The notes under the pieces are model-generated. The model was given only the letters and a program-made list of their open reading frames with translations, did no database searches and had not been told where the DNA came from. A stretch of DNA of 49,029 nucleotides from Alphaproteobacteria bacterium (GTDB lineage: Bacteria; Pseudomonadota; Alphaproteobacteria; Acetobacterales; Acetobacteraceae): NCBI GenBank assembly GCA_017307335.1, contig JAFKFJ010000186.1, positions 1-49,029 of the forward strand, in the 5' to 3' direction. Of this stretch, positions 1 to 49,029 are shown piece after piece. A program made the position numbers and the translations under genes. Each line of letters begins with the position of its first letter. The stretch's first letter is position 1.

Positions 1-7
1 CGAAACC

Positions 8-796
8 GTGCCGGCGGGCGGCGAGGGGGCGGAGAGCCCGCTCGTCGTCTCCGGACTCGCCAAGGTATTCGGCGAGGAGGACGGAAGGCCGGTGGAGGTG
101 ATCCGCTCGGTCTCGCTCGCGCTCGCGCGCGGCGAGATCGTGAGCGTGGTCGGCCCGTCCGGCTGTGGCAAGACGACGCTGCTCAACCTGCTCTGCGGCC
201 TGCTGCCGCCGAGCGGCGGTGCGGTGTTCTGGCACGGGCGGCAGGTGCGCGACGTGCCGCCGCGCGTCGGCTACATGCTCCAGAAGGACCTGCTGTTTCC
301 ATGGCGCACGGCGGCGGAGAACGTGGCGCTCGGGCTGCAACTGCGCGGCGTCGGCCGCCGGGCACGCATGGAACGCGCGCGCGCGCTGCTCGCACAGCTC
401 GGGCTCGACGGGTTCGCCGACTACTATCCGTCCGCGCTTTCCGGCGGCATGCGCCAGCGCGTGGCGCCCGCCCGCCCGCTGCTGCCCGCTCCGGACGTGC
501 TGATGCTGGATGAGCCCTTCTCGGCGCTGGATTTTCAGACCAAGATCCTGATCCAGCGCGACACCGCGCGGCTGGTGCGGGGCGCGCACCGCTCGCTGTT
601 GCTGATCACGCATGACGTGGAGGAGGCGGTGACCCTCTCCGACCGCGTGATCGTGCTGTCGCACCGGCCCTGCGTGGTGCGGACCGAGCACCGCATCGAC
701 CTGCCGGTGGACCGGACCGACATGATGGCCGCGCGCGAAACCCTCGCGTTCGGCAGCTATGTAAGGGAGATCTGGACTGAACTCGACGTCCATTGA
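8..796 (+). CDS. ABC importer ATP-binding protein (SsuB/TauB/NrtD type)
   Basis: Cytoplasmic ATPase of an ABC importer of the nitrate/sulfonate/taurine family, driving the permease that starts 7 bases downstream. Visible motifs are a Walker A (GPSGCGKTT, about residue 49), a Q-loop in MLQKDLLFPW, the signature LSGGMRQR, a Walker B ending in LMLDEP and the H-loop ITHD. At 262 residues it has the normal family length. The GTG start lies at the window edge and the frame stays open to base 2, so the true start could be further left. Oddity: right after the signature the protein reads VAPARPLL, where relatives usually have VALARAL; two prolines in that helix may be sequence errors or may weaken the protein. 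The substrate cannot be read from the ATPase. The neighbouring amidase suggests an amide or related small nitrogen compound. Confidence 0.9.
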   Translation: MPAGGEGAESPLVVSGLAKVFGEEDGRPVEVIRSVSLALARGEIVSVVGPSGCGKTTLLNLLCGLLPPSGGAVFWHGRQVRDVPPRVGYMLQKDLLFPWRTAAENVALGLQLRGVGRRARMERARALLAQLGLDGFADYYPSALSGGMRQRVAPARPLLPAPDVLMLDEPFSALDFQTKILIQRDTARLVRGAHRSLLLITHDVEEAVTLSDRVIVLSHRPCVVRTEHRIDLPVDRTDMMAARETLAFGSYVREIWTELDVH

Positions 797-803
797 CAAG
801 CCG

Positions 804-1634
804 ATGCTGCCGGCCACGGGCGGGCCCGTGCCCGCGCCGCCGCGCGCGCGCTCGCGGCGGCAGCGGGCGCGCCGGGCGACGGTGCTCATCCTGCTCTGCC
901 AGGTCGCGCTCCTCGCGCTGCTGATTGCGCTCTGGGAGTGGGCGACGAGCAGTTCCAAGGTGAATGCGTTCCTGTTCGGCTCGCCGGGGATCATCGGCAC
1001 CGCGCTCATTCAGATGGCGCGCGACGGCTCGCTCTGGCGCGACGCCTCGATCACCGGCGGCGAGACCATCGCGGGGTTCCTGCTCGGCAACCTCATCGGC
1101 ACTGCGGTCGGGCTGTCGCTCTGGTTCTCGCGCTTCGCCGCGCGGATCGTGCAGCCCTTCATCCTCGCCCTGGGTGCGGTGCCGATCGTGGCGCTGGCGC
1201 CGCTCACCATCATCTGGTTCGGCACCGGCTTCGCCTCGAAGCTCGCGATGGCGACGCTCTCGGTGGTCGTCGTGGCACTGGTCATCTCCTACAAGGGTGC
1301 GCTCGGCGTCGATCCCGACCAGATCAACCTGATGCGGGCAATGGGGGCGGGACGGCGGCAGATTTTTCGCCACCTGGTACTGCCCGCGTCGCTGACCGAC
1401 ATCTTTGCGGGCCTGAAGCTCACCGTCGGCTTCGCCCTGGTCGGCGCGATCCTCGGCGAGTTCATGTCGTCCACCGACGGCCTCGGCCACGCGATCTTCA
1501 AGGCCGGCAGCCTGTACGTGATCTCGAAAGTGTTCGCCGACCTGGCGGTCACGGTCGCCCTCGCGCTGATCCTTGCTGCGGTGGTCAGCCAGATCGAGCG
1601 GCGGCTGCTGCCATGGCGGCACGACCTGCAATAA
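804..1634 (+). CDS. ABC importer permease (SsuC/TauC type)
   Basis: Inner-membrane permease partner of the preceding ATPase, of the BPD_transp_1 family. After a basic N-terminus (residues 1-27) comes a first membrane helix (about 28-48), then several more hydrophobic helices. The cytoplasmic coupling (EAA-like) loop is seen around MRAMGAGRRQIF followed by LVLPASL, the surface that docks onto the ATPase. Its 276 residues fit the family (about 250-280). The ATG sits 7 bases after the ATPase stop, so the two genes are probably co-transcribed. No periplasmic binding protein is present in the window; it may lie to the left or be encoded elsewhere. Confidence 0.9.
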   Translation: MLPATGGPVPAPPRARSRRQRARRATVLILLCQVALLALLIALWEWATSSSKVNAFLFGSPGIIGTALIQMARDGSLWRDASITGGETIAGFLLGNLIGTAVGLSLWFSRFAARIVQPFILALGAVPIVALAPLTIIWFGTGFASKLAMATLSVVVVALVISYKGALGVDPDQINLMRAMGAGRRQIFRHLVLPASLTDIFAGLKLTVGFALVGAILGEFMSSTDGLGHAIFKAGSLYVISKVFADLAVTVALALILAAVVSQIERRLLPWRHDLQ

Positions 1635-1658
1635 TTCCCGACCGATGAGGAGGAAAGC

Positions 1659-2570
1659 ATGGCGCGGCTGATCCGCAAGGAAGGCAACCTGAAATACGCG
1701 CTCTCGGCCACCGACGCCTGCATCGAGGAGATTCGTCCCGGCGAGGCGATCGAGATCGAGTGCGAGATCAACTGCAACGGCGGGGTCATCACGTCGCTCG
1801 ATTCGAAGGTGTCGCTGGAGAACGTGAAGCTGCCCTTCGTCAATCCGGCGACCGGGCCGCTGCGCGTCGCCGGCGCGCGGGCCGGGCAGATGCTGGCCGT
1901 GCATATCTCGGAAATGCGGCTCGACCGGCTCGGCTACACCGGGCTTTGGCCCGGCATCGGCATCTTCCCCGACTGGGTGCGGCAGAAGGAATTCGGCATC
2001 CAGACCCGGGTGATGGAGGTCAAGGACGGCTTCGTGCACTGGAGCCCGACGCGCCGCCTCGCCATCAGCCCCATGGTCGGCGTGATCGGTGTCGCGCCAG
2101 TGCACGGGGCAGTGCTGACCGTCGACAACGGCCAGCACGGCGGCAACATGGACGTGCAGGAGATCACGGCCGGCAACACCGTGATGTTCCCGGTCAACCA
2201 GGACGGCGCCAGCCTCTATCTCGGCGACTGCCACGCCCTGCAGGGCGACGGCGAGTGCGTCGGCATGGGGGCGGTGGAGATCGGCGCCAACGTCTCCTTC
2301 AGCGTCGCCCTGCACGACAAGCCGGCGCGCATGAGCTGGCCGCGGCTGGAGACGCCCACGCATATCGCCACCATCGGCTGCGCCCGGCCGCTTGAGGACG
2401 CGATGCGGATCGCGTTCGAGCAGATGGTCTATTGGCTCGCCGATGAATACAACTTCACCGACAGCGAAGCGTACATGTTCCTCGCCGAGATCGCCGAGGC
2501 CCGATGCACGCAAATGGTGAATCCGAAATACACGTATATTTGCAAAGTGGCGAAGTCGCATCTTACCTAG
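1659..2570 (+). CDS. Acetamidase/formamidase family hydrolase
   Basis: Member of the FmdA/AmdA family (Pfam FmdA_AmdA), which hydrolyses short amides such as formamide or acetamide to ammonia and the acid. The diagnostic block is LYLGDCHALQGDGE (around residues 187-200), preceded by GNMD and followed by VEIGANVSF. The length, 303 residues, is normal for the short bacterial members. The start is secure: a strong GAGGAGGAAA ribosome-binding site lies a few bases before the ATG. It follows the ABC permease by 24 bases on the same strand, so transporter and hydrolase probably work together to import an amide and release its nitrogen. The exact substrate is inference; acetamide, formamide and larger amides all occur in this family. 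Confidence 0.88.
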   Translation: MARLIRKEGNLKYALSATDACIEEIRPGEAIEIECEINCNGGVITSLDSKVSLENVKLPFVNPATGPLRVAGARAGQMLAVHISEMRLDRLGYTGLWPGIGIFPDWVRQKEFGIQTRVMEVKDGFVHWSPTRRLAISPMVGVIGVAPVHGAVLTVDNGQHGGNMDVQEITAGNTVMFPVNQDGASLYLGDCHALQGDGECVGMGAVEIGANVSFSVALHDKPARMSWPRLETPTHIATIGCARPLEDAMRIAFEQMVYWLADEYNFTDSEAYMFLAEIAEARCTQMVNPKYTYICKVAKSHLT

Positions 2571-2596
2571 TGTGACTTTTTAGTCTTTCACGCCAC

Positions 2597-2624
2597 ACCG
2601 GCGCCCGTTGCCACGGGCGCCGGT
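2597..2624 (+). terminator. GC-rich hairpin after the amidase operon
   Basis: A perfect 11-base inverted repeat (ACCGGCGCCCG / CGGGCGCCGGT) with a 6-base loop lies 26 bases after the amidase stop codon. No T-run follows it, so it is not a textbook intrinsic terminator. Its position at the end of a three-gene operon, before an unrelated gene, makes a terminator or mRNA 3'-end stabiliser the likely role. Confidence 0.5.
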
Positions 2625-2744
2625 CTGCAATGCGCGCGCGGCGCCCGCCGGGTGGCTTTCATCGCATACACGCGCCGGTTGGCATAACGGACACTTTGGC
2701 GCATACAGCACTGCCCAATCCCGCCCACGAGGACGTCGGTCGGC

Positions 2745-5700
2745 ATGGAGGTCCCGGAAGTCGGCGACTGGCTCGACACGCTTGGTCTCGGCCAGTTCAC
2801 GCGCGCTTTTATCGACCAGCAGATCGACGGCGAGGCGCTGCTCGACCTCACCGACGCCGATTTGCAGTCACTCGGCCTGCCGCTCGGGCCGCGCCGGCGG
2901 CTGCTGCGCGCGATTGCCGAGCTACGCGAGCGCTCGGCCACGCCGCCGGTGGCCGCCGGGGTGGCGCGGCCGTTCGCCGAGCGGCGCAATCTCACCGTCC
3001 TGGTCTGCGACCTTGTCGACTCGACCGTGCTCGCGACGCGCCTCGACCCGGAGGAGCTGCACGTCGTCCTGCACGCCTACATGGAGGTCTGGACCCGCGC
3101 CGTGATCGAGTTCGGCGGCTACGTCGCCAAGTACCAGGGCGACGGGCTCATGGCCTATTTCGGCTATCCTCGGGCACATGAGGACGCGGCCGAACGGGCC
3201 GTGCGCACCGCCCTGCGCCTCGTGGCGGCGGCTGGCGCGGTGCCGGCGGTCGGCGGCACGCGGTTGCAGACCCGCGTGGGCGTTGCCACCGGCCTTGCCG
3301 TCGTGGGCGACCTGATCGGCGAGGGGGCGGCGCGGGAGGAAGCGGTCGTCGGCGAGTCCCCCGCCCTCGCGACACGCCTGCAGTCCCTCGCGCCGCCGGA
3401 CGGCATCGTGATCGCCCAGGCGACGCGGGAGCTGCTCGGCCACGTCTTCATCCTGGAGCCGCTCGGTCCGCTCGCGCTGGAAGGGTTCGCGCGCCCGCAG
3501 GAGGCCTGGCGCGTCACCGGCGAGGCGCACCCGGAGAGCCGTTTCGCCGCCGTCCATGACGGTGCGGCGGGTGTGCTGGAGGGGCGGGATTCCGAGCTGG
3601 CGATCCTGCTCGCGCGCTGGGGGCTTGCCGCCGAGGGGCAGGGGCAGGTGGTGTTGCTGTCCGGCGAGCCGGGGCTGGGCAAGTCGCGGCTGGTCGAGGC
3701 GCTGCGGGAACAGCTTGCCGGTGGGCCGCAGCTCGTCACGCTGCTGCAATGCGCCGCGCACACCCAGGCCAGCGCGCTGCGCCCGGTGATCGGATGGGTC
3801 GAGCGCGCAGCCGGCCTCCTGCCCGAGGACGCGGTCGCGGCGCGGCGCCGCCGGCTCGGCGGACTCCCCGGCGTCTCGGCCGAGGCCGATCAGGTGCTCG
3901 CCGAGCTGCTGGCGCTTGCCGACCGCGCCGAGCCGATCGGCCGGCAGGAGCGGCGGGAGCGGACGCTGGCGGCCCTCACCGGGCTTCTGACCCATGCGCT
4001 GCCCGAGCAGCCGCGCCTGCTCGTGCTGGAGGACGTGCACTGGAGCGATGCGTTCACGCTCGACCTGCTGGAGCGGATCGTCGCCGCTGCCGCGGCGCGT
4101 CCCCTGATGCTGCTGGTGACGGCGCGCCCCGAGGCGGAGCTGTCGTGGGCCGGCGGCGCCGATGTCACCACGATCACCCTCGACCGCCTGGAGCCGCCGT
4201 ACGCCGCGCGCATCGTGCAGCGGCTGGGGGCGGAGCGGCTCGCTCCGGAGCTGTGCACGCGCATCGTCGAGCGGGCCGAGGGCGTGCCGCTGTTCCTTGA
4301 ACAGCTCACGCGCTCGCTGCTGGAGGCGGGGGACCGCAGCACGCCGGTCCCGGCGACGCTCCAGGACGTGCTGATGGCACGGCTCGACCGGCTGCGCTCG
4401 GCCAAAGCGGTGGCGCAGATTGCCGCGGTGCTGGGCCGGGAATTCGACTTCCGCCTGCTCGCCGCCTGCACCGGTCTTGACGAGCCGAACCTGCGCGAAG
4501 CGCTCGCCGAACTGGTGGTCTCGGGTCTTGCCCAGGTGCAGGGCGAGCCGCCGGAGGCCGTCTATTCGTTCAAGCACACGCTGGTGCAGGACGCCGCCTA
4601 TCACTCGATGCTGCGGGCCGAGCGGCGCCGGCTGCACGGCGAGATCGCGCAGCTCATCGAGCAGCGTTTCGCGCGGATCGCGGACGTGCAGCCGGAACTC
4701 GTCGCCCACCACTACACCGAGGCCGGCGCGGCCGTGCCCGCGATCGCGTGGTGGGAGCGGGCCGCCGGGCGCGCCTGGGCGGCGGCGGCGGCGGCCGAGG
4801 CCGTGCGCCACCTGCAGAGTGCGCTCGTGCTGCTCGCGACCCAGCCGGATGACCCGGCGCGGGCGCAGCGGGAGATCGGGCTGCGCCGGCTGCTGGTGGG
4901 GCCGCTGGTCAATCTCGGCGGCTACAGCTCGCCGGACACGGAGGCGAATCTCGACCGGCTCGGCCTGCTCCTGGAAGACGCGCCGGCGAACGTTGAGGGC
5001 GTGGTGCTGCTCTATACGCAGTCCGCGATGCGCCTGCTGCGCTCCGATCTGGACCGCGCGGAGGAGGCGGGGTGGCGCACGCTGCGCGTCGCCCGCCGGT
5101 CGGGGGTCGTGAACGCGGCGATGCTCGGCCAGCGGATCATCGGCTACGCGGCACTGCTGCGCGGTGACATGGCGCGCGCCGGCGAATGGTTCGCGGTCTC
5201 GTTCCGCGAATACGATCCCGCGGTCAACCGCACGGTCTGGCCCGCCTCGCCGCATGACCCGCTGGCCAGCATGCTGGCGCAGGACATGCTGCTGCTGATC
5301 CAGCAGGGGCGGCTGGCCGAGGCCGCGCGGCGCGGGGCGGAGGCCGTCGCGGAGGCCGAGCGGCTGCAGTCGCCGACCACGCTCGGCTATGTCTTGGCGC
5401 ATCTCGGCCTCGCGGCCCTCGTCACCGGCGATGCCGCCGCCGCCGCGCCGGTGGCGCCGCGTCTCGCCGCGGTGGTCGATCGCGTGGCCTGGCTGCGCGC
5501 CCATGCCGAGGTGCTCGGCGGCTGGCTGCAGGCGGAGGGCGGCGCGCTCGATGCCGGGCTCGCGCAGATGCGCTTCGGCCGGGAGGTCGCGGAGCGCATC
5601 CAGGACCGCATGTGGTGGCCGTTGTTCATGCTGCGCGAGGTCGCGCTGCTGATCGCGCACGGGCGCGCCGTGGCGGCGCTTGCCGCGGTGGACGAGGCCG

Positions 5701-6071
5701 AGCGGATGATGGGCGCGCTGGGCCAGACCTACGTGCTCGCGGAACTGCACCGCCAGCGCGCCAGCGCCCTCGCGGCGACGGGCGCGCCAGCGGCGGAGGT
5801 GGCGGCGGCGCTTGAGGCGGCGCTGGCGGCGGCGGAGCGGCAGGGTGCGCGCTTCTACGCGCTGCGAGCGGCGAGCGAGCTGGCGCGGCTGCGCCTCGCG
5901 GCCGGGCAGGCGGCAGCGGCCGATGCGCTGCTGGCCACGGCGCTGGCGCCGTTCGCTGGGGAGCCGGACGGCCCCGGCGCGCTCGGCGGGTTCGCGTTGC
6001 GCGAGGCGCGCGCTATCGCGCGCTCAGCCGCCGCGTCTGTGCGACGAGCGCCAGAAGCGGCGCGGGGTTGA
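2745..6071 (+). CDS. SAM domain / class III nucleotide cyclase / AAA-type ATPase / helical-repeat protein
   Basis: Large cytoplasmic signalling protein of 1108 residues. Residues 1-62 form a SAM (sterile alpha motif) domain. Residues 80-215 are a class III adenylate/guanylate cyclase domain with metal-binding aspartates D89 (in VCDLVDST) and D133 (in QGDG). Residues 275-600 form a predicted ATPase with Walker A GEPGLGKS (307-314) and Walker B LVLEDVHWSD. The rest is alanine-rich helical repeat sequence of TPR type. The architecture matches known multidomain bacterial cyclases, often annotated as adenylate cyclase. Oddity: the cyclase transition-state asparagine (N-x3-R) is replaced by alanine (A207), while R211 is kept, so catalysis may be weak or absent. 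The gene stands alone; its 3' end overlaps the convergent prenyl synthase gene by 59 bases. The effector and the nucleotide made are unknown. Confidence 0.87.
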   Translation: MEVPEVGDWLDTLGLGQFTRAFIDQQIDGEALLDLTDADLQSLGLPLGPRRRLLRAIAELRERSATPPVAAGVARPFAERRNLTVLVCDLVDSTVLATRLDPEELHVVLHAYMEVWTRAVIEFGGYVAKYQGDGLMAYFGYPRAHEDAAERAVRTALRLVAAAGAVPAVGGTRLQTRVGVATGLAVVGDLIGEGAAREEAVVGESPALATRLQSLAPPDGIVIAQATRELLGHVFILEPLGPLALEGFARPQEAWRVTGEAHPESRFAAVHDGAAGVLEGRDSELAILLARWGLAAEGQGQVVLLSGEPGLGKSRLVEALREQLAGGPQLVTLLQCAAHTQASALRPVIGWVERAAGLLPEDAVAARRRRLGGLPGVSAEADQVLAELLALADRAEPIGRQERRERTLAALTGLLTHALPEQPRLLVLEDVHWSDAFTLDLLERIVAAAAARPLMLLVTARPEAELSWAGGADVTTITLDRLEPPYAARIVQRLGAERLAPELCTRIVERAEGVPLFLEQLTRSLLEAGDRSTPVPATLQDVLMARLDRLRSAKAVAQIAAVLGREFDFRLLAACTGLDEPNLREALAELVVSGLAQVQGEPPEAVYSFKHTLVQDAAYHSMLRAERRRLHGEIAQLIEQRFARIADVQPELVAHHYTEAGAAVPAIAWWERAAGRAWAAAAAAEAVRHLQSALVLLATQPDDPARAQREIGLRRLLVGPLVNLGGYSSPDTEANLDRLGLLLEDAPANVEGVVLLYTQSAMRLLRSDLDRAEEAGWRTLRVARRSGVVNAAMLGQRIIGYAALLRGDMARAGEWFAVSFREYDPAVNRTVWPASPHDPLASMLAQDMLLLIQQGRLAEAARRGAEAVAEAERLQSPTTLGYVLAHLGLAALVTGDAAAAAPVAPRLAAVVDRVAWLRAHAEVLGGWLQAEGGALDAGLAQMRFGREVAERIQDRMWWPLFMLREVALLIAHGRAVAALAAVDEAERMMGALGQTYVLAELHRQRASALAATGAPAAEVAAALEAALAAAERQGARFYALRAASELARLRLAAGQAAAADALLATALAPFAGEPDGPGALGGFALREARAIARSAAASVRRAPEAARG

Positions 6072-6975
6072 CGGCGAACAGTCGCGCCTCGACCCCCGCC
6101 TGCGCGGCGATCGCATCGAGCTCCCCTTCCGCCTCCGGCAGCTTCGCCGCGAAGGCGGCGGCCATCGCCGCCAGATCGGCTGGTGCGGGATCGGGCTTGC
6201 CGAACAGGGCGGCGACCGCGGGGTCGCGGATCGCGAGGGCCGCCGGCAGGGTGAGGATGCCGTCGCGCAAATCCTGCTCCCCGCCGCCGCCGAGCGCGGT
6301 CGCGCCGCGCACGTCGCCCACGTCGTCGCAACCGTGGTAGAGCAGTCCGAGTAGCCCGCCGAACTTGCGCAACCGCAGGCTGCGGTCGCCCAGGCAGGCG
6401 CAGATCTCGAACATCGAGCCGGTGTCCTCGCCGGCGATCCGGCGCCAGTCCTCCACGCCCAGGGTCTGGCGGCGCAGGCGCCACTGCATGACCTCGGCGA
6501 CGCCCAGCCGCTTCAGCAGCTCGGAGAACAGCCCGCTCGCCTGCAGATCGGCGCCGAGCAGCGCATAACCCTCGGCGACGATGTAGCCGGCAACCATCAG
6601 TGCCGTCAGATCGCCGAAGCGTGTGTGCAGCGTCGCGCGGCCGCGGCGGGTATCGGAATGATCGACGATGTCGTCGATGATCAGCGAGACGTTGTGGAAT
6701 AGCTCAACCACCAGCGCGCCGGCCATGATCGTGTCGGGAATTGGCCCCGGGATGACGGCGCGATGACAGGCGAACACGGTCAGGGGCCGGAAGTACTTGG
6801 CGCCGGAGAGAAACTGCCAGCCGAGCGCCTCGCGCATTTCCGGGTCGCAGCCGCCGACCCAGGTGGCGATCCGACGGCGCAGGCGGGCCATTTCCTCGGC
6901 GAAACCGAGCGCGTCGATCACGGCGCCGCTGGCGGCGTCGAGCTGCGCCGCCGCGATGCCGTCGGCGGCGTTCAT
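6013..6975 (-). CDS. Trans-isoprenyl diphosphate synthase family protein
   Basis: Polyprenyl synthetase family (class I trans-prenyltransferase), which condenses isopentenyl diphosphate with an allylic diphosphate. The first aspartate-rich motif is DDIVD (101-105) followed by R110-R111, and the second is DDVGD (217-221). The IPP-binding GxK..RP is present as GAKYFRP (58-64). At 320 residues it has the usual length. Oddity: the lysine of the conserved KT pair between the two motifs is aspartate here (D184-T185), so chain length or activity may differ from standard GGPP or FPP synthases. It is the last gene of a minus-strand operon: its ATG overlaps the stop of the upstream helical-protein gene by 4 bases. 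Its 3' end overlaps the convergent cyclase gene by 59 bases. Product chain length cannot be read from sequence. Confidence 0.88.
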   Translation of the reverse strand: MNAADGIAAAQLDAASGAVIDALGFAEEMARLRRRIATWVGGCDPEMREALGWQFLSGAKYFRPLTVFACHRAVIPGPIPDTIMAGALVVELFHNVSLIIDDIVDHSDTRRGRATLHTRFGDLTALMVAGYIVAEGYALLGADLQASGLFSELLKRLGVAEVMQWRLRRQTLGVEDWRRIAGEDTGSMFEICACLGDRSLRLRKFGGLLGLLYHGCDDVGDVRGATALGGGGEQDLRDGILTLPAALAIRDPAVAALFGKPDPAPADLAAMAAAFAAKLPEAEGELDAIAAQAGVEARLFAVNPAPLLALVAQTRRLSAR

Positions 6976-7595
6976 TCTTTCACGCGATATGGGCGCGGGT
7001 TAGACGGTGGCGCATCGCCTGCAGCCGCGCGGGCGAGGGACTCGCTCACTTGATCGAGCTCGGCCTGCAGGCGGCGTGCCTCCAGGCTCGCTGCCTCGCC
7101 GATCTCCCGCAGGCAAGCGCGCAGATCGTCGATCAGGACGCGGCTTTCCGTTGTGGCCGAGGCGGTCCGGCCACGGGCGCTATCCAGCATCGTCTGCACC
7201 ACGCTGCCCTGATGCCGGGCGCAGATCTCGGCAAGCGCACGGCTGTAGCGGGCGGCGCTGATGGCGGCAATCATCGCCGCCTCGGCGAGGGCTGGCGAAA
7301 GGTCGCTCACCTGTTCCAACGCCTCGCGGGCGGCTTCGGCCGATCCGGCCGGCGGCGCGCTGCGCGGCGGTGGGGGCCCATAGGCGCGGGCAAAGTCCGC
7401 CCAGGGTGCCAGCATCGCCGTGAGCGGCCCGGTCGGGTCGGTCGCACCGCCAGGCATCGCCGCAGCGTCGGCGACCATCATCTGCCAGGCGAGCGCCCCC
7501 TTGTCCCAGGCGTCCCGTATCGCGGCGAGGAAGCCCATCGCCCCGTCCGCTGAGCGGCTGCCGAATGCATCGCCGGACCCGCCTGCGACAACCAC
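6972..7595 (-). CDS. Helical phasin-like protein of unknown function
   Basis: A 207-residue, alanine-rich and mostly helical protein that I do not recognise as a named family. After a Gly/Ala-rich N-terminus there is an amphipathic stretch (WDKGALAWQMMVADAAAMPG), a proline-rich linker (PPPPRSAPPAG, about residue 75) and a long helical region. That region ends in a likely coiled coil (about 160-195, with EARRLQAELDQVSESLAR). The pattern resembles phasins or PhaE-type granule proteins, but this is a likeness and not a motif match. The GTG start lies 3 bases after the stop of the upstream small helical gene, and the stop overlaps the prenyl synthase start (ATGA), so all three are translationally coupled. 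An internal ATG about 20 codons in is an alternative start. Confidence 0.72.
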   Translation of the reverse strand: MVVAGGSGDAFGSRSADGAMGFLAAIRDAWDKGALAWQMMVADAAAMPGGATDPTGPLTAMLAPWADFARAYGPPPPRSAPPAGSAEAAREALEQVSDLSPALAEAAMIAAISAARYSRALAEICARHQGSVVQTMLDSARGRTASATTESRVLIDDLRACLREIGEAASLEARRLQAELDQVSESLARAAAGDAPPSNPRPYRVKE

Positions 7596-7598
7596 CGC

Positions 7599-7943
7599 TC
7601 AGTCTCCCCCACCCGCCACGTCGGCCGTGTCCGGCATCATGGCGCGTGGGCCGCGATGCCGATCGATTTCATTGAGCAACACCAGGAGCGCCAGCCGCCC
7701 GGCGCCGGTCATGCCACGCAGCGACTCCTCGTGGGCGACATAGCTGCCGTGGAGCACCGCCTCGAGCGCGCGCTGCCGGTGATCCGGGCCGGCGCGTAGC
7801 GCGGTGCCCAGCGATTCCGCCAGACGGCCCGCCGTATGCGCCGAAACCTGTGCCCAGCGCGCGGCAAGTTCGCAGCACGTGGCCGCGAGGGCACCTTGCA
7901 CCTGGACAGCCGTGCGCAGCATCGTGGCGTAGTCCGGTGCCAT
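7599..7943 (-). CDS. Small helical phasin-like protein, first gene of the prenyl synthase operon
   Basis: A 114-residue protein, almost entirely helical and rich in alanine and leucine, with no enzyme motif. The sequence around QGALAATCCELAARWAQ and GRLAESLGTAL has the amphipathic spacing typical of phasin-like surface proteins. The frame extends upstream to 8102, but that part overlaps the divergent oxidoreductase gene and its ribosome-binding site, so I place the start at the ATG ending at 7943. This leaves 70 bases between the two divergent starts for a shared promoter region. Function is unknown. Co-transcription with a second helical protein and a prenyl synthase suggests a scaffold or hydrophobic-surface role for the terpenoid pathway, which is inference. 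Confidence 0.65.
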   Translation of the reverse strand: MAPDYATMLRTAVQVQGALAATCCELAARWAQVSAHTAGRLAESLGTALRAGPDHRQRALEAVLHGSYVAHEESLRGMTGAGRLALLVLLNEIDRHRGPRAMMPDTADVAGGGD

Positions 7944-8013
7944 GGGACGCCTCGTTGAAAGCCTCGCGACGATGGCGCGGGCGGGGCATATTTTCAAACA
8001 GGAGGTATATCGC

Positions 8014-9765
8014 ATGCCGAACCAGAGCGGCAATCCCAAGGTGACCATCGCCGGGGCCGGCGTCGCCGGGCTTGCCGCCGCGCACCGGCTGCTGGAGCGC
8101 AACTACGACGTGACGCTGCTCGAGGCCGATGCGTTCTTCGGCGGCAAGCTCGGCGCGCACCGCGATGTCGGCGTGGATGCGCCTGACCACGACCGGCCCG
8201 CCAGGACCTGCCCCGCCTGCGCGGCGCAGGGCGGCTGCCTCGGCCGGCAGGACTGGCACGAGCATTGTTACCACATGTATTTGAACTGGTATCACAATTT
8301 CTGGGCGCTGATGGACGAGATCGGGGCGCTCGACAATTTCCGGCCGGCGTCGACGGTCTACAACATGTATCCGCGGGCGCCGGACGCGGCGTCGTCGCCG
8401 GCACTGCCGATGGTCAATGTCGGTTCGCCCTGGACGGTGCTCGCCAACATGCGTGCCGGCGTCGGCACACCGCTTGACATACTCCTGTGGGGCCAAGCCC
8501 TGCTCGATCTGGCGGCGGCGCCGGAGCGCCAGGGGCCGATGCTGGAGCGGACCAGCGTTACCGCCTTCATGCAGGCGCTGCCCTATGCGACGGACCAAGC
8601 CCTCGCCGGCACGTACCGCACCACGGCGCAGGCCTTCGCCTCGCCCAGCTACCTGAGCTCGGCCCGCAGCTATCGCGCCCTTCTGAGTTATGGGCTGCGC
8701 CTGCCGGAGCCGAGCATGTGGCTGCTCGCGGCGAGCACCGAGCAGGGGATCTTCACCCCGTGGCTTGCGCATCTCGCCCGCATCGCCCGCCACGTCGAGA
8801 TCAATCCGAGCGGGATGCTCCCACCCGCGCCAGAGGGGGGCGGGCGCGGCGGGAACCTGACCGTGAAGATGCTAACGCCGCTTCAGCAGATCCATCTCGA
8901 TCCGCGCACCGGGCGCGTGACGCGCGTCGACGTCGCGGAATGCAAGATCTCACCCTCCGTGCACCGCAGCAAGTGGAAGGTGAAGTCGGGCTCGAAGCAG
9001 TCGCTGCCGATCGAAGGCGACCTGATCCTCGCCCTGCCGCCGGATGAGCTGAGCTGGATGGTGCGGCCGGACGTGGCGCGCCGAGCGCCGGAGCTGGCCA
9101 ATGCGCGCTACTTGCGCTGCGAGCCGATGATGTCGATCGACCTGTTCTTCAAGCGCAGGCTGGAAGGCCTGCCCAACGGAATCACGGTCCTGCTCGACTC
9201 GCGCTACCAGATGAGCTTTCTCGACACGTCGCAGGCGTGGCGCTACCTCGCGGGCGGCAACACCGTGCTCAACGTGGTGGCGTCGGATGCCGACACGCTG
9301 GCCGCCCGCTTCTACGCCGACAACGACATCATCGGGCTGCTGCTCCGCGAGCTGCAACGCTATGTCGCGTTCACCCCGGAGACGGACCTGTTCACGTGCC
9401 GCACGCACCTGGAGACCAACGTGGGCGAACGGCTGTTCGTCAACCAGGTTGGAAGCTGGCAGTGGCGGCCGGAGACGACGTGCGGCATTCCCAACCTCTA
9501 CATCGCGGGCGACCACTGCAAGACCGTCATCGACGTCGTCACGGTGGAGGGGGCGGTTGTCAGCGGGCTGATGGCGGCGGAGGCGGTGCGCCGGCGCCAC
9601 GGGCACGGGCGCCCGATCGACATCCGCGTGCCTGACCAGTATCCGGTTGCGGCGCTCGGGGCGCTGGCGGCGGCGCAGCGACCGTTTGCCTATTTCGCCC
9701 GTGCCCTCGCCGCCGGCGATTCGGCGCTGCGGCGCGGCTATCGTCAGTGGTTTCCCAACGGATAG
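8014..9765 (+). CDS. FAD-dependent oxidoreductase, phytoene-desaturase/amine-oxidase-like
   Basis: Flavoprotein of the phytoene-desaturase/amine-oxidase superfamily, 583 residues. The N-terminal dinucleotide-binding fold has GAGVAG (14-19) and the ribose-binding acidic residue E37 followed by GGK. The C-terminal FAD segment reads NLYIAGDHCKTV. Relatives desaturate or isomerise isoprenoids or oxidise amines. The neighbouring prenyl synthase favours an isoprenoid or lipid substrate. Residues C66, C69 and C75 form a C-x2-C-x5-C cluster in a loop rich in His and Cys (C85, H82, H84, H87), which could bind a metal. The start is fixed by an AGGAGGT ribosome-binding site (8000-8006) just before the ATG at 8014. 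The gene is divergent from the helical-protein operon, and its last 22 bases overlap the convergent decarboxylase-like gene. Confidence 0.85.
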   Translation: MPNQSGNPKVTIAGAGVAGLAAAHRLLERNYDVTLLEADAFFGGKLGAHRDVGVDAPDHDRPARTCPACAAQGGCLGRQDWHEHCYHMYLNWYHNFWALMDEIGALDNFRPASTVYNMYPRAPDAASSPALPMVNVGSPWTVLANMRAGVGTPLDILLWGQALLDLAAAPERQGPMLERTSVTAFMQALPYATDQALAGTYRTTAQAFASPSYLSSARSYRALLSYGLRLPEPSMWLLAASTEQGIFTPWLAHLARIARHVEINPSGMLPPAPEGGGRGGNLTVKMLTPLQQIHLDPRTGRVTRVDVAECKISPSVHRSKWKVKSGSKQSLPIEGDLILALPPDELSWMVRPDVARRAPELANARYLRCEPMMSIDLFFKRRLEGLPNGITVLLDSRYQMSFLDTSQAWRYLAGGNTVLNVVASDADTLAARFYADNDIIGLLLRELQRYVAFTPETDLFTCRTHLETNVGERLFVNQVGSWQWRPETTCGIPNLYIAGDHCKTVIDVVTVEGAVVSGLMAAEAVRRRHGHGRPIDIRVPDQYPVAALGALAAAQRPFAYFARALAAGDSALRRGYRQWFPNG

Positions 9766-10928
9766 GGCCCGAGCGGCCCGGGCGCCATCAGCGCGCCGTG
9801 CATGCGCTCGCTCCATCCGTTCGCCGCCGGAAGCACTTGGTCCACCCCGAGCGCGCGCAACTGCGCGCAGAGACAGACGGCACGGTCCCCGGCGCAGAAG
9901 CATGAGCCCTTCGCACCCTCGTTCGCCAGGGTGCCGAGCTGCAGCCGGACCGGGCCGCCGACCTGCACCCCCTCGCCGCTGCCGCTGCGGTCGAGAACCG
10001 CGCGCACCGGCCCGGCGAGCCCGTCTTCCGCGGCGGCCTCGCGTAGCGAGTAGATCACCAGCGGCACGCCGTGCGACCGCGCGGTGCCGAAGCGCGGCAC
10101 GGTGAAGACGAAATCGCCCTCGTCGCCCTCGGCGGTGTGGAATCGCACCGCGGCCTTGCCGTACTGGACCTGCAGGTCCGGGCAGAAATCCTTCTTCAGG
10201 CCCCAGATGCGGCGGGCCGGTTCGAGGGAGAAGGCATCGCTCACGATCAGCCGTGCGAACAGCGTGCCGGGGGCGGCTGCCGCCGATCCGCGCGGCGTGA
10301 GACAGAGCGCCAGCGCGATCTCCCGATACCGGCCGAAGTCGCTGACCCGATAGTCGACGCCGAGCAGCACCACCAGGCCGCGCCCGTGGCCGCAATCGAG
10401 CGGCTCGAACGCTTCCAGCAGCCGCGTGTCGCCGCGGGCGATCTCGGCCATCAGCGCGGCCAACTTCGCCACCGGCGCGAACCATGCGGCCCAGCCCTGC
10501 GAGGCGTCGAGCACACGCGCCGGCACGACGAACGGCACGGGCACGCCGGCCTTGCCGAGCTGCCACACGCCGCCCATCGCCGCCGGCCTGCTGTCGCCGA
10601 TCGGCACCTGATAGGCGCTCAGCAGGTCCTCCGGCACGCTGCGCAGCCGCGCGGTCATGCCCTCGATCGCGGTCGGCACCACGGCGAGCAGGCCGCCCAG
10701 CAGGTTGGCGTATTCCTCGGCGCAGTCGGCCAGGAGGCGCTCGGCGCTCCATTGCCCGAGCAACCCCTCCAACGAGCGGCGGCTGGACCGGCGCAGCGCA
10801 TCGGCCGCGAGGCGCCAGGGCCGGCTCAGCACCTCGTCGCCAGCGCGCAGATACGTGTCGAGCAGGCGATAGAGGTCGAGCGTCGTCAAGCGCGGCTCAA
10901 GAACGGGGTGGCTCCGGTGCGGCGGCAT
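9744..10928 (-). CDS. Acetoacetate decarboxylase-like protein with helical N-terminal extension
   Basis: Protein of 394 residues with two parts. Residues about 15-98 are helical, with alternating Arg/Leu/Ala (AADALRRSSRRSLEGLL), and resemble the phasin-like proteins next door. Residues about 105-394 resemble the acetoacetate decarboxylase superfamily. The region with YREIALAL and later SDAF, IWGLKKD gives a Lys pair (K245-K246) at the place of the catalytic Schiff-base lysine and its neighbour. True acetoacetate decarboxylase removes CO2 from acetoacetate, but many superfamily members act on other keto acids or are uncharacterised, so the reaction is open. The start ATG at 10928 has a GAGGGAG ribosome-binding site; the longer frame to 10967 does not look needed. 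The gene converges with the FAD oxidoreductase (22-base overlap) and faces the same cluster. Confidence 0.75.
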   Translation of the reverse strand: MPPHRSHPVLEPRLTTLDLYRLLDTYLRAGDEVLSRPWRLAADALRRSSRRSLEGLLGQWSAERLLADCAEEYANLLGGLLAVVPTAIEGMTARLRSVPEDLLSAYQVPIGDSRPAAMGGVWQLGKAGVPVPFVVPARVLDASQGWAAWFAPVAKLAALMAEIARGDTRLLEAFEPLDCGHGRGLVVLLGVDYRVSDFGRYREIALALCLTPRGSAAAAPGTLFARLIVSDAFSLEPARRIWGLKKDFCPDLQVQYGKAAVRFHTAEGDEGDFVFTVPRFGTARSHGVPLVIYSLREAAAEDGLAGPVRAVLDRSGSGEGVQVGGPVRLQLGTLANEGAKGSCFCAGDRAVCLCAQLRALGVDQVLPAANGWSERMHGALMAPGPLGPYPLGNH

Positions 10929-11101
10929 GGTGCGGCTCCCTCGCTCGGGGCGGATCGGCTTGGGCAAGCTCAGTGTGCAACCCGCTGAAGGAGCAGAGTC
11001 CCTGGGTTGAGCCGGCCTCAGTGCCGCCCCTCGCTCCGGACGGCAGCAAAACGACGCCAGACCCGGCGAACGCGATCGCGCGCCTTGTGGCGCGGCTCAT
11101 A

Positions 11102-11932
11102 TCACTTAGCCGGGAACGGCAACTCCGGCACGAACTTGAACGGATAGTCCGGCTCCCGGTAGCCGTGTGGATCCTGCCGCTTGGGCAGCTTCACCTTCTC
11201 GCGCGGCAGTGACTCGTAGGGCACCCGGCTCAGCAGGTGGTTGATAATGTTGAGCCTCGCCCGCCGCTTGTCGTCCGAGCGTGCGACGAACCAGGGCGCC
11301 CATGCCGTGTCGGTGGCCGCGAACATCGCATCGCGCGCGCGCGAGTAGTCGTACCAGCGGTTATAGGACCTGAGGTCCATCGGCGAGAGTTTCCAGATCT
11401 TGCGACCATCATCGATGCGCGCCTCCATCCGCCGGGCCTGCTCCTCCTGACTGACCTCGAGCCAATATTTTGTGAGGAGGATGCCGGAATCGACCATCGC
11501 CTTCTCCACCCCGGGCGTCATGTGCAGAAAGCGTTCGACGATCTCCTCGGAGCAGAATCCCATGACGCGCTCGACCCCGGCGCGATTGTACCAACTCCGA
11601 TCGAAGATCACGACCTCGCCGGCCGCCGGCAGGTGCGGCAGGTAGCGCTGGATGTACATCTGGGACTTCTCGCGTTCGGTTGGCGCTGGCAGCGCCACCA
11701 CGCGGAATATGCGCGGGCTGACCCGCTCCGTGATCGCCTTGATCGTTCCGCCCTTGCCGGCACCGTCGCGACCCTCGAACAGGACGCAGACCTTCAGTCC
11801 CTTGTGCACCACCCACTGCTGCAGCTTGACCAATTCGACATGCAGGCGCGCGAGTTCCTTGTCGTACGCGCCCCGCTTGAGCTTTCCGTTTGGCTCCGCC
11901 GCCGCCTTCTGCGCCTTCTTCTCCGTCGACAT
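11102..11932 (-). CDS. ppk2: Polyphosphate kinase 2 family protein
   Basis: PPK2 family kinase that moves phosphate between polyphosphate and nucleotides, usually making NTPs from NDPs or AMP at the cost of polyphosphate. A single-domain form of 276 residues with Walker A GRDGAGKGG (54-62), the Walker B-like segment VVIFDRSWYNR (107-117) and a basic lid region around residues 190-215 (ARRMEARI, GRKIWKLS). The start at 11932 has a good AAGGGGGGAG ribosome-binding site; the frame upstream to 12043 overlaps the preceding gene and is not used. It lies 25 bases after an unknown coiled-coil gene on the same strand, and the pair probably share the promoter with an FNR-type box near 12.56 kb. Nucleotide preference (class I, II or III) is not decided here. 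Confidence 0.92.
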   Translation of the reverse strand: MSTEKKAQKAAAEPNGKLKRGAYDKELARLHVELVKLQQWVVHKGLKVCVLFEGRDGAGKGGTIKAITERVSPRIFRVVALPAPTEREKSQMYIQRYLPHLPAAGEVVIFDRSWYNRAGVERVMGFCSEEIVERFLHMTPGVEKAMVDSGILLTKYWLEVSQEEQARRMEARIDDGRKIWKLSPMDLRSYNRWYDYSRARDAMFAATDTAWAPWFVARSDDKRRARLNIINHLLSRVPYESLPREKVKLPKRQDPHGYREPDYPFKFVPELPFPAK

Positions 11933-11957
11933 CGCGCTCCCCCCTTCGCCACGCGCC

Positions 11958-12479
11958 CTAAAGCTGTCCTTCGGCTGCGCTCTTGGGCCAGGAGAGCACG
12001 AGGCCGATATCGCCCGGCACACCGCCCGGAAAACTGAGGACACGGGCGCCGAGCGAGAAGCCGCCCGGCTTCAGGTGCTTCTCCCAGTATTCATAGACCG
12101 GCCGGGTGCCCTTGGGCATGGTCGCGAGCCATTCCGGTTCCCGCGGTTTGGCAGCCCCTTCCGCGTCGTCCGGCCTGTTGATCGGTGGGAGACCCGCGTT
12201 GTTCACCGCGCGTCCGTTGTCCGTGCAGAAACTGCTCGGGAAAGATGTCAGCATCAGCTCCGTCTCGCCGCGGTCGAAGGCGCGGCGGATCCTCTCCTGC
12301 AACGCCTGCACGCGCGCCTCGGTGACCTCGAAATCGTCCAGGCGCTGTTTGAATGCGGCAAGCTCTTCGGCCTGCTTGCGCTGAAGCTGCTCCTCGGCCT
12401 CCCGCTCCCGCTGGCGTCGCGCCGCGCGCTCGGCGAACAAGTCGGACACAGATAGACTTGGGGCTGGGGCATCGGACAT
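11958..12479 (-). CDS. Coiled-coil protein of unknown function upstream of ppk2
   Basis: A 173-residue protein I do not recognise. Residues about 10-70 form a charged Arg/Glu/Gln-rich coiled coil (RQREREAEEQLQRKQAEELA). The second half is a compact domain with ELMLTSFPSSFCTDNGRAVNN and a C-terminal stretch with PVYEYWEKHLKP and GGVPGDIGLVLSWP. It has no signal peptide or membrane helix, so it is probably cytoplasmic. It is the first gene of the unit with ppk2 (25-base gap), so a partner role in polyphosphate or nucleotide metabolism under low oxygen is possible. That is inferred from position and the upstream FNR-type site only. Confidence 0.78.
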   Translation of the reverse strand: MSDAPAPSLSVSDLFAERAARRQREREAEEQLQRKQAEELAAFKQRLDDFEVTEARVQALQERIRRAFDRGETELMLTSFPSSFCTDNGRAVNNAGLPPINRPDDAEGAAKPREPEWLATMPKGTRPVYEYWEKHLKPGGFSLGARVLSFPGGVPGDIGLVLSWPKSAAEGQL

Positions 12480-12531
12480 GCGATCTCTCCCGCTCGGCGG
12501 ACACCTCGGATATCCGCATCATCGCGGGTGG

Positions 12532-12537
12532 ACTGTA
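12532..12537 (-). promoter_or_regulatory. Candidate -10 element for the coiled-coil/ppk2 operon
   Basis: On the minus strand this hexamer reads TACAGT, a 4 of 6 match to TATAAT. It would place the transcription start near 12525, about 45 bases before the coiled-coil gene start. The FNR-type palindrome at 12559-12572 would then be centred close to -41, the usual spacing for class II activation. No good -35 box is needed in that arrangement. Confidence 0.4.
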
Positions 12538-12558
12538 CCGCGTCACTGTTGGGCGACC

Positions 12559-12572
12559 TTGACGCAGGTCAA
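12559..12572. promoter_or_regulatory. FNR/FixK-type operator (TTGAC-N4-GTCAA)
   Basis: The 14 bases TTGACGCAGGTCAA form a perfect interrupted palindrome of the CRP/FNR-family type TTGA-N6-TCAA, bound in alphaproteobacteria by FNR, FixK or NnrR/Dnr regulators under low oxygen or nitric oxide. It lies between the divergent ppk2 and marC units. Its centre is about 41 bases upstream of the predicted ppk2-side start, so activation of that operon fits best. Relative to marC it is only 36 bases before the ATG at 12608. Confidence 0.6.
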
Positions 12573-12607
12573 TCGGGGTGAGGCGGGAGTCTGAAAGGGT
12601 AGACTCC

Positions 12608-13387
12608 ATGCACAAGGGGTTGCAGGGCACCGGGTGGACGGCAGCACGTGCCCGCGCGCCGGCGAGCGTGCCGCCGGCATCGTTCCGCTGCGCCGCCAGG
12701 GCGGCGCTGCTGCTCAGCCTTGTGCCGATGTCGGCGCGGGCCGGAGTGAGCTCGGTGACCGGGATTCAGCCGCTCGACTGGCAGACGATCTTCGCGCTGT
12801 TGTTTCTCATGCTGGGCCCGATCAAGATCCTCGGCCCCTTCGTCGCCATGACGCAGGGAACGGAGCCGGTGTTCCAACGCCGGCTCGCGACGCGGGCCTT
12901 CCTGTTTTCGGTCGCGGCGGTGGCGATCGCGGCGGGAATGGGCCGGCGGATGCTGGCGAGCTTCGCTATTCCGCTGCAGGTGCTCGTGCTCACCGGCGGG
13001 CTGATCCTGTTTCTCGTCGCGTTGCAGCAGGTGCTGCAGCAGTACAGCGTCCGCCCACTAGTGCGGACGGAGCCGCCGACCTTCGCGCTGGCCTTCACCC
13101 CACTTGCGTTTCCGACGATCGTGACGCCATACGGGATCGCCGCAGTGATCATCTTCATGGCAGTCGCTCCCGATGCGACGGCTAGCGCCATTGTCGCGGG
13201 CCTCGTGCTGCTCGTGCTCGCGCTTGACTGGGTGGCGATGCTGTTCGCCCACACGGTGATCCGCTGGCTGGGGGCGGTGCTACAACTGTTCGGAGTAGTA
13301 TTGGGCGTGACGCAGGTGGCGCTGGGGCTCGAGATCATACTCAGGAGTCTTGGGCGTCTCGGCATGGTCGAGGCAGGTGGGCCATAG
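12608..13387 (+). CDS. MarC/NAAT family integral membrane protein
   Basis: Inner-membrane protein of the MarC (UPF0056) family, function still unclear despite old links to multidrug resistance. After a basic, signal-like N-terminus (residues 1-45) come six likely membrane helices. The family-typical first helix reads LFLMLGPIKILGPF, where relatives have an N-P-x-G block, and a later helix carries LVLTGGLILFLVALQ. At 259 residues from the ATG it is slightly longer than typical members (about 200-220) because of the N-terminal extension. A GTG at 12578 in the same frame is the alternative start. The SYLF gene follows 15 bases later and is probably co-transcribed. Confidence 0.82.
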   Translation: MHKGLQGTGWTAARARAPASVPPASFRCAARAALLLSLVPMSARAGVSSVTGIQPLDWQTIFALLFLMLGPIKILGPFVAMTQGTEPVFQRRLATRAFLFSVAAVAIAAGMGRRMLASFAIPLQVLVLTGGLILFLVALQQVLQQYSVRPLVRTEPPTFALAFTPLAFPTIVTPYGIAAVIIFMAVAPDATASAIVAGLVLLVLALDWVAMLFAHTVIRWLGAVLQLFGVVLGVTQVALGLEIILRSLGRLGMVEAGGP

Positions 13388-13402
13388 GGCTGGGAGGGAG
13401 AG

Positions 13403-14017
13403 GTGGACAAAGACATGCGGTCGGACCAAGGGAGCGAGGCGGTGGCAATGGCGTCAAGCGGTGTGTCGCGGCGACGGCTCATCGCCGCCCTGCCGGCAGC
13501 CGGGGTGCTGGCGCTCGCAGGGGCCCGTGCGGCGCACGCGGCCTCGGCGGCGGTGCTCAGCCGCGACGCCGAGAGCGCTTTGCGACGCCTCTACGCACAG
13601 GAATCGCGAACGCGCAAACTGGGGGAGGCGGCGGTCGCCATCCTCGTCTTCCCGAAGATTACTAAGGCCGGGCTGCTCATCGGCGGCCAGTATGGTGAGG
13701 GCGCGCTCCTCGAGGATGGCAAGGCAACCGACTACTACAGCATCGCCGCCGGTTCCTTCGGGCTGCAGATCGGCGCGCAAACCTTCAGCTATGCGCTGTT
13801 CTTCATGAAACGTTCGGCGCTCGACTATCTGCGCAAGAGCGACGGCTGGTCGATTGGCTCCGGGCCGAGCGTGGTCGTGCTGGACAAGGGCGCTGCAGCA
13901 TCGGCGACAAGCACCACGCTGACGCAGGACGTCTACGCGATCCCGTTCGGCCAGTCGGGGCTGATGGCGGGGATCGGCCTGGAGGGGTCCAAGATCAGCC
14001 GCATCACCCCGAGCTGA
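13403..14017 (+). CDS. Secreted SYLF-domain (Ysc84-like) lipid-binding protein
   Basis: Protein of 204 residues with a Tat-type signal (SRRRLIAALPAAGVLALAG, about residues 22-40, ending AHAAS) and a SYLF/Ysc84 domain. Recognisable blocks are AILVFPKITKAGLLIGGQYGEG, then SFGLQIGAQTFSYALFFM. The domain binds phosphoinositides in eukaryotes; bacterial members are periplasmic and of unknown role. The chosen GTG has a GGGAGG ribosome-binding site 5 bases upstream; an ATG four codons later is possible. It follows marC by 15 bases and meets the Mla operon end-to-end, with a shared hairpin over both stop codons. Confidence 0.85.
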   Translation: MDKDMRSDQGSEAVAMASSGVSRRRLIAALPAAGVLALAGARAAHAASAAVLSRDAESALRRLYAQESRTRKLGEAAVAILVFPKITKAGLLIGGQYGEGALLEDGKATDYYSIAAGSFGLQIGAQTFSYALFFMKRSALDYLRKSDGWSIGSGPSVVVLDKGAAASATSTTLTQDVYAIPFGQSGLMAGIGLEGSKISRITPS

Positions 14018-14047
14018 GCCTGCGACCACGCACGAGGGTGGCTCAGC
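14013..14047. terminator. Bidirectional hairpin between convergent operons
   Basis: GCTGAGCC (14013-14020) pairs perfectly with GGCTCAGC (14040-14047), with an additional inner ACC/GGT pairing. The stem covers the stop codons of both the SYLF gene and the convergent lipoprotein gene. The position suggests a shared terminator; there is no T-run on either strand. Confidence 0.45.
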
Positions 14048-14660
14048 GCGCGCCGGTGGGGATCACTTGGCGGACCGATGCCGCCATGTCGGCGGCGAGC
14101 CGGTCGAGGTTGCGGTTCAGAGCCGCGACCTCGGCCGACGCGTGAACGCCGCTCGAAGCCGACGTCTGGACCGGCGCGGTGTAGACCGCCTGAAAATGGC
14201 GGGCCGCGCCGTCGCGTCGCTCGTCGAAGATCGTCCAGCGCGCGGCGAGCACGGTGTTGCTGTCCGGTCCGCGCTCGAAAGCGTCGACCGTCAGCGCGAC
14301 TTCCGCATCCACCTTGGGCGGGCTGCTTCCGCTGGTCACGACAAAACCGTCTTTTGCGAGCAGCTTGCCGAGATCGACCGTGAGCACACGCCCGAGTCCC
14401 GCCGACAACCCCTCGCCCCAGCGCTCGCCGTCGCTGACCAGTAGCTTGTGATCGGCGGTGCGCGCGACGATCTCGCGTCGGTCGAGATAGTCGGGGATCG
14501 TGACCGGCAGGATAGCGAGTGTCCGGACGCCGACGCTGCGTGCCGGCAATGCCGTGTCGGGACCGGCGATCGGGTTGAGCACATAGAGCTGTGGCGGCGG
14601 CAGCGTGCAGCCCACAAGCGCGAGCACGCCGAGCGTGCTGAGCCGTCCCAGGCGGCTCAT
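14043..14660 (-). CDS. ABC-transport auxiliary lipoprotein (PqiC/DUF330-like)
   Basis: Outer-membrane-type lipoprotein of the ABC_trans_aux family, which includes PqiC and accompanies MCE lipid transporters. The lipobox LVGC gives a lipidated Cys at position 18. The mature part carries the family block YVLNP, then LAILPVTIPDYLDRREIV. At 205 residues it has normal length. Its ATG overlaps the stop of the MCE gene by 4 bases, so it is the last gene of the Mla-type operon. It probably anchors or caps the MCE assembly at the outer membrane. Confidence 0.87.
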   Translation of the reverse strand: MSRLGRLSTLGVLALVGCTLPPPQLYVLNPIAGPDTALPARSVGVRTLAILPVTIPDYLDRREIVARTADHKLLVSDGERWGEGLSAGLGRVLTVDLGKLLAKDGFVVTSGSSPPKVDAEVALTVDAFERGPDSNTVLAARWTIFDERRDGAARHFQAVYTAPVQTSASSGVHASAEVAALNRNLDRLAADMAASVRQVIPTGAR

Positions 14661-15697
14661 CGCGAGCGACCCACGATCAGCGCGTTGGGGTTGCGCTCCA
14701 GCTCCGCGGCCAGGCCACGGAGCGAGGAGGAGGCGGCTGCAAGGTTGCGCATCGTGTCTTCCAGATTCTGGCGCAGCGGCGAGCGCGTGGAGAGCACGCC
14801 GGTGCCGGTGAACATGCTCGCCTGCGCGCTCTGCGCCAGCAAATCGATCGATCGCGCCGCCGCTCGCAGCTCGCCGATCAACGGTCCGGCCTGCTGGCCG
14901 GCGGTGTCAAGCACCTTCGCGAGGCTGGTGAGCGACGCGTCGGCCTTCGGCTGCAAGCCCCTTACCGTCTCGGTCGCCTGATCGGCGGTGCGGGTGACGG
15001 CCGCCAACGTCCCGTCCGCCCGTTTCAGGGTGTCGCTGATCTGCGGCGTGAGCGTCGAGATCAGGCCGCGGGCCTCTCCGAGGCTGGCGGAGAGGTCCGC
15101 CATCGCGCTGCGTACCTCCGGCGCACGGAGCAGCGTCTCGAGAGATTTGAGGCTCCCCAGCGCCGATTCGGCGATCGCCTGCAGCGGCAGGCCGGAGAGC
15201 TTGCTCTTGATCTCCTGGATCTCCGACGGCACCGAGGGAATTTCCAGCACGCCGGGCGTTTCGTGCACGAACTTGGCGGGCGTGCCGGGGAAGTAGTCCA
15301 GCAGGACCTGAAGCTGGCCGGTGATCAAGCTTTGGCTGACGAGCTGCGCGCGCAGCCCGCGCGCAATCATCTCCTTGCGTACATCCTCGCTGAGTTCCTC
15401 GCCGCCGTTGAACGTTACGGCATCCGGCGTGAACTTCATGAACACGGGGATGCGCGCCTCGCCGGTCTTCGCCGAGACCTGGAGCACGATGCGGGTGACG
15501 CTGCCGATCGGCACACCCCGGTAGGTGACCGGCGCGCCCACCGACAGACCCGCGACCGAACCTTCGAAATACGTGACCGCGGTGGTCGAGCGGCTGAACA
15601 GACGGATGCTACCGAAAAGTGCGATCGCCGCGACGAGCAAGGCCAGCGCGATAACCACGAAACTGCCGACGGCGCGGGCGTTGTTCGATCTGGGCAT
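14657..15697 (-). CDS. MCE-domain lipid transport protein (MlaD-like)
   Basis: Periplasmic substrate-binding component of a retrograde or anterograde phospholipid transporter. A single N-terminal membrane anchor (about residues 10-32) is followed by an MCE domain (about 38-116, with YFEGSVAGLSVGAPVTYRGV and later GQLQVLLDYFPG). A long helical C-terminal part (about 150-346) probably forms a coiled-coil needle or tunnel. At 346 residues it is longer than E. coli MlaD (about 183) and closer to PqiB/Ttg2-like or plant-type forms with one MCE domain. It sits between the ATPase gene (14-base gap) and the lipoprotein gene (4-base overlap). Transport direction is unknown. Confidence 0.9.
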   Translation of the reverse strand: MPRSNNARAVGSFVVIALALLVAAIALFGSIRLFSRSTTAVTYFEGSVAGLSVGAPVTYRGVPIGSVTRIVLQVSAKTGEARIPVFMKFTPDAVTFNGGEELSEDVRKEMIARGLRAQLVSQSLITGQLQVLLDYFPGTPAKFVHETPGVLEIPSVPSEIQEIKSKLSGLPLQAIAESALGSLKSLETLLRAPEVRSAMADLSASLGEARGLISTLTPQISDTLKRADGTLAAVTRTADQATETVRGLQPKADASLTSLAKVLDTAGQQAGPLIGELRAAARSIDLLAQSAQASMFTGTGVLSTRSPLRQNLEDTMRNLAAASSSLRGLAAELERNPNALIVGRSR

Positions 15698-15711
15698 GGC
15701 TCTCTCTTTTC

Positions 15712-16491
15712 CTATCCGACCGCCTGCGCCGCCGCCGCGGGGGCTGCTTCGCCGCGGGCGAGGAAGGCGCGGACCTTGGTTTCAGGACAGCTCTTCGCAA
15801 GCTCGCGCGGGTTACCCCAGGCGATCGCCGTCTTCGTCTCGGCATCCAGGAACACCGAGTTGTCGGCGATCGCGAAGATGCTCGGCAGCTCGTGCGTGAC
15901 CATGACAACCGTGGCTCCCAGGCTGTCGCGCAGTTCGAGGATCAGCTCGTCGAGTCGCCGCGAGCTCAACGGATCGAGGCCGGCAGAGGGTTCGTCGAAG
16001 AACAGGATGTCGGGATCGAGCGCCATCGCGCGCGCCAAGCCGGCGCGCTTGCGCATCCCGCCGCTGATCTCGGCGGGGAAGAAATCCTCGAACCCGCGCA
16101 GCCCCACGAGCGCGAGCTTGAGCGACACGACGCGGGCGATGTCGGTGGTGCTGAGCGGCGTATACTGCTTCAGCGGCAGCGCTACGTTTTCGGCGAGCGT
16201 CATGGAGCTCCACAGCGCGCCGCTCTGGAACAGCACGCCGAATCGGCGGTTGAGCGCGAGTTGCTCGGCTGGCGCGGCGTCCCAGTAGCTCTCACCGTCG
16301 TAGAGCACGCGCCCGCCAGCCGGCCGCAGCAGGCCGATCATGTGGCGCAGCAGCGTGCTCTTGCCGCAGCCGCTGCCGCCCATGATCACGAAGATCTCCC
16401 CCGGAGCCACCGAGAATGAGACGTTCTGCTGCACCACGTTGGTACCGAAGATCATGTCGAGCTTTTCGACGCGGATGCGCGGCTCGCTCAT
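15712..16491 (-). CDS. Mla-type ABC transporter ATPase
   Basis: MlaF-like ATPase, 259 residues. Walker A is GGSGCGKST (38-46), the signature is ISGGMRKRAGLARA, Walker B ends FFDEPSAGLDP and the H-loop is THELPS. The GLDP followed by SSRRLDELI and the sequence MVTHELPSIF are characteristic of the MlaF/Ttg2A branch. It powers the permease encoded 4 bases upstream. There is no sign of regulation inside the operon. Confidence 0.92.
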   Translation of the reverse strand: MSEPRIRVEKLDMIFGTNVVQQNVSFSVAPGEIFVIMGGSGCGKSTLLRHMIGLLRPAGGRVLYDGESYWDAAPAEQLALNRRFGVLFQSGALWSSMTLAENVALPLKQYTPLSTTDIARVVSLKLALVGLRGFEDFFPAEISGGMRKRAGLARAMALDPDILFFDEPSAGLDPLSSRRLDELILELRDSLGATVVMVTHELPSIFAIADNSVFLDAETKTAIAWGNPRELAKSCPETKVRAFLARGEAAPAAAAQAVG

Positions 16492-16495
16492 GGGG

Positions 16496-17668
16496 TCAGA
16501 TGCCGAGGATGTTGAACATCACCGCGAATACTGCATCGGTGATGATGATGTATAGGATGCCGGTCACCACGGCGGAGGTGGCGGCATCGCCCACGCCCGC
16601 GGCACTGCGGCTGGCCTGCATGCCGCGCAGGCAGCCCGCGATCGCAACGAGAATGCCGAACACCACGCTCTTGCCGAGGCCGATCGCAAACTGCGTGAGC
16701 GAGATCGCCGTCTGGGTCTCGAGTGCGTACTGCGTGATCGTCAGGCTCAACATGCCGGTGCCGACGATCATGCCGCCCAGCAGTCCGACGAGGCAAGCGT
16801 AGAGGTACAGCAGCGGCATCATCAGCGACAGTGCGATCATCCGCGGCAGCACCAGGAAGTCGATCGGCGGGATGCCGAACGTCGTCAGTGCGTCGATCTC
16901 TTCCTGCGCCTGCATGGTGCCGAGCTGGGCGGCGTACGCGGCGCCGGTGCGTCCAGCGAGCACGATACCGGTCATCACCGCCGCCATCTCGCGCGTGATG
17001 GCGAGGCCGACAAGGTCGGCGACGTAGATCCCGGCGCCGAACTTTTGCAGCTGTACTGCGCCGATGAAGGCGAGGATCATGCCGATCAGCAGGTTGATGA
17101 TGCCGGTGATCGCCAGCGCTTGCGGGCCGCAGGCGCGCATGAACAGCAACACGTCGCTGGCCTGGAACACCGCCCGACCGCGGAACAACCGGCCGAAGGC
17201 GATGACTGCTTCGCCGAGAAAGGCAAGCTGATCGCCCCCGGCGCGCAACCGGGCCAGCGCGTGCACGCCGATGCGATCCACCCAAAGCCGCCCTGCGCCC
17301 GGCCTCCGTCCACCCGCCCGCTCGGGCACCGCATGGGCGAGCGCCGAGAGGCGAACCGCGCCGGCCGGAAGGCCGCCCAGCTCAAGCGGCGCATTGTGCT
17401 CGACGCACAGTGCGTGGACAGTATCAACGAACACGACCAGCGCGCTGTCCCAGCGGGCGAGCGCGGCGACGCGGATCTCCACCCGCGCCGGCCCGGGGGT
17501 GGCGGCGAGCGCCGCGGCGACCGGCGTAGGGTCGCAGAGCGGCGAGTCGAACGTCCAGTCGCCGGATAGGCGCAGCACAAGGTGCCCGGCCTCCTGGACG
17601 AGGCCCAGCCGGTCATCCGTGCCCTCGGCGCCGTGCCGGCCAGGGTGTGCCAGCGGTGTAGACGTCAT
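16496..17668 (-). CDS. Mla-type permease with N-terminal STAS-like domain
   Basis: MlaE family permease, 390 residues, first gene of the operon. Residues about 1-125 form a soluble STAS-like domain (with LRLSGDWTFDS), which in the usual Mla system is the separate protein MlaB; here it is fused to the permease. The remaining part has about five to six membrane helices and the coupling segment QEEIDALTTFGI before IDFLVLPR, typical of MlaE. The fusion is common in alphaproteobacteria. With the ATPase, MCE protein and lipoprotein it forms a complete inner-to-outer membrane lipid transport unit. Confidence 0.92.
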   Translation of the reverse strand: MTSTPLAHPGRHGAEGTDDRLGLVQEAGHLVLRLSGDWTFDSPLCDPTPVAAALAATPGPARVEIRVAALARWDSALVVFVDTVHALCVEHNAPLELGGLPAGAVRLSALAHAVPERAGGRRPGAGRLWVDRIGVHALARLRAGGDQLAFLGEAVIAFGRLFRGRAVFQASDVLLFMRACGPQALAITGIINLLIGMILAFIGAVQLQKFGAGIYVADLVGLAITREMAAVMTGIVLAGRTGAAYAAQLGTMQAQEEIDALTTFGIPPIDFLVLPRMIALSLMMPLLYLYACLVGLLGGMIVGTGMLSLTITQYALETQTAISLTQFAIGLGKSVVFGILVAIAGCLRGMQASRSAAGVGDAATSAVVTGILYIIITDAVFAVMFNILGI

Positions 17669-17896
17669 GGAACGATCTGGACCTCAGCTCCCCTGCGCGA
17701 CGCCGTCAGGTGCCCGACGACCCGGCCGGCATTCCCCGCGGACTGACTCCGCCCGCGCCGCATGCAGCCGGAGCAGAGAGTAACTTGCACGAGACGACAA
17801 GGGGCGAGGCCGCTCTTTCCGGCGGAGTTGAAGTGGACTGCGCCAGGGATGGCGCGGTTTTCGCGTGGCTGGCTCCGGCGCAGGTCGAGCAGGCTC

Positions 17897-18904
17897 TCAG
17901 CCGGCCAGGAGCTCGCGCAGCGCCGCATCGATCGCCGGCACATCGCCCGGGTTCATCGGTGCCATATGGCCCCAGGCGGAGCGGATGACGCGGCATTCCG
18001 CGCCGGGGATCTGGCTTGCCTCGTACTCACTGTCCACCGGCGGAAAGTAGCGGTCGTTGTCGACCGGCATCACGATCGCGCGGGCGCGGATGCTGCGCAG
18101 CGCGGCGGCGAAGTCACCGCGGTGCGTGGCGTTGCCGCTGATGTCGCCGTCGCGCCAAGTCCTGAGCTGCGAGAGCAGGTTGTTGGCGTCACAGCGGGCG
18201 AAGAAAGGCTCCCAAAAATCCGACACGTGCTCGACCATGTTGCGCGAGCCGAAAGCCTGCCACATCTCGGTGCGGTAGAACGGCTCGGACGTGCCCCAGC
18301 CGGCGTAGATGGTGGCGAAGGCACGCAGCCCCGCGACCGGCGGGCGCTCATAGAATCCCTCGTTGAATGCCGGATCCAGCGTCAGCGCCCGCTCCAGCGC
18401 GAGCAGGAAAACCTTGTTGTAGTTAGCGGTGCGCGCCGACCCGGCGATCGGGCAGGCGGTGCGGACCATGTCGGGGAACTGTGTCGCCCACTCGAAGGTC
18501 TGGCAGGCACCCATCGACCAGCCTGTGACGAGCCGCAGCGTCTTCACGTCCAAGCGGGAGGTCAGTAGCATGTGCTGCAGCCGCACGTTGTCGTAGATCG
18601 TGACGTGCGGGAACCGGCCGCGCTCGAACGGCGCGGCTGTGTTGCTCGGCGAAGAGGAGATGCCGTTGCCCAACAGGTTCGTCATAACGATGTAGTACTT
18701 TCCGGGATCAAGCGCACGCCCGGCGCCGACCATGTATGTTTCAAGGTCAGTATGAGTGCCAGTGTACCACGTGGGCACCAGCACTGCGTTGTCGCGAGCA
18801 GGGTTCAGACTGCCCACCGTCTTATAGGCCAGGTGCACCTTCGGCAACACCGCGCCTTTCTGCAGCACGAAGTTGGATGCTTCGAAGATCTCGAAATCGG
18901 CCAT
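17897..18904 (-). CDS. Alpha/beta hydrolase of the homoserine acetyltransferase (MetX) fold
   Basis: Protein of 335 residues of the MetX-like alpha/beta hydrolase group. The nucleophile elbow is GWSMGA with S130, the acid lies in VMPVDNDRYFPP, and the histidine is in SAWGHMAPMNPGD. True homoserine O-acetyltransferases carry GGSMGG and further substrate-binding arginines. The Trp and Ala here indicate a different acyl acceptor or simple hydrolase activity. I choose the ATG at 18904 because MADFEIFEA matches the usual N-terminus, a GAGGGGA-like ribosome-binding site precedes it, and the 64-codon extension to 19096 looks non-coding. It stands alone; the substrate is not known. Confidence 0.8.
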   Translation of the reverse strand: MADFEIFEASNFVLQKGAVLPKVHLAYKTVGSLNPARDNAVLVPTWYTGTHTDLETYMVGAGRALDPGKYYIVMTNLLGNGISSSPSNTAAPFERGRFPHVTIYDNVRLQHMLLTSRLDVKTLRLVTGWSMGACQTFEWATQFPDMVRTACPIAGSARTANYNKVFLLALERALTLDPAFNEGFYERPPVAGLRAFATIYAGWGTSEPFYRTEMWQAFGSRNMVEHVSDFWEPFFARCDANNLLSQLRTWRDGDISGNATHRGDFAAALRSIRARAIVMPVDNDRYFPPVDSEYEASQIPGAECRVIRSAWGHMAPMNPGDVPAIDAALRELLAG

Positions 18905-19876
18905 CGCTCGCGTCCCCTCACGGTCGTGGTGCCGACGGAGCGATCCGGTCCGGAGCCTCCGCCGCTCGCGAGAGCATAGATGCTGCACGGCGTAGGGGCC
19001 ATCGAATGTGTCGCCACGGATCCGCCCGCTTGCCGCTCGGGATCCGACCTGAACCTGATCCGGGCGCGCGCAGTGCCGTCTTGGGGAAAGTACCACCCGG
19101 CGGATGCTGCGTATTGGGGCCGACGCCTCACCGCGCGTCTAGCGTCAACCACGAGGGATCAGGCTGGGGCAGCGTGTGATTTTGCCGATTGACGACACCA
19201 TGACAGCGATGCGGCAAGCCGGGAAGCCCGGATGAGCACGTTGGCGAGCCAGGCCCGCGGATCGGTGTCGTTCCTCGTGGCGGCGACAATCAATGAGAAC
19301 ATGGACACCGACCGCTCGCCGCCGACAGTCCCCGGCTGACGCACCGCCGCCGAGCAAGCTCCGCGAAGCGGGCACCAAGCTGCTCAACCCTGGCGACAAT
19401 GTGCGGCTTCTGGGTGAACCCGCAGTGTCGCCGCCCTCGTTGATCTCCACCGCCGCAGCCCCTCCCATCTTTAGCGGCGTCTATACAAGCCCGCCGGATC
19501 CGTAGCGTGATCCGGCGCCGCAAGGCGTCACTCGTCGAGTGGATACTGACTTTCCGAACGTGACCTGGAACGACCTCGTCTCGTCGCAATAACGCATTCC
19601 AGGTTTTGTCTTTCCGGATTGGGAGATGTGTCGCTTCGGCCCCTGCTCATCATTGGGGTCGGTTTCCATGGTGACGCCGCGCCGGCGCCGAAACTCAATA
19701 CCTTGGCGGCAGCTTCAGCCTTAACTCACCCGCCGAACCGGGGGCGTCGGCTTCGCTGTTTGGGGATCTGTTTTTCCGACGGCGGCGAGAGACCCATTGC
19801 GGCGCATCAACGAAACAGTTTGCGGCAGCGTGGAACTCCGACCACGCTCGGGCGTCGACACTTCAATGGTGCGTCG
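18905..19876. other. Gene-poor interval with insertion-sequence debris
   Basis: About 970 bases with no convincing intact gene. The left part (18905-19140) is the upstream region of the hydrolase gene. A decayed IS66-type transposase tail lies at about 19159-19344. From 19345 to 19876 every short frame is unlike a known protein and shows no ribosome-binding site, so I see nothing definite there. The interval separates the very GC-rich left part of the window from the less GC-rich CobST region. Confidence 0.6.
19159..19344 (-). pseudogene. IS66-family transposase remnant (C-terminal end)
   Basis: Minus-strand reading gives GGERSVSMFSLIVAA, then DTDPRAWLANVLIR, close to the conserved C-terminal block of IS66 TnpC transposases (GGERAAxMYSLIxTAKxNDVDPQAWLADVL, recalled from the family). 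The frame then loses similarity before the usual LLPWNW ending, and the rest of the transposase is missing upstream. It is therefore a truncated, frame-damaged remnant. No clear terminal inverted repeats were found. Confidence 0.5.
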
Positions 19877-21745
19877 CTACGCCACGAGAGGGGCCCGCTC
19901 GGCTGCAACGCGCGCCCAGGCGAGCATTGCATCCTCGTCGAATAGCTCGGCCAACTTCTTCATCATGGTGCCCCCAAGTTCCTCAGCGTCGACGATGGTG
20001 ACAGCGCGTCTATAGTAGCGTGTTACGTCATGCCCGATGCCGATCGCGATCAGCTCTACGATGTCGCGGCTCTCGATTTCACGAATCACCTCGCGCAGGT
20101 GCCGCTCTAAGTAGTTCCCTGCGTTGACCGAGAGAGTGCTGTCATCGACGGGGGCGCCGTCGCTGATCACCATGAGAATTCGTCGGTGTTCCGGGCGCGC
20201 CACCAGCCGCCTGTATGCCCAAAGTAGCGCCTCGCCGTCGATGTTTTCCTTCAGCAAGCCCTCGCGGAGCATCAGCCCCAAATTCCGTCTCGCTCGGCGC
20301 CACGGCGCGTCAGCCGACTTATAGATGATGTGCCGCAGGTCGTTGAGCCGCCCCGGGTTGCGTGGCTTACCTTGCGACACCCATGCCTCGCGAGATTGCC
20401 CGCCCTTCCAAGCTCGCGTTGTGAAGCCGAGCACCTCCACCTTCACGGCGCACCGCTCAAGCGTACGCGCCAGGATATCGCCGCACATGGCCGCGACCGT
20501 GATCGGTCGCCCGCGCATGGAGCCGGAATTGTCGATCAGCAGCGTGACCACGGTATCACGAAATTCGGTGTCCCGCTCGCGCTTGTAGGATAGCGCCTGC
20601 AAAGGGTTGACGACAACGCGCGCGAGTCGGCCGGCGTCAAGTAGCCCTTCTTCGAGGTCAAAGTCCCATGCGCGCATCTGTTGGGCAAGCAAGCGACGTT
20701 GCAGCCTGTTGGCGAGCTTCGCCACGACACCTTGTAGGTGCTGAAGCTGCTGATCGAGCTGCTGGCGGAGTCGTGACAACTCGTCTGCGTCAACGAGCTC
20801 TTCTGCGGCAACCTCTTCGTCGAACGCCCGCGTGAACGCGCGATAGCTGGAGCTTGTATCTCCGCCGGTCGACCCGCGAGGCGGCTGCGGTCCGCTAGGC
20901 CGCTCCTCGCCAGTTGCGGCGCCAGCGTCCTCAGCATCTTCGTCTTCGGCGCTCTCGGCAGCTTCTCCCGACATTTCCTCTGGTTGGGCGTCAAGAACAC
21001 TGTCGCTCTCGCTTTTCGACTGACCGTCGGATTCCTGGCTGGAATCCTGCGGCCCCTGTTCGGAAGCGGCGTCCTCGGCAGGCTCGGCTTCGTCTGGCGC
21101 GGCGTCGACCTCGGCTTCAGCAAGGTCGAGCGCGGCAAGGAGCCTCCGCGCAGCACGACCAAACGCCGCCTGGTCCGTCTGTGTACGGGCCATTTCGTCG
21201 AGCGCACGCTCCGCTGCCTCTCCTAGCGAGTTGCGCCAAAGGTCCAGCACACGGGCGGCCGATTCGGGACTCGATTCGCCGGACATGCGTTCGCGGGCCA
21301 GCAGAGCAAGAGCCGCCGAAATCGGCAGTTGCTCGCGGCGCGTCATCCGGTCGAAGCCCTCCGCTTCGCACTGTTCCGCCAAATGTGTTCGGAGATTCGC
21401 TGCGACGCCCGCCATGTGGCGGCTGCCGATGATCTCGACGCGGGCTTGCTCTAGCGCATCGAAAGCATCTCGACCCTCACGTTGAGCCGGGACACGCGCA
21501 GCGTGGATCGTATGGTCGTGATGACGCACCCGCATGGCGAGGCTGTCGGCAATTCCCCGAAGGCGCGCCGTCTCGATGGCTGGAAGCGCCCGTGTGGGTA
21601 ACGGCAATCGGGCCCGTTTTCCAGCGAGACCCGGGGGACCAGGCTGAAAGGCAACCTGCACGTCGCTTTCCGCAAGTGCTCGTAGCGCCGCAGCCGTGGC
21701 GCGTTTGAACTCCTCGGCCCTCGGACTATCCTTGCTCCCGCTCAT
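19877..21745 (-). CDS. cobT: Aerobic cobaltochelatase subunit CobT
   Basis: CobT subunit of the CobNST cobaltochelatase, which inserts cobalt into hydrogenobyrinate a,c-diamide in the aerobic cobalamin pathway. The 622-residue protein has the typical layout: an N-terminal region, a highly acidic Glu/Asp/Ser-rich middle (about 220-300), and a C-terminal von Willebrand A domain. That domain has the MIDAS motif DNSGSM and later SDGAPVDDS. The start ATG at 21745 follows the cobS stop by 7 bases. CobT works with the AAA+ subunit CobS as a chaperone-like complex; the large CobN subunit is not in this window. Codon use is less GC-rich than in genes left of 19 kb. Confidence 0.96.
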
Positions 21746-21752
21746 CCACCCC

Positions 21753-22769
21753 TCAGGCAATGCGCCGTGCTAGCGCCCCGGTGGCAATCTCTTCGTTGAA
21801 GCAGCGCTGGTAGTATTCCGCGACGGTGCTCCGTTCGGCTTCATCGCACTTGTTCAGGAACGTCATGCGGAAAGCGAAGCCGATATCACCAAAAATGCGT
21901 GCGTTCTCAGCCCATGTGATCACAGTCCGCGGCGACATGACGGTGGAGATATCGCCGTTGATGAAGCCGGCACGGGTCAGATCCGCAAGAGCCACCATGC
22001 TTTCGATACGCCGGCGCGCAGCCTTGTCCGCGGGATCGACGCCGAGCTTGGCCATGACGATTTCGCATTCCTGCGCGTGTGGGAGGTAGTTTAGCGTCGC
22101 GACGATATTCCAGCGGTCCATCTGACCCTGGTTGATCTGCTGCGTCCCGTGATAGAGGCCAGTGGTGTCTCCGAGGCCTACGGTGTTCGCTGTCGAGAAC
22201 AGTCGGAATGCCGGATGGGGGCGGATGACACGATTTTGGTCGAGCAGTGTCAGTTTGCCTTCGACCTCCAGCACTCGTTGAATTACGAACATCACATCCG
22301 GACGTCCAGCATCATATTCGTCGAAAACGAGCGCGCAGGGGTGCTGCAAGCACCAAGGCAACAGCCCTTCACGGAACTCGGTAACCTGCTTGCCCTCGCG
22401 CAGCACGATGGCGTCTTTGCCAATCAAATCGATGCGGCTGATATGGCTGTCCAGATTGACGCGAATGCAGGGCCAGTTTAGCCGCGCTGCGACCTGCTCG
22501 ATATGGGTGGACTTGCCGGTGCCATGATATCCCTGGATCATGACGCGGCGGTTAAACGCGAAGCCAGCGAGGATCGCGAGTGTTGTGTCGCGATCGAAGC
22601 GATATGCCTCGTCGACGTCAGGCACATGCTCCGTCCGCTGGCTGAACGCCGGGACCTGCATATCGCTATCGAGGTCGAATACCTCGCGCGCGCTTATCGT
22701 GATATCGGGTACGTTGATCGCCGAGGTCGGCGCAGAACGCGAATCGGGCATAGCGGCGATCTTGCTCAT
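21753..22769 (-). CDS. cobS: Aerobic cobaltochelatase subunit CobS
   Basis: AAA+ ATPase subunit of cobaltochelatase, 338 residues. Walker A is GYHGTGKS (80-87), Walker B is [10 protein letters not shown], and downstream there is the typical [21 protein letters not shown] block. I use the ATG at 22769 ([10 protein letters not shown]), the usual N-terminus; the frame to 22841 is an upstream extension. The conserved N-terminal block [10 protein letters not shown] is present. It is 68 bases after the dnaJ-like gene and 7 bases before cobT, so the three are probably one operon, an order common in alphaproteobacteria. Confidence 0.96.
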
Positions 22770-22837
22770 CAAACAGCGATCCTGTGGTTCAGCGGGCCTG
22801 AGACTACTCTTACGATACCCCGTTTGGGTAGGCCGGC

Positions 22838-23425
22838 TCATCCCCCGGCCGCCACCGAGTCCATCTGTGCCAGTCTGCCACGGAGCGCGGCATACGCGAG
22901 GTTGATCGCCTTGAGCCGCTCTTCCGCGTCGCGGCTACCGTCGTTGGCATCGGGGTGATGCTGCTTGGCGAGCTGCTTATAGCGGGTTTTGAGCTCGGAA
23001 AGGGTCAGCGGCCAATCGAGCCCCAGGGTCGCCAAAGGTCCACGGATATCTGGTGGAGCCGCCGGTGCCGCGCGTCGACGCCGGTCGGCTTCTGGCCGCG
23101 CTTTCAGGATCTGAAGTGGGTCTCCGGCCACAATGTTGTCAAGTCGCGTGCCGAGATGCCCGAGCGGCCAAGTTGGGCGCTGCCAAGAGTTATCCGCGCG
23201 CAATTCCGCTTCAATCTGGGCGGGCGTCATGCCCTTGTAGAAGTCCCATGTGGCGTTATAAGCGCGCACATGTTCGAGGCAGAACCACCAGTATTCGCGC
23301 AGAGTCTTGCGCGATTTTGGTGCGCGGTACTCCCCGGCTGCGGTGCAGCCGGGGACATCACAACTGTGGCCCGGTGCCTCCGGATCCGGGGCATAGGCCC
23401 GCATTCGCAAGGGACGTCGGGTCAT
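22838..23425 (-). CDS. DnaJ-domain protein upstream of cobST
   Basis: A 195-residue protein with a C-terminal J domain (about 133-187) carrying the HPD motif at residues 157-159, so it should stimulate an Hsp70 (DnaK) ATPase. The N-terminal half has a small Cys-containing region (CDVPGC at 22-27) and the conserved block [20 protein letters not shown] typical of this alphaproteobacterial family. It lacks the Gly/Phe and zinc-finger regions of full DnaJ. The start is either M1 or M8. It is divergent from bolA and leads into cobS-cobT. Its client is unknown; a link to chelatase assembly is suggested by position only. Confidence 0.88.
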
Positions 23426-23504
23426 CGAGCGTTATGTGCGGCCGTACGGAGGATTTGCAAAGAGGGAAGTGGTGTTGCAGCATGCAGTTGGGGTATGTGG
23501 AGGC

Positions 23505-23789
23505 ATGACAAAGCGGATTCAACGCATGGAATCAGTGCTGCGGCTGGCGTTCCACCCCGAGCGGCTGCAGATCGAGGACGACTCGGTGCGGCATGCGGGT
23601 CATGCAGGGGCCGCGGAGGGGGGAGAAACCCATTACAATGTCTTTATGATCTCCGATTCGTTTCGGAACATGGCGCGGACCGGCCGCGCACGCGCGGTTC
23701 ACGCCGCGTTGGTCGATGAGTTCGCGTCTGGGCTGCACGCCCTCTCGCTCACCCTGCGCACGCCCGAGGAACAAGGGTCGCAGAAATAG
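23505..23789 (+). CDS. BolA family protein
   Basis: Small (94-residue) BolA-like protein. Recognisable family blocks are HAGHAGAAEGGETHYNVFMIS, then FRNMARTGRARAVHAAL, with the conserved histidine region near residue 65. BolA proteins partner with monothiol glutaredoxins in Fe-S cluster handling and can act as regulators. The start at 23505 has a GGAGG sequence only one base upstream, so the internal ATG at 23526 is a possible alternative. It is divergent from the DnaJ-domain gene, an arrangement common in this class. Confidence 0.9.
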   Translation: MTKRIQRMESVLRLAFHPERLQIEDDSVRHAGHAGAAEGGETHYNVFMISDSFRNMARTGRARAVHAALVDEFASGLHALSLTLRTPEEQGSQK

Positions 23790-23790
23790 C

Positions 23791-24327
23791 CTATCGTGCG
23801 AGGTGGGGCCAACGTCGCCGCACGACGGGGCCATCTGCCGCATAGGCGAAGCAACTGTCGATCATGCGCTTAGCAGCATCCGCATCGCTGCGTTGGCGCT
23901 GCGGCAACACGTACGTCGTCTGGATCGCAACGGTAGCGATCTGCTGAAGCAACTCGCGGATATGGGTGCAGCCTGCGATGCCGCCGATCCGGGCGCTAGC
24001 TTCTTTGAGAAACCCTGCGCGGATGTGGAGGCCGATCAATCGCCCGAACGTTTCCGCGCCTCCAGGGCATACCGAGAACGGGGCATCTACTGTCTCGGCC
24101 TCAGCACCGACGATGGCCAGGCCCTGGTCGATCGTCAGCCGGATGCGCATGCGGTGTAGCGGCTGCCCGGGATCGATTTGACCGCGGTCGCCGACCGAGA
24201 ATTTGTACATTTTCGTATCTGTGAGTTCAGCTTCGATATCGAACAGCCCGTCGGAGCGACGGAAGCCTTCGAGGATGATCTTGCGCGCGTGCAGCGGCTC
24301 TCGGTCTATGGGAGCGGAGAGAGCCAT
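23791..24327 (-). CDS. DUF2889 domain protein
   Basis: A 178-residue cytoplasmic protein matching DUF2889 by its blocks REPLHARKIILEGFRRSDG, FDIEAELTDTKMY and, near the middle, GGAETFGRLIGLHIRAGF followed by GCTHIRELLQQ. No catalytic function is established for the family. It lies one base after the convergent bolA stop and 5 bases after the CinA-like gene on the same strand, so it is probably co-transcribed with the CinA-like and GNAT-MutT genes. A role cannot be assigned. Confidence 0.85.
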   Translation of the reverse strand: MALSAPIDREPLHARKIILEGFRRSDGLFDIEAELTDTKMYKFSVGDRGQIDPGQPLHRMRIRLTIDQGLAIVGAEAETVDAPFSVCPGGAETFGRLIGLHIRAGFLKEASARIGGIAGCTHIRELLQQIATVAIQTTYVLPQRQRSDADAAKRMIDSCFAYAADGPVVRRRWPHLAR

Positions 24328-24332
24328 CCCCG

Positions 24333-25106
24333 TCAGACCGGTGGCTCGCCGGCGACCGGTGTAGCGCCAAGCGAAGCCATCAACGACGTGACCTCGGCGA
24401 TTGCGCTCTCGGCGGCGGCGGCATCGGTTCCCTTAGCAACGATGGCCACACCACCTCCGCCGGAGCGGTAGTAGGGATAACTGCCGATATCCAAGACCGC
24501 GTATCGCTTCTGAATGGCTGCCAACGGCTCCGCGATTGTGCCCTCCAGGACCCCAGATCCATGAACGGCGCGCGAAACGACCGGCTGTCCACAGGAAAGC
24601 CGTGGCGCCAAGCTTTCGAACTGGGCCTGCATGATTCTAGGCACACCGGCCATCACATGGACGTTGCCGATGGAGAATCCGGGCGCGAGCGAGACGGTTG
24701 TTTCGATCAGACGGGCTCCGCGTGGCATTGTCGCCATTCTTTGGCGGGCCGCATTGAAGTCCCCCGGTTTGTATGCCGCCGCCATCTTTTCCCAGGCAAC
24801 AGGATGTGGTTCCCAAGGCAGACCGAACGCCGCGGCGACGCATTCGCTGGTAATGTCGTCGTGCGTCGGACCAATTCCACCGGTTGTGAACACGTGGTCA
24901 AACCGCGCACGAACCTCGCTAATCGTCGATACGATGACCTCGGCGATATCGGGGACTATGCGCGCCTCGCGCACTGGGATGCCGAGTTCGCCCAGGCGCA
25001 TGGCCAGGAACTTTAAGTTGGCGTCCTGTGTCCGTCCCGACAGCACTTCGTTGCCAATGATCAATACACAGGCGGTGGGATTACTGAGTGCGTTCATGGC
25101 GGCCAT
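24333..25106 (-). CDS. Molybdopterin-binding (CinA N-terminal/MoaB-like) protein
   Basis: A 257-residue protein with the MoCF_biosynth domain seen in CinA, MoaB and MogA. Diagnostic blocks are IIGNEVLSGRTQDAN, then FTTGGIGPTHDDIT (around residues 74-87), and GVPRIMQ. It lacks the C-terminal CinA amidohydrolase domain, so it belongs to the stand-alone COG1058 group, where members act as nucleotide (ADP-ribose or FAD) pyrophosphatases or pterin binders. The start is M1 or M4 (MNALSN). The gene lies 2 bases after the GNAT-MutT gene. Substrate is uncertain. Confidence 0.85.
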   Translation of the reverse strand: MAAMNALSNPTACVLIIGNEVLSGRTQDANLKFLAMRLGELGIPVREARIVPDIAEVIVSTISEVRARFDHVFTTGGIGPTHDDITSECVAAAFGLPWEPHPVAWEKMAAAYKPGDFNAARQRMATMPRGARLIETTVSLAPGFSIGNVHVMAGVPRIMQAQFESLAPRLSCGQPVVSRAVHGSGVLEGTIAEPLAAIQKRYAVLDIGSYPYYRSGGGGVAIVAKGTDAAAAESAIAEVTSLMASLGATPVAGEPPV

Positions 25107-25108
25107 CT

Positions 25109-26089
25109 TTATAGGAAATCGCGGAGCAAGGGCACCAGGGGGCGGTCCGCTGGGGGCATGGCGTAGTCGCCGAGCTGAGCCGGTCGAACCCAGGCAAGCG
25201 TCTGACCCTCACGCGGCGTGACGGTCCCTCGCCAGCGACGACAAAGAAATAGCGGCATGAGCAGGTGAAAGGTCGCGTATGCGTGCGACGCGAATGCAAA
25301 TGGAGCGAGGCAGTTTCCCGCCACCTCAACGCCCAACTCTTCGTTCAGTTCGCGAATCAGTGCCGCCTCGGGCGTCTCACCCGGCGCGAGCTTGCCGCCA
25401 GGGAATTCCCACAAGCCCGCCATTTTCTTGCCCTCTGGTCGGCGTGCAAGCAAGATGCGGCCATCAGGGTCGATGAGGGCGCAGGCCACAACGAGCAGCA
25501 ACGGTCGTTCCGGGCCATCGCTGGCGGGTCCCGGGGTGCCGAAGAGATTTTCGCGGGTGGCTGTGAAGTGAAGCACGGGCGTCTCGGAAGCACGGGCGAG
25601 GAAGGTTTCCCGCCCTTTCCCGGTCTGCTGGAATCCGATTCGGTGTAGCACCGCGATAGACCGATCATTGTCGGTTGCGACACTTGCCTCCAGCAGATCG
25701 ATATCGAGGTTCGCCAGCGCCCAGCGCGCGAGGCGACCCGCGGCTTCCGGTGCGACGCCGTGGCCCCAGAAACGGCGCCCGACCCAGTAGCCGAGACGCC
25801 CACTCCGTTTGGCCCGATCGATGCGGAGCCCAACACCACCCACGATGACCTCGCGGTCGGCCTCGCGCCCCGTGATCGCAAGGTGGTAGGCGCGGCCATC
25901 GGCAAGCGATTGAGTCGCTGCGACAATCCATTCATCGGCGAGCGAACGCGGGTAGGGGAACGGCACGGCGGCCAAGGTCCGGCAAACCTCCCAGTCGTTG
26001 ATCAGGCGGTGCAGTTCCGCCGCGTCGTGCGTATGATATGGCCGCAGCGTCAGCCGCTCGGTGGCCAGTGCAGCAAAGGATTCGGTCAT
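25109..26089 (-). CDS. GNAT acetyltransferase fused to MutT-type Nudix hydrolase
   Basis: Two-domain protein of 326 residues. Residues about 1-180 form a RimJ/RimL-like GNAT acetyltransferase with the acetyl-CoA loop GYWVGRRFWGHGVAPEA (100-116). Residues about 196-326 are a Nudix domain with a complete Nudix box at 231-254 (G-x5-E-x7-REL-x-EE-x-GV), most like MutT, which removes 8-oxo-dGTP from the nucleotide pool. The fusion is recurrent in alphaproteobacteria. The acetyl acceptor is unknown. It heads a small operon with the CinA-like and DUF2889 genes. Confidence 0.92.
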   Translation of the reverse strand: MTESFAALATERLTLRPYHTHDAAELHRLINDWEVCRTLAAVPFPYPRSLADEWIVAATQSLADGRAYHLAITGREADREVIVGGVGLRIDRAKRSGRLGYWVGRRFWGHGVAPEAAGRLARWALANLDIDLLEASVATDNDRSIAVLHRIGFQQTGKGRETFLARASETPVLHFTATRENLFGTPGPASDGPERPLLLVVACALIDPDGRILLARRPEGKKMAGLWEFPGGKLAPGETPEAALIRELNEELGVEVAGNCLAPFAFASHAYATFHLLMPLFLCRRWRGTVTPREGQTLAWVRPAQLGDYAMPPADRPLVPLLRDFL

Positions 26090-26420
26090 TGGCAGGACGC
26101 ACCATGCAGCATTGCACTAGGGAGTGCCGAACGAGCAACGCACGCGCAAGGCCTCATGCGTAACTCGCTTGTCGAGGGCCACCGAGATGCGCCGAGAAGC
26201 GCGCCGCGGGCCATGCGCGGGCCCCGGCGCCGCCGCCGACAGCCGGTGGGAACGAATCCCAGCGACGGCCGGGAGCGTCGGAGCGGCGCGTTATTCAGAC
26301 CTTCGCCCGGGCGTGAAACATGGACGGAGGTCGGTCCGCTTCAAATTCGAACGGATCATTTGGCTATGGTAAGACCATCAGGGCTGCGGACACATGTGGC
26401 AGGCAACGAGGGAGGGAAGC
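26090..26420. other. Intergenic interval, no clear feature
   Basis: About 330 bases between the GNAT-MutT start and the PEPC-like stop, both on the minus strand. It should hold the promoter of the GNAT-MutT unit near its left end. Only short, unconvincing frames occur. No tRNA, repeat or strong hairpin was seen. Confidence 0.5.
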
Positions 26421-29216
26421 TCATCCGAGGGCTCCCACCTCATGTGTGACTGCGGTGCCTATCTCCCGGATCAGGTCGAACAACCGTAGCATAGGCGCAA
26501 AAATCTCGGCATGTTCACGGGCATAAGCTGTGGACGCGCGCGGCGCCCGCGGCTCGGCATAATCACGTTCCGCGGCGGGATCAGGTGCGGCCGGGAACAC
26601 CTCAGCAAGGAATTTGACCGCCGCCGGGACGTCGAGTCGTAACAGCCGTTGCTCCAGCGCCGCACGTGTCACCCCGTGGCGTGGCGCGAAGTCGGGGATG
26701 CCACTGGCCAGCAGCCAGACCCGATGGATCAGCGCAAGGCGTACGGCGTGCAGCAGTATCTCCCGGTCGGCGGGTCGTGGCGCGTCCGGGTAGACTGCTC
26801 GAAGACTCACCTGGTCCGCCTGGATGCGCCGAAACATCGCTTGCGCGTCGGCCCACAGATCCAGCCGCTCGAGCGCGCGTGCGACGGCGACGAGCGCGTG
26901 GCGCCTTCCGGGGATTCGTGCGTGCGCTGCGCGGTCGAGCCACATTCCCGGATCGAGCGTCGCCACGACCGCGCGCAGCACATCGATATCCGAATGAGCA
27001 AGAGCGTGTTCGGCGAGCGCGAGGGCGTTCCGGAAGCGCCAGCTTGACGCGCGCAGTTCTGCAAACGCCTCCGGATGTCGCGCCGCCGCGGCTCCCAGGC
27101 CCTGCAGGCTGTTCGCCATCCAACCGAGTTGATGGAGAATGGAGTTGTTCGGTATCGCGCGTAGCTCCCGCGGATGACGAATCAGCGCTGGTCCGCCAAT
27201 TCCGTCCTGCTGTCGAGCTGCAGGGCGCGACCCGGTGCGGTCCAGGAGTGCGGGGCCAAAGACACCCAACAGCGCCGCATAGCCCGCGTCATTCACAAGT
27301 TCCTGCATGCCACTCCGGCAGGTGGCGAAGAAGTCCGCTGAGAAGTCGGTCTCCGCATAGATCGGATCGCTGGAGTCTGCCTTCGCCGTGAAAACATGCT
27401 CGGCAATCTGTGTGATCGTCGCCGTCGCGAGCTCCGGCGTTCCAAACAGTAGGTAGCCGTCGCCGCCCTGGAACGCACTTTCTTCGCGGGATAGGATGCC
27501 CATCGATGTCAGCGCTTGCTTGGCCACGGGAGGTGAGAGATATCGCAGACGCTCTGAAAGCGAACGCGGATGCGCGCCACGCCCGACGCTTTCGCCGTGT
27601 GTATCGAAAAACACCACCTCAATGCTGGTTAGTTTGTGACGCATGAGCGCCTCGGTCAGTTTGAGACGCACGCGTTCGATCAGGTAGCTCGCCGCAAGTG
27701 GGCCGATGTAGCGCCCGGAGTCGGAATAGCCAAACTGCAGCGCGAACCGCCCGGTTGCGCGCAGATACTCGCGCCAATGCGGGCTGCGCAGCGCATCTTC
27801 AAGGATCGGTAGGCCCGTCTCGAGCGCTTCTGCGGTCTCGAACAACGGGCTGATCTCGATCTTTTCCGCGATTCCGAATGTGCGGGCGAGCCAAAGGGCG
27901 GCGAGCAGCGTATATCCGCTCTCCGTTTCCGCAATCAGGAAGCGCACAGGTGTCGCCGTATCGACGTGCTTCAGTAGCTGCGCGACGGTCATCAACAACC
28001 GTGTCGCTGATGCACCTTCAGCGAGCAAAGCGCCGAAGTCTACCGGTAGCGTCTGGACGTCGTCGAGCGCCGTGTTGATTGCCGAGAGCAGCGCCCGACG
28101 ATGGGACGGGTCCTCCGGTGCATCCGCCAGACCAAGGCGCATGCGCGCAGCGTTGTGGATCTGCGAGGCGTTGAGCCGTACGTGCGTGTGGGCGAGCGCG
28201 AGTCCGTGGGAACGCAGACCCGCGCGCGCGATTGCCAGGGGCATCCGGTGCGCCTCAGGCGCAACTGCCAAGGCTTCGCTCAACATATCTTCCAAAGGAA
28301 CCGTGCTGATGAGCGCCTCCTCGCGACGACTGATCAGCGCGTGCGCGAATGCGGCCACCTGATCGGCGTCGCTGCTTGTTGGTGCCGCCGCGATCTGTGT
28401 GTCTACCGCGGCCACTGCAGTCGCTGCGCGATCTGCGACCGCAGCCCCATCGGGCACGGCGCTCACTTGGGCAATGAAGCGGGTCAGCTGAAGCCGCTTC
28501 ATGAGAAGCCTGATGCGCAGCGTGTCCCACCAACCGATATCTGTACGGCCGTCGGTGTCGTAGCCAACCCAGCTCGACAGGATCACCGGCACCGGTACGA
28601 CTTCGGTCCAGCGGTTGGGCCACGCTGTCCGCGCGGCATCCAGGATGACCTCTGTCAGGACGTCTAGCGCATCGCGTCCGTTGCTGATGGCTGCAGCCGC
28701 CTGATCAAACTCCTCGATCAGCGTCGGTGCCGACGGACGATGGGAGACAAAGCCACTCTCCGCTGGGCGACCGCTCGCGATCGCGGCGAGCGCGCGCGCC
28801 ACCTCTGGGGGGAGGCTGAACGTGGGATGGGCGGTGAACACTGCCGCGAAGCGTGTGCGTTCGACCGCAGCGCGGAACGCCGCAAGCGGCACGGGACTGT
28901 CCGAGGGGTCGGGACGCACGATGCGCTCTGCGATGCCAGCCATCGCCCGCCGGTTTGCGGCTGGGTTCGTATCGCCGACGTATGCGGCGAGGCGCGCGGC
29001 CCGATCGGCGAAGGCGGCATCGCGCAACTGGCGGACCAGCGCCTCGATCTCGTCGGGCGTCAGCGTTCCTGCGTCGATGCGACGGGAGATGACGAGTGCG
29101 ATCGAAAGGACCGGGTTGCCGAAGGGATCCGCATCATGGCTCTCCCGGGTGCGGGCGGTGAGCGCGAGAAGGTCGCGGACCAGAACTGAGGTCGATGCCT
29201 GGGCTGCATGCTGCAT
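26421..29216 (-). CDS. Divergent phosphoenolpyruvate carboxylase-like protein
   Basis: A 931-residue PEPC-family protein. It keeps FTAHPT (127-132, catalytic His130), the metal-binding Glu in PLFET (E460), the Asp in GYSDS (D499), and R546 in the mobile-loop block SVGRG. Several key positions differ from canonical PEPC. The FHGRGG motif is FDTHGE here, so the usual His and Arg are D538 and H540; the lysine of YSDSxK is R502; and the GGDRDGNP block is GYDTDGRT. Canonical PEPC makes oxaloacetate from PEP and bicarbonate. These changes make either altered kinetics, a changed substrate or a non-enzymatic paralogue possible. Length is normal for PEPC (about 880-970). It stands alone, divergent from the DUF445 gene. 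The C-terminus lacks the classical QNTG ending. Confidence 0.8.
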   Translation of the reverse strand: MQHAAQASTSVLVRDLLALTARTRESHDADPFGNPVLSIALVISRRIDAGTLTPDEIEALVRQLRDAAFADRAARLAAYVGDTNPAANRRAMAGIAERIVRPDPSDSPVPLAAFRAAVERTRFAAVFTAHPTFSLPPEVARALAAIASGRPAESGFVSHRPSAPTLIEEFDQAAAAISNGRDALDVLTEVILDAARTAWPNRWTEVVPVPVILSSWVGYDTDGRTDIGWWDTLRIRLLMKRLQLTRFIAQVSAVPDGAAVADRAATAVAAVDTQIAAAPTSSDADQVAAFAHALISRREEALISTVPLEDMLSEALAVAPEAHRMPLAIARAGLRSHGLALAHTHVRLNASQIHNAARMRLGLADAPEDPSHRRALLSAINTALDDVQTLPVDFGALLAEGASATRLLMTVAQLLKHVDTATPVRFLIAETESGYTLLAALWLARTFGIAEKIEISPLFETAEALETGLPILEDALRSPHWREYLRATGRFALQFGYSDSGRYIGPLAASYLIERVRLKLTEALMRHKLTSIEVVFFDTHGESVGRGAHPRSLSERLRYLSPPVAKQALTSMGILSREESAFQGGDGYLLFGTPELATATITQIAEHVFTAKADSSDPIYAETDFSADFFATCRSGMQELVNDAGYAALLGVFGPALLDRTGSRPAARQQDGIGGPALIRHPRELRAIPNNSILHQLGWMANSLQGLGAAAARHPEAFAELRASSWRFRNALALAEHALAHSDIDVLRAVVATLDPGMWLDRAAHARIPGRRHALVAVARALERLDLWADAQAMFRRIQADQVSLRAVYPDAPRPADREILLHAVRLALIHRVWLLASGIPDFAPRHGVTRAALEQRLLRLDVPAAVKFLAEVFPAAPDPAAERDYAEPRAPRASTAYAREHAEIFAPMLRLFDLIREIGTAVTHEVGALG

Positions 29217-29357
29217 ATGCGAAGTGTGCCCCCCAAATGGGCGTTTCGCAACAGCCCTGATGAGGAACTAGGCGTCGTCGCACTATCGGCGGGTCGTCAT
29301 GCTCAAATGCCACGCGCCGCGCACACCGAGGCGCGGTGTGGTAGCGTTGGTTCGCAC

Positions 29358-30656
29358 ATGGATGCTTCTCCCTCATTCGAGCCGACCTCCGTCGCCGACG
29401 CCGAACGTGAGGCCCGCAGGACACTGGTCCGTCACAAGGCTTTGGCGACAGCACTTCTGTTGCTGATGGCCGCGCTGATGCTGGGGAGCTATGCGCTTCC
29501 GGTTGGCTTCGCGGCCGCGGTCCTCCAGGCTGCGTCGAAGGCTGGCTTCGTGGGCGGAATCGCAGACTGGTTCGCGGTGACGGCCCTGTTCCGCCATCCG
29601 CTCGGCCTCCCGATCCCGCACACAGCTATCATTCCGGCCCAGAAGGCTCGTCTAGGCCGGGCGCTCGGACGCTTCGTCGGGACCCATGTCTTCACTGCCA
29701 CCGAGGTTCGCCGCGCGGCCGCGCATCTCGATCTGGCGAGTATTCTTGCGCGCTTTCTCTCCGATTCGGCAGCAACCCGTCCCGCGGCGGAGGCTCTGGC
29801 CACGATGCTGCCAAGACTCCTGGCGAGCGTCGAAGACGGCCGGGCACGCCGGCTCCTCGTTCGCCTGGTGCCACGCGTCGTCGGGGGGGCTGCGGCCGGT
29901 CGAATGCTTGCGGGTGTGTTGCGCAAGCTCGTTGAGGGTGGCCGGCACCAGGAGGTGTTCGGTTTCGTCCTCGAACGGTTCAAGGTCGTGCTTGCGGACC
30001 GGGAGGAGAGCCTCCGGCGCGCGATCGAGGAGCGCGTGCGTGAGCAGGGCGGTCGGCTGCTCGGCTGGACGCTCGGAGCCTCGATCGCGCGGCGGGTTCT
30101 CGCGCAGGTGAACGCCGAGCTGGAGAAGATGGAGGCGGGCGATTCCGATCTGCGCGCTGCTTTCGATGAATGGATCCGGCGTGAGGTCGCGCGTATCGAA
30201 GACGATCCGCGTCGGGCCGGAGAGATCGGCCATGCGATTCGGAGCGTCCTAAGCCATCCCACGGTTCAAGCCTGGGTCAGCGACGTATGGTCCCGTTTGC
30301 GGGTTGCGCTGGAGACTGACGCAGCGCGCCCGAACGGGCGTACAATCGGAGTGCTGGAGGGCATGTTCGCCAATCTCGGAACCGTTCTTGTGACCGATCC
30401 CTCCGCTCGTGCGCGCGTGCAGGCTGCGGTGGAAGCCGTGATGGCAAGCATGTTGCCCTCGGCTCAGGTGAGCGTGGCAGATTTCATCGCCAAGGTTGTG
30501 GCGGGATGGGACGCGGAGACGATCACGGAGAAGCTGGAACTACGCGTCGGGCGAGATCTGCAGTACGTCCGCATCAACGGGACACTGGTCGGCTTTCTGG
30601 TCGGCGGGGCCCTCTACGCACTCCTCCACGTGGCGTTCGGACCCGTCTCATTCTGA
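29358..30656 (+). CDS. DUF445 membrane protein
   Basis: A 432-residue protein of the DUF445 family. A membrane helix near the N-terminus (about 30-55) is followed by the family block KAGFVGGIADWFAVTALFRHPLG. A second membrane helix lies at the very C-terminus (about 408-430). The large middle part is helical and cytoplasmic or periplasmic. Function is unknown across the family. I use the ATG at 29358 rather than the longer frame to 29208, which overlaps the divergent PEPC-like start. It converges with tamB, 28 bases from its stop. Confidence 0.88.
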   Translation: MDASPSFEPTSVADAEREARRTLVRHKALATALLLLMAALMLGSYALPVGFAAAVLQAASKAGFVGGIADWFAVTALFRHPLGLPIPHTAIIPAQKARLGRALGRFVGTHVFTATEVRRAAAHLDLASILARFLSDSAATRPAAEALATMLPRLLASVEDGRARRLLVRLVPRVVGGAAAGRMLAGVLRKLVEGGRHQEVFGFVLERFKVVLADREESLRRAIEERVREQGGRLLGWTLGASIARRVLAQVNAELEKMEAGDSDLRAAFDEWIRREVARIEDDPRRAGEIGHAIRSVLSHPTVQAWVSDVWSRLRVALETDAARPNGRTIGVLEGMFANLGTVLVTDPSARARVQAAVEAVMASMLPSAQVSVADFIAKVVAGWDAETITEKLELRVGRDLQYVRINGTLVGFLVGGALYALLHVAFGPVSF

Positions 30657-30684
30657 GATGCGGGCGGACGCACCGCGCCCTTCG

Positions 30685-33600
30685 TCAATATTGGAACTGA
30701 TACGTCAGACCGACGCTCGTGCCGTATGGATCGGTACCACCTGCTCCGCCCGTCGCGCTCGTCTGCATTCCTGTGCCGACGGATGTTTCAAGCTTCAGCC
30801 CGCGCAAGAGATCGATTTGCACCGTCGCCTGTGTGCCCGCGCCCGACGTCGCCTGGCGCGCTCCCAAGTAGACACCGGGCGCAAGATAGCGTCCCGCCTC
30901 GACAGCCGCTCCGCTCCCGCTTGCCGAACCACCGACGTTCAGACGGTCCAGCCCAAGTTCCTGACGCACCCTGTTCAAGGGGTCAAACGCACCGCCGCCA
31001 AGCCCGCTCAACTGCGCCAGAGAGGCGGCGATCTCGGCGAGCTGCAGAGGACTCAGGGATCCTGCGCTCTGTCGGAATAGCAGCTGTGCCAGGACTTCAT
31101 CCTGCGGCAGTTCGGGAACTGAGCTTAGTGTGATTTTTGGCGCGCTGGCGAAGCCGCCGATTGTGAGCGTCGCGGTGATATTGCCGTTGCTGCTTGTCGC
31201 AACAAGGTTCAGCGCGGGATCGAGCGTGCTGCTGCCCTCAAAGCGGATCGTCCCGCTCGTGAATTCCAGATTTCGACCAGCGAGGCTTACGGAGCCCCTT
31301 TTCAGGCGGAAGGGGCCATCCGGAACTGGCGCGACCGTTGTGCCGGATATATGAACGCGGCCAGCCAATTCGGCAAAGACGCCGCGGCCACGGATGAAGA
31401 TCTGGCCGGGCGCGATGACTGTGACGTCGAGGGCGACCGGCGGCGGAGCCGGTGCGGGGGCCGGAGCGGGCTGGTCCGGGCGGCGCACCTGGAGCACGGG
31501 AATGATCGCGGGCAGGCGCTCGGGAATTCGGAAATCCGCGCGGGTGACCTTAACCGTACCGTCGACCGCCAGCGGACCCTGAAGGTCGCCGCGCAGCGTA
31601 AGATCGCTGTCGAATGTCGCGGTCAAGCGATCGCTTGAGAGCGGTGTCGCGTTGCGCGCTGCGATTGTGAGATCGATCGGCATCGAGCCGCTCAGGCCGA
31701 CGTCGCCACGCACGTGTATTGTTCCCTGGCCGGCACGGGCTGAGAGATCGCTTAGCTGCAGCTTGTGACCGGCGCCGTCAACACGGGCAGTCACGTCGGT
31801 CAGGTGCGCGCCGGAACCGAAGTCCTCGACATCGCCGCCCGTAAGCCGGACCGAGCCCGCGACTTCGGGCGCTGAGATCGAGCCGGTGATCACGGTGTCC
31901 AGTCGTGCAGTCCCGCGCACGCGCTGCCCACCGCCGCCGATGAGGGGGTTGATGGTTGCGAGGTTGAGAATTCCATTCCCGTGCAAACGCAGTGCGTTCG
32001 GTGGCGTGGCCCCCGGAATCGGGACTTGTCCGTCGACCGTGATCGTATTGCTGCCCGCGGCGAGCCGTAGGCGCAGGGTGGCCGCGGTACCGTTGAGAGT
32101 GATATCGGCGTTCAGGGACGCTGCGGGCAGCCCGCGTAGCGGATCAACCCGCGACCGGAACCCGCTGGCGGCCAAGTGCACCGTGCCGGAAGGTCGGGTC
32201 AGCGTGCCCCGGAGCCGCGCCTCGGCAGACACCGTGCCGTCGGCATCGAGATCCGGCACGAGAGAGCGCAACGCATCCGGCGTCAGGTCGCGGAGCGAGG
32301 CCGACAGTTCAAGTGTGGGCAGAACCCGGCCGGCGACCTCAAGCGTTGCCCGCTGCAACGCCAGATTCAGACGGTCAATGGCCAGGCCATCGGCGAAATC
32401 GATGCGCGCCGGCCCGCGCAATCTCACGGATGCACCAGCAAGGTTCGCTTGCATGCTTGTAATGACGACGCTGCGGCCGTGCGCGTCGAGGATTGCGTCG
32501 GCATCGGCCTTCATTGGCCCGGCGGCAACCCCCTGGGCTGTCGACACCAGCTTCAGGCTCAGCGCCGGCTCACGGCCTTTCGCTGATAGACGCGCCGCAA
32601 TTTCCGTTCCAGACGCGCGAACGCCGACGAGGTCGAGTTTGCCATCGACGTTCGGGTCGGTGAGAGGATCCAGCACGCTGCCCGAAAGTTTTGCCTGCTG
32701 GATCGTCAAGGCTGGGGCCAAAGTGGCGTCTTGCAGGTTGCTGTCGATGCGCAGAGCCGAATGGCCATTCTGGTCCGACGCGTCGAGGTGCGCAGTCAGG
32801 CGGCCCGCGATGGGTCGTCCGAGCAAGCCTTGCAAGTCGCGTAGCTTATCGATCCCAAGCGATAGCTCACCGGTTGGCCAGACCGCATTGGGTGAGAGTC
32901 GCAGTGTGCCCTCGGCATGCGCGCTTTTCCAGCCGCCTCGCTCAACGCTGATGCTCAAGGTCCCATCGGCTGCACGCTCGGCAGCAATGGCGAGCGCGAC
33001 AGGGGCCGAGTCCAGCGACCCCTCGACGGTCACGGTCGCTTCCGGCTTGTTCGGGAGGCCGCGGCCGGCGAGGGTGAGGCGGATTGGTTGGCGGTCCGCG
33101 CCCGTCAGCCCGACATTTGCCGTGACACTCGCGTCAAGCGCGAAATTTTCAGTCAAGCCATCAACTTTCCCGCCGGCGACCGCTGTCCCGTGAATTGTCG
33201 GCGCCAATGCCGACAGGTCGCTGAGGGTCGATTGCCAGTCGAGTTGGAGCCGGCCATCGGCAAGCTTCCCTTGAGAGCGCAAGGAAAGCGACTTGCCGTC
33301 GACGGCGAGATGCGAGAGCGTGATCTCCGACCCAGTGAGACGGATACCCGCATCAAGCTTCGCGGCCGGGCCGATCAAGGCGGGCAATGGGACCTGACCA
33401 CCAAGGATGCCGACCGTCCCGGTCGCGTCGACCGTAGTCGCGCCATCGGATTGCGACGCCGAAAGGTCGAACTCAGCCCGTCCGGTGGCATCGAGGCCAG
33501 CCGCGGTCGCTATCGCCGCTAGGTCCGGCAGGACGACATGGGCCTTGGCCCGCAAGCCACCCGCGCTATCGGTCTCGCCTTGCAGAGCGATGAGCGGATG

Positions 33601-34701
33601 TGTGAGCGCGAACGTTGTCGGGAAGCCGGCGCTGTCGGTTCGTGCTTCAGCGTCCAGCGTTATCGGTGCCGTCGCCAGTAGGTCTGGCTTCGGACCCGGA
33701 ACCTTCACGCCGTCGATCGAAGCGTGAATCTTCGCGTGCCCCGCACTATCAGACACATCGGCAGCCACGCGCTCAGCGCTTGCGCCGGCCGCCCGCAGGC
33801 CGGTAACCCTGAGCATACCGCGCGCATCCGGGTGGGTGAGGGTGCCCCACACTCGGACGTCGACGGCGACGGATGTCCATGCAAGATCGGCCCGGGGCGC
33901 CATCGCAGGGGCGCTCGCGGTTATGCGGAGGTCGCCGCCACGACTGCGGACGTCCAGATGGCCCTTCACCTCGGCGTGCAGCGCGCCGGCGGACAATGTC
34001 AGGCGTGTCGCGGCTTGCGACCACGGGCCATCAAGCTGAGCATTGAGGGTGATGGCGCCGAGATTGCGCGCGCCGGCGAGGGAAGCGGCAAATCCGTTTG
34101 GCGGTTCCCTCGCCGTGACCCGCGCTGACAGACCCCTCTGTGTGAACTTACCTTCCGCAGCGTAGCTGCCGGATCCATCGAGACGTTGCAGGGTCAGCGT
34201 GACGTTGCCGTCCTCGGAAGAAGTGAGGGTCGCCGCGCCGTCGACGGCGAAGGCGGCCGGTTCGCCAAGCACGGCCTTGCCTAAGCTCACGCGATCGACA
34301 CGCAGCGCCAGAACGTCGACCCGCCACCCGAAGCTGGTCCCTGAGGGTGTTCCGCCGCCACCGGACGAAGGGGGCAGCCGGTCGAGTGCGATCGCCGTTG
34401 CTGCCAGGCGACGAACCTTGACCACTCCACGCGCGAGATCGAGCGGTGCCCAATCGAGCGACGCATCGTGGACTTCCGCCCAACGGCCGTGCGCGTCCCT
34501 CAGCGTGATCAAGGCCACGCGGGGAGCGTCGGGGAATCGTCCCGAAAGCCCCTCGACAATGACCTGTTCACCGCTAACTGCTGCAACGGCCCGCTCGGCG
34601 AGGCGCCGCCCCGGGTCCGTGTTCAGCGCCGCAAGCAGCACCACAGGCACTGCTATGACAATGCCGAGAATGAAGCTGATGATCATCAAGGCGCGACGCA
34701 T
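30685..34701 (-). CDS. tamB: Translocation and assembly module protein TamB
   Basis: Very long (1338-residue) AsmA-like periplasm-spanning protein. An N-terminal membrane anchor (about residues 5-28) is followed by repetitive beta-rich sequence that forms the hydrophobic groove. A C-terminal TamB/DUF490 domain (about 950-1338) ends in YQFQY with an aromatic last residue. TamB pairs with the Omp85 protein TamA for outer-membrane protein insertion and phospholipid movement to the outer membrane. Its start shares one base with the tamA stop (TGATG), so translation is coupled. Confidence 0.93.
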   Translation of the reverse strand: MRRALMIISFILGIVIAVPVVLLAALNTDPGRRLAERAVAAVSGEQVIVEGLSGRFPDAPRVALITLRDAHGRWAEVHDASLDWAPLDLARGVVKVRRLAATAIALDRLPPSSGGGGTPSGTSFGWRVDVLALRVDRVSLGKAVLGEPAAFAVDGAATLTSSEDGNVTLTLQRLDGSGSYAAEGKFTQRGLSARVTAREPPNGFAASLAGARNLGAITLNAQLDGPWSQAATRLTLSAGALHAEVKGHLDVRSRGGDLRITASAPAMAPRADLAWTSVAVDVRVWGTLTHPDARGMLRVTGLRAAGASAERVAADVSDSAGHAKIHASIDGVKVPGPKPDLLATAPITLDAEARTDSAGFPTTFALTHPLIALQGETDSAGGLRAKAHVVLPDLAAIATAAGLDATGRAEFDLSASQSDGATTVDATGTVGILGGQVPLPALIGPAAKLDAGIRLTGSEITLSHLAVDGKSLSLRSQGKLADGRLQLDWQSTLSDLSALAPTIHGTAVAGGKVDGLTENFALDASVTANVGLTGADRQPIRLTLAGRGLPNKPEATVTVEGSLDSAPVALAIAAERAADGTLSISVERGGWKSAHAEGTLRLSPNAVWPTGELSLGIDKLRDLQGLLGRPIAGRLTAHLDASDQNGHSALRIDSNLQDATLAPALTIQQAKLSGSVLDPLTDPNVDGKLDLVGVRASGTEIAARLSAKGREPALSLKLVSTAQGVAAGPMKADADAILDAHGRSVVITSMQANLAGASVRLRGPARIDFADGLAIDRLNLALQRATLEVAGRVLPTLELSASLRDLTPDALRSLVPDLDADGTVSAEARLRGTLTRPSGTVHLAASGFRSRVDPLRGLPAASLNADITLNGTAATLRLRLAAGSNTITVDGQVPIPGATPPNALRLHGNGILNLATINPLIGGGGQRVRGTARLDTVITGSISAPEVAGSVRLTGGDVEDFGSGAHLTDVTARVDGAGHKLQLSDLSARAGQGTIHVRGDVGLSGSMPIDLTIAARNATPLSSDRLTATFDSDLTLRGDLQGPLAVDGTVKVTRADFRIPERLPAIIPVLQVRRPDQPAPAPAPAPPPVALDVTVIAPGQIFIRGRGVFAELAGRVHISGTTVAPVPDGPFRLKRGSVSLAGRNLEFTSGTIRFEGSSTLDPALNLVATSSNGNITATLTIGGFASAPKITLSSVPELPQDEVLAQLLFRQSAGSLSPLQLAEIAASLAQLSGLGGGAFDPLNRVRQELGLDRLNVGGSASGSGAAVEAGRYLAPGVYLGARQATSGAGTQATVQIDLLRGLKLETSVGTGMQTSATGGAGGTDPYGTSVGLTYQFQY

Positions 34702-36554
34702 CAGAATGCCTGACCGATCCCGATGTAGAGTTCGAACGCATCACTCCCCGGCTGGTGCGTCACGGGCAGAGCGAAATCGAAGCGCAGTGGACCGAAACTC
34801 GTATAGTAGCGGACACCCAATCCGGCGCCCACCTGTGGTGTCGAGGAGAAGGCGACGCCTTTCGCTTGCACCGCGCCTGCGTCCACGAAGGCCACAGCAC
34901 CGTAGCTCGCGCCGAATCGTTGGCGGAACTCAATGGAGCCAGCTTGGACCGAGGTGCCGCCGATCGGAACCTGATCAGGGAATTGAGGTCCGATCGACTG
35001 AAAGCGGAAACCACGCACCGTACCGCCGCCGCCGGCGTAAAAGCGTTGGTCGGGCGGGATTGCGAACGTATCGGCGCCCTCGACGGTACCGACCAGTCCG
35101 CGCATGGCCAATACGCTGCGCCCGGGTGCGCCGAGGTTGATGTATGTTGAAGCGGACGCCTGCGCGATCACGAATGTTGAGTTCGGATTCGAGAAGCTTT
35201 CGGTGGGCGTGACGTTCACGGCAGCGCGCACGCCGTGCGTAGGATCGAGAAGGTTGTGGGTGCTGTCATACTGCAGCGTCAATGGGACCTGGAGCAATGT
35301 GTAGTTATTGGTCACACCTTCCTGCGTGATCTGTGCCTGTTCTGCGGTCAGTCCGATGCCTGCGGTCAGGTCGCGATCGAGGCGCCGCGAGACCGCCGCT
35401 CCGGCCACAACAGCGGTCCGGTCATAGGCGATGAGGTACTCCCGCACCGCCAGGGCACTCAAGTTGAGCGACTGGTTGCGACGCAGCCAATCCGGGATGG
35501 CAAGGGTTGCCGCAAGATTATAGCCGGGTCGAACGGCGGCCGTGCCGCCGAGTTCCGTGACCGCCGCGCTCAGCGTGAGCTGCTCGGCATTGCCGAAGAG
35601 GTTGCGATGGGTCCAGCTCGTGCTCACGCTCCCGCCGAGATCGGTTGAATAGGCGGCACCGAACTGCACAAGTCGCAGCGGCCGCTCGCTGATGACGACC
35701 TGCACCGGAAGTTGGCCAGCGGAATCGAGCGCGCTGGCGGGAGAAATTCGCACCGTGGAGATCGCACCCACGCTCGCCAGATCTTCCCGGGCCGCTTCGA
35801 TCCTCTCAGGACTGAATTTCTCGCCCTCGTGCAGGACCAGCCGTTCACGAACGAAGTCCTCGTTGAGACTGGTCAGTCCGGCGAAGCTAATCGGCCCCAA
35901 ATCGACCACCGGCCCGGCATCGACGCGAAATGTGATGTCCAACGCCCGCTCGGCAGGGATCAGCGTCGCGACCGGTTCAGACACCTTCGCGAACGCATGT
36001 CCTTCATTCCGCAATGCCGCCAACAGTCGGTCGCGTCCGGCGAGCACGTCCGCCGCAACCGCGGGCGCCCCTGACTGAAGGGCGAGCTTCTCGCGGGCCG
36101 TCGCCGACACTTCGCCTTGCACGCTGATGTGACGCAGGTGAAAGAGGGGGCCGATTGTCAGGCTGACACGCACCGGTTCGACTTCGTTCGCCGGCGAAGC
36201 GTCCAGCGTTGCCAGCAGCGTCGGATCCTCGAGCGAGAGGCCGGCGATGGTGATTTTGACACTGCCATCGTAGTAGCCGAAGCTGTGGAGGGCCGCTGAA
36301 AACCGCGCTGCATCGCTGCGCGCGCGAGCGATCAGCGCGAACGGACCCACAGGCGCGCTGTCCCGCAAACTGATCAGGGTCGAAGCCCCCTGCACCGCCT
36401 GGTCCAGAGGTCCGTTGCCGGTGGGGACGATCGTCACCGCGTAGGTGAGCTGGTCGGGCACCTGCCTCCCTGCCGCTCCGGCCAGCGACAGAGCCAGGAA
36501 GAAGCACAGGCTTACGCAGACCAGATGGCTAGTGAGACGGGTCAGGCAGGTCAC
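34701..36554 (-). CDS. tamA: Omp85-family outer-membrane assembly protein TamA
   Basis: Outer-membrane beta-barrel of the Omp85/BamA superfamily, about 617 residues. A signal peptide (TRLTSHLVCVSLCFFLALS, ending AGAAG) precedes POTRA domains (about 30-270) and a C-terminal barrel that ends in IGIGQAF, with the terminal Phe expected for Bam recognition. I place the start at the GTG at 36554, because the frame extending to 36644 runs into the divergent acyltransferase gene and gives an over-long pre-signal region. No good ribosome-binding site supports either start. It is the first gene of the tamA-tamB operon. Confidence 0.9.
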   Translation of the reverse strand: MTCLTRLTSHLVCVSLCFFLALSLAGAAGRQVPDQLTYAVTIVPTGNGPLDQAVQGASTLISLRDSAPVGPFALIARARSDAARFSAALHSFGYYDGSVKITIAGLSLEDPTLLATLDASPANEVEPVRVSLTIGPLFHLRHISVQGEVSATAREKLALQSGAPAVAADVLAGRDRLLAALRNEGHAFAKVSEPVATLIPAERALDITFRVDAGPVVDLGPISFAGLTSLNEDFVRERLVLHEGEKFSPERIEAAREDLASVGAISTVRISPASALDSAGQLPVQVVISERPLRLVQFGAAYSTDLGGSVSTSWTHRNLFGNAEQLTLSAAVTELGGTAAVRPGYNLAATLAIPDWLRRNQSLNLSALAVREYLIAYDRTAVVAGAAVSRRLDRDLTAGIGLTAEQAQITQEGVTNNYTLLQVPLTLQYDSTHNLLDPTHGVRAAVNVTPTESFSNPNSTFVIAQASASTYINLGAPGRSVLAMRGLVGTVEGADTFAIPPDQRFYAGGGGTVRGFRFQSIGPQFPDQVPIGGTSVQAGSIEFRQRFGASYGAVAFVDAGAVQAKGVAFSSTPQVGAGLGVRYYTSFGPLRFDFALPVTHQPGSDAFELYIGIGQAF

Positions 36555-36622
36555 TGGCCAAGAACGTCGCGGATGCGGTGCCGGAGGCAAGCACAAATCG
36601 CTCGATGGGGGGCTTTTCCGCC

Positions 36623-37669
36623 ATGACGGAGTCGGAAAGCGCAAACGTCACGCTGGTGTCATTGCTGATTGCGCCGCGCACGCGCTATCCCGTTGTTGCC
36701 ATGGTTCCCGCCCCACGCCGACTGAAGGCCAAGCGTCTGCCGCTTTTGCGCCGACCCGAAGAGCCGGCGGAAGAAGGCTGGAACGCCCTGGCATGGCCCG
36801 GCAACCACTACCTGACCCGGCGCGTGCGGGTGATCCGTCGGGCCTTGCTTGTCACTATCTGGACGCTGGTCTCGATGTTGGTCCAGTCCGTACTGATCGC
36901 GCTTCCGGGGTCAGCGAAAGTGGTCTTCGCCCGCATTTACTGGTCAATGATGTGCCGGCTCCTGGGGCTGCGCGTCCGCCTGATCGGGGCGCCCGTGCGT
37001 GGCGCCGACGCGGGCGGACGGCCCGTCGTGTATGTTTCGAATCATTCCTCGTGGCTTGACATCCTCGTGCTCGGCGGTCGTCTGAATGCATGCTTCATCG
37101 CCAAGGAAGAGGTCGCGAGCTGGCCGCTGATCAGCTGGATCTCGCGCCTGGGGCGGACCGTCTACGTACGCCGGCAGCGCTCGAGCACGGCTCGCGAGCG
37201 TGACGACATGGGGGAGCGGTTGGCCGCGGGGGACAATCTCATCCTTTTTCCCGAGGGGACGACGTCCGACGGATCACGCGTGTTGCCCTTCCGTTCCGCT
37301 TTCCTCTCCATTGCGCAGCTGCCGGTGGGACCCGGCGGAAAGCCGCCGTTGGTCCAACCGGTATCGGTCGTGTATGACCGTCTGGCCTATCTTCCGGCGG
37401 GTCGGTCGACCCGGCCCATCTTCGCCTGGTATGGCGACATGGATATCGGGTCGCATTTCTGGCGGCTGGCCCAGCGCCGTGGTCTCCGGGCGACGGTGCT
37501 GCTGCACACACCTCTGGACCCGAGCGCATTCCCTAGCCGCAAGGCTCTTGCCCACGCGACCTGGGTGGCGGTCGCGGCCGGGGCCGCTGCGTTGCGGCAG
37601 AACCGCCCTGCGAGGCCGGCCGGTGCCGGCGAGGGCGCCGAAGCCGCTGGCACCCCTGCGTTCGCGTGA
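36623..37669 (+). CDS. 1-acyl-sn-glycerol-3-phosphate acyltransferase (PlsC-like)
   Basis: Membrane-associated lysophosphatidate acyltransferase of the PlsC family, 348 residues. The acyltransferase motifs are NHSSWLD (H131-x4-D136) and FPEGTTSDG (209-217), with a membrane helix at about 72-96. It adds the second acyl chain in phosphatidic acid synthesis, or acts on related lyso-lipids such as lyso-ornithine lipid. The ATG at 36623 has a GGGGGGC sequence about 10 bases upstream; ATGs at 36578 and 36701 are alternatives. It is divergent from tamA, so envelope lipid synthesis and envelope assembly share an intergenic region. The C-terminal tail is Ala/Pro-rich and probably disordered. Confidence 0.9.
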   Translation: MTESESANVTLVSLLIAPRTRYPVVAMVPAPRRLKAKRLPLLRRPEEPAEEGWNALAWPGNHYLTRRVRVIRRALLVTIWTLVSMLVQSVLIALPGSAKVVFARIYWSMMCRLLGLRVRLIGAPVRGADAGGRPVVYVSNHSSWLDILVLGGRLNACFIAKEEVASWPLISWISRLGRTVYVRRQRSSTARERDDMGERLAAGDNLILFPEGTTSDGSRVLPFRSAFLSIAQLPVGPGGKPPLVQPVSVVYDRLAYLPAGRSTRPIFAWYGDMDIGSHFWRLAQRRGLRATVLLHTPLDPSAFPSRKALAHATWVAVAAGAAALRQNRPARPAGAGEGAEAAGTPAFA

Positions 37670-37854
37670 AGAGCTGGCGACAAGCGGCTCGTTCGCCTTG
37701 ACATCGCTATTGCCGATGCTGCGACACTGGCTGCCGCTATCGGAGTCTCATTCGGCGTCGTGCACTTGAAGAGAAGGTTTCCAGCCGCCATTGCTCCGCG
37801 TGTGGGCGGAAGGGGGACATGCGGCTTGGTATACTACCGCAACGACGTAACAGC

Positions 37855-39201
37855 ATGACGGACGACATCAAGCGCCTGCACGTTATCACGTGGGGTTGCC
37901 AGATGAACGTTTATGACAGCGATCGGATGATCGATCTGGTCGCGGCACTTGGCTATCGCCCGGTTGGAGAGCCGGAAGCTGCCGATCTGGTGATTCTTAA
38001 CACGTGCCACATTCGCGACAAAGCAGCGGAAAAGGTTTTCTCCGAACTAGGACGGCTGCGCGACCTAAAGCGTGCCAGCGCGCTGCAGGGCCGGCGGATG
38101 GTGCTTGCCGTCGCGGGGTGTGTCGCTCAGGCGGAGGGTGCCGAACTGGTCGCCCGTGCCCCGTTCGTCGATATTGTGATTGGACCGCAGGCGTATCATC
38201 GCCTGCCGGACCTGCTGGCGAGGGCGAATGCCGAACGGGGAACACTGATCGAGACTGACTTCCCCGCCGATGACAAGTTTGCCCATTTCCCTCAAAGCGC
38301 GAGGCGGTCTGGCCCGACGGCCTTGCTGCCGATCCAGGAAGGATGCGACAGGTTCTGTAGCTTCTGCGTGGTTCCGTACACCCGTGGCCCGGAACAGAGC
38401 CGACCGGCAGCCGCGGTTGTTGCAGAAGCTCGACGGCTGGTTGCCTGCGGCGCGCGCGAGATTGTGTTGCTAGGTCAGAACGTAAATGCGTGGCATGGCG
38501 AGGGTGCGCAGGGGCTCGCCGGCTTGGTCCGAATGCTCGCAAGCATCGAGGGGCTTGAACGCATCCGCTACACGACCTCGCACCCTCGGGACATGAATGC
38601 TTCGCTCATCGCAGCACATCATGACGTGGGAAAACTCGTTCCGTTTCTTCACTTGCCGGTGCAGTGCGGCTCGGATCGTATCCTTGCGGCGATGAATCGA
38701 GGACATACCGCTGCTGAATATTTGGAGCTGATTGGGCAATTGCGCGCGGCGCGGCCCGACCTGGCGCTTTCGTCGGACTTTATCGTGGGTCACCCGGGCG
38801 AGAGCGAGAGCGATTTCGCCGAAACGCTCGCGCTCGTGCATGCGGTAGGCTTCGCCCAGGCATTCAGCTTCAAGTACTCTGCTCGTCCGGGCACGCCCGC
38901 GGCGGCACTACCCCAGGTCCCAGAACCGGAAAAGGAGCGGCGCCTCGCCGCTCTGCAGGCCTTGCTCAGGGAGCAACAGCGGGCCTTCAACGAAAATTGC
39001 GTTGGCCGGGAATTGTCAGTCCTTTTCACGGGGCCGGGACGCCGCGCTGGGCAGATCGCCGGCCGTTCGGTATGGCAACAGCCCGTTCACGCGGCGGGAC
39101 CCCGGAGCCTCGTCGGACATATCGGCGAGGTGAAGATCTCGGCGGCCAACCCCAACTCTCTATCAGCGATCCTGCTTGCAGAGGAGCCTGCCCAAGCTTG
39201 A
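37855..39201 (+). CDS. miaB: tRNA-2-methylthio-N6-dimethylallyladenosine synthase MiaB
   Basis: Radical SAM methylthiotransferase that adds the 2-methylthio group at A37 of tRNAs reading UNN codons. From the chosen ATG it has 448 residues. The N-terminal UPF0004 domain has cysteines C15, C51 and C89 for the auxiliary Fe-S cluster. The radical-SAM motif CDRFCSFC gives the second cluster, and a C-terminal TRAM domain follows. [18 protein letters not shown] fits the usual N-terminus. An ATG at 37819 in frame has a purine-rich AGGGGG just upstream and may be the real start, adding 12 residues. It leads a housekeeping operon with phoH, ybeY and corC. Confidence 0.96.
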
Positions 39202-40256
39202 GCGACAGCGCCGCGTTCCCCGCCAACCGCACCCCCCCCGAGCGGAGCCCGGCGAAAGCCGTCACTCTGCATTTTGCTGATAACGCTTTGTTGCCGCTGC
39301 TTTTGGGTGATCACGACCGACACCTTGTGCGCCTGGAACAGGGCTTCGGTGTGCGGTTGTCGTGTCGCGGCAATCGGGTGGCGATAGCGGGGGAGCCGGC
39401 GCGCGTGGAAATGGCACAGAGCGCGCTCACAAGCCTCTGGCGGCGGCTCGAGCGAGGGGAGGGGATCAGCGCGAGCGACGTGGATACCGCTATTCGCCTC
39501 AGCGAAGTCGACGATCCACGCCTCCCGCTCTCGGACATGCCGGCGATTCGAACCCGGCGCGGTGCGGTGACGGCCCGCAGTCCGGGTCAGGCCGCATACA
39601 TGGATTTGCTGGCTCAGCATGAGATGGTCTTTGGTCTGGGGCCGGCCGGCACCGGCAAGACCTTTTTGGCCGTGGCCCAGGCGGTAGCAATGCTGCAGGC
39701 GGGCAAGGTCGATCGGATCGTTTTGTCCCGACCTGCTGTCGAGGCAGGCGAGCGGCTTGGATTTCTGCCAGGCGATCTGAAGGAGAAGGTCGATCCGTAT
39801 CTGCGTCCGCTGTACGACGCCTTGAATGAGCTGATGCCGTCCGAGCAGGTCATCCGCCGCCTTGGCAATGGAGAGATCGAGGTGGCTCCGCTCGCGTTCA
39901 TGCGAGGACGAACACTCAGTCACGCGTTTGTGATTCTGGACGAGGCTCAGAATACCACGCCGATGCAGATGAAGATGTTCCTCACCAGGATGGGTGAGGG
40001 CACACGCATGGTCATCACCGGCGACTTGAGTCAGATCGACCTGCCAGCAGGCACGCGGTGCGGCCTCCGGGACGCTCTTGATACGCTCGAAGGGGTCCCA
40101 GGCCTCGCAGTGTGCCGCCTGTCGCACCGTGACGTCGTGCGCCATCCACTCGTCGTTCGGATCGTGGAGGCGTACGAACAGCGGGCAGCGGCCGAGCGCG
40201 AAACCCGCGACGCCCGCCGCAGCCGCGACGTGTCGCCGGAGGTTGCGGGTACTTAA
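39198..40256 (+). CDS. PhoH family ATPase
   Basis: PhoH-like P-loop ATPase (the ybeZ type found beside ybeY), 352 residues. Walker A is GPAGTGKT and Walker B is FVILDEAQN; the block [18 protein letters not shown] is typical. A KH-like RNA-binding region precedes the ATPase part. The likely start is TTG at 39198, overlapping the miaB stop as TTGA, with GAGGA upstream; no ATG fits without entering deep into miaB. A run of eight C residues near codon 11 makes the N-terminus prone to sequencing slips. It probably works with YbeY in rRNA maturation. Confidence 0.92.
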
Positions 40257-40715
40257 ATGGCCAGCTCGGGCAGTCCCAGCCCCGCGGCAGCGGGGATCCC
40301 GGTTATTGTAGAAGAATCGTCCTGGCGGCGAGCCCTGCGCCAACCCGAAGTGTGGGCCAGGCGAGCCGCCCATGCGGCCGGGGTAGTGTGCACCGTGGTG
40401 CTGGCGTCCGATGCGTTTGTGAAGCGACTTAACGCCCGCCATCGCGGACGAAACGTGTCGACGAACGTGCTCAGCTTCGAGCCGGCGGCGCCGGGCTGGC
40501 CGGGTGAAATCGTGTTGGCGTTGGGCACCGTTCGACGCGAAGCCGCTGCACAGGACAAGCGGCTGGCGGCGCACATGGCGCACTTGGTTGTGCACGGGGC
40601 ACTACATCTCCGAGGACACGACCATGGGCGCGCGGGACCCGCGCGCCGGATGGAGCGCGAGGAGGCCCGCATCCTCCGGCGGCTTCGATTGCCGAACCCA
40701 TGGAAGCGCGCATGA
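40257..40715 (+). CDS. ybeY: Endoribonuclease YbeY
   Basis: Zinc-dependent rRNA maturation factor and endoribonuclease, 152 residues. The signature [11 protein letters not shown] carries the three zinc-binding histidines near the C-terminus. Upstream, NVLSFE is the conserved substrate-side block. The ATG follows the phoH stop directly with no gap, and its own stop overlaps the corC start, so expression is tightly coupled. It acts in 16S rRNA 3'-end processing and ribosome quality control. Confidence 0.95.
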
Positions 40716-41596
40716 GCAGCCCTGCCCGCGCCGGCTTGGTCGCTCGCCTTCGCAGCCTGCTGCGTCGCCGGGCACCGGAACCCTCGGTGCGCGAGAGCAT
40801 CGCCGAGCTGGTGCAAGAGGCTGCGGCGGCACCCCAGCTGCCCGGGCAGCTCCCCGAGCTTGACCGGCAGGAACGAGCGCTGATTGCCAATGTCCTGCGT
40901 CTGCGTGACCGGACAGCTGGCGACGTGATGGTACCGCGCGCCGACATCATATCGATGCCGGTTGACCTGACTCTCGATCAGGCAATTGCCGTGCTTCGTC
41001 GCGAAGGGCATTCACGCCTTCCGGTGTTTCATGACCAACTCGACAATATCGTTGGCATGGTGCACGTCAAAGACGTGTTCGCCTATGTGGGTCGGCCGGA
41101 AGCCTTCCGGCTGGAGACCATCCTGAGACGCCCCCTCATGGTGGCTCCGCAGATCCCGGTGCTCGATCTGTTACTGCAGATGCGGCAGGCGCATGTGCAC
41201 TTGGCGCTCGTAGTGGACGAGTATGGAGGTATTGACGGACTGGTAACGATCGAGGATCTGGTTGAGGAGATCGTCGGTGATATCTCCGACGAGCATGACG
41301 AAATCGTCGGCCCGCTGGTGACCGAACGGGCCGACGGCTCGCTGGATATCGACGCGCGTTTGCCTGTGGAAGAGTTTGAATCCCGCTTCGGCCCGATCCT
41401 CACAGAAGACGAGCGCGCTGCCGACATCGAAACCGTTGGCGGGCTTGTGCTGACCCTGGCCGGCCGAGTCCCTGCGAAGGGCGAGGTGCTCAGTCATCCA
41501 TCGGGATGTGAGTTCCGTGTTTTGGAAGCGGATGCGCGGCGGGTCCGCCGGGTCCGGGTTCGCCGCTCGGCTCCGCAGCAGGTCGCGGCAGAGTAG
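40712..41596 (+). CDS. corC: Hemolysin/CorC family CBS-domain protein
   Basis: Cytoplasmic CBS-pair protein of the CorC/HlyC (TlyC-like) family, 294 residues from the ATG at 40712, which overlaps the ybeY stop as ATGA. The first CBS domain lies around [12 protein letters not shown], and the second around [31 protein letters not shown]-terminal CorC_HlyC transport-associated domain follows. It lacks the membrane DUF21 domain. Relatives bind adenine nucleotides and affect magnesium and cobalt resistance. An in-frame ATG at 40700 gives four extra residues. In related genomes lnt often follows directly; here it lies 5.6 kb away. Confidence 0.92.
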
Positions 41597-41732
41597 GCGC
41601 GGCGGTGGAGGCAGGCCGCTAGCGCGAGTGCCCCCGCGGCAGAGCCCCTTGCCTTCGCGGCGGGGACGGGCAATCTAAACGCAGCACTCCATGGCGTGGA
41701 TGTAGCCCGCTGATCGGGCACGGACGGAAAGC

Positions 41733-42290
41733 ATGTTTATCGAGACCGAAGGCACGCCCAACCCTGCGACTTTGAAGTTCCTCCCAGGACGTACGGTGAT
41801 GGGCGTCGGCACGGCGGACTTTGCGTCCGTCGAGGCTGCTGGGCGGAGCCGTCTGGCCAGCGATATCTTCGCCCTTCCCGGCGTGGCGCGGGTTTTTCTG
41901 GGTGGTGACTTTGTCACCGTGACGAAGACTGACGCGGTTGCCTGGCCCTCCCTCAAGCCTCAGGTGCTCGGGATCATCATGGAGCACTTCCTCGCCGGGC
42001 GCCCCGTGGTTGAGGGTGCCGCTGACGCTGTTGAGGAGGATGTGTCGCCTGACGACGCGGAGATCGTGGCGCAAATCAAGGAACTGTTGGACACGCGCGT
42101 GCGCCCGGCCGTCGCGGGCGACGGGGGCGACATCATCTTCCGCGGCTACCGTGACGGGGTCGTGCGCCTGCACATGCAGGGCGCGTGTTCCGGCTGCCCG
42201 TCCTCTACCGCGACGCTGAAGCATGGTATTGAGAATATGCTGCGGCACTACATCCCAGAGGTCCTCACGGTCGAGCAAGTGGCGTACTAG
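41733..42290 (+). CDS. Fe-S cluster scaffold protein, NfuA/NifU C-terminal type
   Basis: A 185-residue protein with an N-terminal Nfu domain ([20 protein letters not shown]) and a C-terminal NifU-like domain. The latter carries the cluster-binding CxxC as CSGCPSS (around residue 150). It delivers 4Fe-4S clusters to target proteins, possibly including the radical SAM enzyme MiaB encoded nearby. A GGAAAGC ribosome-binding site precedes the ATG. It starts a new plus-strand run of genes after a 136-base gap. Confidence 0.95.
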
Positions 42291-42316
42291 GCTCTGGCCG
42301 CGTCAAAGGGACTGCG

Positions 42317-42901
42317 ATGAGTCTGGATGCTGGGGCGCTCGACGTGCTGTTCCGCGAGGCGCGTACGCACAATGCGTGGACGGAGCAGCCTGTCACCGAC
42401 GACGATTTGCGGGCGATTTTCGAGCTGATGAAATGGGGTCCTACCTCAGCCAACTCCTCGCCAGGGCGATTCTTGTTCATTGTCTCGCCGGAGGCGAAGG
42501 AGCGGCTGCGGCCAGCGCTCTCGAGGGGCAACACGCCGAAGACAATGGCGGCCCCGGCGACTGCGGTCGTCTGCTATGACCCCACGTTTTACGACTATCT
42601 CCCGCGCGTATTTCCGCAATCCGCCGCGCGATCGTGGTTCGCCAGCAACGAGGCCCTTGCGGAAGAGACTGCGTTTCGCAACAGCTCGCTGCAGGGCGCG
42701 TACTTTATCATCGCCGCGCGGGCGCTCGGTTTCGATTGTGGCCCCATGTCCGGCTTTGACCGTGAAAAGGTCGATACGACGCTCCTCGCCGGCCGCGGCT
42801 GGAAGTCGAACTTTCTGATCAATCTTGGGCATGGCGACCAAGCCGGGGTCCGCCCGCGCAACCCGCGCCTCGAGTTTTTTGAGGCCTGCGCGGTGCTATA
42901 A
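42317..42901 (+). CDS. Nitroreductase family protein (RutE/HadB-like)
   Basis: FMN-dependent nitroreductase-fold protein, 194 residues. The blocks [18 protein letters not shown] and, later, [19 protein letters not shown] match the RutE/malonic semialdehyde reductase subgroup. FMN-binding residues (Arg near the N-terminus, Ser/Asn in TSANSSP) are present, though the N-terminal Arg is less clear. RutE reduces malonic semialdehyde during pyrimidine breakdown, but no other rut genes are nearby, so the substrate is open. It follows the nfuA-like gene by 26 bases and precedes tsaB by 7. Confidence 0.88.
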
Positions 42902-42908
42902 GGCGCGG

Positions 42909-43538
42909 ATGCGGCTGCTCGCTCTTGATGCTTCACTCGCGAACTGTTCGGCTGCGGTCCTGGTCGACGGGCTTGTCGTGAGTGAGCAAGCCGTAGCGGG
43001 CGGACAGGGTAAGCAGCTTGCGCTTCTCGCCGAAGCCGTTCTGGCCACCGCCGGTGTCAGGCCGGCTGCGTTGGAGGCGGTCGCCGTGAGCGTTGGGCCC
43101 GGCAGCTTCACCGGCTTGCGGGCGAGCTCGGCCCTAGCGCGGGGACTGGCATGCGTCGCAGCTGCAGAGCCGGTTGGAGTCAGCCTCCTCGAAGTCTTCA
43201 AGCACGCACTGCCGGCGCCCATTGGGCGTACGCTGTGGGTTGCGGTCGATAGCCGTCGGATCAACCACCTATTTCTCGCAGCGAATGCGCCGTTCCGTTC
43301 GGTCGCACGTGCCGCGCTGCCGGTGCCATCGGATCCGATCATCGTAGCCGGTGACGCAGCGGCAGTGGTTGTCGCCGATCTGGTCGCACGCGGGGCGGAC
43401 GCGCTTCTTGCCGGACCGCTGCAGCCCCGCGCCCGTGACGTCGGGGCAGTGGCGCTGCGTCGGCTCGCCCGGGTGCTTCCGCCGCTCGCGGCGGTGCCCC
43501 TCTACGTCGACCCGCCAGCTGTTCACGCCGCCAGGTGA
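42909..43538 (+). CDS. tsaB: tRNA threonylcarbamoyladenosine biosynthesis protein TsaB
   Basis: Non-catalytic partner of TsaD in the t6A tRNA modification, 209 residues of the ASKHA fold. The N-terminus reads LLALDASLANCSAAV and the conserved block VSVGPGSFTGLRASSALARGL (around 58-78) is diagnostic. The ATG at 42909 is chosen; the longer frame upstream overlaps the nitroreductase gene. Its stop overlaps the rimI start (GTGA), the usual tsaB-rimI order. Confidence 0.94.
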   Translation: MRLLALDASLANCSAAVLVDGLVVSEQAVAGGQGKQLALLAEAVLATAGVRPAALEAVAVSVGPGSFTGLRASSALARGLACVAAAEPVGVSLLEVFKHALPAPIGRTLWVAVDSRRINHLFLAANAPFRSVARAALPVPSDPIIVAGDAAAVVVADLVARGADALLAGPLQPRARDVGAVALRRLARVLPPLAAVPLYVDPPAVHAAR

Positions 43539-44008
43539 ACGTTACTCGCTTGTTTCGTCCCGCTTTTCTCGATGCCGAGCCAAGTCACGCGGAGTCGCTG
43601 GCCGCTATTCACGCGGCTGCCAGTCCAGGCGGAGAGCACTGGAGCGCTGACGTGATCGCGACGCTGCTGGATCTGCCGGGCGTGTTCGGGCTGCTCGATC
43701 CAGCCCGAGCAATGGTGCTCGTGAGGTACGGCGCCGATCAGGCGGAGATTCTCGCGCTTGCCGTTCTGCCCTCCGCCCGGCGCGTTGGTCGGGCGCGAGC
43801 CTTGCTCGCGGCGGCGGAGGAGCGCGCGAAACTAAAAGGGGTGCGTGAGATGTTCCTCGAAGTTGGCGCCTCCAATGCGGCTGCCCGCGCCCTCTATGGC
43901 GGTGCCGGCTATCGCGAGGCCGGGCGGCGCCGGCGATACTATCGCGACGGCGACGACGCCCTGGTGCTGCACAAGCTGCTTACGACCGCACCAGCCACAG
44001 CCGCCTAA
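43535..44008 (+). CDS. rimI: Ribosomal-protein-alanine N-acetyltransferase RimI-like
   Basis: GNAT acetyltransferase of 157 residues. The acetyl-CoA-binding motif appears as ILALAVLPSARRVGRARALL (about 70-90), less canonical than the usual RxxGxG/A. The C-terminal block LEVGASNAAARALYGGAGYREAGRRRRYY is typical of RimI, which acetylates the N-terminal alanine of ribosomal protein S18. A GTG start overlaps the tsaB stop. Its last 29 bases overlap the convergent TusA-like gene. Confidence 0.9.
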   Translation: MNVTRLFRPAFLDAEPSHAESLAAIHAAASPGGEHWSADVIATLLDLPGVFGLLDPARAMVLVRYGADQAEILALAVLPSARRVGRARALLAAAEERAKLKGVREMFLEVGASNAAARALYGGAGYREAGRRRRYYRDGDDALVLHKLLTTAPATAA

Positions 44009-44237
44009 CGCCGTCCTCACCGTCCTCCTCGGCCAAAACCTCATGGCCGAGGGCCCTTGCACTGGCGGGGACGTTGCGGCGCGGTTCCTCGCCCCGCAAC
44101 AGCACCAAGAGCGTTTTGCCGGGTGCCATGCGCTCGAGCGCCAGACGCGTCCGTACAAACGTCATCGGGCAGACCTCACGAGTGATGTCCAGGGTCTGGT
44201 CCGCTGGAGGTGGCATGGTCTGGCTCGTCTTGGGCAT
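43980..44237 (-). CDS. TusA/SirA-like sulfurtransferase family protein
   Basis: A small (85-residue) TusA-like protein. The motif CPMTFVRTRLALE (around residue 23) contains the sulfur-carrying Cys and the helix that follows; canonical TusA has CPxP, here CPMT. TusA-like proteins carry sulfur for tRNA thiolation, molybdenum cofactor or other sulfur trafficking. The start is M1 or M8. It is the only minus-strand gene in this stretch, convergent with rimI (29-base overlap) and divergent from mucR. Confidence 0.85.
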   Translation of the reverse strand: MPKTSQTMPPPADQTLDITREVCPMTFVRTRLALERMAPGKTLLVLLRGEEPRRNVPASARALGHEVLAEEDGEDGVRRLWLVRS

Positions 44238-44257
44238 GACTGGACTGTTGCTTTCTC

Positions 44258-44299
44258 ACGTAATATACGTTGCGAAACGGGGTGCTGACGACCTATATG
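44258..44299 (+). promoter_or_regulatory. Candidate mucR promoter with overlapping palindrome
   Basis: ACGTAATATACGT (44258-44270) is a 5-3-5 palindrome (ACGTA/TACGT). It touches a possible -35 TTGCGA (44270-44275), which is followed after 18 bases by a possible -10 TATATG (44294-44299). The start would fall near 44306, 25 bases before the mucR ATG. The palindrome position would fit repression; MucR-type regulators are known to control their own genes. All matches are partial. Confidence 0.4.
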
Positions 44300-44330
44300 G
44301 CGCAAGTCCCGCGGTCGGAAAGGGAGAAAC

Positions 44331-44741
44331 ATGACCGATACCACGAGTCCGTCGGATGTTCTGGGTCTCACGGCGCAGATTGTCTCGGCGCATGTGTCGA
44401 ACAACTCCATCTCGCCAGACGCTTTGACGACGTTGATCCAGGATGTCTATCGCACGCTTTCTGGCGTGGGCAAGGAACCCCCGCAGCCGGACAAGCCGCA
44501 GCCGGCCGTACCCATCAAGAAGTCCGTCTTCCCCGACCATATTATCTGCCTCGAGGATGGCAAGAAGCTTAAGATGCTGAAGCGCCACCTGAAGACCGCA
44601 TACAACATGAGCCCGGAGCAATACCGCGAGCGGTGGGGCTTGGCTCCCGACTACCCCATGGTCGCACCAAACTATGCCCGTCATCGCTCATCGCTTGCCA
44701 AGAAGATCGGACTTGGCACCAAACCCCGCAGCCGCAAATAA
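44331..44741 (+). CDS. mucR: MucR/Ros family transcriptional regulator
   Basis: A 136-residue global regulator of the Ros/MucR family, found only in alphaproteobacteria and relatives. The DNA-binding domain spans about 66-130 (IICLEDGKKLKMLKRHL, then WGLAPDYPMVAPNYA). Of the zinc ligands in Ros, C73 and H86 are present, the second Cys is D76 and the second His is A90. It is therefore one of the forms that may fold with altered or no zinc. The N-terminal helix region should mediate oligomerisation. An AAGGGAG ribosome-binding site precedes the ATG. Confidence 0.94.
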   Translation: MTDTTSPSDVLGLTAQIVSAHVSNNSISPDALTTLIQDVYRTLSGVGKEPPQPDKPQPAVPIKKSVFPDHIICLEDGKKLKMLKRHLKTAYNMSPEQYRERWGLAPDYPMVAPNYARHRSSLAKKIGLGTKPRSRK

Positions 44742-44865
44742 GCCTTCGTCAACCTTTCCCAGCCGCGCGTTGTCCGCGCGAAAGGCAGCCGCGTGTCGGC
44801 GGTTTGCCTCTCGCCCGCCTGCCCCCTTATCCTTCCGGCGACCGCAGCCGCGGAAGTCAGGAGCG

Positions 44866-45339
44866 ATGGAAAGCCGCATCGAGCGCCTGTGCATCGAGCG
44901 AGGATTGAAAATGACCGGCCAGCGCCGAGTCATCGCGCGCGTGCTTTCCGACGCCGCCGACCACCCGGACGTGGAGGAGCTCTATCGGCGAGCTAGCTCG
45001 CTCGACCGGCGCATCTCGATTGCAACCGTGTATCGGACCGTCCGGCTGCTCGAAGAACAGGGGATTCTGGAGCGGCGCGACTTCGGTGGCGGCCGGGCGC
45101 GCTATGAGCCCAGCGAGCACGGACCACACTATCATCTGATCGATGTCGACTCGGGCCGCGTCATCGAGTTTGCTGACGCTGAGCATGCGCGTGCGCTGGA
45201 AGCGATCGCCCTGCGACTCGGGTTCGATCTGGTGTCACACCGCCTTGAATTGTTTGGCCGAAAGCGCGAGGCCAAGCTGCCGTCGCCACACAGCCAGGCC
45301 GAGCGCAAGGGCCCGTCCCGGGCGCCAGGTGGCCGATGA
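44866..45339 (+). CDS. Fur family transcriptional regulator
   Basis: A 157-residue metalloregulator. The winged-helix part (about 1-80) has LKMTGQRRVIARVL and ISIATVYRTVRLLEEQGIL. The metal-binding region keeps H85, H88 and H90 (EHGPHYH). The structural-zinc CxxC usual after this point is lost (D93, S96), as in many alphaproteobacterial Fur/Mur-like proteins. Iron, manganese or peroxide sensing cannot be told apart here. CAGGAG lies before the ATG; the longer frame from 44674 overlaps mucR. Its stop overlaps the next start (ATGA). Confidence 0.92.
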   Translation: MESRIERLCIERGLKMTGQRRVIARVLSDAADHPDVEELYRRASSLDRRISIATVYRTVRLLEEQGILERRDFGGGRARYEPSEHGPHYHLIDVDSGRVIEFADAEHARALEAIALRLGFDLVSHRLELFGRKREAKLPSPHSQAERKGPSRAPGGR

Positions 45340-46184
45340 CTGCGAGCGCTCCAATCAGCGCTCCGGCGCTGCCGCCCGGCGACTCGGACAGCGGGTTCGG
45401 CGAGCTTCGGGGAGGTAACCTAGGCGTCCGGATCGCGACCACCGACGCGGAGATCGACGCGGTGCAGGCCCTGCGCTATCGCGTCTTCTATGAGGAGATG
45501 GGCGCGCGGCCGGGCGCATCCGCTGCCCAAACGCAGCGTGATCGTGACGAATTCGATGTGGTTGCCGACCATCTCCTGGTAGTGGACCACATGATCGGTG
45601 CCGGTCCCGAGGGGGTCGTGGGTACTTATCGCCTTATCCGCCAGCCCGCGGCGGAGCGGATTGGGCATTTCTATTCGGCTGACGAATACGACATCACCCC
45701 GATCATCGCGTTTCCCGGACATGTTCTCGAGCTTGGACGATCGTGTGTGCATCAGAACTATCGCAACCGGGCGGCCATGCAGCTCCTGTGGCGGGGCATC
45801 GCGGCCTATGTGTTCCTGCACAGGATCGATCTTATGTTCGGTTGCGCGAGCCTCCCGGGGACCGACCCCGACTTGCTCGCGGCGGAGCTGACCTATCTCT
45901 ATCAGAACCACCTGGCTCCGCCGGCATTGCGCCCGCGCGCGCTGCCGCACCGCTATGTCGAGATGCGGCGCCTAGACCCGGCGGCGCTGGACATCCGGCG
46001 GGTCGCCGGCGGTTTGCCCCCGCTGATCAAGGGCTATCTTAGGCTGGGCGGCTTCGTCGGCGACGGGGCCGTCATCGACCATCAGTTCAACACGACTGAC
46101 GTGGCCGTTGTGGTAAAGACCGATCTAGTGACGGACAAGTATTATCGCCACTACGAGCGACAGGTGCGCGACGCCCTCGATTGA
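45336..46184 (+). CDS. GNAT-fold N-acyltransferase, OlsB-like (ornithine lipid synthesis)
   Basis: Protein of 282 residues of the OlsB/hemolysin-like acyltransferase group. The blocks DAVQALRYRVFYEEMGAR, CDHLL-like VADHLLVVDH, then FELGR-like LELGRSCVHQNYRN are characteristic. OlsB transfers a 3-hydroxyacyl group to ornithine, making lyso-ornithine lipid, which a PlsC-like OlsA then acylates. A PlsC-like gene is present at 36.6 kb but is not adjacent. The start overlaps the Fur-family stop by 4 bases, suggesting coupling with metal-responsive regulation. A general acyl-homologue function is possible. Confidence 0.82.
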   Translation: MTASAPISAPALPPGDSDSGFGELRGGNLGVRIATTDAEIDAVQALRYRVFYEEMGARPGASAAQTQRDRDEFDVVADHLLVVDHMIGAGPEGVVGTYRLIRQPAAERIGHFYSADEYDITPIIAFPGHVLELGRSCVHQNYRNRAAMQLLWRGIAAYVFLHRIDLMFGCASLPGTDPDLLAAELTYLYQNHLAPPALRPRALPHRYVEMRRLDPAALDIRRVAGGLPPLIKGYLRLGGFVGDGAVIDHQFNTTDVAVVVKTDLVTDKYYRHYERQVRDALD

Positions 46185-46208
46185 CCGCATCGCCGTACAA
46201 GGACACGC

Positions 46209-47174
46209 ATGAACCGCTTCAACGTCGTGATGACGTCACCCGCGCTCGCGCCGGCAGCGGTGAGCCTCCTGGAGGCCGCGGGCTGTATGGTGCACTATAC
46301 GGAGGCATATCCGTCGGGCGTCGCGATTGCGGCACTCGCAGCGGATGTGCAAGCCGATGCCATCCTCGCGCGCCAGGGGCGCGTGACTCGGGAAGCCATC
46401 GTCGCCTCACCGCGGCTGCGCATTGTTGCACGCCATGGCGTCGGTACCGATGAGGTTGATCTTGAGGCGGCTGCGTTGCACGGCGTACTCGTGACGAACG
46501 CGCCTGGCACCAATACTGCGGCGGTCGCGGAACACACGCTGGCGCTGATTCTCGCCCTGGCGAAAGACCTGAAACCGCTGGGTCAAGCGGTCGGTGCGGG
46601 CGCTTGGCGGGGCGCCGCGAGCCGGACGCGCGACGTTGCGGGGATGCGGCTCGGACTGGTCGGATGTGGTGCGATCGGCCGAGCGGTTGCCCGCCTTGCG
46701 GCAGCCTTTGGACTGGAGGTTGCGGCTTACGACCCGGCGATGCCGGCGGAGGGACTTCCCGCAATTGCATCGGCGAGTTCGCTCAGCGGGCTCGCGGCGC
46801 GCAGCGATATTCTATCGCTCCACTGCCCGCTTACGGAGGGAACGCGGGGATTGGTCGATGCCGCCATCCTGTCTGCGATGCCCGCCGGCGGCTTCGTTGT
46901 GAATACCGCTCGTGGTGGCATTCTCGACGAGACCGCGCTGATCGCTGCTCTCGACTCCGGCCAGATCGCCGGAGCAGGCCTCGATGTTTTCGACGTCGAA
47001 CCGCCGGCGGCGGATTCCCCGCTGCGCAACCACCCGCACGTCCTCGTCACGCCCCATCTCGCGGGCGTCAGCGTGGCATCGCTTGAAGCGATGGGGGTTG
47101 CCGCGGCTGAATGCATCGTCCTTGCACTGGGTGGAGGCTTGGTCCCGCCTGAGCGCATCGTGGTTCGGGCTTGA
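46209..47174 (+). CDS. D-2-hydroxyacid dehydrogenase
   Basis: NAD-dependent 2-hydroxyacid dehydrogenase (3-phosphoglycerate dehydrogenase-like), 321 residues. The Rossmann motif is GCGAIG (152-157). The catalytic residues are R235 (in NTARGG), E264 (in DVFDVEPP) and H283 (in TPHLAG). It lacks the C-terminal ACT domain of classical SerA, so glyoxylate, hydroxypyruvate or another 2-keto acid may be the substrate. It lies 24 bases after the OlsB-like gene and 7 bases before lnt. Confidence 0.93.
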   Translation: MNRFNVVMTSPALAPAAVSLLEAAGCMVHYTEAYPSGVAIAALAADVQADAILARQGRVTREAIVASPRLRIVARHGVGTDEVDLEAAALHGVLVTNAPGTNTAAVAEHTLALILALAKDLKPLGQAVGAGAWRGAASRTRDVAGMRLGLVGCGAIGRAVARLAAAFGLEVAAYDPAMPAEGLPAIASASSLSGLAARSDILSLHCPLTEGTRGLVDAAILSAMPAGGFVVNTARGGILDETALIAALDSGQIAGAGLDVFDVEPPAADSPLRNHPHVLVTPHLAGVSVASLEAMGVAAAECIVLALGGGLVPPERIVVRA

Positions 47175-47181
47175 GCCTGCG

Positions 47182-48708
47182 TTGATCCGATGCTTGCCTT
47201 GGCTTGCGGGCCTGCGGGGCTGGCGCGCGAACGCGGCTGCAGCCGCCCTGGGCCTGTTGAGCGCGCTCGCCTTGCCCCCGCTCCACCTCCTGCCGGTGCT
47301 GCTGGTCGCTGTCCCGGGCCTGCTGGCGCTGATCGACGCCACGCCAGGTTTCCGAACGGCGGCCATCCGTGGGTTCTGGTTCGGACTCGCGCATCACTTG
47401 GTCGGCCTCTACTGGGTGACCGATGCCGTGCTGATCGAGGCAGCACGATATTGGTGGTTGGTGCCGCTCGCGGTCCCGGCTCTCGCCGTAATCCTGGCAC
47501 CGTTCATCGCGGCTGCTTGCGGCATCGCGCGGCTTGCCGAGCCGGGCTGGCGGCGCGCCTCTACGCTCGCCGGTGCCTGGGTACTCGCCGATCTCGCGCG
47601 CCAGTTCATTGCGACAGGCTTCCCGTGGAACCTCTGGGGAACCGACTGGGCGATTCCCGGCGCCCTGGGCGATGTGTTCCTTCAGCCGGCCGCCTGGGTG
47701 AGCGTGCACGGCCTCACGCTTGCGACGTTGCTGATCGCCGCCACACCCGCCTTCGGGCGACGCGGGGCCGTGATCGGGGTACTTGGCCTGCTGCTATGGG
47801 GCGGCTGGGGCGCTTGGCGATTGACTTCTGCATCCCCCCGGCCGCCGCAGGTCGTCGCGGTCATCGTTCAGGGTGACGTTCCCCAATCCCGCAAATGGGA
47901 CATGCACCTCGCAGTCGCGACTTTCGACCACTACCTGGTCCTGACCCGTGCGGGCATTCTGAATGCGCACCAAACATTGCCCGGTGACCGACCCGTCGTG
48001 ATCTGGCCCGAGTCTGCGAGCCCCTTCGCGTTGCCCAATGACGCCGGCGCGCGGACCGAGGTTGTTCGGGCGCTCGGCGGCGTCCCTCTGCTTGCGGGAA
48101 CGGTTCGTTTCGACGCATTTGAGCGCCCTGCCAACAGCCTCGTTGCCGTCGTATCAGCGGACCCGCCGCAACAAATTTATGACAAATGGCATTTGGTCCC
48201 GTTCGGCGAGTATTCCCCGTCTTGGGTTCCGCTTGCTGTTCAGTTGGTCCGCGGAGGGGGCTTTGTTCCCGGGCCCGGTCCCAAGACGCTGCGCATCGTC
48301 GGGCTTCCGCCAGTTGGCGCCTTGATCTGTTACGAGGCGATCTTCCCGGGGCAGGTCGTCAATGAGAGCGACCGACCAAGTTGGCTGGTCAACGTGACGA
48401 ATGATGCGTGGTTCGGCGACTCGTCAGGCCCGCGCCAGCATTTGGCGGCCGCACGGGTGCGGGCGGTCGAAGAAGGGCTGCCGCTGATGCGCGCAGCGAA
48501 CACCGGCATCTCCGCCGGGTTCGATGCATACGGCCGCGAGCTTGGACGGTTGGGGCTCGGTAAGGCCGGTACGCTGGTGTTGGCACTCCCCGGGCCGCTT
48601 CCGCCGACGCCATTCGCGCGCGGCGGGTTGCTCATACCGGGCGCACTGGCGACGATTGCGCTGCTGGCGGGTCTCGCTCCCCGTCGCAATCGTGAGACGC
48701 AGCGCTAA
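47182..48708 (+). CDS. lnt: Apolipoprotein N-acyltransferase Lnt
   Basis: Inner-membrane enzyme that adds the third acyl chain to lipoproteins, such as the PqiC-like one in this window. About 508 residues from a TTG start, with around six to eight membrane helices in the first 210 residues and a periplasmic nitrilase domain. The catalytic triad is visible as E277 (IWPESA), K335 (DKWHLVPFGE) and C383 (LICYEAIF). The frame runs upstream to 46984 inside the dehydrogenase gene, so the TTG at 47182, 7 bases after the dehydrogenase stop, is the most likely start. TTG at 47194 is an alternative. Confidence 0.94.
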   Translation: MIRCLPWLAGLRGWRANAAAAALGLLSALALPPLHLLPVLLVAVPGLLALIDATPGFRTAAIRGFWFGLAHHLVGLYWVTDAVLIEAARYWWLVPLAVPALAVILAPFIAAACGIARLAEPGWRRASTLAGAWVLADLARQFIATGFPWNLWGTDWAIPGALGDVFLQPAAWVSVHGLTLATLLIAATPAFGRRGAVIGVLGLLLWGGWGAWRLTSASPRPPQVVAVIVQGDVPQSRKWDMHLAVATFDHYLVLTRAGILNAHQTLPGDRPVVIWPESASPFALPNDAGARTEVVRALGGVPLLAGTVRFDAFERPANSLVAVVSADPPQQIYDKWHLVPFGEYSPSWVPLAVQLVRGGGFVPGPGPKTLRIVGLPPVGALICYEAIFPGQVVNESDRPSWLVNVTNDAWFGDSSGPRQHLAAARVRAVEEGLPLMRAANTGISAGFDAYGRELGRLGLGKAGTLVLALPGPLPPTPFARGGLLIPGALATIALLAGLAPRRNRETQR

Positions 48709-48741
48709 TTGGGGATATAGTTGCACTGGTTGCGAAAAAGA

Positions 48742-48769
48742 TTGACGACCGGAGGTTGTGCTGTTAATT
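48742..48769 (+). promoter_or_regulatory. Candidate promoter of the XRE regulator
   Basis: TTGACG (48742-48747) followed by 16 bases and TTAATT (48764-48769) resembles a housekeeping -35/-10 pair. It lies 46 bases before the XRE start codon. The matches are partial, and no experimental support exists. Confidence 0.4.
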
Positions 48770-48814
48770 CGCTCGTCGCGTCAGCATGGTCATCAGTTTC
48801 AACCGGAGGTCGCG

Positions 48815-49029
48815 ATGAGCGAAGAGGGAAGCGGTCGCGGAGTGGCTAAGCCCGACCCGAAGGATATACATGTGGGTGCCCGCATCCGCCTGCGGCGCGG
48901 CATGTTGGGGCTTTCGCAGGAACGCTTGGCGGAGGCGCTCGGTGTCACGTTCCAGCAGGTGCAGAAGTATGAGCGGGGCGTAAATCGTGTCGGCGCTTCC
49001 CGGCTCTATGATCTCGCGCGCGTGCTGGA
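48815..49029 (+). CDS. XRE-family helix-turn-helix regulator (cut by window edge)
   Basis: The first 71 residues of a small regulator; the gene runs off the right end. After a short charged N-terminus, the HTH domain reads VGARIRLRRGMLGLSQERLAEALGV in two helices, then FQQVQKYERGVNRVGASRLYDLARVL, the classic XRE fold. A GGAGGT ribosome-binding site (48805-48810) precedes the ATG. In related alphaproteobacteria a small XRE regulator often lies after lnt, before metK. Its targets are unknown. Confidence 0.9.
   Translation, partial: MSEEGSGRGVAKPDPKDIHVGARIRLRRGMLGLSQERLAEALGVTFQQVQKYERGVNRVGASRLYDLARVL

Follow-up and report, generated by a model that had tools for sequence, protein, structure and literature searches.

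Control of ppk2 by an FNR-type regulator is not new in kind, since a link between FnrL and ppk2 has been published for Rhodobacter capsulatus (PMC4634722). In the accessible part of that work, ChIP-seq places FnrL upstream of the ppk2 gene RCC02684, which has the box TTGATGCGTGTCAA and is activated 2.25-fold; the FnrL table also contains pyrB, with a site that lies inside the gene (PMC4634722). For R. sphaeroides, FnrL ChIP-seq is said, in the available section of the paper, to reach polyphosphate-dependent phosphorylation (PMC4263372). A ChIP-chip peak of the same regulator at RSP2573 contains the 14-mer TTGACgcagGTCAA and, in the portion of the source that includes Table 2, RSP2573 is not described as ppk2 (PMC2908626). 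In an excerpt of PMC9611204, two ppk2 proteins of R. etli are listed, one for bacteroids, the other for minimal medium. In the open-access papers searched we found no title or abstract start that ties FixK to ppk2. PA0141 of Pseudomonas aeruginosa is presumably the ppk2 gene of that organism. It appears among the Anr regulon genes in the accessible text of PMC8087004, where it is called a hypothetical protein, and in this membership it resembles the locus described below. Unlike that locus, the Pseudomonas ppk2 genes that we compared (L087, L094, L096, L097 and L099) lack a box within 394 upstream bases even when one mismatch is allowed.

The DNA stretch analysed here (the window, 49,029 nucleotides of a contig from a member of the Acetobacteraceae) contains an FNR/FixK-type palindrome that is very probably the activator site of a class II promoter, predicted to be induced at low oxygen, for a two-gene unit of ppk2 and a gene for a protein of 173 amino acids. 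The features are:

11102-11932, minus strand: ppk2, polyphosphate kinase 2 (TIGR03707, 349.7 bits, cut-off 301.8)
11958-12479, minus strand: 173-aa gene, product with a long N-terminal helix and a small mixed domain, no Pfam or NCBIfam model
12525-12526, minus strand: putative transcription start, deduced from the -10-like element TACAGT
12532-12537, minus strand: -10-like element TACAGT, 21 bases past the box
12559-12572, no strand: FNR/FixK-type palindrome TTGACGCAGGTCAA, the sole strict TTGAYNNNNRTCAA site of the window
12608-13387, plus strand: divergent gene for a MarC-family membrane protein (Pfam MarC, 59.6 bits), a possible second target of the box

The box lies in the intergenic region between the MarC-family gene on one side and the 173-aa gene on the other. 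It has the form TTGA(T/C)-N4-(A/G)TCAA, and the perfect CRP/FNR-type palindrome that the initial annotation had read there was borne out. The strict pattern occurs once in the window against a mean of 0.03 in 100 dinucleotide shuffles, and 3 of 100 shuffles contained a site. With the looser query TTGACNNNNGTCAA at up to one mismatch, one match against 0.72 expected is unremarkable. CRP has the half-site consensus TGTGA, and it was rejected as the regulator of this box, which has the half-site TTGAC. The 14-mer is identical to TTGACgcagGTCAA of the R. sphaeroides FnrL regulon, which is also said to reach polyphosphate-dependent phosphorylation, in the accessible parts of the two sources (PMC4263372; PMC2908626). 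The R. capsulatus FnrL regulon shares with the locus an FNR-type box upstream of ppk2 and a box linked to pyrB. It differs in the sequence of the box, in that no 173-aa-type gene is mentioned in the available part of PMC4634722, and in that control of the window's unit is a prediction.

On the minus strand the -10 element proposed earlier was found at 12537-12532. If transcription begins 6-7 bases beyond TACAGT, the start would lie near 12525, which puts the box centre (12565.5) at roughly -40 to -41, with the ATG of the 173-aa gene (12479) about 45 bases downstream. The position of about -41 before the operon, which the initial annotation had assigned to a class II activator, thus agrees with the sequence, given a start that is itself deduced. 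A generic sigma-70 promoter scan and a terminator scan of 12300-12800 found none; for the promoter scan this is unsurprising if the promoter is of class II and lacks a -35 element. The spacing recurs in related promoters. The ppk2/173-aa set contains 31 promoters that carry a strict box, that of the window included. Read in the direction of the gene, 18 of them have TAnnnT at a gap of 21-23 after the box, and each other gap from 8 to 39 has at most one. Counted per genus group, 11 of 19 have the gap of 21-23, and eleven further three-base bins have 0 or 1 each. TACAGT of the window, at gap 21, follows this pattern. The 28 other strict sites of the genome speak against it, with the full TAnnnT at a gap of 20-24 once only; there only the weaker NAnnnT at gap 22 stands out, seen in 8 of 27 promoters and in no more than 3 at any other gap. 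We consider a class II FNR/FixK promoter before the 173-aa gene and ppk2 to be a well supported prediction.

The genes behind the box are as the initial annotation stated, a coiled-coil gene and ppk2: the 173-aa protein has a long N-terminal helix in its structural model, and the ppk2 product matches TIGR03707 above the curated cut-off and Pfam PPK2 with 309.6 bits. Solved relatives of this PPK2 are 5ll0, 4yeg and 3czq. Both genes are on the minus strand with 25 bases between them and would share one transcript. The start codon of the 173-aa gene matches those of its homologues in an alignment. At E 0.001 its product falls into no Pfam or NCBIfam family; at E 1 Pfam gives scattered weak matches, and PDB sequences give three, all with E 0.09 or more. 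The AlphaFold model is of moderate confidence (mean pLDDT 74.6, pTM 0.57). Since Foldseek gave no match against the PDB at E 0.001, and VIA-align 2 a best Z of 4.4 over 44 residues, no fold was assigned. Downstream of ppk2, a protein of about 400 amino acids (9744-10967, minus strand) gave no match at E 0.001 in either Pfam or NCBIfam. The MarC gene at 12608 was absent from the initial annotation. The genome also encodes PPK1, and the ppk1 locus (5022 bases) has no strict box.

Conservation of the two-gene unit and its box is patchy among relatives, and the box is kept in part. One genome of the same genus (G003) keeps the divergent pair of MarC and 173-aa genes with the strict box TTGACGCAGATCAA between them; its ppk2 is on a separate contig and has no box upstream at up to one mismatch. 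In G001, G002 and G004, also of this genus, both the 173-aa gene and a close ppk2 are missing. G006, from the same family, has its 173-aa gene behind a one-mismatch box and beside a divergent neighbour other than MarC, and it has a perfect box before a separate ppk2. Of 387 genomes from the class, 20 encode a member of the 173-aa family, as do 8 of 80 relatives; both counts include the window's genome. At 28 other loci of the family, a strict box precedes the 173-aa gene or a ppk2 just upstream in seven (L006, L009, L014, L174, L175, L176 and L177) and is missing in 21; L007 and L168 have a one-mismatch box. At L009, L167, L168, L169 and L170 the family follows, in one open frame, what appear by eye to be two CBS domains; the box upstream is strict at L009 and has one mismatch at L168.

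When 80 ppk2 loci were taken from across the bacteria, seven of the stretches obtained contained a 173-aa family member, which in six cases was the immediate neighbour of ppk2; all seven are from named alphaproteobacteria. A strict box precedes the ppk2/173-aa unit in five, namely four from Bradyrhizobium and one from Reyranella, and is lacking at L100 and L138. The four Bradyrhizobium loci (L113, L115, L120 and L124) are the closest counterparts. Their gene order is the same, and in all four the strict box precedes the first ATG by 75-80 bases and is followed by TAnnnT at gap 21-22; they differ in the divergent gene and in sequence, with identities of 33-35% for the 173-aa type and 60-62% for PPK2. 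The Reyranella locus runs from acetate kinase, whose end is overlapped by a box, through ppk2, the 173-aa type and a box to MarC; a strict box that belongs to MarC itself lies about 60 bases upstream of this gene. The strict boxes of this region (L116:2763-6210) are at 3941, 5434 and 6230, and the genes before acetate kinase resemble, by eye, phosphate acetyltransferase and fabI. Having a 173-aa family member beside ppk2 is uncommon. When 110 class-wide ppk2 stretches were searched with a profile, no further member turned up; the set omitted five loci that were known to have the family or were the window's own, and 80 of its stretches were limited to 1000 upstream bases and 400 bases of the gene.

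The box is found more widely in front of ppk2 itself. Of 110 stretches of up to 600 bases upstream of alphaproteobacterial ppk2 genes, 17, from 13 genera, contain it in its strict form and the other 93 do not. The same half-sites at six other spacings gave one match in total among these stretches, the reversed pattern none, the first 400 coding bases none, and the region 600-1000 bases upstream one. Twelve of the 17 boxed ppk2 genes are among the 30 best-scoring loci, where four more have a one-mismatch box. Across all bacteria, a strict box lies directly upstream of ppk2 in one of 80 loci (up to 394 bases; two stretches were shorter), a count that misses the four Bradyrhizobium loci because their box sits before the 173-aa-type gene upstream of ppk2. 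The expectation that orthologous promoters carry the same box was borne out in part: it holds for the four Bradyrhizobium loci, Reyranella and others, and fails for ppk2 of G003 and for nearly all ppk2 genes in the all-bacteria set.

The genome is predicted to hold a regulon of this FNR/FixK-type box. It has 29 strict sites in 4.34 Mb and none of the pattern read backwards. Of the 28 sites outside the window, four fall within called open reading frames, with 84% of those stretches called coding (at L070 the ORF caller found none, and the site there is intergenic by default). Genes that adjoin strict sites include ccoN and pyrB (both over the NCBIfam cut-off), the gene of an FNR-like protein, and the divergent pair of ppsA and an Hsp20 gene; another site overlaps the end of a FixL-like gene. 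The 14-mer of the window is also present on contigs C259, C274 (pyrB) and C289 (ppsA/hsp20). On C274 (L066:60-73) it lies about 45 bases before the called pyrB start; on C289 (L071:6169-6236) there are two strict boxes between the phosphoenolpyruvate synthase and Hsp20 genes, one of which is this 14-mer. Suitable regulators, both FNR-like and FixK-like, are encoded. The FNR-like protein (contig C279) has CX2CX7C, a further cysteine and the recognition helix ETVSRT, and we take ETVSR-type helices together with such a set of cysteines to mark FNR. The FixK-like protein (contig C194) has the helix ETVCRT, and its gene adjoins the FixJ-like gene of a FixLJ-like pair. The top NCBIfam models are FnrL (155.9) and FixK (180.7), respectively, both under the cut-off of 300. 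These two proteins are the sole FNR-like and FixK-like ones recognised among the six that were inspected (all but L056) of the seven HTH_Crp_2 matches of the genome.

Since the palindrome is of the type bound by oxygen-sensing regulators and lies at the right distance, the 173-aa gene and ppk2 are probably turned on as oxygen drops. When oxygen falls, the FNR-like regulator, which would carry a [4Fe-4S] cluster, and/or the FixK-like protein, raised by the FixLJ-like pair, would bind the palindrome. Centred near -41, the bound regulator would contact RNA polymerase at the weak -10 element TACAGT. PPK2 could then recharge nucleoside diphosphates from polyphosphate when respiration fails, if the reaction runs in that direction, drawing on polyphosphate stored earlier by PPK1. 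Because PPK1 is encoded, such a store can be expected. The gene order in Reyranella, with acetate kinase beside the ppk2 unit, fits an ATP supply without respiration.

The divergent arrangement raises the question of which gene the box serves. That it acts mainly on the MarC-family gene, or on both genes at once, we regard as rather unlikely. Just 42.5 bases separate the MarC ATG from the box centre, MarC beside the Reyranella ppk2 unit has a strict box of its own, and G003 keeps MarC and the 173-aa gene as a pair around a box. On the other side, a class II start toward MarC would coincide with the MarC ATG itself, and in that direction there is no TAnnnT at gap 21-23 (TAGACT follows at gap 27), in contrast to TACAGT at gap 21 toward ppk2. 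Moreover, the box persists where MarC is replaced by a different divergent gene, with one mismatch before the 173-aa gene of G006 and in its strict form in Bradyrhizobium, which speaks against MarC as the main target.

The signal and the function of the box have also to be weighed. Sites for DNR/NnrR regulators resemble those for FNR and FixK, so the box alone cannot discriminate between nitric oxide and oxygen. The initial annotation had included switching by nitric oxide, and this part found no support: no DNR/NnrR-type regulator was recognised among the six inspected HTH_Crp_2 matches out of seven, and no NirK scored over the cut-off in the genome, in an assembly that is 95.8% complete. With these six regulators and NirK covered, a response to nitric oxide through a DNR/NnrR-type regulator, instead of to oxygen through FNR or FixK, is very improbable. 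Very improbable, too, is a chance match without function. It would agree with the 0.72 matches per window expected for the looser query and with the absence of a box at most ppk2 loci. Against it stand the 0.03 strict matches expected per window, the intergenic position, the equivalent place of the box in G003, and the recurrence of both the box and its spacing to the -10 element in other lineages. A low-oxygen promoter of the 173-aa gene and ppk2 remains the reading that we prefer.

What this locus adds to the published FnrL regulons is the 173-aa gene, a member of a model-less family, which is boxed in the same genus (G003) where ppk2 is not. The 173-aa protein could possibly be a dedicated partner of PPK2, or a polyphosphate handler, and a marker of an alphaproteobacterial low-oxygen polyphosphate module. 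In favour of this tentative reading, the gene adjoins ppk2 in either order, follows CBS-like domains elsewhere, is near acetate kinase in Reyranella, and has a box in G003 though ppk2 is elsewhere. The predicted promoter would extend the FNR-ppk2 link of Rhodobacter to other alphaproteobacteria, including Bradyrhizobium, where its low-oxygen life in root nodules makes the link testable. The 173-aa protein belongs to a family that has no Pfam or NCBIfam model and that, in several genera, stands beside ppk2 and behind an oxygen box; it is a candidate for a missing piece in how cells spend polyphosphate once respiration stops.
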